A stretch of DNA of 64,000 nt from Fasciola hepatica (Eukaryota > Platyhelminthes > Trematoda > Plagiorchiida > Fasciolidae): assembly GCA_948099385.1 (NCBI GenBank), contig CANUEZ040000191.1, positions 9,920,001 through 9,984,000 on the forward strand. Direction: 5' to 3'. This document shows, piece after piece, positions 1 to 64,000 of the stretch. Each line of letters starts with the position of its first letter. The first letter of the stretch is position 1. Below the pieces are notes generated by a model that worked only from the letters and a program-made list of their open reading frames with translations, ran no database searches and was not told where the DNA came from. A program made the position numbers and the translations under genes.

Positions 1-26
1 GGATGAAACAGCTGTACAGTGAGTGC
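1..26 (+). ncRNA. Partial hammerhead motif cut by the window edge
   Basis: Only the 3' half is present: GGAT, GAAA, the CAGCTGTA stem-III/scissile segment and the CAGTG strand of stem I. The predicted scissile bond is between 16 and 17. Confidence 0.6.
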
Positions 27-408
27 TTCCATGGATTTCAATGCTCAGTTGAGCGTTCAAGCTGCATGATCAATCATATTATACAAATCTAATCTAATAT
101 AATCTAATGTCGTACTACTAATCAATTGCATGCTTAGTGAGGAAGCTGTGTAGGTTTATCATTTGGAAAAGCATTGGTAGTACTTAGGCCCCCAAAAGAG
201 ATGTCATCAATCATAGGAGTCGATCGGTGTGCGCGAAGCCGGTTGTTACCATTCAAATTTGAAGCCAGTTTGGGAAGGGTGCTATATATGATGTAGTGTA
301 GATGTTGAACAAAGCGTTGATATCCATCCCGGATAGCCTTGTGTTGTTGAGTTGTTCGATTCACAATGGTTCAGCGGTTGTTGGAGTCCCCGTGGTTGCT
401 CGGTCGAT

Positions 409-464
409 GTGCACTGCTGATGAGTCGAGTCCGAAAAAGGATGAAACAGCTGTACAGTGAGTGC
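409..464 (+). ncRNA. Type I hammerhead ribozyme-like motif, copy 1
   Basis: Read 5' to 3': stem I strand CACTG, core CTGATGA, stem II region, core GAAA, a two-pair stem III (A-C...G-U closed by AGCT), scissile trinucleotide GTA, and stem I return strand CAGTG, which pairs perfectly with CACTG. This is the order of helices and boxes of a type I (stem I open) hammerhead. Stem II is unusual: between CTGATGA and GAAA lies GTCGAGTCC-loop-GGAT, with GAGTC duplicated. Either the inner GTCC/GGAT or the outer GTC/GAT can pair. The loop here is GAAAAA instead of the usual GAACAA. Predicted cleavage is between 454 and 455. The very short stem III matches animal hammerheads that act best as dimers, which suits a tandem array. 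Activity is inferred, not shown. Confidence 0.75.
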
Positions 465-845
465 TTCCATGGATTTCAATGCTCAGTTGAGCGTTCAAGC
501 TGCATGATCAATCATATTATACAAATCTAATCTAATCTAATCTAATCTCCTACTACTAATCAATTGCATGCATAGTAAGGAAGCTGTGTAGGTTTTTCAT
601 TTGGGAATGCGTTGGTTGTACTTAGGCCCCTACAGAGAATTCATCCATCATAGGAGTCGATCGGTGTGCGCGAAGCTGGTTGTTACCATTGAAATTTGAA
701 GCCAGTTTGGGAAGGGTGCTATATATGATGTAGTGTAGATGTTGAACAAAGCGTTGATAGCCATCCCGGCTAGCCTTGTGTTGTTGAGTTGTTCGATTCA
801 CAATGGTTCAGCGGTTGTTGGAGTCCCCGTGGTTGCTCGGTCGAT

Positions 846-901
846 GTGCACTGCTGATGAGTCGAGTCCGAACAAGGATGAAACAGCTGTACAGTGAGTG
901 C
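846..901 (+). ncRNA. Hammerhead motif, copy 2
   Basis: Core intact; loop GAACAA; scissile bond 891/892. Confidence 0.75.
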
Positions 902-1288
902 TTCCATGGATTTCAATGCTCAGTTGGAAGTTCAAGCTGCATGATCAATCATATTATACAAATCTAATCTAATCTTATATAATCTAATCTCCTACTACTA
1001 ATCAATTGCATGCATAGTAAGGAAGCTGTGTAGGTTTATCATTTGGAAAAGCGTTGTTAGTACTTAGGCCCCCAAAAGAGAATTCATCCATCATAGGAGT
1101 CGATCGGTGTGCGCGAAGCTGGTTGTTACCATTCAAATTTGAAGCCAGTTTGGGAAGGGTGCTATATATGATGTAGTGTAGATGTTGAACAAAGCGTTGA
1201 TAGCCATCCCGGATAGCCTTGTGTTGTTGAGTTGTACGATTCACAATGGTTCACCGGTTGTTGGAGTCCCCGTGGTTGCTCGGTCGAT

Positions 1289-1344
1289 GTGCACTGCTGA
1301 TGAGTCGAGTCCGAACAAGGATGCCACAGCTGTACAGTGAGTGC
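1289..1344 (+). ncRNA. Hammerhead motif, copy 3, core broken
   Basis: CTGATGA and stem I are kept but the GAAA box reads GCCA (1323-1326), which should abolish catalysis. The expected scissile bond would be 1334/1335. Confidence 0.65.
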
Positions 1345-1733
1345 TTCCATGGATTTCAATGTTCAGTTGGGCGTTCATGCTGCATGATCAATCATATTAT
1401 ACAAATCTATTCTAATCTAATCTAATCTAATCTAATCTCCTACTACTAATCAATCGCATGCATAGTAAGGAAGCTGTGTAGGTTTTTCATTTGGGAATGC
1501 GTTGGTTTAACATAGACCAATGAAGATAAGTCATCCAACATAGGAGTCGATCGGTGTGCGCGAAGCTGGTTGTTACCATTCAAATTTGAAATCAGTTTTG
1601 GAAGTTTGCTATATAATTTAGTGTAGATTTTGAACAAAGCGTTGATAGCCATCCCGGATAGCCTTGTGTTGTTGATTTGTTCGATTCACAATGGTTCAGC
1701 GGTTGTTGGAGTCCCCGCGGTTGCTCAGTCGAT

Positions 1734-1789
1734 GTGCACTGCTGATGAGTCGAGTCCGAACAAGGATGAAACAGCTGTACAGTGAGTGT
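1734..1789 (+). ncRNA. Hammerhead motif, copy 4
   Basis: Core intact; scissile bond 1779/1780. The flanking CTTCC block begins TTTCC in this copy. Confidence 0.75.
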
Positions 1790-2174
1790 TTCCATGGATT
1801 TCAATGCTCAGTTGAGCGTTCAAGCTGCATGATCAATCTTATTATACAAATCTATTATAATCTAATCGAATCTAATCTCCTACTACTAATCAATTGCATG
1901 CATAGTAAGGAAGCTGTGTAGGTTTTTCATTTGGGAATGCGTTGGTTGTACTTAGGCCCCTACAAAGAAGTCATCCATCATAGGAGTCGATCGGTGTACG
2001 CGAAGCTGGTTGTTGCCATTGAAATTTAAGCCAGTTTGGGAAGGGTGCCCGATATGATGTAGTGTAGATGTTGAACAAAGCGTTGATAGCCATCCCGGCT
2101 AGCCTTGTGTTGTTGAGTTGTTCGATTCACAATGGTTAACCGGTTGTTGGAATGCCCGTGGTTGCTCGGTCGAT

Positions 2175-2230
2175 GTGCACTGCTGATGAGTCGAGTCCGA
2201 ACAAGGATGAAACAGCTGTACAGTGAGTGC
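2175..2230 (+). ncRNA. Hammerhead motif, copy 5
   Basis: Core intact; scissile bond 2220/2221. Confidence 0.75.
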
Positions 2231-2612
2231 TTCCATGGATTTCAATGCTCAGTTGAGCGTTCAAGCTGCATGATCAATCATATTATACAAATCTAATCTA
2301 ATCTAATCTGAACTCCTACTACAAATCGATTGCATGCATAGTAAGGAAGCTGTGTAGATTTTTCATTTGGGAATGCGTTGGTTGTACTTAGACCCCCAAA
2401 AGAGAAGTCATCCATCATAGGAGTCGATCGGTGTGCGCGAAGCTGGTTGTTACCATTCAAATTTGAAGCCAGTTTGGGAAGGGTGCTATATATGATGTAG
2501 TGTAGATGTTGAACAAAGTGTTGATAGTGATCCCGGATAGCCTTGTGTTGTTGATTTGTTCGATTCACATTGGTTCAGCGGTTGTTGGAGTCCCCGTGGT
2601 TGCTCGTTCGAT

Positions 2613-2668
2613 GTGCACTGCTGATGAGTCGAGTCCAAACAAGGATGAAACAGCTGTACAGTGAGTGC
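2613..2668 (+). ncRNA. Hammerhead motif, copy 6
   Basis: Core intact; stem II loop is AAACAA; scissile bond 2658/2659. Confidence 0.75.
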
Positions 2669-3054
2669 TTCCATGGATTTCAATGCTCAGTTGGGCGCTC
2701 AAGCTGCATGATAAATCATATTATACAAATCTACTCTGATCTAATCGAATCTAATCTCCTACTACTAATCAATTGCATGCAAAGGAAGCAAGCTGTGTAG
2801 AGTTTTCATTTTGGAATGCGTTGATTGTACTTAGGCCCCTACAGAAATGTCATCCATCATAGGCGTCGATCGGTGTGCGCAAATCTGGTTGCTACCATTC
2901 AAATTTGAAGCCAGTTTGGGGAGTGTGCTATATATGATGTAGTGTAGATGTTGAACAAAGCGTTGATAGCCATCCCGGATAGCCTTGTGTTGTTGAGTTG
3001 TTCGATTCACAATGGTTCAGTGGTTGTTGGAGTCCCCGTGGTTGCTCGGTCGAT

Positions 3055-3110
3055 GTGCACTGCTGATAAGTCGAGTCCGAACAAGGATGAAACAGCTTTA
3101 CAATGAGTGC
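3055..3110 (+). ncRNA. Hammerhead motif, copy 7, core broken
   Basis: The first box reads CTGATAA, stem III has lost its G (CAGCTTTA), and the stem I return strand is CAATG, which mismatches CACTG. Three separate lesions make this copy almost certainly inactive. Confidence 0.65.
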
Positions 3111-3490
3111 TTACATGTGTTTCAATGCTCAGTTGAGCGTTCAAGCTGCATGATCAATCATATTATACAAATCTAATCTAATCTAATCTAATCTCGTACT
3201 ACTAATCAATTGCATGCATAGAAAGGAAGCTGTGTAGGTTTTTCATTTGGGAATGCGTTGGTTGTACTTAGGCCCCTACAGAGAATTCATCCATCATAGG
3301 AGTCGATCGGTGTGCGCGAAGCTGGTTGTTACCATTGAAATTTAAGCCAGTTTGGGAAGGGTGCTATATATGATGTAGTGTAGATGTTGAACAAAGCGTT
3401 GATAGCCATCCCGGATAGCTTTGTGTTGTTGATTTGTTCGATTCACAATGGTTCAGCGGTTGTTGGAGTCCCCGTGGTTGCTCGGTCGAT

Positions 3491-3546
3491 GTGCGCTGCT
3501 GATGAGTCGAGTCCGAACAAGGATGAAACAGCTGTACAGTGAGTGC
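3491..3546 (+). ncRNA. Hammerhead motif, copy 8
   Basis: Core intact; the stem I strand is CGCTG, which still pairs with CAGTG through a G-U wobble; scissile bond 3536/3537. Confidence 0.75.
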
Positions 3547-3924
3547 TTCCATGGATTTCAATGCTCACTTGAGCGTTGAGATGCATGATCATTGATATTA
3601 AAGAAATCTATTCTAATCTAATCTAATCGCGTACTACTAATCAATTGTAGGCATAGTAAGGAAGCTGTGTAGGTTTTTCATTTGGGAATGCGTTGGTTTA
3701 ACATAGACCAATGAAGATAAGACATCCAACATAGGAGTCGATCGGTGTGCGCGAAGCTGGTTGTTACCATTCAAATTTGAAGCCAGTTTTGGAAGTTTGC
3801 TATATAATTTAGTGTAGATTATGAACAAAGCGTTGATAGCTATCCCGGATAGCCTTGTGTTGTTGAGTTGTTCGATTCACAATGGTTCACCGGTTGTTGG
3901 AGTCCCCGCGGTTGCTCGGTCGAT

Positions 3925-3980
3925 GTGCACTGCTGATGAGTCGAGTCCGAACAAGGATGAAACAGCTGTACAGTGAGTGC
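3925..3980 (+). ncRNA. Hammerhead motif, copy 9
   Basis: Core intact; scissile bond 3970/3971. Confidence 0.75.
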
Positions 3981-4366
3981 TTCCATGGATTTCAATGCTC
4001 AGTTGAGCGTTCAAGCTGCATGATCAATCATATTATACAAATCTATTATAATCTAATCGAATCTAATCTCCTACTACAAATCAATTGCATGCATAGTAAG
4101 GAAGCTGTGTAGGTTTTGCATTTGGGAATGCGTTGGTTGTACTTAGGCCCTCAAAAGAGAAGTCATCCATCATAGGAGTCGATCGGTGTGCGCGAAGCTG
4201 GTTGTTACCATTGAAATTTAAGCCAGATTGGGAAGGGTGCTATATATGATGTAGTGTAGATTTTGAAGAAAGCGTTGATATCCATCCCGGATAGCCTTGT
4301 GTTGTTGAGTTGTTTGATTCACAATGGTTCACCGGTTGTTGGAGTCCCCGTGGTTGCTCGGTCGAT

Positions 4367-4422
4367 GTGCACTGCTGATGAGTCGAGTCCGAACAAGGAT
4401 GAAACAGCTTTACAATGAGTGC
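4367..4422 (+). ncRNA. Hammerhead motif, copy 10, damaged
   Basis: CTGATGA and GAAA are kept, but CAGCTTTA loses the stem III C-G pair and CAATG weakens stem I. It shares these two lesions with copy 7, so they spread with the trimer duplication or arose in a common ancestor. Confidence 0.65.
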
Positions 4423-4803
4423 TTACATGGGTTTCAATGCTCAGTTGAGCGTTCAAGCTGCATGATCAATCATATTATACAAATCTAATCCAATCTAATC
4501 TAATCTCCTACTATTAATCAATCGCATGCATAGTAAGGAAGCTGTGTAGGTTTTTCATTTGGGAATGCGTTGGTTGTACTTAGGCCCCTACAGAGAATTC
4601 ATCCATCATAGGAGTCGATCGGTGTGCGCGAAGCTGGTTGTTACCATTGAAATTTGAAGCCAGTTTGGGAAGGGTGCTATATATGATGTAGTGTAGATGT
4701 TGAACAAAGCGTTGATAGCCATCCCGGATAGCTTTGTGTTGTTGATTTGTTCGATTCACAATGGTTCAGCGGTTGTTGGAGTCCCCGTGGTTGCTCGGTC
4801 GAT

Positions 4804-4859
4804 GTGCGCTGCTGATGAGTCGAGTCCGAACAAGGATGAAACAGCTGTACAGTGAGTGC
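4804..4859 (+). ncRNA. Hammerhead motif, copy 11
   Basis: Core intact with the same G-U wobble stem I (CGCTG) as copy 8, one 1,313-bp period upstream; scissile bond 4849/4850. Confidence 0.75.
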
Positions 4860-5237
4860 TTCCATGGATTTCAATGCTCACTTGAGCGTTGAGATGCATG
4901 ATCATTGATATTAAAGAAATCTAATCTAATCTAATCTAATCGCGTACTACTAATCAATTGTAGGCATAGTAAGGAAGCTGTGTAGGTTTTTCATTTGGGA
5001 ATGCGTTGGTTTAACATAGACCAATGAAGATAAGTCATCCAACATAGGAGTCGATCGGTGTGCGCGAAGCTGGTTGTTACCATTGAAATTTGAAGCCAGT
5101 TTTGGAATTTTGCTATATAATTTAGTGAAGATTATGAACAAAGCGTTGATAGCTATCCCGGATAGCCTTGTGTTGTTGAGTTGTTCGATTCACAATGGTT
5201 CACCGGTTGTTGGAGTCCCCGCGGTTGCTCGGTCGAT

Positions 5238-5293
5238 GTGCACTGCTGATGAGTCGAGTCCGAACAAGGATGAAACAGCTGTACAGTGAGTGC
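5238..5293 (+). ncRNA. Hammerhead motif, copy 12
   Basis: Core intact; scissile bond 5283/5284. Confidence 0.75.
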
Positions 5294-5679
5294 TTCCATG
5301 GATTTCAATGCTCAGTTGAGCGTTCAAGCTGCATGATCAATCATATTATACAAATCTATTATAATCTAATCGAATCTAATCTCCTACTACAAATCAATTG
5401 CATGCATAGTAAGGAAGCTGTGTAGGTTTTTCATTTGGGAATGCGTTGGTTGTACTTAGGCCCTCAAAAGAGAAGTCATCCATCATAGGAGTCGATCGGT
5501 GTGCGCGAAGCTGGTTGTTACCATTGAAATTTAAGCCAGTTTGGGAAGGGTGCTATATATGATGTAGTGTAGATGTTGAAGAAAGCGTTGATATCCATCC
5601 CGGATAGCCTTGTGTTGTTGAGTTGTACGATTCACAATGGTTCACCGGTTGTTGGAGTCCCCGTGGTTGCTCGGTCGAT

Positions 5680-5735
5680 GTGCACTGCTGATGAGTCGAG
5701 TCCGAACAAGGATGAAACAGCTGTACAGTGAGTGC
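5680..5735 (+). ncRNA. Hammerhead motif, copy 13
   Basis: Core intact; scissile bond 5725/5726. Confidence 0.75.
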
Positions 5736-6116
5736 TTCCATGGATTTCAATGCTCAGTTGAGCGTTCAAGCTGCATGATCAATCATATTATACAAATCTA
5801 ATCTAATCTAATCTAATCTCCTACTACTAATCAATCGCATGCATAGTAAAGAAGCTGTGTGAGTTTTTCATTTGGTAATGCGTTGGTTTCATTTAGGACC
5901 CTACAGAGAAGTCATCAATCATGGGAGTCGATCGGTGTGCGCGAAGCTGGTTGGTACCATTGAAATTTGAAGCCAGTTTGGGAAGGGTGCTATATATGAT
6001 GTAGTGTAGATGTTGAACAAAGCGTTGATAGCCATCCCGGATAGCCTTGTGTTGTTGAGTTGTTCGATTCACAATGGTTCACCGGTTGTTGGAGTCCCCG
6101 TGGTTGCTCGGTCGAT

Positions 6117-6172
6117 GTGCACTGCTGATGAGTCGAGTCCAAACAAGGATGAAACAGCTGTACAGTGAGTGT
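6117..6172 (+). ncRNA. Hammerhead motif, copy 14
   Basis: Core intact; loop AAACAA as in copy 6; scissile bond 6162/6163. Confidence 0.75.
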
Positions 6173-6557
6173 TTCCATGGATTTCCATGCTCAGTTGCAA
6201 GTTCAAGCTGCATGATCAATCATATTATAAAAATCTAATCTGATCTAATCGAATCTAATCTCCTACTACTAATCAATTGCATGCGTAGTAAGCAAGCTGT
6301 GTAGATTTTTCATTTTGGAATGCGTTGATTGTACTTAGGCCCCTACAGAAATGTCATCCATCATAGACGTCGATCGGTGTGCGCGAAGCTGGTTGTTACC
6401 ATTGAAATTTAAGCCAGTTTGGGAAGGGTGCTATATATGATGTAGTGTAGATGTTGAACAAAGCGTTGATAGTGATCCCGGATAGCCTTGTTTTGTTGAG
6501 TTGTTTGATTCACAATGGTTCAGCGGTTGTTGGAGTCCCCGTGGTTGCTCGGTCGAT

Positions 6558-6613
6558 GTGCACTGCTGATGAGTCGAGTCCGAACAAGGATGAAACAGCT
6601 GTACAGTGAGTGC
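6558..6613 (+). ncRNA. Hammerhead motif, copy 15
   Basis: Core intact; scissile bond 6603/6604. Confidence 0.75.
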
Positions 6614-7000
6614 TTCCATGGATTTCAATGCTCAGTTGAGCGTTCAAGCTGCACGATCAATCGTGTTATACAAATCTATTCCAATCTAATCTAATGTAAT
6701 CTCCTACTACTAATCAATTGCGTGCATAGTAAGGAAGCTGTGTAGGTTTTTCATTTGGGAATGCGTTGGTTGTACTTAGGCCCCCAAAAGATAAGTCATC
6801 CATCATAGGACTCGATCGGTGTGCGCGAAGCTGGTTGTTACCATTGAAATTTGAAGCCAGTTTGGGAAGGGTGCTATATATGATGTAGATTAGATGTTGA
6901 ACAAAGCGTTGATAGCGATCCCGGATAGCCTTGTGTTGTTAAGTTGTTCGATTCACAATGGTTCACCGGTTGTTGGAGTCCCCGTGGTTGCTCGGTCGAT

Positions 7001-7056
7001 GTGCACTGCTGATGAGTCGAGTCCGAACAAGGATGAAACAGCTGTACAGTGAGTGC
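7001..7056 (+). ncRNA. Hammerhead motif, copy 16
   Basis: Core intact; scissile bond 7046/7047. Confidence 0.75.
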
Positions 7057-7442
7057 TTCCATGGATTTCAATGCTCAGTTGAGCGTTCAAGCTGCATGAT
7101 CAATCATATTATACAAATCTATTATAATCTAATCTAATCTAATCTCCTACTACAAATCAATTGCATGCATAGTAAGGAAGCTGTGTAGGTTTTTCATTTG
7201 GGAATGCGTTGGTTGTACTTAGGCCCCCAAAAGAGAAGTGATCCATCATAGGAGTCGATCGGTGTGCGCGAAGCTGGTTGTTACCATTGAAATTTAAGCC
7301 AGTTTGGGAAGGGTGCTATATATGATGTAGTGTAGACGTTGAACAAAGCGTTGATAGCCATCCCGGATAGCCTTGTGTTGTTGATTTGTTCGATTCACAA
7401 TGGTTCACCGGTTGTTGGAATGCCCGTGGTTGCTCGGTCGAT

Positions 7443-7498
7443 GTGCACTGCTGATGAGTGGAGTCCGAACAAGGATGAAACAGCTGTACAGTGAGTGC
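7443..7498 (+). ncRNA. Hammerhead motif, copy 17, stem II variant
   Basis: GTCGAGTCC is replaced by GTGGAGTCC, so the outer GTC/GAT pairing is lost while the inner GTCC/GGAT hairpin stays; scissile bond 7488/7489. Confidence 0.7.
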
Positions 7499-7889
7499 TT
7501 CCATGGATTTCAATGCTCAGTTGAGCGTTCAAGCTGCATGATCAATCATATTATACAAATCTAATCTAATCTAATCTAATCTAATCTAATTACCTACTAC
7601 TAATCAATTGCATGCATAGTAAGGAAGCTGTGTAGGTTTTTCATTTGGGAATGCGTTGGTTGTACTTAGGCCCCCAAAAGAGAAGTGATCCATCATAGGA
7701 GTCGATCGGTGTGCGCGAAGCTGGTTGTTACCATTGAAATTTAAGCCAGTTTGGGAAGGGTGCTATATATGATGCAGTGTAGACGTTGAACAAAGCGTTG
7801 ATAGCCATCCCGGATAGCCTTGTGTTGTTGATTTGTTCGATTCACAATGGTTCACCGGTTGTTGGAATGCCCGTGGTTGCTCGGTCGAT

Positions 7890-7945
7890 GTGCACTGCTG
7901 ATGAGTGGAGTCCGAACAAGGATGAAACAGCTGTACAGTGAGTGC
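7890..7945 (+). ncRNA. Hammerhead motif, copy 18, stem II variant
   Basis: Same GTGGAGTCC variant as copies 17 and 19; scissile bond 7935/7936. Confidence 0.7.
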
Positions 7946-8331
7946 TTCCATGGATTTCAATGCTCAGTTGAGCGTTCAAGCTGCATGATCAATCATATTA
8001 TACAAATCTATTATAATCTAATCTAATCTAATCTCCTACTACAAATCAATTGCATGCATAGTAAGGAAGCTGTGTAGGTTTTTCATTTGGGAATGCGTTG
8101 GTTGTACTTAGGCCCCCAAAAGAGAAGTGATCCATCATAGGAGTCGATCGGTGTGCGCGAAGCTGGTTGTTACCATTGAAATTTAAGCCAGTTTGGGAAG
8201 GGTGCTATATATGATGTAGTGTAGACGTTGAACAAAGCGTTGATAGCCATCCCGGATAGCCTTGTGTTGTTGATTTGTTCGATTCACAATGGTTCACCGG
8301 TTGTTGGAATGCCCGTGGTTGCTCGGTCGAT

Positions 8332-8387
8332 GTGCACTGCTGATGAGTGGAGTCCGAACAAGGATGAAACAGCTGTACAGTGAGTGC
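8332..8387 (+). ncRNA. Hammerhead motif, copy 19, stem II variant
   Basis: Same GTGGAGTCC variant; scissile bond 8377/8378. Confidence 0.7.
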
Positions 8388-8778
8388 TTCCATGGATTTC
8401 AATGCTCAGTTGAGCGTTCAAGCTGCATGATCAATCATATTATACAAATCTAATCTAATCTAATCTAATCTAATCTAATTACCTACTACTAATCAATTGC
8501 ATGCATAGTAAGCAAGCTGTGTAGATTTTTCATTTGGGAATGCGTTGATTGTACTTAGGCCCCTACAGAAATGTCATCCATCATAGGCGTCGATCGGTGT
8601 GCGCAAATCTGGTTGTTACCATTCAAATTTGAAGCCAGATTGGGAAGGGTGCTATATATGATGTAGTGTAGATGTTGAACAAAGCGTTGATAGCCATCCC
8701 GGATAGCCTTGTGTTGTTGAGTTGTTTGATTCACAATGGTTCAGCGGTTGTTGGAGTCCCCGTGGTTGCTCGGTCGAT

Positions 8779-8834
8779 GTGCACTGCTGATGAGTCGAGT
8801 CCGAACAAGGATGAAACTGCTGTACAGTGAGTGC
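8779..8834 (+). ncRNA. Hammerhead motif, copy 20
   Basis: Core intact; the stem III loop is TGCT in place of AGCT; scissile bond 8824/8825. Confidence 0.72.
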
Positions 8835-9161
8835 TTCCATGGATTTCAATGCTCAGTTGAGCGTTCAAGCTACATGATCAATCATATTATACAAATCTAA
8901 TCTAATGTAATCTAATTACCTACTACTAATCAAGTGCATGCATAGAAAGTAAGCTCTGTATGGTTTTCATTTGGGAATGCGTTGGTTGTACTAAGCCCCA
9001 AATGGGAAGTCATCCATCATAGGAGTCGATCGGTGTGCGCGAAGCTGGTTGTTACCATTCAAATTTGAAGCTATTTCGATAAATGTGCTATACGATATAA
9101 TTTATTTGTTGAACAAAACGTTGATAGCCATATCGGATAGCCTTGTGTTGTTGAGTTGTTC

Positions 9162-9170
9162 GATTCACAA
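9162..9170 (+). promoter_or_regulatory. B-box-like element, typical of each satellite monomer
   Basis: GTTCGATTC agrees with the RNA polymerase III B-box core (GGTTCGANNCC) and recurs in most monomers 50-60 bp before the hammerhead (for example near 355-363 and 9162-9170). About 38 bp upstream is TAGCCATCCCGG, only a weak A-box match. Sm-alpha-type hammerhead SINEs have an internal pol III promoter, so the same is plausible here but unproven. Confidence 0.3.
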
Positions 9171-9212
9171 TGGTTCATCGGTTGTTGGAGTCCCCGTGGT
9201 TGCTCGGTCGAT

Positions 9213-9268
9213 GTGCACTGCTGATGAGTCGAGTCCGAACAAGGATGAAACAGCTGTACAGTGAGTGC
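9213..9268 (+). ncRNA. Hammerhead motif, copy 21
   Basis: Core intact; lies in the first of the two matching edge monomers; scissile bond 9258/9259. Confidence 0.75.
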
Positions 9269-9646
9269 TTCCATGGATTTCAATGCTCAGTTGAGCGTTC
9301 AAGCTACATGATCAATCATATTATACAAATCTAATCTAATGTAATCTAATTACCTACTACTAATCAAGTGCATGCATAGAAAGTAAGCTCTGTATGGTTT
9401 TCATTTGGGAATGCGTTGGTTGTACTAAGCCCCAAATGGGAAGTCATCCATCATAGGAGTCGATCGGTGTGCGCGAAGCTGGTTGTTACCATTCAAATTT
9501 GAAGCTATTTCGATAAATGTGCTATACGATATAATTTATTTGTTGAACAAAACGTTGATAGCCATATCGGATAGCCTTGTGTTGTTGAGTTGTTCGATTC
9601 ACAATGGTTCATCGGTTGTTGGAGTCCCCGTGGTTGCTCGGTCGAT

Positions 9647-9702
9647 GTGCACTGCTGATGAGTCGAGTCCGAACAAGGATGAAACAGCTGTACAGTGAGT
9701 GC
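9647..9702 (+). ncRNA. Hammerhead motif, copy 22 (last of array)
   Basis: Core intact; scissile bond 9692/9693. The array stops about 36 bp downstream. Confidence 0.75.
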
Positions 9703-9739
9703 TTCCATGGATTTCGATGCTCATTTGCGTGCTTAGGGA

Positions 9740-10480
9740 TTCACGGTATTTGGTGATTATTCCAATTTTTAAAGGAATTTAACAGATTCTCCTGTAAAGT
9801 CCACAGGATTTCCGGCTTAGTAATTATCGCATCCCAATTTCCCATCGTGCTCAATCTCCACCGACTGTTCAGAAACTGCGAAATGTGTACTCGTTAAAAC
9901 AAAGCTGGTTTCAGACGCGGCCATGATTGAATCGACCACAAATGTGCTCTTATGGAAACCTCAAAATCACAGACACGAATACTTTAGACTTACACTCTCT
10001 ATGTTCCTCGGTCTGAGGGTGGTGCTAGATTCAGTCGGGTGCATCGTTCTCCGTTAATGTCTCTTATTCAAAAGAACGCTATGGAATTAGATGCCTCTAT
10101 TCCATGGCTTATGTGCGAACAGCCGAAGGCGAATGTCTGCTGATGAAGGTCTTTCACCCGAGTTCTCTTCGGAAAATGATGTTCGTCAGTATTATCCCTT
10201 TTCGCCCTTCATCGTGAATTTCTCACTTCAAATGATTCTCCAGATAGCCTTACCTTTGTGTAAGAATAGTGGCAATTATCTTTGCTCAGGCACTAAACCC
10301 ACTCACTTGTGATACGCGGACGATATTGTTCGTCTGAGATATGATCCAGCTAAGATGCAATCTTTCCCAGGTAGCACGAACAACAACGCAGCTACTTCTT
10401 GACGCCGTTTTTATTTTCGAATTCTACAACGTGGCTGCAAGACTGGGCCAGTGCTACACTATACTTCTTTCTTGCAGGGG
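9740..10480 (+). mobile_element. Non-LTR (LINE) reverse-transcriptase relic
   Basis: Translating with frame changes gives the ordered blocks of a flatworm-type LINE reverse transcriptase: an IIPIF block at about 9,755; a degenerate GFRPG-region; MFLGLRVVLDSV (about 10,001-10,036), matching the usual FLDLKAAFDSV with the catalytic Asp replaced by Gly; CANSRRRMSADEGLSPEF; VRQYYPFSPFIVNF, in place of VRQGCPLSPFLFNF; then, after a stop (10,310-10,312), YADDIV with the intact catalytic YADD at 10,313-10,324; and LQDW near 10,440. Several frameshifts and stops are present, so this is a dead copy. It begins within about 10-20 bp of the end of the satellite array. The clade (RTE or CR1-like) is not settled. 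Weak similarity to the thumb region may continue to about 10,700. Confidence 0.85.
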
Positions 10481-12889
10481 AAGCTTGTGACATTATGTGT
10501 AACGTTTTGATCCCTGTTTATTGACCATCCAGATCCCATTCACTTGCGAATGCCTTGAGTATATCGGTAAATTTGTAAGTTTTGGCATTGCGAATTCTGA
10601 ATTGGGCTGATAAACAGTTCAAGTTTTGAGTCATTCAGGCGTCTTAGTTTTTCCCGTCTAGAGTATTTCAGCCTCATGAATGCTTATAAAAGCACCCCAG
10701 TGACCACATACCCTAAATAACTCAACTTGATATTGATTCCTTTAATTCTGAATATTGATGGAAGAAATGTTGTATATCGTGCCAAGTGACTTTTATCATG
10801 CATCGAAGCATACACTCTCATTTTTCATTTTTATTGAATATGGCACACCCCGATATGCGTCCACCTTTACTAACATCATATCATGGAAAAAAATCCGGAA
10901 ACCTATCCCCAAAGATTGCGTGCACCCCTTAGTATCAGAGATCGAAGAATGTTACGTTCTTCCTCATATTTACTCAGAACATTGCCACTTATTTTACAAG
11001 GACACTGAACTCATGCTTTCGTGTCATTAGCGCCTTTCACAGGAAACCCTCTCATCCACTGCTTGTTTTTTGCAACCGTATAATTACAACGTAGTTTGAT
11101 GAATTCACTTCCCATACGTTTCGCAAACAAATCATGAATGTTCTTTTTTACAAATTGGTATTTTCATCAAGGTGCGGTCGGATGGAAATAATTTACTTCC
11201 AGCCTGGAAGACTCTTATCCCCCTAGCACTGAAGTCAGATGCTCAGGACAGGCACAACACAGCTGAATCTGATGTCTGCCAAAAATACTCAAGGAAGTAA
11301 TTCATGGAAAACAACCTCTCCGAACAGCTATCGGAATAACCGAACAACAAACACAGATGACAGCCAACCGGTCCGCTCTGCTATTAGAAGGCAGTCATTT
11401 ATTGCGATGATTTGGATGATTACCATCAAAATGCTAGATTCCATTGTGACCCAAATAAACTATTCGCAATTTTCCAAAAGGCTGACATTTCAAAAATTTA
11501 AAGAGTTTAAAAACAGATATATTTACATGCTGCCGGAGTCTATGAAGTAACCCAAATACTTTGGACCGGTTGGCTTTGCTTATGGCAGACAAATTTAAGA
11601 CTGTACACTTTGATGAATTCATAACTTTAACCGGCCCCCACTTGTTTCATCCTCTATTCAGAGCTGTTGGCATCTTGCTAAAATGATTCCACGAACGAAA
11701 TGGTTTTGGTCACAGTGACAGTTGCTTGGTAAATGACAATATTTCCTAATGTGTAAAGTGTTGTTGGCCCATGCAAGTCCTTTCATTGAACTGCGTGCAA
11801 CAGAAAATGTGACTAATTCCACTAATCACTAAGTGCGACTCACATTTTCCAATGAAATATTGAGCTACAAAGTATTAGAAAACGGTACTTATGCAAGGTG
11901 GCTATGCAAGAGATAATTTTCTATTATTCTATTAGCCTCATTTTCAAACTATACTATATATAGGTGAATCTGGTGATTATTTGTAAACAATGCTTCATGA
12001 AAAATCCCATTAACCCAGTTTGCTGGCTCAGACTTGATTTATCTCTCTTCTTAGTAGAGTTTATTCCCCAGATGGGTAAAAACGTTAGAATTCATTTATT
12101 TGATGTTTCCTAATGAAACTACCCATCATTGCGACCAACTGATTATCTGTAAAAATATTTCACTCTAAAATACCTGTGTTTAGCATTTATTCTCGTTATT
12201 CGGATAACAGTTACTTCTGGGAAACGGATATGTCTCACCAGTATTTCTGATCTATTATCTGAGTGACACTGGACACTAATGGGATGTTCCGTCTGCGGAT
12301 GAATCCCACGGGAAAAGAACATGAATTTTGGCAAAGTGTAATGGCATCCCACGGTTGTCTTCTGTAAAGGACGGGATTAACTTGAACCTACCGAACTAAC
12401 ATGGTCCTCTGTAACATTTTGACGACACAAATAACTGAAACGTCTTTTACTTATTAAGGACAGATGGAAACAGGTCATGCATGAAAAAGACAACAACATC
12501 AGAACACAGAGCATGGATGACAACAGAAACGACAACAAAGAAGTGATAGCTAAAGGAGTGGATGCATTTTGATTCATAGTCTACGTAAACATGATGAGCA
12601 ATGCGGATATGTACGGCAGTGACTTTAGAGTGAAAAGCTTTCAAACATAGTTTCGAGAGGTTCCTAGGCGAAAATGATTTTAACCATGTCTGCTCACATG
12701 TTTTACAAGCCATGGTTAGATAAACCTTTGCATCAAATTATTGCGATACGAAGAAACAAGTTATTTCTACGTCTTTTCTTCACCCACGAAGTCAATCATC
12801 ACTATAATTCATCATGCTTTCACGCGAAACACTCTGGACGAGCATCACTTCCACCGTCCCCATATATATTTGAAATCTGATCTTAAAAT
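10481..12889. other. No recognised gene
   Basis: Open frames here are short (for example 91 codons at 10,755 and 103 codons at 11,239) and lack convincing splice sites, domain blocks or start context. I see no named element beyond a possible LINE tail up to about 10,700. Confidence 0.4.
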
Positions 12890-12899
12890 CCCGTTTCTA

Positions 12900-13085
12900 T
12901 TCTAGGATCTGTTCAATTTCCTCCCGTTTTGAAACTCACTTTGAGAGAGGATGATCCAGTGCACACTTTGGGCGTAGATAACAACTGTCTCCTTCGTAGA
13001 ATCGCTAGGGCAGACAAGAAAGCATTCTTGTCCGCATGCCGAATGAACGTGTATGCCATCCAGACAGAGGGGAAAAGGGTCTTAG
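12900..13085 (+). mobile_element. LINE C-terminal fragment, very decayed
   Basis: The frame around 12,935-13,010 reads TLREDDP...VDNNCLLRRIARA. This aligns with the conserved post-RT segment of flatworm LINEs (ETWTLRxEDVRRLxVFDNRCLRRIAR). Just upstream an alternative frame gives FETHFER for CETW-LR. After about 13,030 a possible RMPNER block follows. Only this segment is left. Confidence 0.6.
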
Positions 13086-13100
13086 CTTAAGAATTTTTCC

Positions 13101-14280
13101 TAGAGGATACACGTCAGTATCCCTGAAATAAAATGCCGCTAAACCTGGTGGAACACGTTCCTACGAAAACGTTTGCGTTAGGGTTTGAATAGATCCCTTC
13201 GAACGATGCATTTTATGCAGTGTCTTGTTGCTGTAATAAAAAGCGATGTTAAGAATGAGATTGTCATCAAAAAGTATTTTGCTTTCGTTTGCTGATCAAT
13301 GAATCGGTAAATGTTCCTGTTCTAAGGTTTTCCAGAAGTTTGATGTAGAGAGTGATTGTTTCTACGTAGCCCTTGACGAGATGTGCGAAACAAAGAAGGT
13401 TTTCTTAAAACAGGGAACTCCCATTTCCTGTGGGCTTTAGCAGCACATTTGCCTGACAAAAGTTATTAAATTAGTTTTGTCTGACTTAGGGGATGCTGTA
13501 CTCATATGGTGAATACTAGAGTGTTGGTACCTCGCCCGAGGATATAGTTCAAATGTTATTGGACTATCTAACACCGGAGACGTTTGATCAAAGATAGTTT
13601 ATTCTTCAACGGTTTTATAAGCTTGACCATTTTCTAACAGTTGCAGAAGACTCTATGGGACTAACGAGGTTCAATGTGGTAGTTTCTTGAGGTCGGGCCC
13701 AGTAAGGGAATATTGATTTGATTGGTTCTTTATTCTCTGAAGCATTGACGATAATGATGTTTAACGAGTTTTTTAAATAGTTGTGTTGAATTGTGCTCCG
13801 GAGGGGCTTTCTACGCGAATCTCATTGTCCGCGAGAGAGTTTGTGTCCCTCATCACGATTCCTAACAGCTACTGCAGAGTGAGACTCTGCAGGCAAAATT
13901 GGATAATTTGCTCGCCTTTGAGTTATGGAGGAATGGCATCATTACTTATTCTATGTATCGCAAACTAGTATCCTGAGTCATGGCAAGATATTTTTCGGGA
14001 TACATGGATTGGTCTAAGAACAGCATGCATCTTTATTTGCACTGAATACAAATCTGCAGGTTTTTTAGCTAATGTCAATTCGACAATTCCTTTAAACGTT
14101 TACTGTTTTCATTTGTGATAGCTTCGTAAAAAGAAATTCAAGAGACAAGGTAGTTTTTGGGAGGAATTCGTGCTCCAGATTGACAACAAAACTAAATGTT
14201 TGTAGATATATAATGCATGCCGTAGCACCAATGCTTAGCTTGAGTTTTTTTGAACATGTTCACGGACAATAATTGCTAAC
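13101..14280. other. No recognised gene; one perfect small hairpin
   Basis: Holds a 61-codon open frame at 13,783-13,968 with no recognisable domain, and a perfect 9-bp inverted repeat with a 3-nt loop at 13,872-13,892 (CTGCAGAGT-GAG-ACTCTGCAG). Nothing else is supported. Confidence 0.4.
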
Positions 14281-14340
14281 TGATTTACAATGATGTGCAG
14301 TGCTTCCATGGTGATTTTGGTAGGTTGAACGTTTAAACTA
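14281..14340 (+). repeat. Worn dispersed fragment of the satellite monomer
   Basis: GTGCAGTGCTTCCATGGTGATTTT followed by GGTTGAACGTTTAAACT matches the segment just after the hammerhead in the array (AGTGAGTGCTTCCATGGATTT...TTGAGCGTTCAAGCT) with scattered substitutions. Confidence 0.55.
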
Positions 14341-15074
14341 ACTTTTCGTTTTATTAGAAGTACTTTTCACCCAAAGTCAGGTGTGCGTGCGGTAATGAAA
14401 ACATCCAACATCTCATAAACTTATCCTGAGGACATCGGTCGGATCAATAAACAACATTTTTGAAAAGCAGATTAGTTGGTCCTAATGCAACAATGGATCT
14501 TTAGAATACCACCGCAACAGATCCGACGCAGTTAGATATTGCTTTCTTATCAGAGAAGAGTGTTACGCAGAAGTAGTAGTCTCCAGTCATATGTAGTTTT
14601 CAAACACGACGGATTACGTACGTTCTTTTTCAGGAAAGAAACAGAAGCTTCGGTTTTTGTGGGTGACGGAATTTGTGCTGAAAGCCTGGTGTAATGAACA
14701 AATTTCAAGTTATTGGTGCGATCATGTGATGACGTCGATTCCCAGGAAAGCTAAGAGGCGCTCTTTTGTAAACCAAAAAGGAACAGGCTCATTGAGCATC
14801 AAAACAAAACTGGCGCGATTATTCCTCATGGATTAACTAGCTCTCATGAAGTAAGTACTTGTGAAAATCTAGTGAGTCGCCGATTCAACTGGGGTTTTAT
14901 CGACCGTATGTATAACAATCGTTAAGTTTGAGGCCACATACACGTCTATTTAAGGCCAACAGAAGCTGTCTCCCATGGTCAGAAGACATCTAAATAAGTA
15001 GAACACACAAATCTCTGATACCGTTGGTCACTGAACGTTGAGCCAGAAAAAACAAATTCTGTTTTCCAATCATT

Positions 15075-15300
15075 GTATGTCAACAGCCGAAGCCGAATAG
15101 ACATCTACCGGGATCTTTCACCCGAGTTCATCGTGTGTAAATGTGTCTTTTAAGTTTGCCTTCTTTTGCTCATCTTATTCCGTTTCACTATTGAAATGAG
15201 CCTTCATATGACCCTAAACTCATGTTAGAATTGCATCAATTTATGACAAAGCGGCAAGCTTTCTGATCCTGAAAACATGAACAGTATTTTTCTTCCGGGT
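15075..15300 (+). mobile_element. LINE reverse-transcriptase fragment
   Basis: About 15,083-15,135 reads NSRSRIDIYRDLSPEF, the same block as CANSRRRMSADEGLSPEF in the relic at 10.1 kb. Further on, SDPENMNSIFLPG (about 15,262-15,300) corresponds to the segment after YADD (EDADKMQSLL). Stops and frameshifts lie between. It is probably a second copy of the same LINE family. Confidence 0.65.
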
Positions 15301-15309
15301 AAAGATGGA

Positions 15310-16175
15310 AGGAATTGGTTAATTTTAATATATGGCGTCACCACTAATGTATATTTTGTGGAATGTTTTCTGAAACCTCAAATCAAAACATCTTACTGTA
15401 GAACTGAGTTGGCTTTACTGGTCTAGATTATTCTGTTTTCTGAACAGTTATATCTTCCACGGTTGTCAGATTCCAGGTGAAGAATTATCACACGAACAGA
15501 AAACACACTTTCCTCTTGGTAAACTCAGCCACCTGCGGCACCAGCGTGACATCCGATTGTCTGTCTAGGGTCGAGCTTACAATGCAATAGTTGGATCCGT
15601 TTTTTATTCGGCCTCAGAACAAGGCCGCTGAGGTGAAAAGATCATTTGTTTTTTAAGCACCAGTGTCATCTGATTTTCACTGCACTATGGTGGGAAAGCC
15701 GCTAGGGTTAGGTATGTGATTCTGGGGACAACGGGTCAATCTCACGAACAGTTTAAATGAATAAATTGTCTAGGACGTGTTATGATTGCCAGTAAATGAG
15801 CTTTCCGGGCTTGTCCTATTTCTGGGACAGTCAGTTGGTAACCGGTAGGTCTGTATGGCCACTCCAGGGCACGGCAAATTATACAAGAAACTGTAGACTT
15901 GGATATGAACGACTTTTGAAACGTCCTGTAAGGGATCTATGTGACCTATCTATCAGATGGTTATGGATAACAGGTGACATAGCCAGGCATAGCTTCAGTG
16001 GAATGGTTCAGCTTGGGTCTTTTTCATCTTTAGGATTTCCACCTGTCAATTTTCAGTTTTCTTTTGCTTTGTTTCTATCAATTCTGCCCTCAGCTTTACG
16101 TTTCTGCAAGGAATTAACAAGAACCAGAGCTCAGATTGGCGGGGTTTATGTTTTACGTGAAAGAATGTGAGGGAT
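15310..16175 (+). other. No recognised gene; one 124-codon open frame
   Basis: An open frame at 15,796-16,170 (124 codons, ATG start) has no domain I recognise, low complexity in its middle and no convincing splice sites. It may be chance or an eroded element. The stretch 15,607-15,632 has a short inverted repeat. Confidence 0.25.
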
Positions 16176-16179
16176 GAAA

Positions 16180-16470
16180 TTATCCGAAAATGCGGTATCC
16201 CTCTACTCACATTTATTGCAGCAATGGTTTCTAGTTAGTTTACCGAAACACCAACATTTTAGTAAAGCACCTACAGAGGAGTGGTCCGTCACTGGAGTCG
16301 TTCGTTGTGCGGGAAATGCTCTCAAACTCAAAGCATTTGTGGAAAAAATGCAATCTGTAAAGTGAGACACTGATAACCAGTCCAGACATCTTGGATGTTA
16401 GGTGCTCAACTGACAATGGTTTGGCCTGAGTGTGAACATTTGAGGATGGGGAAGGCTTGTCTCATTTTCA
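16180..16470 (+). repeat. Worn solo copy of the satellite monomer
   Basis: CCTACAGAGGAGTGG...GGAGTCGTTCGTTGTGCGGGAAATGC (16,269-16,320) matches the monomer block CCTACAGAGAA...GGAGTCGATCGGTGTGCGCGAAGC. The stretch 16,370-16,430 (TGATAACCAGTCC...CTTGGATGTTAG...CAATGGTTTGG) matches TGATAGCCATCCC...CTTGTGTTGTTGAG...CAATGGTTCAG. A hammerhead-like end follows (GTGTGAACATTTGAGGATGG) but the core boxes are gone. It sits alone, so the family can disperse. Confidence 0.6.
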
Positions 16471-19400
16471 CTGTTATTGACTTCTTGCGACGACAAAGAA
16501 GCCATTCAACCTTTCTTTGATTTTCCATTGAGAGCTAAGCGGTGATACTGCAGGCCAAACCCATCTATCTATGGGTAAAGTTTAATTGAGTTGAATGAAT
16601 GAACGTGCTGATTGGAACAAGTGAATATCGAGGCACAAATCGAAGTATCAAATACTCGTCAATCTTCATTGCAATGCATTTATACGTAGGATGATCTGAA
16701 TACCATTTTTCTTTACTGTCCTGTATCCCGTGCCTGGGTTGTTGGACCAGATTTTTCTGCAACTCGCAGGTTGACAGCCAACATATCGTGTAACGTAAAC
16801 AACTTCTCTACGTCGGATGCAGCGGATGGTTCTAAATATTTTTTAAATAAAAATCCACTTGTTAATTCTTTATTCGGTCTATTTTATTGCTATTAGATTT
16901 CCACTTCATAAAGTGGTTAAAGTTCGATTTTATCCCTTCTCTGGCTGTCAGTTGGAGGGGAAATCACTTCATTCATAAAGGATTTCATTATACTTTACCC
17001 GTGCACAGCTCACCATTGGTTTCAATAGAACTGCCAAATCATATTCTTTGAGGATGAGAAAAGTGTTGTTCGGGACTTCATGGTTTCTGGATAATGTTTC
17101 CACAGCGGGCGATGGACATCTTGTGAAAAAGTCAAACAGCGGTCAGAATTTGATGAGCAACCTGTCCAAAGTAAAATAAGAGTCCAGATGATGTGCGCGA
17201 TGCTGAGTCTTGAAAGTTATTGGGCAAACTATGCTACTCTTCCAATGCTTGGCCCATTCCATAACGGAACTATCTAGACAACACCAGTGACTCATATTTT
17301 GTTTTACTGACTTATCCTTTCTAAAGTAGCCTCCAGGGAAACAAATTGCGCCAGTTCTGTTCCTTCTGTTCAACTCTATATCTGTTTTTCATTCGAGGTG
17401 AAAAGGGGAGTAAGAGCGTCGTAAAAACCTCTACTTTGTGAGCGATAAGCTGTCAATATTTAAAATATAAAAAAATTACCTTCGCAATCACAAAGTGTTA
17501 TCCTTGAGATAAGCTCATGAAAGCAAACCTGATGAACGACCCAAAGGTATACACGTGAGATCAACTATCCTGCAACCGCAACAGGTGTTCGATTCAATTT
17601 TGGGAGGTGATGCTGAAACAACACAGTTGATTGGTCCTAACAAACTGGATCGGCCGATTTCATATCATGTCTACTGTTCACCGCGGTACGTGGTAGAAGT
17701 ACTATTTATTGTATAAAGTTGCAAGGGTAAATGGTCTGAAGTATTGTTATCGGAAAGTTGGGAATCGTATGTCGTTGCCATTAGAATATGCCAGTTTTAC
17801 ACGTTATCGGTTTCACACGTTCATGTTAGATTATGTATCACCAGGGTTCCACGTGATTTGTCTGTGTATCTAAATCCAAATAAGCTATGGTTGCACACAA
17901 CACATTTGAATATGTATCTTGCGAATTCCGGCGTTGTTCAGCGTGTTCTCAAACTGGCAATACTAAAAGACATTTTAGGTTAGGATTCGGAAAAAATATG
18001 AATCTCACTACCGTGGTTGTTCTCAGTAGTAATATTGGAAATTCGAAGCTTCCAGGAGGCCTTACGCCCGATTGGCACTGTTCATGATTAAAAGTGCAAA
18101 TATCAATTCCATGGTCGATCTTCTTGTCAAAGGCTTATCATGCGCTCCATTCCGAGATAGAGGACAAGAATGATTTAGTCGAAACCAATGCCGTTGTGGT
18201 TGGTATTATTGAACATTTATTTTGCTTTCTTTTGAGCAAACCTTTCTTTTGTAATGTTCTGTTATCCGCTAATTATCAGGAGAAACAAACGGATTTAGGC
18301 AGTTATCCATCTCAATTTCATATGGGTTAGATTACATTGGAAAACAGAATGGCTCTGTTGATATCGATACGCGAAGCTAACCAGCTGATGCAATGAGTGC
18401 ATTTTCTGGACCTGTTAGGGTTTACTTTTTCTTACCGAAGATTTTCCTATGGGCTAGAGAATAAAAGGAGTTGTTCGGAAACAAAGCGAAAGGTAATATA
18501 AAATGATCAGCAAAATGCTTCAGTTGCCATTCTGGCGATGAACAAATTAAATCCATGACATGAACGATTGCCCAGTATATTTAGCTGAGCATGATCAAAG
18601 ATTAAAAAAATGGAAGGTAGAAACTGCGTTCCGTATGCGACAATTAAATGATTTGTTAAAAATGTCCCCTTACAGCTCACAATGAGCAACGAGCAAAGCG
18701 AGTTGTGTAACACTACTGATAAGCAACATAATTCACAAAAAACTATTTTTTACATGATCTGAGGGGGGGGGACCTACGTTAAGTATTTGTGTTTGCTTGC
18801 CTGAGAGTTTCGCAAACACCGAGTTGCCCGTTTCTGATCAGGAGTTTTCGTCGTAAGCCATATGGGATGTGGTAAAGGAATGTCAACAAAATATTTGCGA
18901 CCTCCCATTTGGATCGTCTGGACCTAATGGTAGCTCTCACTGGATGATTCAGTTACAATTCTCTCACCGTTTTCTTACGTCGTTCAATGTTTTCTGACTG
19001 AGAATACTGATCACCATCGGATTTCAGTAGTCCAGTTGCTTCCCTGATGACGTTGGTCAGTACCCATTCATGATATTTTACGACTTTGGGTGCAAATAAC
19101 TAAATTGCTCCTTACTCATCCTGTTGACTGTCAGTCACGATGATAAAATTTATTAGGGATGACTCATCTGGGCACAAACATGTTCATTACAGTAGATGTA
19201 TATCTTGGTTGCTTTAGGCCAAATGAAGCCGATCTGTGCCACATAAATTATCCCATGAACTGCAATTCATGTGCATGCAAACCAAATTATAGCACAAAGA
19301 GTGTAGATTCTACAAAGACTAACTCAGCGAATCACGCATATAAAAACGCACATATATATGATATGAGTCATCGAAATAATAGACTTGGTCTTACTTGACT

Positions 19401-20560
19401 GTACTTGCTGGTCACAGCAAGATGGTGAGTCCATTCAAATATCATAGATCACATTAACATTCAGTATTTGGATCTATGTAGCCTTTTCTACGCTAATCTT
19501 CGGCAATTTTCAGAAAGTGACGCATTCTGACTAGTGAGTAATAAATCGATGATGTGAGAGGAGTCAGTTCTCTTTCGTACGCATTATGATGGGCACATAT
19601 GAAGCCAGAAGACAAACGAGAGTGCAACCCAGTTGTGAAATTTGGGTTTGGATTATTCATGAAAAGGGGGGGGGGGGAAGATAATTTGACATAGGTGTAT
19701 TTGACATACATTTTATTGACTACTCATGAGGCGCCGTACAAGAAAAGCTTGACTAGAGACCCACACTGATCTACTCTAATTAAGCTCCTTATTCGTGGTA
19801 CTGTAGTAGCACAACTGAAATGAAGCTTAGGAGATGTTCCGTCGATTTGATTATATCAGTGAAAGAGGGAAGGCCATTCAATAAGGAGAAAACTACGAAT
19901 ATATGCAACATATGCGTGTGCTCTTTGCACACTTACTGACTGATAGAACTAATTGCAAACATTCCGGATCAGAATAACAAGATAATAAAGGCTACAGAAA
20001 TGCACGTTAGTTCTGTTGCAGAATCAAAGATATACAAATCTTTTGAATCAGGTTAACTATTTCGTAGATCGTATTAAAACCGTACACTGTGAATGCTCGC
20101 TACACTTCTTCACCAGGATTCTGATTGGATGACATTTTCTGGCTTATATCTCCACAGAGCTGCATCCAGTCAATGCTTGCTGAACCACTTCAATCTTTAT
20201 CCCCTGAGAATTGGGCCCGCCTGTCAATCCAAGGCTAGTCAGTGAGTTTTGGTCTCTTTAGTAGTCGTTTTTGCTGGCGGAATAGGTGAATCTTTGATAT
20301 GAATACAATACCCGTAATCTTGATAATAGTTTGATGAAGTTTTCTCCAAGTGATTTAGCACGTTGTTTAACGTTCGTAGTCATGAAAATATGTGACGTCG
20401 CTGGAAAGGACACTTAAGTGATGATCGCGGATTTCTCGACTAGCGTAGACCAGACCTACTGTCGGCTGGGCTGCCGGGTAGTAAAACAACCTGCAACGCA
20501 AGTTCTTCAGCATCCGATCAGTGTGCAGGCCAAAGTGCAAAGATAATTAGAGAGGGAAGA
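16471..20560. other. No recognised gene or element
   Basis: Short open frames only. Two guanine runs stand out, nine Gs at 18,763-18,771 and twelve Gs at 19,666-19,677. I find no domain, repeat unit or splice-bounded exon. Confidence 0.4.
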
Positions 20561-20602
20561 CATTGTGACAAATGAGAAGTTGCTATTCTGGGAACATATT
20601 GC

Positions 20603-21049
20603 ATGCTATCTCGCGACGAAAAAGTCAAGCAGAGGGCAAACCATTTTCAAATATGTCCAAAGCAAGATAACGGAACGAGTGCCGTCACAGAATCGGATCC
20701 TGTGTCAACTTCGTCAGATGGTGGTTGCCTGCCGAATGAACACTGTCTTCGGGTTGAACTTTGTAAAAAGTCCACAAACGCGAACTCCGTAGAGCCGAAA
20801 TTTATCATCAGTGGGAAGCAGTTTGCAAAATCCATGGCTTCGGGTAAAAGCGACACGCGCAGTGCGAGAGTTGTGGTGACCATTATTGGAGCTGGTCTTA
20901 TCCGTGTCGTGGACGTTGTGTGGGTACGAAAATATGTAGACGAAAGGGCTTGCATAGTACAAATTTGGTTAGTGTTTGATTGTAGCGGAACAGCGTATGT
21001 CATAAAGCACGCCAGTGTTCTCTGTCTTGCGAGTCGCTTAATTACTTGA
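20603..21049 (+). other. Longest open frame of the window (148 codons), unassigned
   Basis: An ATG-started frame of 148 codons in a GC-richer patch. It is serine- and valine-rich with no motif I recognise, and an antisense frame of 140 codons overlaps it almost entirely. Its length comes from a local lack of stop codons on both strands, which weakens the coding case. It could be an exon or an old retrocopy; no strong donor or acceptor decides it. Unknown. Confidence 0.2.
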
Positions 21050-22900
21050 TGGAAATCCTCAAATTTCACTTACATAATACTAGGGAAGCTGAGGTGACGG
21101 CTTATGGTTTCGCTGGCCTTGAACGGTTTTTGACCCCTTTGTGTGATATTTGCCTGTTTCTTACTAGTAGGACAATCAGCTGCGGCTACTGGCACCACGC
21201 CATTTGGGTCCACCTTGTATAAGCCAGCCGAGCATCACGATCGACAACGTCACCATAATTCGCAGATGATGAGATTACATATACGATTTTTCTCGTCTAG
21301 GAGCACCCACATTTAGTTCGACCTGAGCACATGCGTTTGCAGTAGGCACTAAAAACACGCCAAAATTACCGTGAGAATGCAGAAAACCGTTCGATCTAGC
21401 TTCACTAACCAACGTTTTATTACGATAGAGGAAAATTCTAGAATTTTGCCGGCATCAAGACAATAGTCAACTCATCAATTTTTAAAAAATTTTCACATTC
21501 TATAGGTTTAGTGAGTTTTGGTTTGTCACATAGCGTGGAGATACCCCAGAATTTTCGACGAATCGCTCCACTATCTCGTAGCACGCTAGTCGATCCTAAT
21601 TGGGAGCCCATAATAAGAAGCAGATATCCTGACATGGAAAAGATCCACCAAACGTTTTCTCAGAAAATTATTGCATAATGCTTCTCACCGGTCCTTTGTG
21701 TACTGTTCACATCTCCACCATCCAACATCTGCCGAAGCACCATCAAACCTTCTTATGACCCAGCATCATCGTTTTCCACGTCATGTTGACAATAGGACAA
21801 CCAAATAAAGTTGTTTGTTTGATAAATATCCTACTGGAGGAAAGTATCAACCATCAAACTGATTTGTCTCAATTATTCAGGTCTGGTTTGTATCTACCGT
21901 CAACTACGCCCCCTTTTGCCAGATCTAATGTAGCAAGAAAGAGCTGACCATTGTGCACTTGTTTTTTCTACTGTAAATTAGGGGATGTTATAAGCAATAC
22001 CCTGTCTGATCCAATAAACGGCGGATCTGTAGAAGAAGAGTGTACACCAGTGTAAATTATTTTTGTAATTTGTATTTTGATGACATCCTCGCTTGTCCCA
22101 CTCATGAGTAGTGTGTACATGCATCATGAACCTCGATTATTTATTGTTCCATTAGCCGTTTCTACTGTACTGACGCAGTTCACATTTGCGTTTATGACGT
22201 ATAGTGCATGAACATTTTCCGTTCATGTTCCTGACTCAGTTGTTCTATGATTGTACGTTTCCTTTGCAAGAAACGTTTGCCCAGCATTTTACTCACGCAT
22301 AGAAACTGCCCACCGGAGGTTTGCACTCCCGACCTCCGCCCCACTGCTTCCGCCCTGAACCGACAGACCACAGAGCAGATTTGCAATATGAACAATTCTT
22401 TTCCAGGTCCATCCGTTCACTTCGACAAACATCACTTCCGTTATTTTCGGTTGCTACCATTTGTACTTTCACATTGGTGACGCCTTAGAGTATACAAATC
22501 TGTATATTCTAATTGCAGTATATTTTCTTATCCTCTGACTGAAGCTTAATTTCATGTTTACCGAAAAGCCTTTTGATACACTATATGTATCATAACCGTG
22601 CTGCGCTACAGTTTCGCTTGACTCCTTGCTTAGTGGACCTTTTATGACAGCAGTGTCTTGATTCATCTCATAACTTTTTGTACTGTTGTTCTTGGTTGCT
22701 CACTTGTCTGTATGTCATTTGCTTTTGTGTATTTCCATGTTTCTCATTATTTAGAACCATGGTTTCACTTTTGGAGTTTGCTTTGCTGCCAGTAGCCCTG
22801 TACAGCCCATACCGTGCGTAAATCTATTGAGACTATGTTTTCGGACTGTCCAATTAGTCGGGGTAGTTTCTACAGTTAGCCAGTAACCAATTTTCATCTG
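21050..22900. other. No recognised gene or element
   Basis: Only short open frames; a GC-richer patch at 22,310-22,385 has frames on both strands without recognised domains. Confidence 0.35.
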
Positions 22901-22902
22901 AA

Positions 22903-23158
22903 ATGGAGTCACTTCCGTCGAGTATGCAGTCCTCTAATGATAATCAGCCTGTTTTGCCGATAAATCTCTGGGAAGCTCAGTCAGAAAATGGTTCAACCTC
23001 CACAGTAATGCTAAAACACTAACAGCGACTGGCTAGGTTGAAGACTAAGAAATAAGAACTGGAGGCCGAGGCCGCCCAACGCAAAACTGAAGTCAATGAT
23101 GAAATTGTCAAAGAATTGTCCTACAAGAATTGCTGTTTTGGTCTAGAGCGACCTTGTT
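22903..23158 (+). pseudogene. Possible BEL/Pao Gag N-terminal relic
   Basis: From an ATG at 22,903 the frame reads about 85 codons with two internal stops. After the first stop comes QRLARLKTKK, a stop, then ELEAEAAQRKTEVNDEIVKEL, a charged coiled-coil like the start of BEL/Pao Gag proteins. The same strand carries a BEL integrase relic 4.5 kb downstream, but no protease or RT relic was found between them, so they need not be one element. Downstream (about 23,120-23,320) a minus-strand open frame abuts it. Assignment is tentative. Confidence 0.35.
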
Positions 23159-23159
23159 G

Positions 23160-26100
23160 AATTCCATTTCGCTTGATTGAGGGAATTATCAATGCCATGT
23201 ACCTTGGTGGTTGACCGCATACTTGAAAAATGACCCAATTTTTACGGAGCATCTTCGGCAGCTTTGCTCTTGTCGACAATCGATACTCGATTTCGGTAAC
23301 TGCATCGCTTGAGTTCACCGACGTGCTTACTCTCTTCGAATTAATGAGATAATCACTATGAACAAGATGCTGTGACTTTTACCACGACTGACTGACACAT
23401 GGTAACCTTGTATGAAAGAGGAAAAATGTGGGCTAGTCTATGAAATTGATAAATATTTTTCTAGTTGACTCCGTTCTTCCTTTATTGCATCCCGATTTCG
23501 TGATCAGGGCCCAACTGCATTGGGATCTTTGCAAGCAAGTAAACTTTATTGAATGCATATCAAGCAAGGTACAGATGATGACCGGTATACATCAGTACCC
23601 GCGGAATCAATTAAGGAACTAAATGGAATCGTTCTAAGACAAATGAGAACTAATAGTGGAATTAGAGATATATTTTCGACTTCCTTGAATATTATATTTG
23701 GGTGCTCTTTTTTCTCCCATCTTTACGTGTTACAGCTTTATCTGAAAGCTTTGGCAGGAAAAAATCAGTTACCATGAACTAAGCACGCTTCTCTTTGTGA
23801 CCACGTGTTTCCGAGTGTGTTATTTGCATAGCGTGTGAGTCATTGTTTGTTGAGACCAAATATAGGTTTGGTTGTTTTCAGACCACTATATCAAATCTCG
23901 ATCATCATCAAACACCGGAGGTGCATCACTATTACTCGATCACGCTTGAAAAAAGCTTCCTTAAATTAAGATAACAGTGCCACCGAAGTGACTCATTCAA
24001 ATTCTCTGATACAGGCAAAGAAATTATTGTTTGAAAAAGTAATTTTTATTGAGTAGAAATCTCTCCACTTAATCTGTAATAAATGTACAACCCTCAAGGA
24101 TAATTTTAAATCAAGAAACCAGCTGATTCAGCTCAAAGCATAAAACCATTTGGATGTTCTCAACAGCAAACTCTTTCATGACCATTTTGGTAATACAATA
24201 CCTTCAAATGCAGTCAAGCATCTTCACTGGCTTTTTGTTCCAGATGTGTGACCCCTACTGACTGTATTGCTCCCCGAACATATTTTGACAATACTCTCAG
24301 ACGATCCACATTATTACACGTTGATTCTTTGAAACTTATCTATGTATGTTCATGTCAGAATAAAGTTTTACACGTCTTGGCACGTCTGAATGTCTCCAAT
24401 CTTGCATATAGGTTCTAACTGCTGATCATTTGACAGCGACCGCTAAACGATGTGGAAAATCTTTGAATGTGTTCTGTTTATCATGCGAATTCCTCGAGAC
24501 TACCGAGTGACATCCGTCCTAGCTCTCATTTTCTCTATTAAGGGGAATAAAAGCTTTCCACGTGAATAATAAGAACTGATCTAACCACTGAGTTCAAAAT
24601 TTGCAGTAATCTATTCGTCCCGAAACTCCCGTTTTTAATGTTTATTTGAACAACATATTTTCAAAACAAACCACATGATTTCTGGGCCACCGAAGAGCAC
24701 CGTGAATGGTAGTCAAGGTGCTCACCGTTAGCTGTACTTTTTGTGAGTTTTAACTCATAACCGGTCTGGTGAATCACATGCAAAACTGTTTATCACTCAC
24801 TATTCGTCGTTTATCAGTTGTGAGTTCTTCATGTAATAAAGCCCTGGTATTCCAACCGTTGGCCGTCACATGAATGAACACTTCCATCAGCACAATAAAA
24901 ACATGGTTTGCATTATCACTGATCAATTGTTCACCACAGATCTGCCACTAATAATTACATACTGCCAACAATGCAAATCTACTGTCAGAATTGATCACAC
25001 ATTCAATATAAACTCGTGGTAAAGGTTTTCTAATGCCATTTGCAAACACTTCGGCAATCATTTGCCAAACCATGCATCAGATATTTGTCTCGTTGTGTAA
25101 AAATATACAAATGACTATATATATCGATTTATAATCGCCGTGAAGACTTTTATTTAACCAGTATTACAACTGGCATCTTTTGAGATTAGGCGACCAAAAT
25201 CTATTTTACTGCCTTAAAAATCGGGGATTTTTAGAGAGGTAATGCGAACGGTTTCTGATTTCAAAACTTCGCATTCATTCACTGATACTTATAACATTTC
25301 GGTTCGAATTTATATGCGATATTTAATTTCCGTATCAATATAATCACAGTCAGAAGGATCAGACTAGTAACGAAAAAATGAACAAACCTGGCTTATTTTT
25401 AAGCTTCATTTTTATTTTATGCTCCGGTCCTCTGTATCTGACTTCCGGAGATTATTTTTCCAAACAACCTAATTATCTTCAGCTTTGCGAAGCGAAAGTT
25501 ACGGTATTTTTTGTGCTTTAGATAAATCAAATGTTTTTGCAAATTAGGTATCTTACTTTCATCTGTGGGAGAAAAAAAGCCATGTCTGGAAACCAATGTT
25601 CTCCTCCATCGATAGAGGTGAAACATCAAAATCGATTTCTTGAGATTTTGCCGACTTGAGTTGACTATGTTCAAAGTTTTTGTTATTTTTGAGGTACTGT
25701 ACAAAGGAAAAAGCTTATTCATACAAAGGTATTTCAATGACAGGATTTGACAGTTCTTATCAATGTTTATTCATACATATTAAACCAGTGCAAAGTAACC
25801 GAATCCATGAAGTTATTATTCTACCAGTCACTGAGGAGGAAACATTTTGGGAATTCACTATTTACCTCCATGAGGAAAAAAATTAGATGATACTTGTACA
25901 TTGGTTTTTGTGACATTCGGACCTCCCAGACGGACACAGAAATTGCTGATAGTTCAACGTTGGTGATGCTTTATTCGATCGACACAGTGAAACAAGGGGC
26001 ACACACATCGACCTCGGACATCACAAACCGACACAAATTACCAACCGCCGACAAGCAGAACTGCATGCTTCAGCTGTTCTAGCTATTAATTTTTGCCTTG

Positions 26101-27388
26101 CCATTTGCCATCCATGGACCGAATAACCTTTCATATGAACGTCCGGCCATCATTTTCAACTTGATTGATAGTTATTAATCACGAGGTTGAAATTCCGAAA
26201 ACTATTAGCGAGCCATTCACATCAGTGATCATACTGAACAACACATCACGTGCAAAGAAAGAATCATTGCTTCCATGAGATAAAGCTGTGTTCGTCATTT
26301 TTTATGCCACAACAAAATATTAATGGTCCATTACATCTTACAAAATCAACTCTCATTTAGCTTTTGGAAAATGAGGAATCATTGTAATGCTTACACTCAA
26401 CTGACATCTACTGTCTCGTATCTCAACGACAAAATAATCTGTCACAAGATTTGATCGCTGTGAGAACAACCAGGTGATATCATGCAAATGTCTGTGAAGA
26501 CAGGGGGACTTTTAAAGGACGGTCTTGTTTTGAAAACCGATGTAGTGCTAACCCGAACAGTCTAATAGTATAGTGTTCCACTCACAATCCTTCACTATGG
26601 GCAAGCGTCACAGCGGAAGTCTGGTGGATAATAACGACAGCTGGTTATCACCAACAAAACAATTCATTCTGATGTACAAGACATGATGGACTATACTATA
26701 ATTAACTCAATAATAATCTCTACTAAAACCGATCAAATAATCAACCCTTGACGTCGACGATAACATTATTTGTTAGATAGCATCGGCCATATGTGCACAT
26801 GATGTGTGAATCAGCATTTCTTCCCATTTTCCCCTGGTATTTTTCCCTGATACAGAGCTTTTATCAAATTCCTTTCTCAACCAAATGAGATCAACAAGAA
26901 TAGAGGTGCCTTCTTTTGCAAAAATGTTCCTAGGCTGTTGTATGCATTAGCCATACGAGGAGCACCGAAAAATCGGTAATAACGTAGTTAGGTTAAAAAA
27001 ACTGGTTTACCACTTCATTGGACAGTTTTACCCTGGTTTGACTACTGTCAAATGTGCCTGCAGAATTAGGTAAGAAAAATGTTCTCTGTCATTCCTACTC
27101 GGTACACCTGCTTCTTTTGCTCGTAAATTCAGTCACATTCGTGCTCCATTCAGTCGAGTGAAACCCCACTAAGCTGACCGGTTATTCGTTTGGACAATGA
27201 CAATCACACACCGTATTCTGCATGGTCGTCCACCGCGTTTTGCAATTCACTTCAACCCCGATTTGATTACATCAAATGTGCGAACTGGAACTGAATGTCT
27301 CTTTTTATTTATGGATAAACAACCCTACTGGAAAGGGGATTGAAATTCGTGTCATTGTTCAAATTTTTTTCTTCACTCCTTGGCTTAG
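23160..27388. other. AT-rich stretch without recognised genes
   Basis: Contains a possible short exon-like frame at 23,560-23,777 ending after a strong pyrimidine-rich acceptor at about 23,736, and otherwise short frames. A 106-codon minus-strand frame at 25,417-25,737 is lysine- and isoleucine-rich, as expected of AT-rich noncoding DNA. Confidence 0.35.
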
Positions 27389-27508
27389 GAAATGGTAATT
27401 TACACAATTGAGTTTTCAGCACTCGAATGGATTTACTCTATCTTGTGCCAGCTTCGAGTGTTCCATAAACTCCCTGATGAAAGCTATGTATTGAGAAATT
27501 TGAAGATA
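27389..27508 (+). CDS. Candidate internal exon, unidentified spliced gene
   Basis: A 40-codon open segment bounded by an excellent acceptor (pyrimidine tract ending TTGGCTTAG at 27,388) and a good donor (GTATGT at 27,509). It starts and ends in phase 0. The peptide begins EMVIYTIEFSALEWIYSI and ends SYVLRNLKI; it looks helical and globular rather than repeat-derived. The next candidate exon at 30,433 also starts in phase 0, so the two could be joined across an intron that contains a BEL relic. I do not recognise the family. The splice calls come from sequence pattern only. Confidence 0.4.
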
Positions 27509-27599
27509 GTATGTCTTTACTGTGGTCCGCTTAGTCTCAGAATGTGTACTTCTGTTGAGCTTAACTGTCGACTGACCTGCACACGGGAAATACGCTAAG

Positions 27600-28930
27600 C
27601 TGCGACAGATTACGTGTGGATGGCACGGTTTCTGCAGTATCTTATAGTAGGGACTAACAGGGCACCCGAGCAACTTTGCTTAGAGGAAATCCGAAGGTGC
27701 CCGAATTGGAATCATTTGAGTTGGCTTTGCCTCGTTACGTGCAGCAGCACACGTCCTCGATATAAATGACAGTTTATTGTTGTAGAAGAAGTCAGTTGGA
27801 AAGCGATGCTAAAGCGTTCTTCTCTGTCCGGTAATACAGAATGTACTAGTTCGAGTTGAGGGAGGTATAACCGATAGTAGTATTTCCCGAGCTAGATGGA
27901 GTCCTATAATTCTGTCCAGTCACCATCCACCTACAAACATCATAGTTCGTCATTATCATTTGTAGGTAAGACATATGGGGTAGATGCACGTGTTAGCGGC
28001 ATCTCGGGATATACACTAAATCTTGAGAGCTGCTTCCACCGTGAGAAGAGTAATTTTGCAGTGCGCTGGCTGTAAGACAAGATCAGCCAAACCTAAAGAG
28101 CAACTCGTGTCAGATCTACCGGAGTCACGCGTAACCCAAGAACTTCCTTTCGTAGTAATGGGAATTGACTATTTCGGACCATTCCACGTCCGAAACGGAC
28201 GTGTGACTGGAAAACGTCATGGCTGTATCTTTTCATTTTCCAAAACCAAGGCGGTGCACATTGAAGTAGCTCAGTCCCTCACCATTGACCTTTTCCTTAT
28301 GACTTTCTCGCGATTTGTGAGGAGACGGAGAAGCCCCAAGCAAGTGCACAGCAGAACTAGAGATGCAACAATTTCTTAGAGGATAGAGGCACAGCAAAAT
28401 CGAGAGTGATATGCTATCTGGGGAGCTTGAGTGGTGTAACAATAAACCTTACGCGAGTCAGAGGGACGGAGTGTGAGAGAGAACGATACGTTCCGTCAGG
28501 CGGATTCTCAGAGCCGTATCGCGAAAGCAATCTTTAACAGAGGAATCAATCATGAATTATTAACGGAAGTGGAACGCTTTCTGAACAACCGGACCCTAGT
28601 ACGAGCATAAGATGACCCAGAAACACCTAAAGTTATTTCACCAGTGGAGGTGAAGCCAGCTCTTTTCGGATACTTTTTGGTGAAGATGACTTACAAAGTT
28701 CTGACTTTTGTTGAAAGCACGGGATAAATGGAGACAACCGCGGCGAAATCTGAGGACAGGAAAATGGATGCTAGTACTTGAATAGAACCACTCCTGTAGA
28801 AAAAGGCAGAAAGGATTTGTAGTCAGCATCCTGAGGGAAACCGATGGCCGAGTGCTCGAGGCCTGGGTTCGAACCTCAATGGAGCAAGTCATGGGAGACA
28901 TTCGCGGACTGTGCTCACTGGGTAGGGCGT
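27600..28930 (+). mobile_element. BEL/Pao retrotransposon integrase relic
   Basis: Frame-corrected reading gives the ordered landmarks of a BEL/Pao polyprotein 3' end. They are DYVWMARFLQYL and EEIRR (27,608-27,690); RVEGGI, then SHHPPTNIIVRHYHL and HVLAASRD, the HHCC zinc-binding part (27,850-28,020); CAGC; then VMGIDYFGPF (about 28,155-28,185), which keeps the first catalytic Asp, and KTKAVHIEVAQSL. The segment expected to hold the second Asp (SDNGTNF) is missing or shifted near 28,345. ERTIRSVRRILRAVSRK (28,475-28,535), EVERFLNNRTLV (28,568-28,603) and a C-terminal RNLRTG...DGRVLEAWVRTS follow. At least seven stops or shifts break it. The GC-richer, CA-rich stretch to about 29,600 may be LTR-derived, but no second LTR was found. 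Confidence 0.88.
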
Positions 28931-30432
28931 GCTTCAGTTCGGTTTCTGTGATTGTGTCAAGAGTAAATTGGACAATTTTTGCATGAAGTAGTTATGCGTG
29001 TGCACAGTAGCTAGTGGAGCGTTAGAGAAGCCGTGCGGGCTTGGGGTGGCGGTGTTGAATTTGTTTTGCCTGTTTTAACCGTGCTTATTCATCAACACCA
29101 ACCTATGTTACATTTGACCTGTTGTTCGTGACTCACCAGACTTTGACCGCAGGACTGCACTGTTATCACTCCACGGGATTCCCCAGCACTCTCAAAAGTT
29201 GCCGTTCATCACACGCAAACACACGCACACACACTCATACATACGCACACATACGCTGAACCACCACTCGCTTGATTGCCTCGACCTGGACTCGACTGTC
29301 CGATTTGGGCACCGAATTCCGATCGGCTTCACTCGACAGGCATGTATTACCACCCACACACACTGACGCGCACACATGCCCCACACAAGACTGTGACCTG
29401 TTCGTGTATTGATGTGCCTTACTCAATGGTTGGCCAGACTCACCGATCGATGTCCATATTTTCGTCCTTCCGTTCGTTTGTATCCCTTAAATGCGCGTTC
29501 CTTGTCTGTTATTTTGCTGGTCCTTTCGTTAACCAGCTTGGTTACTTGTTCCTCGGCTAATGACCATTGTACGTGTTATCCTTTCTTAACTGTACGGAAC
29601 GTGAGGACAGCAAGTTTTAAGGTTAGCACACTTACCAATGTGATTGATTACTGTTTGTAGTTGAGGTGACAGCCTCACGCGAGCTTGCCCCAGGAAACGC
29701 ATAAACTTTACTATAGTTCAGGAAATGGACGTGCGTATTGTAGGTACCTGTACATTTCCGAATTTTTCCTGGATTTTCAACGTCCCTTGGTGCGACACTC
29801 CTTTGTTGTACCGATGTTTTAATGTAGAACACGCACACCTTTTCGTCGTCATCACCGCGCAATACAAAAAAGGCTGTCAATAAATCGAATGTCAAGGATT
29901 GAACTACCATCCGAATGAATCTTCATTCTGGCACGGTCTCATCTTCTGGTTTCGAGTGTCTTGGAACTATATCGGTCGAACTAACTGTGTGAAACAAAAC
30001 ATTTTAGAAGTTTCAACGACGTCTCTTGGCACTTCGCTCAATACCATCCTGTTCTGTTCAACGGATGGCTGTCAGACAGAGCTGAACTGGAGACATTGGC
30101 GGATATTGGCTATTCGACGCTCATTTCCTGATCACAAGAACACTGAACAACTGTGATTTTGGGTCAAACCTTTTGTTTCATTTTAATTCTTAATGTACCT
30201 ACCTTTTTGGCCTTTTTATCACCGCACGCTCCTCCGCCCATCTTAGTTTGCTAGTGTCGTCTTAGATATTGTTGACATTATTTTGTGTACTAAATAGAGA
30301 GAGCAGTACTCTACAGTATCTTATACATCATCAATAAAAACATCTTTATTTGCCCTGTTACATTCAATCGCATGGAACTGTTACAAACATACGAACATTA
30401 AGCCAATTATTTTTCGTTTGCCACGTGTGCAG
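28931..30432. other. Possible LTR-derived DNA with CA-rich tracts; otherwise empty
   Basis: Follows the BEL integrase end. CA-rich simple repeats lie at 29,212-29,256 and 29,352-29,376. Open frames of 80-94 codons occur on both strands without recognised domains. AATAAA-type hexamers near 30,334 are not tied to a gene. Confidence 0.3.
29212..29256. repeat. CA-rich microsatellite
   Basis: Imperfect (CA)n with CG and TA interruptions; a second short block lies at 29,352-29,376. Confidence 0.7.
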
Positions 30433-30613
30433 GTTACATTAGCAAAAAAATGTATGAAGACACAAAAGCACGGCAGACAAGGTGTTCCCTACAAAGTTAA
30501 ACTTTTTGATCAATACTTAATGGCATGTAAAATAGTTCATCGTATTGTTCATGAAGAAAAATGGAAACAGACATTAACCACGGATAATATGGATGATATT
30601 CCCTCCAGTATAA
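30433..30613 (+). CDS. Candidate internal exon, unidentified spliced gene
   Basis: A 181-nt open segment with an excellent acceptor (TTTTTCGTTTGCCACGTGTGCAG, ending 30,432) and a strong donor (TAA|GTAAGC at 30,614). It starts in phase 0 and ends in phase 1. The encoded 60 residues start VTLAKKCMKTQKHGRQGVPY and include KLFDQYLMACKIVHRIVHEE. The peptide is basic, helical and well balanced. Phase 1 matches the start of the candidate exon at 40,964. No family recognised. This is the most exon-like short segment in the window. Confidence 0.45.
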
Positions 30614-31389
30614 GTAAGCATGAATTTGGAAGCATGCAAAAAGCATACCCTTGGTCCGTTGTTCCACGTGGATGAGATGTAAGTGTAGTCAAGTATTGCT
30701 TCGCAGATGTTTCAATGAACAGTAGCCATGATTTTTGAAAAGCCATAAGCAGTCGCTTCAAACTTATTCATAGGAAATGATTGCAATGCCATGTATAATT
30801 GAACATTGAAGACTGAGAATCTGCTTCCGATTAATATTTGTTTCAAGATAAACTGCTTTGTGGATACACGTGTTACTAGTGCGAATAACAAACAGAAACA
30901 AATACCATGTATCCAGATGAGAAATCACATACATTATTTCGAAAATGTGCTTTAGAAGTCGCATAATAGAACAACTGGTAATTTCCGATTTGTAGTCCAT
31001 GTTTCCCAACTTCCATAGACCGAATACATTTAAAACATTTTGAATTTTTTGGATGTGTCAAGCTATGTCCTTCATTGAGGGAAAATCCAGCCCGCAATTA
31101 TCTGCAGTAGTCTTAGTTGCAGATGTACATTCGTGTGTAGGGCCTGAATTACCCACCTCCCCCCTATCGAAAAATGAACGATTTATTTCCAACTGCACGT
31201 AACGTGTCCAGTGTGTTATTTCGCGCTGATTGAATTTTATACACAGGCGTTCGGCGTCGCTTAGTTCTGCAATGGTCCTTATATTGATCCAACCGGTGAC
31301 TTTTAGGGCTTCTCATGAAAATAAAAACACCAGAGCCTACGTGAAAAAGGACGGAGAGTACTCGCATGAGGTTGAATCACCAGTTTTAA

Positions 31390-32310
31390 AATTTGGATGA
31401 ACGACAATTCACAGCATTCAAGCACTACCCGATTTCCATGCTGTAAGTTGTGACCACTGTGTTCATGGTAACCTTTGGATTCACAGTTAACATAGTTGGG
31501 TTTACTTTGACATTGGGCGTGCCAATTGGATTTCGCGAAACTCAACTTATTTTCGTTCTCTAGTTTTGTGTGGGACTGGTTGGGATGCACCGTTATGACT
31601 GCTTACTAGATCCGTTTAAGATAAACATCTTGCCCAAATTATTGGCCAAATTTGCATGCATCTGCCTCTGGTCTAATTATTATGCCATGAAGGTATCCGG
31701 TGTATTCAGTTCCACTAACTTTATGCTCTTGTCTTATAATCGGTTCTGGGCAGTCGTTTGGTTTTGAACATATCGTCGTGATTCAACATGTTACCGAATC
31801 ACCTTGCTGATACTTTCGTTCATCACTGTGATTTGTTTGACAACGCCAACGCTTGTGATGACCAATCTGAATTTATAAGTAGAACTGATCGGCAGAACAT
31901 CAGCCGTCGAATGGCGGAAAGCGTACGGCGTTTTTGTATTGTTGACAGAGTTTTTCGGTCCAGGGATTGCAATTTGTGTTTTTCAAATTAAAATCATCCC
32001 AGTGCTGCGGAGCCTAATAATTGTTTCGGGAAAGAACTTGTCATCAATGCAAAGTGCTCAGCAACCCAGTGGTTATGCCATTATTCAGAATTTGGGAGCC
32101 ATTTCAATCGTAATTATTATCATGATGATCATATTATTTGGTACCAGAGCCCCTCCCCTTTTTCAGTAAAATTAATCTGCCCTTGGGCTGTTAAAAATGT
32201 CAAATAATAACGGATGGAAATACAGTGGTTTTTCGCCATTTGCATTCAGTTTGTTTATAAACCCACTGCTAATGCTGTACGCCTCTCCACTGGCTCGTAA
32301 GTACGTTTAG
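31390..32310 (+). pseudogene. Intronless seven-transmembrane receptor (GPCR) pseudogene
   Basis: One reading frame, with no frameshift, carries seven hydrophobic segments in the order and spacing of a rhodopsin-type receptor. TM1 lies about 31,447-31,515 and includes a VNIVG; TM2 about 31,540-31,600. TM3 lies about 31,645-31,740 and ends in NRF at 31,738-31,746, where DRY is expected. TM4 lies about 31,801-31,870. TM5 lies about 31,924-31,995 with a FFGPG motif, followed by KIIPVLRSL. TM6 lies about 32,092-32,150. TM7 lies about 32,236-32,283 with FINPLLMLY (N at 32,260) and the basic start of a C-tail. In-frame stops break it at 31,444 TAA, 31,561 TAG, 31,765 TGA, 31,876 TAA, 32,167 TAA and 32,173 TAA; the frame ends at 32,308 TAG. 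The lack of introns fits either a retrocopy or one of the largely single-exon flatworm-specific receptor families (for example PROF1). That family placement is inference. Confidence 0.75.
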
Positions 32311-35300
32311 TCGTAATTAGCCATCTCATTTCGAATACGTCCCTGTTTTTCCCAGTATCTAATAAAGTCACAAACCTTGAAAACGTAACACGGCATCCGC
32401 ATATTTTCTTTGAGATTCGAATCCAATAACTGCCGTTGCATCAATGACCAAGTTGAAACATGTTGGCGAGCACAGTTTTTTTTAATTTTCCAATTCACAC
32501 GTCGGTGTTAACCGTTTCTCAGTTTATTGCCATTCACTTTTCACCTGGTTGGACAGAACGTTACATATTCTCTTTATCCTCTAAACATTACCTTATCCTT
32601 TCCTACACATATTTATGTATAATTTCAGTTTTCAAAGGATTCTTAGTCATGCCGTCGACTAATTTATAGCACTGCATGAACACAGCATGTTAGTGTGTTG
32701 AATTCGAATAGATTAGCTTGTTCACACCAGTAACAACAGCGTATGATGTGAATCGTTTATTTTGGTTCGGAGAGACACAGGCGTTACCCTGTGTTCTTAT
32801 GAAAAGTAGATCAGTTCTGAAATATGTATGGTAGCCTAGTATATAATTCAACTGATAGTTATGAAATGAACAATCAGGCTTCCAATGTTTGTCTGATAAT
32901 GCAGATGAGTTTCAGTGTACCTTAATTTGAATTGAATCATAATCGTTATGATACAACTGAATGTTTTGTTGGCATTTCCATTGCGTCGTATTTTGATCAA
33001 AGTTAGTTTCTTATATTGGTTCACTTTCTTCGGTTTCACACTAGAAGGCGAGTCATAATTGTTGTGACCGTGTCGAACACTGATTGGATTTCAGTGGTGA
33101 AAAGTTCTATTGTGAATATCAGCATTCGGTCGAGGTATAGAAAGAAAGTCACGGTTGATCTGAACCCATTCAAACTAGTAGGTCAGACTCACCGATTTGA
33201 ATGCGTTCAGTGATGTATGTTGGAAACGTTCGATGTGCAACCGACGGAGAGGACTTCCTACGATACCTAGATGGAAACGTAAAATAGCATATGGCGTTTT
33301 AGCAAAAATCGAACATCGGCTGTCAGCCAGAACAGCAGGTTGCCATTATTCTGCTCCAGTGCTCAAGCACTGTGTTTTGTACTCAGTTAAGGCAGGGTTA
33401 TCATCCAGGCACTAACTTCATTATTCAGTAAAGCGGACAAATTTATTTTTTTATATATGCCTGTGCATGGAGCCGATTCCCAATAATTGTGTAAGCACTC
33501 CGAGCGAAACGACCATGGCAAACACAAATGCAGTGACAAAAAACGCAAATTCTCGTTATCAAAATATAAATGTACTTGCAGCTGTCCAGAATAAGTTAAC
33601 AGAAATGATGCACACAAAAGTGACCGTGAAAATGCTTCATTAGCCATTATCAATATTTGACCACCTGCCTGATTGCAAGTCGTTGAGACAACAAGGAAGT
33701 ATTCCCATTAGTTTGCGGTTATTTAGAAGCTACCAAAACCTTCGTTTTATTGCGATTCCTGCACAAAATCATCCTCAATTATTTTTATATCTAACATGTA
33801 CTGACTGTGCACGTGTCACTGCTGAGACCCAAATGTTAACTACTATAACTATTCGAAGCCTAAATTTTCAATCGGCCAACACCAACACTGTGATTTATAC
33901 ATTGAGAATGAGTTAAAATTGCCTGTTCAAACCACACATTATAGTTGTTCACATCAAGAGTGCTAGAAAAACTCATACACTATTTCTCAAATTAGTACCT
34001 ATTTATCCGAATCTATGTCCTAAAATGTTCCTAAAATGTATCGACTCTACAATGAACACGTTAGTTATAAAATCCGAAATGAACACTCATATGGAACCAG
34101 TAACACCATATTTTTGTTCGATTATTTTCACAAATCTGAATTCAGGACGTTCTGTTATCTATGAAAACCTGTTCCATACGTCCTACCAGAATTATCAGCA
34201 GGACAGAGCTTAATTCGTCTTACGTAGTTTGTGCTAACTATAAGGAACATCAACAATTGAGCCATGTGCCTAAAAGCCCAATTTTCAAGTCAAATAAAGT
34301 GCACCGATTTACCTAAAGTAAATCGACTTTTCACATCTTAAGCCATGATAACTAAACACCCCTTTCCAATGTCCTGGAAAATGACCAACATAGGTTTGTG
34401 TACGTTTAGATTTTCACAAATACCCTAACCATTGAGATTGAGATGAGGTCATGCAATCACGCCTTAGTTCATATTTTATATAAATATGGGTTATCGCCTG
34501 GATACCTAGCAAGTGGATTACGAGATTTGTGATTTGCTTGTACCGCATGAGGCGAGCCCGCGACGAGTAATATCAAGTACCGCTAACATGACAATGGGTA
34601 TTGAATCACCTTAGAAATCCGAAATTCTTCAATAGGTGATTTAAGTGGGAAGCTCAACTGAAACATTTATGCTTGGACCAGAAAAAGTATTTTGGAAGTA
34701 GACTGAATGGAGAAAGTGAATATCTGCACGGAACTCAACAAGGTACTACTAACTATTGCATCAAACTAAGGGAGCCAGAGAAGTTTCACGTGGACTCTGG
34801 TTATCCAGCCAAACAATAGAAACCATCCCCAAAGGTATTTATGTTGCAAGCAGCAGTGCAGTTTGAACACTCAAGTGACCATTGAGAAGCATGGAATCAC
34901 TTTTCAGCTGTTTATTCCTCTTAAGGATTCATCAACTGAGAATTTTTCATTGACCTCTAACATGCCCATGTGTTCCACGCGGATGTTCATCGAATAAGAT
35001 TTTCCACCTTCCCAATCTCTGTCATGTCATCTGATGAATTCTCGTACTCGTATTTTCCCGTGTGACTATAATTTGAATTTCGATTCAATCGCTTATTTTA
35101 TTGAGATTTTTAAATACAATCTGAGATTCTATAGAATAATGTAATAGTCAAACTGCTTATCTCAACTTACAAAGTAAGCTGATTCAAAGCCAAATTATGA
35201 CTAGTTCTGAACAAGCACATTTTGTTGCTCCTACACGACTTTACCAACACAAAATTACATAACTTTATATGTACTCTTACTTGCATTGAGTGGCGGGGTT

Positions 35301-36134
35301 TCTAGACAAAACCCAATGTGGCCTTCATGTGTGTGGGCGACAGCTGTGCTCAAGATTCAGAAGGAACCACGGTTTTGCCACTTCTAATGTGCCACTACCA
35401 TGATGGAAAATGAAGTTCGGAGGGAAAATGGCGCTAGGTTACTTTTATTGTATATATTCAAACGTTACTGGGTATACAACGTTCAATTCATTCTTGTATA
35501 TTGAACAATTAACTGAAAGATTCTGGTCAATACTACAAATATGTATCAGAGGGGTGATGATAAAGCACCGTTGAGAGCCAGGTCGGATAAACTGTTAGTT
35601 AGTCGATCGACTTATAAAAGGGAACCCCACGGTCGATTCACGGAGGAGGCTCAGTAAATATGTATCCATTGGTATTCCCAACGAGCCAGATCAGGCAACC
35701 ATACAGTGCTTTCATAAATTTGAACAGCGATTTGAGGAATCGTACTGCATGATGGGTCGCTGATAAAACATACCAATATCATTGAAACGATAATGAATAC
35801 ATCTAACGATTTTTGAATCCAATATCATTGAATCCTTGTCGAACACTGGTTTCCATTTGTGTGGTTGGATGAAGTAGATGGGATATCTAAATACTGAAAT
35901 GCAAACACACGCTACTGGAGGGAGCCATGCGGTATTTAGGCCATGACTAAGCTCGGTGGTATGGTGAAGCTAGCATCAGCATTGACTGGACGTAAACTTT
36001 CTTGTCTTCCGTGTTGCAGACATTGTGGGACATACCTCAGATAGAAATTCAGTGACTCGATTTCTGTGTGGTTTATGTGGTGAATTTTTATGTATTTAAA
36101 AGCTCACTTGCCATTCACAAAAAAGAGAAGACAG
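32311..36134. other. No recognised gene or element
   Basis: AT-rich DNA with short open frames on both strands (none above 88 codons) and no domain, repeat or convincing splice-bounded exon. Confidence 0.4.
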
Positions 36135-36312
36135 TGGGACAACAAAATGTCTTGTGGGGCGTTGGTGTTGAATTGTATATCAACCAATTCGAAGTGGTTC
36201 ATTGGAAATTGCTGTCACTGTGCCGCGAACTCAAAGAGCGTTGCATAGAGCACGTGAGTCGAGCACAAAATTATATTAGATTCGTTCGGCAACTTTTGTT
36301 GGTTAACTACAG
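36135..36312 (+). CDS. Weak candidate exon
   Basis: Lies in a 105-codon open frame without an ATG. The peptide contains NVLWGVGVELYINQFEVVHW and ELKERCIEHVSRAQNYIRFV, a plausible helical protein. The acceptor (GAAGACAG) lacks a good pyrimidine tract and the donor (CAG|GTGTTT) is weak. Its end phase (2) does not fit the exon at 40,964, so it may be chance or belong elsewhere. Confidence 0.2.
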
Positions 36313-36756
36313 GTGTTTTTATTTATTTTTAAGTAACATTGCGAACAGGAAGTTATTACCTACTACGGTAAGTTGTAGGAGATAACCTCCTGTTGCCCTG
36401 GAATGGTTATTTGTTGAATTTTGTGGGCTCATGGTGTCAAACCAGGGTTCTGTAAGAGTTTGATTACATGGTTCGTTTTCAAAAACTGTCACCAAGTAAA
36501 ACATTTTCATAATGACCAATGTGGCTGCCTACCTGGATTCTCAGCGAGAAGGGTAAACGTCCACTACGACGGCTATATTTATTGGTAGCTCGCTCGCTTC
36601 CATAAGCCATCTTTTTTCACTGATTGAACCGTTTACCTAGTGAACGAATAACAAGGGCCAAATGCAGGTTCTCGGGAAAGTAAGCATGAACTGGGTTGGA
36701 ACCGATAACTGACGTTCGTTGATACTAACATCAGGAGAACCCTATAAACAATGATT

Positions 36757-36957
36757 GGGAATTACAACAACTGATTACTGTTAGCGGTTCATTCACTCTC
36801 TCCGAAAAGTGTTGATTAGATTTGTTATAAAAAAACGATAGTAAAGCCAGTGAGTTTTTTGTGCTGTTCGTAATATTATATCATGCCTAGCTGTGTATGA
36901 CTGTTTTTACCTACACTCTGAATTGACGAAGATGGTTCCGATGAGGAGACAATATTC
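36757..36957 (+). repeat. 200-bp duplicated segment, copy 1
   Basis: Nearly the same as 38,260-38,459 (about 1,503 bp downstream, same strand), sharing for example GATAGTAAAGCCAGTGAGTT and CATGCCTAGCTGTGTATGAC with a few substitutions and 1-bp indels. No terminal repeats or coding content seen. Confidence 0.85.
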
Positions 36958-37069
36958 GTTTCAGCTCAAACATCATCTTGCGCTGACGGGCTGTCTCACA
37001 AGTACACTCGCGAACACATACTTCGTGGACAACTCACCCAAACATCTCAGATGCTTCGGCTTGTATTCG

Positions 37070-37113
37070 TACACACACCAACACACACCCGCCCACGTAC
37101 ACACCACTCACAC
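37070..37113. repeat. CA-rich microsatellite
   Basis: Imperfect (CA)n with CCC and GT interruptions. Confidence 0.65.
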
Positions 37114-37159
37114 TGGGCGAGAGGGAGTTAGTTGACGCTAGTCGCAATTGCTCCCGAAC

Positions 37160-37227
37160 CGCACTGTGGCAGAGAGGTAACGCACTTGTTTACGGAATGA
37201 AACAGCCCTGGATCCAAACCACGATTT
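37160..37227 (+). repeat. tRNA-like SINE head or tRNA pseudogene
   Basis: An A-box match TGGCAGAGAGGT (37,167-37,178) is followed 31 bp later by a degenerate B-box GGATCCAAACC (37,210-37,220). Between them TGTTT (37,187-37,191) and AAACA (37,200-37,204) form a 5-bp anticodon-type stem with an 8-nt loop. The T-arm is only partly paired and no clean acceptor stem closes it, so it is not a working tRNA. Typical of a tRNA-derived SINE head. Confidence 0.35.
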
Positions 37228-37234
37228 TGAATAA

Positions 37235-38259
37235 AACTATGCCTCATTGATGAGATTCAACAATAACGAAGATCAAGTCTATTGCTGCGAAAAGCAGAGT
37301 TGGTCAGATGACCTTAAGTTTTTGAGTGAAATGGCAGACTTCAATGAAAAGTCAGCCGAACAAAGATTCATCAGTCACACATAATCGCATCGAAAATGCA
37401 TGCTTCATCATGTGCGTCCATGTGCTCTCTCTAACACATGTATAGCGATATGATAACCATGGGTCGGGCATATTGCACCGGGAAGTAAGAGTGCATTACC
37501 CAAGAACCAGTTGCGCCTAAACGTGAAAATGTTTCAATGGCTTGAACTTCACTGATGGGACTACAGTGCCAGTATGGTCGGGGTCTCTGGGAGATCGGCA
37601 AACGGTGAGGTGTGTGACTCATCAATATTGGAGGGATCTTAGAACACGCTTCAATACTGTTTTGAAGGTGACGCTTATAGAATATGGACGGGTCCCGTGA
37701 AGGAAACAGAACGAAAAGGGGAACCATGTCAAGATAAACAATAAGTATTATCAATCCAGTTATTATTTGCATGCACTACGATAATGACAGTTCGTTGTGA
37801 CCAGCACTCAGAGAATTCGGATCCTGAAGACTGAAAAATCCCTGGATGTTTTTGGGACACTTCATCAAAGGAGTGCATTCGGCCATTTAAAGTGAGGATT
37901 GCTTCATCATATGCCGTGTTGATGAGCTTGACCTACAGTAAATTTCGTCGCGAGTGGGTCACACGCTACAGACAAGATTGGTAATCTTTAAAACTCCAGG
38001 GTCATTGCGAAACTATGCAGGTTCCATGAAATTCTATGTGGGCACGTAAAAACCGGGTTCAAATCTGATCACCTACTGTGGCAAAAAACACGGTGTATAT
38101 CTTGATCGGAAAACGTTATGCCAGTTCTATTCAGAACCGGAGAAACAAAAGTCTGTATTCTAGAAAACGTGCACACTCTAGTTCTTGCTTCACTGCGCGT
38201 AATGTTCAGTTTCCACCACGAAAATACCCACTTGAAAATGAAATATGTGGCTTATGGTT
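37235..38259. other. No recognised gene
   Basis: Contains a minus-strand 113-codon open frame (37,431-37,772) without recognised domains and a B-box-like GGGTTCAAATC near 38,054 with no A-box partner. Confidence 0.3.
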
Positions 38260-38459
38260 GAGAAATACAACAAATAATTACTGTTAGTGGGTTATTCACT
38301 CTCTCCGGAAAGTGTTGATTAGATTGGGTATAAAAAACGATAGTAAAGCCAGTGAGTTTTATGTGCTGTTCGTCATATTATATCATGCCTAGCTGTGTAT
38401 GACTGTTTTTACCTACACTCTGAATTGACAAAGATGGTTCCGATGAGGAGACAATATTC
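38260..38459 (+). repeat. 200-bp duplicated segment, copy 2
   Basis: Partner of 36,757-36,957 in direct orientation. The intervening 1.3 kb includes the tRNA-like head. Confidence 0.85.
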
Positions 38460-40963
38460 CTAATCCAATGATTCTGGTTTTTCAAAGCGTGTTTTGAACG
38501 ACATTTGCTTAACAAGTTATGACAAACACACAGCATCTTTTATAGATCACCCAGGCTTAGTTGTAATTTCGTCAATGGTTATTGCCGGATTATCTAGTTA
38601 TTACAATGAGGATTCTCACCAGTGGGAAAAACTAACCGATAGTAAAATATGAGTCAGGAGTGACTGGCAGTGATATCCAGTTATTCCGATGATTTACTGT
38701 GCCTATTTTTTGGACTATGCATAAACACTGAAATATGAATTATTTACACCGTGTAAACAGAAGTTGATTGTTGACGTATTTCAAGTCACGACCTGTGGCA
38801 CAGCTACCAATCGTATACCATATGTTTCCATGTCCCGCACTTAAACCGAAATACCCGGTGTCAAAATAATAAGAAAGTTGGATCGGGTGAAATAATCATT
38901 ATGTCGTCGAATATCTGAAAGCCTAATGAGATACAATGTGCAAATATAATTGCACCGTTCTGCCTGACAACATATCACCGCTGATTATCCAAGTTTATAA
39001 TGAAAACGTGTAGAATCGATCGTACCGGAGATATGTGGAATAATGTCTATGGAAACATGATGAGTAAAAAGGCGTTTTTAAGCATCTTCCCAATCAAGTG
39101 CCTATGTTGACGAATTTCTGTTGCCCTCATGAGGGAGAAGGCTGACTAGATCAAATGAGAAAATGGATGATTTACACGAATGGAAACTGATCTTACCGGA
39201 AGCGTAGGCTCACTTCGGGAATTAGGACCACACACAAAGCGACAAATGAGTAGATTTTGTCAAAGAGATGCACGCATACAACGCACAGATTGGTTTAAAT
39301 GTCATTCTGTCCATACCCAAGCTTTATTTGGTTGTAGTTTCATCTCGCACTTTTCATTTTATACAACTGATTCGACAAACAAAGAAACCTATAAATAGTC
39401 CAATATTGACGACAATGGATATTATTCCAGAATTGTGGGAACTATTAGCCTCATCGCAACCGATCTTTCGAACGACAACTTTGTCATTGGTGGAATGTGC
39501 GAATAATATATCGGTTAAAAGTGATGACATAATTAAGTAGCACACTTTACAACCAATTTCAAAAAGCAGCATGGCGACTGTTCATGTGCGTTTCTCATAG
39601 TGTACAATTGCTCCCGCATGTGTGTAGGCCATGCAACAAACATTTTTCCTAGTGGGAGGGATGTAACAGAGTAACATTTATTTTAATCATTTAGGCAGTT
39701 GCCGATTTCGATTTGTTTGTTTATCGAAGGAATGGACGTCAAATTTGCAACGAGCCAAACTGAATTTTACGAATTTGGAACACTTGTAACTTCGACGTGA
39801 CATCTGAGTATCTTTCAACGGTCGAGTGCAATCATTAGATTTACCATTTTATTAGGCTCCGGAAGTGAATATCAATTCAATGATCTTCAATGAAAGGCGC
39901 TGATGTGTCGATGATTTTCGGTAATCAAAAGGAAAACGGATGTGCTCCTATCATCAAAACAATCAGGATGTAAGTGCAATTATTAGACACACTGGACATT
40001 TAGAAATGTGCGGTCTCTTTGCACGCACTCTTCTGCTTATGTTTTTAAAAAAGTTCGGGTGCAAAATGTTTTATCTTGTAAAGTGCAAGTAAAGTGAACT
40101 AGGTGAAATTCCAAACTGAATCTAAATTTTCATCGAATTAGATCATAAAATCCACTGATTTTGAGATTTTCATCGCTGATGTGCTCCTTACTAAACTGCG
40201 TTTCCTCTACCAAATCTCATCAATTTTTTGGTGCGACTGATTCCCGCTGATTGTGAGGCCTTCCTTCTTGGTGGACCTGTTGAAAACTAATAATTTGTTT
40301 ATTCACTGCAATTCTGAATGCAACTCGTCATGCTCCAAGAAATTTACTTGTTGTTTCTGCAAGTGATAACACAAACAGAAACCATAGTTATGTACAAAAT
40401 TGCAACCACTTATGAGGTAATAAGTGCGTACCGGCTCATAAAATTTCCACCGCTTCCCATGGAAACACGCGAATATCATCTGTCATACACCAGTGCGTCT
40501 GACCCCCTGAAGCAGCAATCCAAATTGATAACTGGTTCATTTTTGTTCATAGTATTCTCCGTCTTTTGCGCCTCACTTTACTTGACCTGGTGATTGGGGT
40601 ATTATGCTAGTAATCGTGGTCATTGCCACGAACAAATTATTTTAACTCACTCCTCAATACTCTATCACAGTTAGAGCATTGCCAGATTATTCGATTACTC
40701 TTGACCTAATCCCAAATGTTGGCGTGTTTTCAAATTAGGGTTACGAGCCATTTTCTCACTCAACTTGGTATAATTTGTGGATTGGGTGGCCTGAACTCCA
40801 GGAAAGCGCGTCTATGTATCAGTCGGTCTCTGTTTCAGCGGATTATCTCTTTCCATGTTTACAACCATGTTTACATTCAGAGTTTCCAATAGTCCATACC
40901 ATTCCACTCATCAAGTAATCTTCATAGGTTGCCGTCATTTTGTTATTTAATTTGCTTTCCTAG
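38460..40963. other. No firm gene; two exon-like frames
   Basis: Frames at 39,268-39,540 (90 codons, ending before a GTAGCA donor) and 40,318-40,593 (91 codons, ending in a hydrophobic helix) look protein-like but lack a good splice partner or a recognised domain. Confidence 0.25.
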
Positions 40964-41202
40964 TGGAACTATTTGATCAGTGGTGCGAAAAGATTTTGCA
41001 GTTGATCAAATTTAAATTCTCCTCTCCCCATTTGCTTGATGGGATTTCACACCCCATGCACCATGAGCTTCTGTACTATTCCCTGTTCTACCTATTACTC
41101 GGTCACACGATCGCTCGCACGTGGTCGTTAGACACTCCATCGAATCTGATTCCTCCTCCATTGAAACCAACTACAATTCGATACGACCTCAGTTATCTTT
41201 GA
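40964..41202 (+). CDS. Candidate terminal exon, unidentified spliced gene
   Basis: Starts after a very good acceptor (TTTTGTTATTTAATTTGCTTTCCTAG ending 40,963, shown here as a pattern) and runs open for 79 codons to TGA at 41,200-41,202. It starts in phase 1, which fits the end of the candidate exon at 30,433-30,613 (A plus TG gives ATG). The peptide includes LFDQWCEKILQLIKFKFSSP, a leucine- and tyrosine-rich helix (ELLYYSLFYLLLG) and a proline-rich end. An overlapping frame (41,121-41,390, 89 codons) continues in another phase and looks membrane-like, so a frameshifted or alternative end is possible. Family unknown. Confidence 0.35.
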
Positions 41203-42339
41203 CAAAATCATTCCATCCATGCACCGTGTATGCATTGGCAGGGATATATTTGCACCCATTATCATTTCCTTCATTATGCGGCGCATCAATCGATATTTGC
41301 GTCCATTTTGTTGGGTACGCTAGGTTTATGAATTTGAAGAAAATTTACTTCGAGCACGACGTTCCCAGATATGATGACTATCGAGAATAATTGAGACTGG
41401 TTGCCGATACAAGAGTCATATACCTTTGATAGATATTTTTTTATTTTTCGGTATAAAGAAAAGGTATTGGAGTGATGAACAGTTTGGATACTTGTAAAAA
41501 CTGTATTTCGGCAAAATAACCTGAGAAGATTTTGTCGCAGCTCAACCGAATGTTAGTTTGCACAGATTCATGATGACAAAGGCAATCATGTTTGGTGTGC
41601 GACCAAAGTGAACTTTGTTCAACAGAGAATGCAAATTACCTGGGCAAAGTTTTCTATTTGAATCGATTTTTTAAGGGTCAGGAATTGTCCACTGGTAAGA
41701 TACTCATGGATGGAGACTACAATAATTTACACACGATGCATGTTAGATTTTGGACCCACAAACAAAAAGGGTTTTTGTGATCTAACCGAATGCGTCACTG
41801 AAGCGCACTTATCACTGCACTTCTGAGGTAATCCCATCAGCTTGTGTTCAGATCAAGTGCCAGGTGTATGCAGTAAATTCCCACAGAGTAACTGCTCTAT
41901 AGAAAACCCTACGACTTTACGGGTACCTGTAGCTTCTATCGAGCTTACTGTTTTCCATTTGAAACCTATCAATGTTTTCTGAGGAATTTCGCTGGCTATC
42001 TGGATTTGTGTTTGCAAAGTATCTTTCAATTTGAGACCATCTATGTGCAGGCCGATAGATTTTACTGTTTCTTGTTAAAAAAAACTACATAAGTCAAAAA
42101 AACAGGCCGACAAAGCAGCGTAAATTCTGTATGACAGTTCACATATATACTGGTAGAACCTGAAATCCAGCTCCCGGATAAGCTCTGTATAGATATCATC
42201 GTGGGAAATTGAAGTTGTCGGAAAACGTGCTGTGCTATGGAAGAGCTTTGTAGTAAAACATCCAGTATCTAGAGAATGGTTATTTTCAAGGCTGGAAAAC
42301 TCAACTAGCATGTTGTCCTTTGCCTCAGGCTGTATTTTT
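41203..42339. other. No recognised gene
   Basis: Beyond the overlapping frame to 41,390 there are only short frames; a minus-strand 111-codon frame (42,075-42,410) overlaps the LINE relic antisense. Confidence 0.3.
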
Positions 42340-42720
42340 GCCTGTAAATAGCAACAGTTCTGAGGTTCCTCGAATCGAGTCCATGGGTGTTTGGGGGCAG
42401 TTAAGTACACAGAAGATCAAGAAGCCCGCATGCCCCGATGGACTATCCTCTACTGTCCTGGGAATGTGCGCCGGTGCTACGTCCGGGTTCACTGCGGATG
42501 TTTTCAACTCTTGAATAAAAAGTGGTAAGTTAGCTGAAATGCAGATCTACAAGGATAGCGCTTGTCCCAAAGAAGGAGCCTGGTACCTTTGGCCCCATTA
42601 CACGTATATTTTCCATACTCAAAACGATGGAGAGACGTTTCGTGCAACATGTTGTCGCCGAGGGCGCGGCGGAATATATCTACCAACTTGCATATTGACC
42701 CTCCCAATCCAAGCTTGGTG
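42340..42720 (+). mobile_element. LINE reverse-transcriptase relic of a second type (jockey/CR1-like)
   Basis: The first frame reads QLSTQKIKKPACPDGLSSTV followed by LGMCAGATSGFTADVFNS and a stop (to 42,514). This matches the fingers block of jockey/CR1-type reverse transcriptases (K-A-x-GPDGI-x-x-x-VLK-x-CA...FN-S-L). A shifted frame then gives ALVPKKEPGTFGPITRIFSI and LKTMERRF for the P-V-PKK...YRPIALTSxxxKxxERL block. The catalytic YxDD region is not preserved downstream. It differs from the family at 10.1, 47 and 54.7 kb, which uses FLDLKAAFDSV/YADDI blocks. Confidence 0.75.
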
Positions 42721-44901
42721 CCATAACATAAATGATAAACTTGAATGCAACCTACATAGATAAGAAATTTAGGACGGTTGAAACTGTAAGAATGCTTTTG
42801 TCAATCTCTGAAGATCAGTGTTGCTCAGTATTGTATAAGAATCCGGAGTGGAGCATAGCTTGTGCAGACTGATTTGTGCCTGTGTCAACCCAGAATAAAC
42901 CTTTAATAGAATGACATACTATTCGTCAACTGTCGGTGTCAGTATCTTACATAGCGATATTCTTTCACCCCACTCTTTTATGTCTATTCCATTTTTATTT
43001 ATTTCATGATAATTATAATAATGTTGTTCATGTATCGAGCATTCTAGATATAATTTCGCTGCTGTTATTTGAAGCAGATTAGACGACATTTTCAGTTGGT
43101 CAATATCCCGTTCTCTAGATGTGGAACCATCAGGATGTTACAGGTTGTCATTTTACCGATTATCCAGAGGATCAGATCAGAATAGTACTGAAAGACTCCC
43201 TCTTTTTTCTGCACACAATGAAAATATTCTCTTGTCTTCCGTAGCCAAATAGCATTGGTATTCCATCTCCATAAGATCTTTCGTGGTCAGTGGGCGAGGG
43301 TGGGATATTCTGTGAATTCAGTGAGCTGTCAATTTCCTCCCTCAGATAGCGTATGCGCTGCGCATTTTATAAACGCAAACAAAAGTTTCAAACCTTTTTC
43401 ATCACTCAATACAGGCTTTACTGATTATCAGTAATATTACCTGATATGCCTAATACGTACCCACTTTTGGTCATAAGAAACACGGAACATCTCAAAACGC
43501 GGTGGCATTTCCATATCAACATCTGTTGGTATTACGAAAAACAAAAAGTTCTATGCTTGCGATCGTTTAACTTCAAAAATTGGTTGCATCAATATCTTCC
43601 ACGCACTCAACGTTCACGTTCTTTCTCCCTTACCATTATATTTATAATAATTCTGCTTTGTCGAATCTCGCTTGATTGTCTGCTCACTGCCAGGAATTTT
43701 TTCATAACTACGAAACTGCTTGGGCTTTGAATATTAGTCTATTGTTTTGCCCTTTTTATGGTGAAATTTTGCATAGATTACGATATTTTTATTCAAAGAA
43801 GTGATGTAAATTCACCGTTCGGTTTTCGCAAAACATCTACTGATTTGACTTACCTTGAATAAATAGTAACATCAGTAGAAAAGCCAGTGTCCATTACTAA
43901 GTGAAAGATACTGCCAGAAAATTGGCCGAGCTCGGGTACGGGTTGGATAAAAGTAGACACATAAATCATATGGAAACATGGACTAATAATCATTCAGCAC
44001 ATTTAAAACAGACAAACAAACTGACACATGAGAGTGCGGGTGGGTTGGAACCAAGTGCAGTCGAATTGATTTGAATAACTGGCAAACATTATGCGGTGGT
44101 TGTAGAACATCTGATTTGGCATCCCGAAGTGGGTTGAACGTAGACGATATGAGCACAAAAAAAAGAGAACAATATTGGTTCTAAATGGTATTTCCAACAT
44201 TCCAGTAAGAAACAAATCATTGGGCCGGTGAATTCCCATGTCCGACGATCACCTCATATCGGCTGACAGTGGTTTATCCTAATGCTTTTTCACCGGCTTG
44301 CCCTTGTTCCAGTTATTCGGAGTCAGATTGCATAGCAACGTGCGTTACACGAAAGGATCTCCATGATCTAAGTTGGCATTTGCCTCTTTCTCCTCTGTTT
44401 CGACAGCACAGGTTCACAAGCAATCTGTCATAAGTTGTTATCATGAAAAACAATTTCCACCTGAGAAATAAGGAAATGATCATTTATTGACTTTTCAGTG
44501 TACAATGAATCTACTGTGTTTCCTCAAGCTTGGTACCCTCGAAGGATGAGCATTATTGTGATTCAAATGACGTGCACAAAGATTTCTCTCGACATTTGAA
44601 AACGGATAAAATTGTACTTCCTAGAGCATCAGTGGTAGACTATTCGCAGAATGTTTTATGCAGTATTCATGCCTAATGCGTGACGGTGACGAGTAAACAG
44701 TACGGCCCATGTTAAAAAACCCGAAGTCCGAAGCAGATTATTCGGTGTCGAAAATTCTACGCTGATTTATTTAATTTTAAAAAACGTTTTCTTTGTCGGG
44801 GAGACAGAATGATAGTGGGACGACAGTGGGTATTCATATCCACTTCAGAGCTTCACAGCAACCATCAAATTGTCTAACTGATAGATTTGAAGTGATGGGT
44901 G
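42721..44901. other. No recognised gene
   Basis: A 94-codon frame at 43,446-43,730 ends in a hydrophobic helix but has no identified family. Nothing else stands out. Confidence 0.3.
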
Positions 44902-44997
44902 ATGAACCTGTTTACGGCAATGAGTAGCAAGGAACTGGAACGGAATGTGCGTTGTGCTGGGGACATTATTCGGGAAGAATCACTTGAGATGAACCAG
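44902..44997 (+). CDS. Weak candidate first coding exon
   Basis: ATG at 44,902 opens 32 codons (MNLFTAMSSKELERNV to EESLEMNQ), ending exactly at CAG|GTAGGA, a good donor, in phase 0. The peptide is charged and helix-like. The frame stays open past the donor for 28 codons, so the splice is not required. Unknown product. Confidence 0.25.
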
Positions 44998-47209
44998 GTA
45001 GGATGGAAATATGGACATTCAGCACAGCTGTTTTTCATTGCAGAAACGGGTAACAGTGTCAACATTTTAAATCCACACTAGATATTGACGAATCATCAGA
45101 AAAGTTGCAGTTTCCGTCCACACATGTATGCAACAAGTAAGCGCATGAAAGTGCTGATATGGGACAACTAATGGTCTTCGACTTGTAGGATTCTTTCGGT
45201 GTGTCCACCACCTATTCTTTGGTATGCAGTTTACGATTTGTGGGCTCAATCGGTTTCATGAACGCCTTGTCGTGTAGCTACGAAAGTCCTCACTACACAA
45301 AAGACGGACAAATTGTCTAAACGCGTTTAGATTCCCGCAGATTGAGTAGGGTGTCAGATAGTGTTCTTGGAGTTGCTGTTCAATAAATGTTAGGAAGAAG
45401 AAGTACAGCACTATATTCTGAGGTGATTGTTAGGGGTTTTCGTATACACAGTGAAAATACGTGAATACGTTTACACTGCTGAGTCGAAAAATGCACACCG
45501 ATTGATCAAGATGTTGAAAACAGCGTTGAATAAATTGATTATGTGAACAATGTTCGTATTTTGTTTTAATGTGTGCATTAGTTAGGACGTTTTGTTAGGA
45601 CATCCGATAAAATTGACTAAGAGGTAAACAGCGAAAAATGAACCCAGTAAGCTCGACTACGGTTTATTTAAAAAGGATCACTGTGGATCTGTTGTTTTGC
45701 ATTCAATAACATCACATCGAGAGATATGCGCGCAATCCGACGTTGGTTTTATCACGGCAGATGACGTCGGCAAAAAGACGATTACACATTTCGACTCATG
45801 TTATCCAGCCTAGTGAGAATAAGCGAGCACATATTTGTATGAAAGGCCCTGGAAAATCCGTCGAAACGTACCAGCTCTACTTTATCAGTAACTAAAATTG
45901 AAACTTGTCAATTTCGGATTGTGCTTGTGAAGTTTGTGTCCAAATGAGTGATTTTCTTAATCGGGTAAATAGATTAACAAAAAGATGGAATCCGCGTGCA
46001 AACATTAAACAGCACCTCTCCTCATAGTAGGAGCTGGGGCAAAATCTGCAGCCATCGAATGGTCTTTTTTTCCAAAAAGGGATCATCGGAGTTCTTCTGA
46101 ACTGGCTGCGAGAGATGGAGTAGGCCGAATATAAATTCCATTTTCATTCCTTCCTCCGTATTCGGCTGCGAACTTCCATTCCGGCAAGCTGATTTAAAAT
46201 CGGGCTATTTGCGTTATTCAGACTCACTGTTAAATTATCCAGACTGTTGTTGTATATAGTCGGCAGTCTTACGGTTGGTCACTTCGCATTCAGACCATCA
46301 AACGATAGTTCTTTCAGGCTCAAGCCTCAGGTGACTTACGCTAATTGTAAGTTTTTGATTTTCTTCACGCTTTCTCTTGTTCACCATTTTTTGCGTGGTA
46401 TTGTTTGACATTTTGGTACTTCTTTCCAAACGAAAAAATTTTTCCAGCTGTTCGGTGCAGCAGTTTCCCTATATGAATCTTAGAATATGCAACGACGTTC
46501 TCACTGAACAGGGCTGTGCGTGTCGAGGATTAGATATGAGTGCTGAGCTTTGTGCGAGATAAGCCTCCGAGTATATGTTCCGTGGGTGTCTTATGGATTG
46601 CTTGGTGGTTTGTAGTTATGTATGCAAACAGAATGTCTGGAAGGAGGTCATCCTCGTTTTGCTGTACAGACTGAACTCAATGCACGTATTCGTTTGTTTT
46701 TGTTCATTCGCTCTAACTTGCCGTTCATCGCCGGATAATACGGTGTGGATTCTGGAAGTCTCGCAATGTCAGGTTTCATAAATATCCCAAAGTGCGTTGG
46801 TCTTGCTCCTCAATAAAAAGCGCGCATCTATCAGCAAGCAGTGTAATTTATATTGTTTTCTGACATACACTTTTCATCCGTTATCCTGATCCTCAAAGCA
46901 CAAGGAACACAGAAAAAAGCTACGAAACGAATTGTTTTTCAAATGCTGAAATCCAGAGTATAACGGAAAATTGGTGGTCAACCTATGTTTTTTCAGCGTA
47001 AACCTGCTGCATGCATTGCGCAGAGTACCTGCATTATTCATTTCGGTTATTGACAATTGGTTCAGTTGAAAATACTGTTCCGTGGTAAAAAACTCATGGT
47101 TCATGGTAAACAGGGCACAAAATCAGCTCTCTCCATGTCAGAAATCCATGAGACTGCTTGAATCCATGTACACGGTCACGTGACTTGGGGCTCATCTAAA
47201 CCTAACCAA
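44998..47209. other. No firm gene
   Basis: At 46,449 a strong acceptor (AATTTTTCCAG) precedes a cysteine-rich 38-codon frame (CSVQQFPYMNLRICNDV... to TAA at 46,560-46,562) that could be a small terminal exon. Otherwise short frames only. Confidence 0.25.
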
Positions 47210-48335
47210 GATAGGTGAACTGGGTTGTCTCTATTCACCGTTTGAATCGACGTATCGTCTTGATCGTTCACTGTCGTTGTGTTTCTACTAATTCTCGCGA
47301 CAATCGTCTCCGCGGACGGGTTTGCATTACGCACTGTTTGTTGAAGAATGGTGTATCTGTAAACTATGTGTCGGTACTCAGGTATGGGAGGGCCTCTGAC
47401 CCACTTTCACTGTAGAATACTGTCTCCAGCGAGGTAAGACCGGGCTGCAATATATCTCCGTTTCTTTTCTATTTTTCTGCATAGGATGTCCTACGCAAAG
47501 CTCTCTCTGGTTTGCCAAACAGTGAAGTTGAAATCTTTCCAGGGAACAGAGTTTCACCTAGGGCAAGCAGCTGATATCTTCTTGTTGAGCGACGATTCAC
47601 AAATTATTCAACAAACATTGGCTCGTTTGTCGATCGATGAGTGTCGATATAGTATGTGATTTACGCCTTCAAAAGCAAGTTACTTCTTCCAAACTGACAA
47701 GAGTCTGTGTCGGTACCAACTATTATTAGTATTCAGTTAGGAGCAGCCAGTGGCTTTATTGCTTCGAGAGCTTCATTGCAGGTGGTGTTGATGTAAGGGA
47801 GGAAGTTACGTCACAGATTGGGAGAGCCAGGATGGCTTTGACCAAAATTGTACCATCTGTTGTGAGTCCATGATATACTGCTTTCCCTCTGGAAAGGGAT
47901 TTATATCGTCACGATTCTCAGTGTTTCGATAACGTTGCGAGACCTTGCCCCTTCGCGTTGAGGATCATCGGTGACTTCACGTATTTAACCGCTTATATCT
48001 CCGGAACACTCCTCGTGTCTGGTGGGAATATCGGGTGAGAAATGAAGAGGTTTGTCGTCATGTGTTTGGAGCTGATAGTCGCCCACTGACCAGGATAACC
48101 ACCCTACATCAACTGGGATGGCAGAAGAAGATATTGTGCATGCCTGAAAAAAGCGGCTTAGCAGTCAGGCTATGAATTGGTGCAGGAGCATGAAGAACTA
48201 TGCTTCGGCCGTTGCTTTCCGCATACCCGTTTGGGACCCAGGTGACGAGGATCACCGTTTATTAGAGAGGCTGAGTGACACGTTTGGGAACCAAAACCAG
48301 TGATGCGAGTGCTGTATAGCACTAGGTGGTAAAAC
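47210..48335 (+). mobile_element. LINE relic, reverse transcriptase to C terminus
   Basis: The longest LINE copy here. Ordered blocks: CLLKNGVSVNYVSVLR (about 47,335-47,385); EVRPGCNISPFLF (about 47,431-47,470, for GVRQGCPISPFLF); ALSGLPNSEVEIFPGNRV; then ADIFLLSDDSQIIQQTLARL (from about 47,570), where the YADD motif has lost its Tyr and one catalytic Asp. FTPSK, FIAGGVDVREEVTSQIGRAR and RCETLPLRVED (about 47,935) follow. RVWWEYRVRNEEVCRHVFG, LGWQ...CMPEK, NWCRSMK, WDPGDEDHRLLERLSDTFGN and CECCIAL close it near 48,335. These are the conserved C-terminal blocks of an abundant flatworm LINE family. Stops and shifts make it inactive. The endonuclease half was not found. Confidence 0.88.
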
Positions 48336-50472
48336 CCCAGCGGAAGTTTTATTTCCGCAAACAAGTTCCGTTTTTCTTGATAGTTTCCCTATCACACGGT
48401 ATTCAACCGAAAGCTTTATCTCTCAAAATGCGGTTATTTTATTAAAGACAGTACCCAAATACTCATTTCGATAGATCTTGAAGTTTGTGTTCAAACGATC
48501 TATACACATATGTAAACAGCTCTTATCCCTTTACTGATGCGGTGTTTATTTTTCATGTTGATCGCAGTCTTTGGTCAATTCAAAGTCAAAATGTGAGCTC
48601 AGCTGGAACCGTTGTATAATGAAACAAATTCTCGATATGATGAAACAGTAATTCAAAACCCGTGCAAAGCCCTCGTTACTGTTGTACATACTGTGTCGTT
48701 TTACGATTTACATTTGGGGCCAATCATGAGGCATAGTAAGTAGGTAAACCCTTCACGAGACTGGAAAGTAACCATCGCAACCCTTAAGAGAACACATGCA
48801 GCTCAGAGCTGCCATTGCAGTGGAATGACGTCAACCTCAGAAAACAAACGAGCTTTCTCAGTTACGTCTCTCTATATGCCAGCTATGGGTACATTCGATA
48901 TCTAACATTCGGTTATCGTTTTCATTCTTGGTAATGATTCTAATAATCGGGACACGTTTGGAAAGACCCAGTCCTTCCACATTTTAGTCAATATTAATTT
49001 GTGGATATAAGCTTCTCTATTCTAAATTCGAGGATCCCATAACAGACTGCTACAAACGACTCTATTGTGCACCAATGCATCATGATGGAGTCTTAGAAAT
49101 ATTCCATGTTGGAAGTTAGAGCTGCAGACAATTGACAAATGACCTCAACTTCGATGACAGGTACGGTGAGAAATGAATTCATATTGTTTAGGACGTACTG
49201 TTATGGTGACATTTTGCCACAAATTGGTCCCGCATTTGGCCTTTGAATTAGGAGAGTAGTATTTTATTTGGTTCAGTACTGTAACACTGCATGATGACAC
49301 GTCCACCGACACACAGAAACACAGACACACACACACACATAGCCAACTGTTAGTTCATATCGGTAATTGATGATATTGCCTACACAAGTTACCGTGTCCG
49401 AATGGCCTACACTAAAGAAACTTAGATGGGCAATCTAGTGTGAAAACAAATAATCAGAAGGTATTCTTAGAGTACTTCCGAATAACCTTGCGTTTCAACG
49501 TTCGACCAAAAATAACGGCATATTAAGGCCATCTGCTTACGGAAGCCTCCAACTCCTGAACGAATTATCTCAGTTTCGATGATCTCATTTCGTTCTGAGG
49601 GAATATACTTCAGTTTGTTCACATTGTCATCACTAGACAACTGCGTGCTTCAGGGTTTCAGATCACTGACTTCAACGATGTAGAATTGCACTTTCCATAC
49701 CAGTGTGATCCAATATACTGTAGTATATGAGGTGCCACCAAATCCAAGAGAGTCGAGTTAGCTGTTGTGCAAATGAAATCACTATTGATTATTTTGAATC
49801 AAAGATCCATTCACCAGTTAATCCAGATCGACGGTTAAATGTATGTAGATGATCGGAGGGCACATCTGAAAGTTACATGGTGAGCTGTAGCTTCTCAACA
49901 GACGGTCTGTTATTCTACTCATCTCTGATTGTACCAAATTAGAATAAAAAAAATTTTATTTCTGCGAGAATGGTAGAATTTCCGTCAAATATTGCGTTTA
50001 CGCTTCTGTGTATATAAACTAGAACAGCCTTTCAGCATCCAGATTTTGAGTGATAATTGAACATTATTTGAACAAATACAGAGTCCCGGATTGGGATTTT
50101 GGATGATTCGATAATTCCTGAAATTGATATTTCGTATGCACCAATTGATAATGACAAGACTACTGAAACTTTGCCACCAGCAAATCTGCTTATTTGAGCT
50201 CCTGCATTGGGCTAGGGATAGTTGGCATCCAAAGTACAGCTTATGTGCAACCGAATTGGAAAAATGCCTCACTAGCACTCGTACTTTGAAATGAAAATGC
50301 AATGTCACAATTACTTAGTTGATTGTGAAATCTCCGTATAGCTAGGGCGCATTTACTAGAAAACTGTATATTTCGACAAATCCGTCTATCCATTTCTGGA
50401 TTATATTTTATATGGTTGAACAAATTAACGGCCGCAACTTACATTCCTGTGGGAAATACAATAAAAATGATA
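48336..50472. other. No recognised gene; simple repeats
   Basis: AT-rich DNA with a CA microsatellite at 49,313-49,340; minus-strand frames of up to 107 codons (49,985-50,308) show no domain. Confidence 0.35.
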
Positions 50473-50489
50473 ATATATATATATATATA
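50473..50489. repeat. (TA)n microsatellite
   Basis: Uninterrupted alternating T and A. Confidence 0.8.
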
Positions 50490-50839
50490 ACAAATACTCA
50501 CAGAAAATTGAGTGACATCATTCAGAGTTAAAAAAGAGTGATGGCCATTCCTAGTGAAAAACAATAATTAGTGGTGTTGGCTGAGGCTGAACCTGAAATG
50601 GAAATGACAGCTATCCCGGAGCCTCAATGGAAGAGTTCACTGGAATAGCCCTGAAATGGAGACCATTATTGTTGGTCCCGTAAACTGAAGTAGTGGAGAA
50701 AATGAAAAGTGCATGTCCAGATGTTTTGCACGAATAGGTGGATGGCAGGTAATCCAAATCAACCGCGTTGTTTGCAGAGCTAATTTCCACTTGGATGTAT
50801 ATAAGTACACACCTAATTCATCAACCGATTGAACGGGTG

Positions 50840-51600
50840 AGCAAACACTCCGATTTCCTGTACATAACACAAGGCATTTTAGGTTGCGCCAAACAGTGAA
50901 CTTCACTGTCACAAACAGGGTAACAGTCTGGAACTCCGGTCGTCTCAACCGTGCCAATGGTTACATCGCCGGTTGCCACTTTGAAATATATTTGGCTGAG
51001 GAGGCGCCGATGCCTTGATGCATCATACTTGTCCGTGATCTCGACCATAGATTGACCAAGTTGTCTGGTGATAACTCAAGGAATTGGTCGGATCTCTGGG
51101 GTTGCCTGATGTTACTGCACTTTTCACAGAACGTACCGAATTATCCACTGCGCTGTTAGAACATGGACGGCAAGGCGCCGTAGGCAGATGCTGACATCCG
51201 ATTCTAGCAAGCCAGTGGTTCAGCTCTGCCACGCAAAATTGTGATTCATTACCGATGACCAGTACTTGATGGATTCATTGTTGACTGGTGAATTCGCTTA
51301 GAATGATTCCTGCCATTTACAGTGGAAATCAATCAGTACAAGGGTGTGATACCTGTTTAGGAATGGGCCACAAAAGTCTCCAAGAACTCTTTGCCATGGA
51401 ATGAAGATTTCGGGCCACTGATTCCCGTTTTTCGGCCTCGACTGAACTTTGTGCAGACACTCCTCGCTGGCCTTTGCTGAAGTGTGAACATTCACATCCA
51501 GTTCTGGCCACCAACACATCTGTCGAGCCAATGACTTCGTTTTGTTCTTGCCCAAGTGGCCTTTGGGCACTTCATGTATAACCGACTCGCGCAATAGTGA
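50840..51600 (-). pseudogene. Ty3 integrase relic
   Basis: GHLGKNKTKSLARQMCWWPE and ECLHKVQ form a worn HHCC zinc-binding domain. VLGDFCGPF keeps the first catalytic Asp. IGNESQF stands for TDNGSQF (second Asp lost). HLPTAPCRPCSNSAVDN stands for the PYHPQSNGxxER block, with the Glu position altered. A C-terminal TGDVTIGTVE and, after a shift, FVTVKFTVWRNLK follow. Confidence 0.8.
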
Positions 51601-51934
51601 AAGGATGACAAACCGATGGTCTCGACAAAGAACGCCATCGGGAAAACTGAGGGATCTTCCGCTTTACCACGAGCTGCTATACCTTCCTGATTTTCAAAAT
51701 TACTGATGAGCAGTATCCTTCTGTCTTTCTGCTCATTTTTTTTCTCGACACAAGCGCAGCAGGGGATCAGAAGTGGCATTGGTCCGCCGCGGCGAGTCGT
51801 GAGTATGGAGGCGGGAAGCCTGCCTGCGGGATTTTCTTGCCAGGCCAATATGGGATGTCATCGAGAAGTGGTGCCAAAGCAGTGCTCCATCGTTGAATCA
51901 TGTGCCGTAGATTTGGCGTTGGATTAACCTGGGT

Positions 51935-52265
51935 TACATTGGAACTGGAGAGTTTGGTGATCGGTGAAAATCGTAAACTTCAGTCCAAAAAGATACTTGT
52001 GTAGTTGGGATACCACCCATAAAACGGCCAAAGTTTCCTGCTGCTGCCCGGAATAAACCCATTCTGCAGTATTGAGAAGACGCGAGATGCAGGTATTTGG
52101 GAATTATTTTGTCCCAGAACCGCTTCATGCATCACTTCAGACACGACAGTGATCAGCATCATCAGCTGAGATAGCAGAAACGAACGGAGTATCGTTCGGT
52201 CAATGATATTTCGAAAAAGACCCTAAAGAAGTTTTTACCACGGTTCGTTTCACTGCCATACACTG
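51935..52265 (-). pseudogene. Ty3 RNase H relic
   Basis: Frame-corrected reading gives EAVLGQ, ISRLLNTAEWVYSGQQQETL, AVLWVVSQLHKYLFG and FTIFTDHQTLQF, the C-terminal half of a gypsy RNase H with the TDH motif intact. The N-terminal segment is displaced (see finding at 52,310-52,400). Confidence 0.75.
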
Positions 52266-52388
52266 GACGACTTAACCAGAAACACCGGTTGGGCTCTCGT
52301 TGCACTGTTCAGAAAGAACTTCGAGCAGTTTTGAAAAGATCCAAAAAGAGGTCACGAACGCACCAAATTTTCAGAAACTCGATGCCAA

Positions 52389-52936
52389 TCAGGGGTTTGA
52401 AATTACCTCAATCGGGTCTTCATTCGTTTCCGTTGAGGGTGGAACCAAGAGAATTGTATTCGGTGACACAGAATTTCCACTTAGGAACTTCGATCGATAA
52501 ATTGCTTTCCACGAACGTTTCCAGGAAAGTTTGTGATTTGTAATCATGGTCTTCCTTCGTGTATCCGAAAATACGCACATCATCTTGATATGCCATCACC
52601 CCATCGGTATCATGGATCACCTCATCTACTGTAAGCCTGAACATTGCGTATGACATGTGCAGACAAAACGGCAATAAAACGCATTGGAGTTGTAATAGTC
52701 GTTAGTGGTTTTGACTCTGCGTGCAGCAGAATTTGCGAGTATGCCTCAACTAGACATTTTTTGGAAAAAAACATGACACCGAGCATTCTTTTCATGAAAT
52801 CCTCAAGTTTCACCAAATTTGCGGCGCATTTCCGTAAGCAAGGACTCAGGATAAATCGGTATTCACCACAAATCTGGGGTATCTGTCTGTCACTCTTGAT
52901 TGCCATGAAGCGGGTGAATTCACACGAGCGAAACAA
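52389..52936 (-). pseudogene. Ty3 reverse transcriptase relic
   Basis: ICGEYRFILSPCLRKCAANL and VKLEDFMKRMLGVMFFSKKC give the fingers. The first catalytic Asp of FSKIDLxxAY is Cys (FSKKCLVEAY). After a frameshift, YQDDVRIFG keeps the YxDD box, followed by SLGSTLNGNE for FLGHxISxxG. Two open frames (52,622-52,936 and 52,420-52,674) overlap at the shift. Confidence 0.85.
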
Positions 52937-53249
52937 CTATCTTTTTTCCATTTTGGTGAGCACTTTCAGAACGCTCTCTTTCGGACCGTACGACACTCAC
53001 AGTTTCAGGAGTACCGGGTCACCATGTTTTTTCAACTTCGCGGGCTCAGCAACCGTCCCGCTTTTATTGTTGGATCATTGAGTGGTAAACTGCTGAAGAA
53101 CAAGCTGATTCACTGGATGGTTGGACGTTGTTTGCAGGGTTACCGACGGTTCCATGGCACACAGGGCCTCCAAGCCCAGAAACGATATGATTTCTATCGA
53201 ATTCAAGAATCGTACTGGGGTATATTCACTTTCTAACCGAACGATTATT

Positions 53250-53464
53250 GTGGTCTCGCCCAGCAGCGGAAGTTGATATCCAATAACCCTGTGAAAGTGC
53301 ACGGTAGTGGATTTTATGGGTACACTGGGCTGTATCAAGTCAAACACTGATTTCGGAATGGCGGTCTGGCAGCTCCCGGCATTCACGGTGAACCGATATC
53401 TCAAGGCACGTTGGAACTGAACTAATGTGTACAAGAATTGGTTGGATTTACTTGGAATCTTCAT
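53250..53464 (-). pseudogene. Ty3 aspartic protease relic
   Basis: Open for 129 codons (53,075-53,464). RFTVNAGSCQTAIPKSVFDL is the active-site loop with the catalytic Asp of D-[ST]-G-S replaced by Asn (VNAGS). PLLGETTIIVRLES and SFLGLEAL (for ILGLD) follow at the expected spacing. Confidence 0.75.
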
Positions 53465-53754
53465 TTTGTTTATTGGTCTTTAGGTATCTTTAGGGGTTGC
53501 AGTCATCACATCAAACATGCATCTGAAACATACGTTGCGAATGTATCAAGGCTTTCCAACGGAATAGAGTACCGCTATAAGAAAGCGGCAAGTGGAACGT
53601 AGGTGAAATTTGCCGCACGGGAAGCACCTATGAGTTAGACTGGTTTGCGTTTAGGAATCATTTCGTAAGCAGGCTTCAGTTGACGCGTCTGATTTGTATT
53701 TGGTTGGCTTATAGGGACGAACGTGTGGCTAGTGCATTAAGGAATGTGCAGCCG

Positions 53755-54130
53755 TCACATCGACCACGTCAATCAATTGTTCGCAGTTTGCCCGGACTTA
53801 GGAGAACGTAAAGCCGGGCTTCAGCAATAGCTCCTTTTGCTGCTCCGGTTGATTTATGCCGGAAATAAAGTACTCACGCAAATGTTTATCTTATGGACTA
53901 CCAAAATTACCGTTCGCAGCCTGTGTCTTCAGTGTCAGGATGAACTCACGAAACCATATCCTGAAGCTCACGAACCAGCGGATCAAATTTGGCACCTTCG
54001 GTTGCCTGGAAATTGATCGGAACCACGTGGCCTAGCAGTAGAGTCTTCAACTCGTTGAACTGAACCGCTGTAAAGGCTCTCAGATATGCCAGGTTTTCCA
54101 TCAAAGAGTACAATGAACAGCCGCCAGTTG
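53755..54130 (-). pseudogene. Ty3 Gag relic
   Basis: Minus-strand frames read AVQFNELKTLLLGHVVPINF, ATEGAKFDPLVRELQ and, after a shift, GINQPEQQKELLLKPGF, the typical capsid segments of flatworm gypsy Gag. No zinc knuckle was recognised. Confidence 0.65.
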
Positions 54131-54479
54131 TCGAGATGAAAGCAGTCTGGTTCTATTTCTTGAAATCATTTCGTATGCTATGTCAAAACTCGAAATGTTC
54201 AGTCGAGTCATCAATTTCAGATGTGCTAGCGTGCATGTTTAGCTGTTTATTACTGGGCAGCTCCACGATGCGAAGCAAATTGTTGTAATCATAATGAAAT
54301 AAACCGGCGGGACAAATGGAAATTGCTCCCACCCAGAACCAAGGCTGTGAAATGGCACGTTAAATTTTTCTTTGCAGAAATGGTTGATATAAATATGGTA
54401 CACCCGAGAGCATAATTGACAGACTTTGTCGGAATATTTCATGGCAATCCTGATTTCTTAAGGATCATGAGCGTGCGTG

Positions 54480-55200
54480 GTTGCGAAGCTGTCCCTGGCC
54501 GCATTACATGTGACAGCTGCTGAATCACCATAGGTAACGGGTATTCGATTTCTGACCACAGTACTGCTTACTCGGTCATTCCATCCAATCTTCGCAATAC
54601 TACGCAAATATCGACAGTCAAAAACATCAAGACGACGAACATCTTTCCCACGCAGCGTCCATGTCTCTCAACTAAACAGCAAAACTGAAAACACCAGTGC
54701 ATAGTACGCACGACCGTTCACCTTCTGCGAAATAACAGATTGGCGCCACAAGTGCTACAATCCAGCGTACGTCGCTCGAGCCTTGGGTATACGCGTGCTC
54801 ACCCTAATGTCGTACTACCATTCGTCATCAAGGTGCTCCCAAGGTTCTTGAAGCGGTCAACAATTGCCAGCGTTTTCACGCCGAGCATTGTGCTCGTAAC
54901 TGTTGATGTACAGTCTCGCACCTTACCTTCACATTTGGAGGTGCAAAGCACATGCCGGAGGGAGCTATAGCTTATTTGATTCTACCTAGTGCCATTTGCG
55001 CGTGTTCCGAGAATTTGAGCAAGCACACAAGGTATTTTACAATTCACTGGTTCAACACCCACACTTTCGGGACTTCCTAAATCATTCTTTATCATTTGGT
55101 CCAAGACGAAAGGCACCGACCAATGCAGTAGCGAAAGTAAACAAGTTCCAATGCGATTTTCAATAAGGAGCTTTAGCTCAATAACTCCCATTTAGTTATT
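54480..55200 (-). mobile_element. LINE reverse-transcriptase 3' relic, minus strand
   Basis: On the minus strand PFVLDQMIKNDLGSPESVGV (about 55,055-55,115) precedes CFAPPKCEG (about 54,940), VDRFKNLGSTL for VDKFVYLGSCI (about 54,840-54,870), VNGRAYYALVFSVLLF, ETWTLRGKDVRRLDVFDCRY and LRSIAKIGWNDRV (about 54,570). This is the same LINE family as the relics at 10 and 47 kb, shifted in several places. The YADD segment is lost. Confidence 0.8.
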
Positions 55201-55439
55201 TGTACATTCAATCATTTGGATAATGCTGATATTGAGTAAGTAACAAATATGTGTACGTTGTTATCAGCCCATAACATTCGTTGTCGTTTTGGGTCTTCTG
55301 AAACAGGGTCGTCCGTGATTGGTGTCGAACTCATTGTGGGCTTGAGGTTTTCAATGTTGGAGAGTGATTGATGGACCGTCGCTTTAATAGGTATTCGTAA
55401 ACTATTGATGAAGCCACCCTGAGCCACTACGCATGGCCT

Positions 55440-55585
55440 CGTATTTATGGGTTCGAAGTAGAGTTCGCGCCTTGGTTCCTGCTCCAGATGGGTCCGGTGG
55501 ATATGAATTGCTGATGGTTATCAAAACGGATGAAACTTAAGGGAAGTGCTTCCATGATTTCGGTCGTGATTTCAGTATTGTAAAT
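55440..55585 (+). repeat. Worn solo satellite copy with a decayed hammerhead
   Basis: GCTGATGGTTATCAAAACGG-ATGAAAC, then AGTGCTTCCATGATTTC, matches the hammerhead and the block after it in the array. The upstream ATGGGTTCGAAG matches the B-box area. The first core box is CTGATGG. The spacer between the core and GGAT is 11 nt, against 16 nt in the array, so this copy lacks the 5-nt duplication. Confidence 0.65.
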
Positions 55586-55774
55586 TCGTGATGATGTATT
55601 TCCAGAAAACTGCTGTTTTTACTTTTTGTAATAATCAAAATATATCCCCGTAGACTGCCTAAAACGTAAGACTACGGTTGTCACTTTGGCTTAACCACGG
55701 AAACGTCGGTATTATTTAGCATCGTTCATGTCATCCACTTATAGTTTGCGCCAGAATCAACAACCAACGAGGAC

Positions 55775-55860
55775 CTCAGTGAATGTTCGTTGCGGACTAT
55801 TCCTAATAGGGATGAAGCAGCTCTGCAGTACTGCCACGGGGTTCAATGACAAGCATTGTT
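55775..55860 (+). repeat. Second worn satellite copy
   Basis: AGGGATGAAGCAGCTCTGCAGT then GGGGTTCAATG (55,808-55,849) matches AAGGATGAAACAGCTGTACAGT...GGATTTCAATG of the array. ATTCCTAATAGGGAT before it can form a stem-II-like hairpin, and again the spacer is the short type. It lies 282 bp after the previous copy in the same orientation, an old tandem pair with a deletion. Confidence 0.55.
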
Positions 55861-55864
55861 TGCT

Positions 55865-57183
55865 TACTTTGAAACAAACCTTTTGCAGATATAATGCAGC
55901 CCGATATTACATGGTTAGATCAAATTTGCGAGGTATGTTTATTGCTTCAAACATAGAGCCGTTGATGTTATATGTCTCTCCTACGGTTTTTACTATTTTG
56001 TGCCACCAGAGTCGATTTACAAGCAAGCGTCAACAGGTCGTGTAGGTGACTTTCTCGCCATACACGTGTTAGGTCTCAACCACGGGTGAAGGATTTATGG
56101 ATAAATTCACGGTAAATCTTGAATGGTACTTTCAATGTGGCACGACAATAGCTTTCAATTCGAGGGTGGCAAGTTAGAAGAAAAAAAATGGCGGTGTTCA
56201 AAATACATATACAGATAAACACCCAGTGTGTTGGCAAAAGTGAAATATTTTCCAGGGTCAAGTTCACGAGGAAACTCTTCCAATCTGCCGAAACCACAAC
56301 ATACTCTACACATGGAAGAGTAAAGACTATTTGAAAAATCGAGGATATAGTTTCAGAGAAGTCATTCAGTTCAGCAATGGGACATCTGAGAAGAATATGG
56401 TTCACATGTCAGGCAAATGATTCACTTTCTTCTCAGATGATCCTCGCTCATTGATGACGCATTCATTCAATCGTGATCAGATTACAATATATCTGAAGAG
56501 ATATTCTAGCAGTTTTGAACGCCTAGGAGTGTTGAATTAGATACAGGGGCCGGCAGGTATCAACTAATCTCAATCTGACTTTCAGCATTGGAATCGTGAA
56601 AATGCGTTCAAATATATACCTATATACATAATATATATATACGTATATATATATATGTGTATAGACTTGAACGCAGATTTGATGTTCTCTGAGGCGGGGT
56701 CAGCACTTGATACCTTTGGAGCGACGACCAAACATTTTGTACTGCGTTTTCAACAGAATCAATCAGTGTCATTGGATAGGGCTTCCTTGATTCCACTAGT
56801 AGTTCAAGTGTACACGGACGTATCCAGGTCTTTTCGAATCACTGATCGGAATAGAGTCTTTCATGAATCTGGCAAACTCACGGTCAATTCTGGCATGCCT
56901 GCATTACTAAGTTTGTAACATTTCAAACACGAATCCACAAGCCCAAAATCTGTACCTGGCCCATTCATATGAAATGTGCAAGTGGGAACACCAGCGTGAA
57001 TAGATACTTCGTAATTTTCTAAAAATCCCATCGACTGACTAATGCTAGCCACATTTACACTTTTTCAACGAGCCATGTTTATCACAAATGCCATACAAAA
57101 AGCAGCTTTAGCCGCTTTCTGGGGCCGTAATTGGGATATACATATATCTGTTTAGACCAAAGTGAACGATTACCACAAACAAC
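55865..57183. other. No firm gene; AT microsatellite and an exon-like minus frame
   Basis: An imperfect (TA)n tract lies at 56,612-56,662. On the minus strand 56,876-57,052 reads SISQSMGFLENYEVSIHAGV ... SNAGMPELT and stops exactly at a GTGAGT donor; with one stop it extends upstream to about 57,100. It could be a worn exon or pseudogene of unknown type. Confidence 0.3.
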
Positions 57184-57288
57184 CTAGCTCTTCAAATTAC
57201 AGATAACCCAAACAAAATTTATCGACGAATCGACTGTCGCGATAGAACATTGCAATGGATCCCAGTTAGTAGGATGTGCTGCATCGAC
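57184..57288 (-). CDS. Candidate terminal exon, minus strand
   Basis: Follows a good acceptor (GGTCTGTCTTTCCAG, ending at 57,289) and reads VDAAHPTNWDPLQCSIATVD to a TAG at 57,184-57,186, 34 residues. It starts in phase 0, matching the upstream exon at 57,427-57,594. Removing the 138-bp intron also removes the only in-frame stop between them. No family recognised. Confidence 0.35.
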   Translation of the reverse strand, partial: VDAAHPTNWDPLQCSIATVDSSINFVWVICNLKS

Positions 57289-57426
57289 CTGGAAAGACAG
57301 ACCTACAACCTTTTTTCTTTCAAGGTACAGGTGCTTCGCAACAAGAAAAACATTGCTGAGTAATTTCTCCGTCCGCACTCATGTTAAGAGAGGAACTAAG
57401 CGATTTTTCAAAACGCTCCTACTCAC

Positions 57427-57594
57427 TCGTGATTTTTCCAATGGAGGTAAAGCGGAGGTAGCCTCAGATATTTGCGGTGAGAGAAAATCCTCGTCTTGTC
57501 CATTTGCTCGTTGTGCCATCCCCACAGAGCATGTCCGTTCAGAAATAAAGCTGATTTTATCAATGAGATATGAAAAGATGTCACTAATGAGGTG
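57427..57594 (-). CDS. Candidate internal exon, minus strand
   Basis: A 56-codon exon, phase 0 at both ends. It is preceded by a pyrimidine-rich acceptor (TTCCCTGTTGGTTCTGCCCAG, given as a pattern) and followed by CGA|GTGAGT. The peptide starts HLISDIFSYLIDKISFISER and continues with a polar stretch ending PPLEKSR. A plus-strand frame overlaps it, so coding on this strand rests on the splice signals. Upstream exons were not found. Confidence 0.35.
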
Positions 57595-58007
57595 CTGGGC
57601 AGAACCAACAGGGAACAATACACCGTTACATTGGTAAAATTACCTTATCAGTTTTTATTTCATATTGTCTCACAACCCATTGGTCGATGACTTTTTTGAA
57701 GAATGTACCATGCACTGTTCTTCATTGTTTACGGACAGGAAGGAGAGTGTGATGTGTTTATATTCGAAAGCATTCGTGTCCTGGTTCATTAGATATCAGT
57801 GTTGACAAATTAATTCCACAAAAGTATTGTCATTCAAATGTAAAATGATATGCTCTGTTTTCGAGAGTAGCGCGCACCTCGGTGAAGTTAAGATGGATTT
57901 ACCGAGACAAGTGCCTGTTCCATATGTTACCCACAGTATTTCTCTTTGCACAGACGTGACTGTGATCATCAATTTTGTTGTGATAGAATGCAATATGGTT
58001 TAGGCAG

Positions 58008-58105
58008 ACGGAAGTTTACCCAAACACTCTAACTGACGAATACAAGGAGACGCTACTAGTGATTCATCTTCCAGATGCTTTGGATGAAATCCCTCAACAT
58101 CTAAG
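58008..58105 (+). CDS. Weak candidate exon, plus strand
   Basis: From an AG at 58,006-58,007 the frame reads TEVYPNTLTDEYKETLLVIH then LPDALDEIPQHLR and meets CTAAG|GTTAGT, a good donor. The acceptor has a poor pyrimidine tract. The peptide looks coding-like; no family recognised. Confidence 0.25.
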
Positions 58106-58597
58106 GTTAGTTTGAAACCTCTGGTTTGTCATCAATGCCAAGTTGTTTGCGATACGTGCTTACTTTCATATTACGTGACAAGTAGAACAGCATAAACGAA
58201 CTATAGATTATAGCTAGTGTAGCTTAGACTTTCGAATGTCCTAAATATTAGGAAGGACATAGCTGACTTCCAGTTTATCATCCTCAACGATATAAACATA
58301 TGTTATGATTCAGAATACAATAAATCTGTCTCGTGCGCGTGTCTTGCAGTGTAGAATGCTCAGACTTGTAGACAAATGTTAGCTAGTTAGTTATCTAAAA
58401 AGGCGCGAATGGTTTTCGAGCACAATTGGAAGGATTGCAAAATAAATAACAAGTGTTTGTTTGGGGTAATGATGCGACCCTCTGAAAACCTTTACCTTCG
58501 TTTTCAAATTTCGTAAGCTATGCAAATTGCATTTATCTTATCGGTTGAGTGGCTCAACTCAAAAGTTCCAAATGTATATCTTTCGTTATTGTCTCAA

Positions 58598-58907
58598 TTA
58601 CTCTTTTGTTTGATCAACCAGTCGATGTTTACAGACGTGTTCAAATAAGCAACTCGCGTTGAGACCAATAGAACAGGCAAACGAATACACACGGTTGTAT
58701 ATTTTTCCCTTTTCGTTCAGTAAGAAACATCCAGTCGCTTCGAACATAAGTGCGATTTCTCGCTGTGCCAAATAAAACGTTCCGTTAAGTGCTACCGACA
58801 CTATTAGCCGGCTGGCTTTGTCTTTATACCACCTTGAGGCTTGACGGAGAGTTAAAAAGGCTTTTTCATCCGTCCTACCTGCCTGTGTTTGTTTTAAAAG
58901 TTTTTAA
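58598..58907 (-). CDS. Unassigned minus-strand open frame, possible terminal exon
   Basis: Open for about 100 codons when read back to an AG at about 58,908 (CAAACACAG). The peptide includes DEKAFLTLRQASRWYKDKAS and YLAQREIALMFEATGCFLLN and ends in a TAA-type stop. Composition is balanced and cysteine-containing. The annotated start (GTG) is not a true initiation codon, so an exon or an element fragment is more likely than a free-standing gene. Confidence 0.25.
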
Positions 58908-59025
58908 TCATCCCGTTATAGATCGCACAGAGTAGTCACTTTTGTTCAGTTGTTTATGCAGCTAAGCCTTGCTCATAAACGGGAAGAAATTTTGTTTTTC
59001 TTTTTCTTTGAGATAAAACAAAATC

Positions 59026-59232
59026 ATGGGCGTATCCGTTTTGCCCATTCGACTTTGCTTTAGTATGCCCTTTTTTTGTTCAAATGAGACTATCACTCAG
59101 ACTGATAAAAAGGGCTCCGCTTTTGTCCATTGTGATATGCAGGGTAAAACGTTTATTGTTGTAAGGTTGTTGAATCATTACCATTTACCTGGGTTGGAAT
59201 ATCTCAAAAAAAAGCAACCAGGGTCGACATGA
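59026..59232 (+). CDS. Weak candidate first exon or small ORF
   Basis: ATG with AAAATCATGG context after a pyrimidine-rich stretch; 68 codons to TGA at 59,230-59,232. MGVSVLPIRLCFSMPFF is followed by a polar region and GKTFIVVRLLNHYHLPGLEY. A GTAAGG donor-like site at about 59,160 would cut it short. Unknown. Confidence 0.2.
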   Translation: MGVSVLPIRLCFSMPFFCSNETITQTDKKGSAFVHCDMQGKTFIVVRLLNHYHLPGLEYLKKKQPGST

Positions 59233-62200
59233 ATATATTACCCATCAGCTTGTTGAAAGACTCAAACTACTATTAGGCAATTTATTTTACGGGGAACAAG
59301 TGCATGTAACTCCAAGTTGAAACTAGTCACTTCTTACCGAAGGTAGGCTGAAATATTTGGCTTTTTCTATTGCTAGACATAAACTTCCTTCATTAGGAGC
59401 CAAATCAAATATCAGAGGGAAACTCATTGAAATCTATTGAAGAATTATGTGTCCTTCTCTCTACAAGCGTGAGCGATCAAACTTCAACATATATAGCACG
59501 ACGACTGAAATACTACAGGTGAATTGAATTCAATTATGCATTTTTTTGATGATAATGTACCATACACTTAAATTGAAGACGGTGATCAAAGGAAAACAGG
59601 TTTCAACTCATGAATGTCCATGAGTCATATTCAGTTACGGGATTTCTGCTAACAAAAATATATTGACCTTGCTCACCTCAATCATAGGCTCCCTTATGGC
59701 CGTCGTGTAAGCTTCCTTATAGTTGGTTAAAATTTTTAACCTTAGTATCCCTGTGGCGGTAATGCAAATGGAAATGAATTCGGCATATCAATCAGTAAAT
59801 CGCTCAATGAACGATGTCGAACAGCCTGATATGAACAGATTTGTAACAGCACTGCAACCGTTTAACGTGGTACAATGGCAGTGCAGCTCGTTCTGTTTCT
59901 TGCGCCAACTGGAAATCAATAAGCTTTAAAACCAAATTAGCAGCCAGATTTTCCACTGAATTAACCTAGTCGATATTCCCAACAAACCCTTCTATCAGTA
60001 ACATTTCATCACCTCAATATCCTTGGACTAAATCGCTAGTATCTGCTTCCTCTTTGCTTGCAAATCCTCTCGACTTGGAAAAAGTATTTGCATTTTACCT
60101 TGTTTGACGTAGATTTCCTCAATGTGACTTGTGGGCGAAAACCAACCCCCCTTTTTTTTCTACTACTGAAATGTGGTGCTTGTCATCGATGACTGATTCA
60201 AACAACGGCAAACCCCTCAGCCAGACTGTTGATTAAAATAAGATGCAAAAGTTAACCCAAAAAGTCACGGATAAGATCTGCTTTGCTGCAAACAAGACAT
60301 CATATTCACTGACGGTGCTTCTGAAATTCGGAACTGAGTTGCTTTCGTAGGGCGATTTTTATTTTGAATTGCTTGATTTCGTAAGGGATTCTTTACTTTT
60401 ACATTGACGCCTTGACTTCTGTGGTCGAAAACCGAACATCACAGAACCGTCAACATGTCCCGTTTCGTTTGCGCCTCTCCCTCATGCAATTTATAACTTT
60501 CCATATACTTCCGGTGGCATGCTTTGAACAATCAGTCCATTGGTCGCCGCACTGATCCACAGCTGATGCAACAGGAACTGATAATGAAAACCCTCCCCTG
60601 AGATCTGCCGAATTCCATTGTGTTCAATGACCCCATGGCCATCACGTGAGCACCTCACTGCGTAATTTTAGTCACGAGCTGCGCAAGCAACTCCTGAAAT
60701 GTTACACATGTTATTTCCCCCCTTCTTCCGGTAGTACATCGTTTTCCCACTCCTAACCAGTAATCCCTCAATTGACGTCAACGAATGTGTGCCATTCCTC
60801 AGTCCCTCGCAGGTCACTATCCTTTCTTATTCTGAGACTCTCGTCTCCGCATCTTTATCCAGGAGCAAAGCCAGCCCGCATAACTCCATGCTGGGTATAT
60901 GCGTGTGGTCACGGTAAAAATGATGCAGTAATAAAATAAAGGTAAGTCGCAGCCAGACCCTTCAATATGCTAGAGAACGTACAATCTCTCAGGTAAGCCC
61001 AATGACGGTCCTAGTTGGTCGAGTTCTAGATATTTTTTACTGAAACCATTGTCAGTGACCAAAAATCAGATGACCGCTATGGTTATGGAGAAAACTCCAG
61101 TGGAGTGCATTAGAAATCGGATGCTTAATGATACCAGTATTCACCAATTTTTGCTGCCACGGACGTAGTCCAACTGGGTAAATGTGTGTACAGATGTCCA
61201 TATCATTGCGGAGTCAATGGTTTTGAGCATTCGTTTGCCTTTTTAATTTACTTGGTTGCGAACGGCATTACCATAGGAGCCGACCGCCAAATCACATAAC
61301 CAAACTAATACCCCACTCCTATACATCCATTGATTGCTGACCCCGACAATGCTGTTCTCACCTTCGTCCTCTAACCTCTAACTTCATTTGGTATATCGTG
61401 TTCGAGTCTAGGAATCTACTGCATGAAAAGCAAAATTGAGAGGATAAAATATGTGGGATGGGGATAGTTGAGACATCAATTCGTGACTCGGAGTCACGTA
61501 CTTGCTTACAGACTTCCGTCTCTACTAAGATGCATGTGCTTGTGTTTGATATACTCACTTGTCGAATATGCATCCCTCGTACGCATATGATTGTGATCTA
61601 CGAAACAAAATAGTGACCCACTTCTGCTCTGTGTTATATTCAGTGCAAGGTCAGCAGCTCATTTAAAACAGTTTTTCGTAATAACATGCTGCTTCAATGA
61701 CTTGCATCTGCTTTTCAATGCATCACTTTTATTCTTTTTATCATTGACATGGAAGTTTGCCTGTTTTCCTACCTGTTTTGAAGAATAATTAACATTGGTC
61801 CGTGTAGATTATTACGATCACCAGCTTAGATGCATCTGTGGGATCCTGTAACTCATAGAATAATGCTAAGAAGTTTCGTCAACTGTGATACAAATGGTTC
61901 TTTTTTACCTTGTATCTAAACAGAGTAAAAGAGTTTTGGTCAGCAGTTCTGTGGAGTAAGCAGAAACCAACATTGTGTGGATAAATATGCATTTCGATAG
62001 AAAAAAACCCGCTCCGGAAAATTCCCGGAAGAGTCATATGCTGATGGTGTTTGAGCCAAGGCCAACTTGCTAACTGCCCTTCCCAGTAAACTAATGCCAG
62101 CCCACTATCATAAGATGCCCAAGCACAGCCGGTATATTATAAGAGTTATTGCCTGAGACAAAGATTCTACGACCGACGGGACACCGGGTCGATGACATGG

Positions 62201-63287
62201 AGCCATAAAAGCAGAGATAAATCCTGTCAAGAGGATTCAGAATAACTACCTGACGGTTACAAAGCTTGGTCGCCCACACCAGTCACCGTACCAGTGGCTG
62301 GGTGCAAGGACTAACACCAAAGTGAATGTTGTATTCGGCGCTAAAAAACAAGGCCATTTGAGGGCAGAACAGTCTTCTCATTAGAATGATTGTGCGGCTA
62401 CGGAACAATGCAAATGATGCACACACATCGCAGGGTTCCTTGTCAAGGCTGAAAACTGAGTGACAGCTAAGCTTCATCGAGAAATTACGTCATCAAGACT
62501 GACCAAGCCACAAATCAGTTAACCATCAACGGCGAACTTGGGCTAATACCAAATCAACGCGCATTTTTCAAATATCTGTTACTTCTAAAGGCGACCATGA
62601 ATTGATCTTAGACTTCTATTTTTTCCACACGCACCCATAATCATTCCATAGTTTTGCATGTAAGAATGACTTCCTTTTTGAATAAATTACCTGTTTACCT
62701 TTGTGTTTTACACGTGATTTCAATTCTTTGATATCTAAGTAATCACTGTTTGTTCTATTTCCTAAAGCAAAAATGACAAATGCCTAGTCCTGAAAGATAT
62801 CTGATAAATGACAACGCTGAACATTGGTGGGAAATTATTCTTCGACGGCAGCTTCCTCGAACCGGATCATGATTCAATAAAAGTACATAGGAAAAAACAA
62901 AAATTAAGCCAATCCGTATGGTATTAGGAAAATGTTGATCAACCTCAGAATCATTCTTAAGTTATTTTTCTCTAAAAATTACACGATAGAATATAGGCAG
63001 AGTTTATGTGGGTCAAAAATACATCAGGCATGAATTTAATAATATAATGTTCTGCCATGTAAATTGCAGTGGTACACTTAAAAGTGTGCTTGAGTGAGCT
63101 TCGGCTTAAAAATCAATCTGCTACTTCACGGAAAATTTACCTCTTCATAAAAAACAACATGCTTCTGTGCCTTATAAAAAGCGTATTAACCTCATCGGGT
63201 ATGACCGCGTTTACGCCAGTATGCTAATAGCTCAACGACCGAGCATACAATCCCAACCCTTACTGGCGTATCATATATTTGTTTCAG
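59233..63287. other. No recognised gene or element
   Basis: Short frames only. 60,500-60,950 is less AT-rich and pyrimidine-rich; 61,990-62,560 is GC-richer with short minus-strand frames. Neither gave recognisable domain blocks. Confidence 0.35.
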
Positions 63288-63469
63288 AAATGAATGATTT
63301 TCAGTTCAACGAACCTTCAACGACTTTTTTGCCAATGCAGAATCCACTGTATACTGTGGCAAACAATTTTGGACAAATTGTTTGGATTTCGAGTCAGCTT
63401 GAGTTTATCACCCATAGGCTATTTAGGATCAATATACACAATTCCGCGAGAAAAATAGGGAGCACATGA
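63288..63469 (+). CDS. Candidate terminal exon with polyadenylation signal
   Basis: A strong acceptor (ATATATTTGTTTCAG, ending 63,287) leads into a frame that starts MNDFQFNEPSTTFLPMQNPL, continues YTVANNFGQIVWISSQLEFI and ends with TGA at 63,467-63,469. AATAAA lies 30 bp later (63,499-63,504). The frame is also open upstream to 63,167, so the acceptor is suggested rather than required. No family recognised. Confidence 0.3.
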
Positions 63470-64000
63470 AAATCTGTAGGCTGTACAGCACAACAGCAAA
63501 TAAAAGCGTACACCGTACAACTTCCCGATGTCTTAGTTGCCATATAATTTCCAGCGCTGCTGTTTTTTATAAAGCTTGTTTGAGTCGACCATAAAGTGTA
63601 CAAAGTGGCAATTACCGTCAGATATTTAGTGGAAAGGTTCAAACAGTATTCACGCCTAGCAAAATGTAGGTCTTTCAGCGAAATTGCCATCTTAGGAAGA
63701 GGAACTATCCAGTGGTCAACAAACACAGCGCAATTACATTATTTCCAGGAATACGCTTCGGGTTTTGAGAATACCATATGGAGGGTAATTGTTTTGAGCG
63801 GAATCAGAACTAATCCCAATCAGTGTCAAAGGCGAAAGGAGGAGAAATCTTTGTAAATCGGATGGCTCTGCAATAAGAGCTAAAAAGTTCGCTTTGCCAA
63901 TCACAAAGTCCTAAATCTTGATTATACTGGTAACATTTCCTTGAATCAACTTGTAATTATGATCCAAGTGGTGGGTAAACCTGCTTTTTCAAATTAACTT
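63470..64000. other. Window end; one short exon-like segment
   Basis: A good acceptor (ACATTATTTCCAG) at about 63,750 precedes an open segment ending near a GTAATT at about 63,785. Overlapping antisense frames make coding uncertain. Confidence 0.2.

Follow-up and report, generated by a model that had tools for sequence, protein, structure and literature searches.

A hammerhead satellite of Fasciola hepatica as a likely offshoot of a tRNA-related SINE likely inserted by a Penelope-like reverse transcriptase

Overview

The window, a stretch of 64,000 nucleotides from Fasciola hepatica (contig CANUEZ040000191.1, positions 9,920,001 to 9,984,000 of the forward strand), lies at the edge of a long hammerhead satellite with units of about 440 bp. 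With good though not full confidence, this satellite is read here as an offshoot, likely derived and probably poorly cleaving, of a dispersed SINE (a retrozyme) that combines a tRNA-like part with a hammerhead and is likely inserted by a Penelope-like reverse transcriptase (RT).

The satellite array and its hammerhead motifs

TRF delimits the array at 1-9727 on the + strand (period 442, 22.1 copies, 92% matches). It forms the right-hand margin of a far longer block, the same satellite being found on the same strand in 8 of 8 stretches sampled upstream of the window, out to C191:9,200,001. A looser scan finds 22 complete hammerhead motifs within the array, all on the + strand and spaced 434-447 bp apart, plus the 3' part of another, cut by the window edge (1-21, + strand), so that the 22 motifs and one partial in tandem reported by the initial annotation are borne out by TRF and motif scans alike. 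Searched exactly, CTGATGA-N{4,30}-GAAA occurs 22 times in the window, where shuffles give an expectation of 2.33; 20 of these occurrences lie in the array. Motif 1 runs from stem I to stem I at 412-459, with predicted cleavage at 454/455, and is followed by motifs 2 (849-896), 4 (1737-1784), 5 (2178-2225), 6 (2616-2663), 9 (3928-3975), 12 (5241-5288), 13 (5683-5730), 14 (6120-6167), 15 (6561-6608), 16 (7004-7051), 17 (7446-7493), 18 (7893-7940), 19 (8335-8382), 20 (8782-8829), 21 (9216-9263), and 22 (9650-9697). Regarding the other copies, motif 3 (1292-1339) has a broken core (GCCA), motif 7 (3058-3105) carries CTGATAA and CTTTA and is disrupted in the core, in the stem III pair, and in stem I, and motif 10 (4370-4417) carries CTTTA and is disrupted both in the stem III pair and in stem I, while motifs 8 (3494-3541) and 11 (4807-4854) contain a G.U in stem I.

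Of the 22 copies, 20 keep CTGATGA as well as GAAA, and 19 keep the stem III C-G pair in addition, the very number given earlier for copies with all core residues. Pairing of the 5-bp stem I is kept in 20 copies (two with G.U), in agreement with the pairing described for nearly all of them, and is disrupted by CAATG in the other two. Stem III consists of a single C-G pair with AGCT as its loop (or of two pairs). With CUGAUGA, GAAA, a UH cleavage site, and an open stem I, the window copies are type I hammerheads by motif, and the order and tandem satellite arrangement first proposed hold in scan and TRF.

Ribozyme strength of the satellite units

It can be asked whether the satellite units are active ribozymes that cut their RNA into monomers of 434-447 nt. 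In favor of this, 129 of 135 satellite monomers retain CTGATGA together with GAAA, and variation at the core residues amounts to 0.0047 per column vs. 0.045 overall. However, equally low variation is found in 16 of 441 blocks of the same shape, and therefore homogenization may contribute to the low variation of the core. Against activity, no window copy reaches the threshold of 34 bits of the Rfam model Hammerhead_1 (RF00163), 13 copies scoring 19-20 and the best, among them motif 1, 20.0; the covariance-model check named in the initial annotation thus went against the window copies. Aligned with the dispersed relatives, the window unit also has a 5-nt insert in stem II and a 4-nt duplication in stem I. 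By fold prediction, its hammerhead fold is far from the optimum, and the CUG of the core is base-paired in the dimer. Neither these additions to the stems nor the long upstream continuation of the array, nor the Penelope-type ends of the relatives described below, appear in the initial annotation. Efficient self-cleavage, as initially expected, is accordingly unsupported, and active window ribozymes are considered unlikely; on these predictions the ribozyme of the window units is probably weakened and would cleave poorly.

Dispersed relatives with a tRNA-like part

One hammerhead pattern has 29,292 matching places in the assembly. The dispersed copies fetched, at loci chosen by an exact stem I strand, are SINE units of 400-401 bp with a hammerhead that lacks the window inserts and, directly upstream of it, a tRNA-like part; no RT is encoded in the unit. 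Searching for stem variants with a fuzzy pattern yielded false matches for the most part and was replaced by exact cores. Among 26 scanned loci, the tRNA model RF00005 scores above threshold in five (L032, L035, L025, L041, and L038), and ARAGORN calls a tRNA, mostly tRNA-Val, in 4 of 10, which supports the earlier guess at a SINE. The hammerhead of these units commonly scores 28.8 bits with RF00163, the threshold of 34 being reached in 1 of the 26 loci (L001, 36.0). In the common dispersed form there is a U.U at the base of stem II, and the monomer is predicted to favor another fold; 78% of shuffles do at least as well as the gain predicted for a dimer. These scores and folds weigh against the reading favored here.

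The window unit is related in sequence to the dispersed unit, and its tRNA-like part has decayed, as at 767-840 (+ strand), one example of a promoter part that lies at the same place in every unit; no tRNA match was obtained in the window at the thresholds applied. The window also holds two decayed dispersed relatives, at 34857-34934 (- strand, 79%, blastn E 6e-14) and 35567-35754 (+ strand, 67%, E 7e-7). No hammerhead motif was found in the viral contigs searched. On alignment, the satellite is likely a derived offshoot of the dispersed tRNA-plus-hammerhead SINE.

The comparison with Sm-alpha and animal retrozymes made in the initial annotation is judged right. Sm-alpha and Sj-alpha of schistosomes are tRNA-related, hammerhead-bearing, SINE-like elements present in tens of thousands of copies (PMC2770079, PMC8490949). 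Compared by description, the dispersed unit is likewise a tRNA-like, hammerhead-bearing, SINE-like, high-copy element of a fluke genome. Sm-alpha-like elements were linked to tRNA-Gln-TTG (PMC2770079), in contrast to the predominant tRNA-Val here, and the Penelope-type ends of the dispersed unit (see below) are not described for Sm-alpha or Sj-alpha in the parts of PMC2770079 and PMC8490949 consulted. Like the non-LTR retrozymes of animals (PMC7229834), the dispersed arrays and the window array lack LTRs and are built from tandem units that measure a few hundred bp and bear type I hammerheads, and low GC and target-site duplications (TSDs) are also shared; what sets the dispersed unit apart is its recognizable tRNA-like part, together with insertion ends that serve as direct genomic evidence as to which enzyme does the copying. 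With the axolotl ribozymes, again compared by description, it shares a one-pair stem III with a palindromic tetraloop (HHR_Amex1) and a U.U mismatch at the base of stem II (HHR_Amex2), but here, in another host and another unit, both features are combined in one ribozyme. HHR_Amex1 and HHR_Amex2 are weak as monomers and better as dimers (PMC7229834).

Insertion ends and the copying enzyme

Both ends could be scored at 17 dispersed loci (13 among the first 28 and 4 among 13 holdout loci), 24 of the 41 loci examined having no two scorable ends. All 17 pair one end near unit position 66 with one near 99. More generally, 56 of 65 outward 3' termini fall within two narrow unit bands; because these bands were fixed after inspection of the first 28 loci, only the 13 later ones count as holdout. 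One counterpart of these positions in the window array lies at 521-566 (+ strand), by alignment and by end mapping in dispersed copies. The array itself ends on the right at 9727, about unit position 30 and thus at neither end position, its left end being beyond the sampled C191:9,200,001. TSDs of 12-14 bp outside TA runs flank 8 of the 41 loci; weighing against the Penelope reading, 29 lack both a 12-bp TSD and a site in a TA run, as do the 24 loci without two scorable ends. In a control on 28 true pairs, matches of at least 11 bp were found in 5 of them vs. 9 of 756 mismatched pairs, eight of the latter being TA runs.

Two end positions about 30 nt apart, one per end and head to head, are thus found in the dispersed unit as in Penelope-type insertions. 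In the same genome, the long/short end pairing of the SINE recurs in all six Penelope insertions examined, three of which have 12-bp TSDs. Some of them were picked by opposite-pointing neighboring matches, so that their inversion is not a random sample, while the long/short pairing was unknown beforehand. One Penelope insertion (the C5 chimera) has a SINE piece at its inversion junction and one 12-bp TSD. Biochemically, Penelope uses two adjacent internal start sites, cuts and extends both strands, and has AT-rich targets (PMC11167929), and rotifer Penelope elements have an inverted pLTR and a 31-bp tail on one end (PMC3846280). The SINE resembles Penelope-like elements in its head-to-head inverted left part, short tail on one end, TSD, and AT-rich targets (PMC3846280, PMC11167929); it differs as a unit without RT and in having no start-site sequence in common with the one Penelope family examined, where only 11-14-nt matches at chance level were found. 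Also against a Penelope route, rotifer Penelope families showed no cross-mobilization, though one moved a host gene in trans (PMC3846280). Because the paired ends of SINE insertions match those of Penelope insertions, the SINE is likely copied and inserted by a Penelope-like RT. With regard to the enzyme itself, Pfam finds no GIY-YIG domain in the ORF pieces of the genome's own Penelope, the assignment depending on an alignment with a coral protein in which this domain is present, and no solved structure matches the Penelope ORF by sequence.

The alternative is an ordinary SINE mobilized by LINEs, a non-LTR retrotransposon copying the RNA and the inverted left parts being twin-priming inversions. 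Truncated 5' ends, TSDs, and inversions are seen in LINE-made insertions too, some copies have ORFs for a LINE-type RT nearby, and LINE-like fragments occur within the window. However, twin priming should not place both outer ends at two fixed positions with complementary pairing in 17 of 17 loci, whereas Penelope insertions of this genome do show such ends (6 of 6), and the SINE-Penelope chimera likewise speaks against LINEs. Plain twin priming was dropped after both insertion ends had been measured, and the LINE route is held to be quite improbable.

Inverted arrays and their templates

Some dispersed insertions are inverted arrays. C8 (C8:10,423,000-10,431,000) is a palindromic array of 19 units (8 + 11) flanked by a 12-bp duplication, in which a private variant occurs in 16 of 17 complete units and in both arms; in C2, three private variants occur in 5 of 5 units. 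In C10, the units are a mix of variants in both arms, and similarity within the array (0.9928) is hardly higher than between arrays (0.991). Inverted tandem repeats are hard to assemble, and the evidence comes from one assembly; yet junctions and flanks differ between loci, several have matching TSDs on both sides, and inverted ends are also found in rotifer Penelope elements (PMC3846280), all of which makes assembly artifacts extremely unlikely.

As for the templates, circles have been proposed for animal non-LTR retrozymes, with Penelope as candidate partner (PMC7229834). Linear, uncleaved multimers transcribed from existing arrays could serve instead, the ribozyme then taking no part in insertion. 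Anole Penelope inserts ribozyme-dead RNA equally in vitro (PMC11167929), and therefore cleavage may not be needed; moreover, the Penelope family examined, in which no hammerhead was found, forms tandem arrays with inverted arms, such as one of nine 2.7-kb units (C111), and the mixed variants of C10 also fit linear templates. On the other hand, the private variants of C8 and C2 are simply explained by a circle made from one unit, and a linear RNA of 19 units would measure 7.6 kb. Linear templates are accordingly a serious possibility, if a somewhat doubtful one.

Proposed mechanism

In the mechanism favored here, the position of the tRNA-like part directly upstream of the hammerhead suggests that the dispersed unit would be transcribed by RNA polymerase III. 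By analogy with published retrozymes, the SINE RNA may cut itself, perhaps with two hammerheads dimerizing via the palindromic CAGCUG, and may be joined by a cellular ligase into a circle of 400 nt. At the target, the presumed Penelope enzyme would cleave the two DNA strands at points about 12 bp apart, in keeping with the duplications observed, and would start copying about 66 and 99 nt past the cleavage site, one start per DNA end, as the paired ends indicate. Copying round the circle would yield tandem units, and head-to-head joining of two cDNAs would yield inverted arrays like those seen. It is put forward tentatively, at just short of an even chance, that arrays are born in a single step: the enzyme primes the ribozyme-made circle from both cut ends at two fixed start sites and rolls round many times, giving a palindromic tandem array such as C8, able to seed a near-megabase satellite like that of the window. 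The window satellite would since have lost its recognizable promoter, gained inserts in stems I and II, and grown mainly by recombination.

Significance

Penelope has been proposed as the enzyme that spreads animal hammerhead retrozymes, on the grounds of co-occurrence and because it bears hammerheads itself (PMC7229834, PMC7761336). Paired ends common to a SINE and to Penelope in the same genome are direct genomic evidence of Penelope-type copying. One-step array birth becomes testable through the private variants that run all through a palindromic array with TSDs at its flanks, and both the paired-end and the array-birth tests can be applied to any genome that bears retrozymes.

Extent of the satellite array

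The left edge of the window, which lies at 9,920,001-9,984,000 of contig C191 in an assembly of 1.5 Gb and 656 contigs, is occupied by a tandem array (positions 1-9727; period 442 with 92% matches, as called by TRF). The hammerhead-ribozyme satellite that the initial annotation had placed at 1..9729 is borne out by 22 complete hammerhead motifs, all on the + strand and spaced 434-447 bp apart. The same array fills the 50 kb directly upstream, and this stretch together with the window part holds 136 motifs and 135 complete monomers, whose mean pairwise identity is 0.917. Farther upstream the block was sampled, not followed continuously, in ten stretches (five of 2 kb and five of 500 bases). Satellite was present on the + strand in all eight samples between 9,840,001 and 9,200,001; the sample at 9,000,001 is satellite on the - strand, and that at 8,500,001 gave only a 71% match. 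Judged from these samples, the block is likely near one megabase long.

At the 11 core residues, variation among the 135 monomers is 0.0047 per column versus 0.045 overall; random 11-site sets reach so low a level in 0.00025 of draws. Since same-shape blocks were equally invariant in 16/441 cases, homogenisation could contribute to this low variation. Array units contain short AATCT runs of variable length, e.g., at 524-548, 1404-1438, and 7558-7590 (TRF), near the place that corresponds to the insertion ends of dispersed copies.

Fragments resembling a LINE-type reverse transcriptase lie at 9986-10330 (+), some 260 bp beyond the right end of the array, and at 47317-47535 (+) and 54638-55143 (-). 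Four decayed relatives of the dispersed unit, with 67-81% identity, are found at 16267-16314 (+), 34857-34934 (-), 35567-35754 (+), and 55495-55560 (+).

A dispersed tRNA-plus-hammerhead family

One exact hammerhead pattern occurs at 11,441 + 17,851 places in the assembly, a count that takes in window-type units too, and its reversed control at none. The dispersed unit is 400-401 bp long, and truncation is frequent. Among 90 exact-core motifs from fetched loci outside C191, stem II reads TTCC-CAACAA-GGAT in 75, while stem I has six pairs in 82, a figure biased because loci were picked by the exact 3' strand of stem I. Aligned with the dispersed unit, the window consensus is longer by 5 nt in stem II and has AGTG duplicated in stem I. 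Just upstream of the dispersed hammerhead lies a tRNA-like part, the counterpart of which is decayed in window units; it passes the RF00005 threshold in 5 of the 26 loci scanned, and ARAGORN calls a tRNA in 4/10 loci (tRNA-Val in five units of L025 and in L032, tRNA-Phe in L023, tRNA-Met in L035). Two more tRNA matches above threshold, at L038:1249-1321 (-) and 1710-1782 (+) with 39.1 and 41.6 bits, lie outside the SINE copy and would be tRNA genes or other SINEs. At C10:1037677-1203761 (assembly G000), hammerhead variants on one strand return at intervals of ~27-30 kb, a pattern suggestive of a large tandem repeat.

Hammerhead scores and predicted folds

The window has no Rfam match at the curated threshold. 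When E values up to 10 are admitted, full-length RF00163 matches appear in 13 copies at 19.1-20.0 bits versus a threshold of 34, so the covariance-model check proposed in the initial annotation fails for the window copies, with core residues intact in 20 of the 22 motifs. Among 26 dispersed loci scanned, the hammerhead of L001 exceeds the threshold (36.0 bits) and the other 25 do not reach it, L020, L032, and L042 scoring 28.8 bits each.

In predicted folds of the monomer, the hammerhead of the common dispersed form lies at -13.3 versus an optimum of -18.1 kcal/mol, and that of the window form at -3.3 or -8.2 versus -22.3 kcal/mol. Both cores are predicted to be unpaired in the common-form dimer, and the core CUG to be paired in the window-form dimer. 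Shuffled sequences equal or exceed the dimerisation gain in 78% of cases, and the predicted dimer by itself is therefore no evidence.

Insertion ends and Penelope elements

Insertion ends were surveyed in 41 loci from the first listed pattern matches (28, then 13 further), unit position 1 being the first base 3' of the predicted cleavage site. Counted from the end table, 56/65 outward-pointing 3' termini fall within 46-72 or 86-106, bands that together make up 48 of 401 unit positions. Seventeen loci (13 of the initial 28 and 4 of the 13 added later) have in-band termini at both sides, always one of each band and never equal, with the left part inverted, head to head; in the other 24, one end is truncated or out of band. 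Exact 12-14-bp flanking repeats are found outside TA runs in 8 loci and inside them in 4 further loci, flanking matches being shorter or absent in the remaining 29.

Penelope-like RT ORFs adjoin two dispersed copies. The full ORF (831-833 aa) carries RVT_1, and its C-terminus can be aligned with the GIY-YIG domain found in a coral protein. Among the best 120 of 1698 matches, it comes closest to Dicrocoelium dendriticum (56% identity), while Paragonimus, Schistosoma, and the cestode Sparganum rank lower; a digenean flatworm is therefore the likely host. Scoring 139 of 43,192 candidate places revealed tandem Penelope arrays of 2.7-kb period with inverted arms, e.g., C111:12952509-12975997 (G000), where two minus units precede seven plus units and 8/9 hold 833-aa open frames.

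All six Penelope insertions examined at both ends (on contigs C111, C77, C120, C189, C165, and C5) pair a long end with a short one. In the coordinates of a single family, to which the C189 element is only about 75% identical, the two ends lie 20-31 nt apart. A seventh insertion, on C4, shows its left end only. TSDs of 12 bp bound the insertions on C120, C189, and C5, that on C77 sits in a TA run, and those on C111 and C165 have flanking matches of only 6-7 bp. Such ends are the signature published for Penelope, namely an inverted pLTR with a 31-bp tail on one of the inverted ends (PMC3846280), and two adjacent internal start sites, with both DNA strands cut and extended at AT-rich targets (PMC11167929).

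In a single insertion at C5:717101-723600, bounded by the TSD GAATGTGTAGAG, 162 nt of SINE separate an inverted Penelope 3' part from a forward Penelope part starting inside the ORF. The SINE piece, most of the tRNA part plus the hammerhead, matches the L025 unit at 99% identity and sits at the inversion junction. This chimera would be best explained if the Penelope enzyme had jumped between templates.

Possible templates and birth of arrays

Insertion ends lie 66-99 nt past the cleavage site, and copying of a cleaved linear monomer could therefore yield no more than short cDNAs; the templates must have been either uncleaved multimers or circles that had been re-closed. The C8 array (7,572 bp; 8 minus and 11 plus units), flanked by ACTAAATCTTGT, has one variant that 16/17 complete units share across both arms and that neither the C10 nor the C2 array carries. 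All 5 complete C2 units share three private differences, and the 12 C10 units carry mixed variants. Identity within arrays is 0.9986 (C8), 0.9928 (C10), and 1.0 (C2), and between arrays 0.991. Linear multimers may also have served as templates: ribozyme-dead RNA was inserted no less well by an anole Penelope, and public reads showed no RNA ends at the cleavage site of that element (PMC11167929). Circular templates would be the best fit for the C8 and C2 arrays.

Standing of the family

Penelope has been proposed as the partner of animal retrozymes from co-occurrence (PMC7229834, PMC7761336), and Sm-alpha has been described as a hammerhead-bearing SINE related to tRNA (PMC2770079, PMC8490949). 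In a literature search that covered titles and abstract openings, mainly of open-access papers, no report of Penelope-type ends on retrozymes was found. The window satellite belongs to the Sm-alpha/retrozyme kind, where it is new, and is likely weakened; the novelty lies in its dispersed relatives, whose insertions have a Penelope-type architecture.
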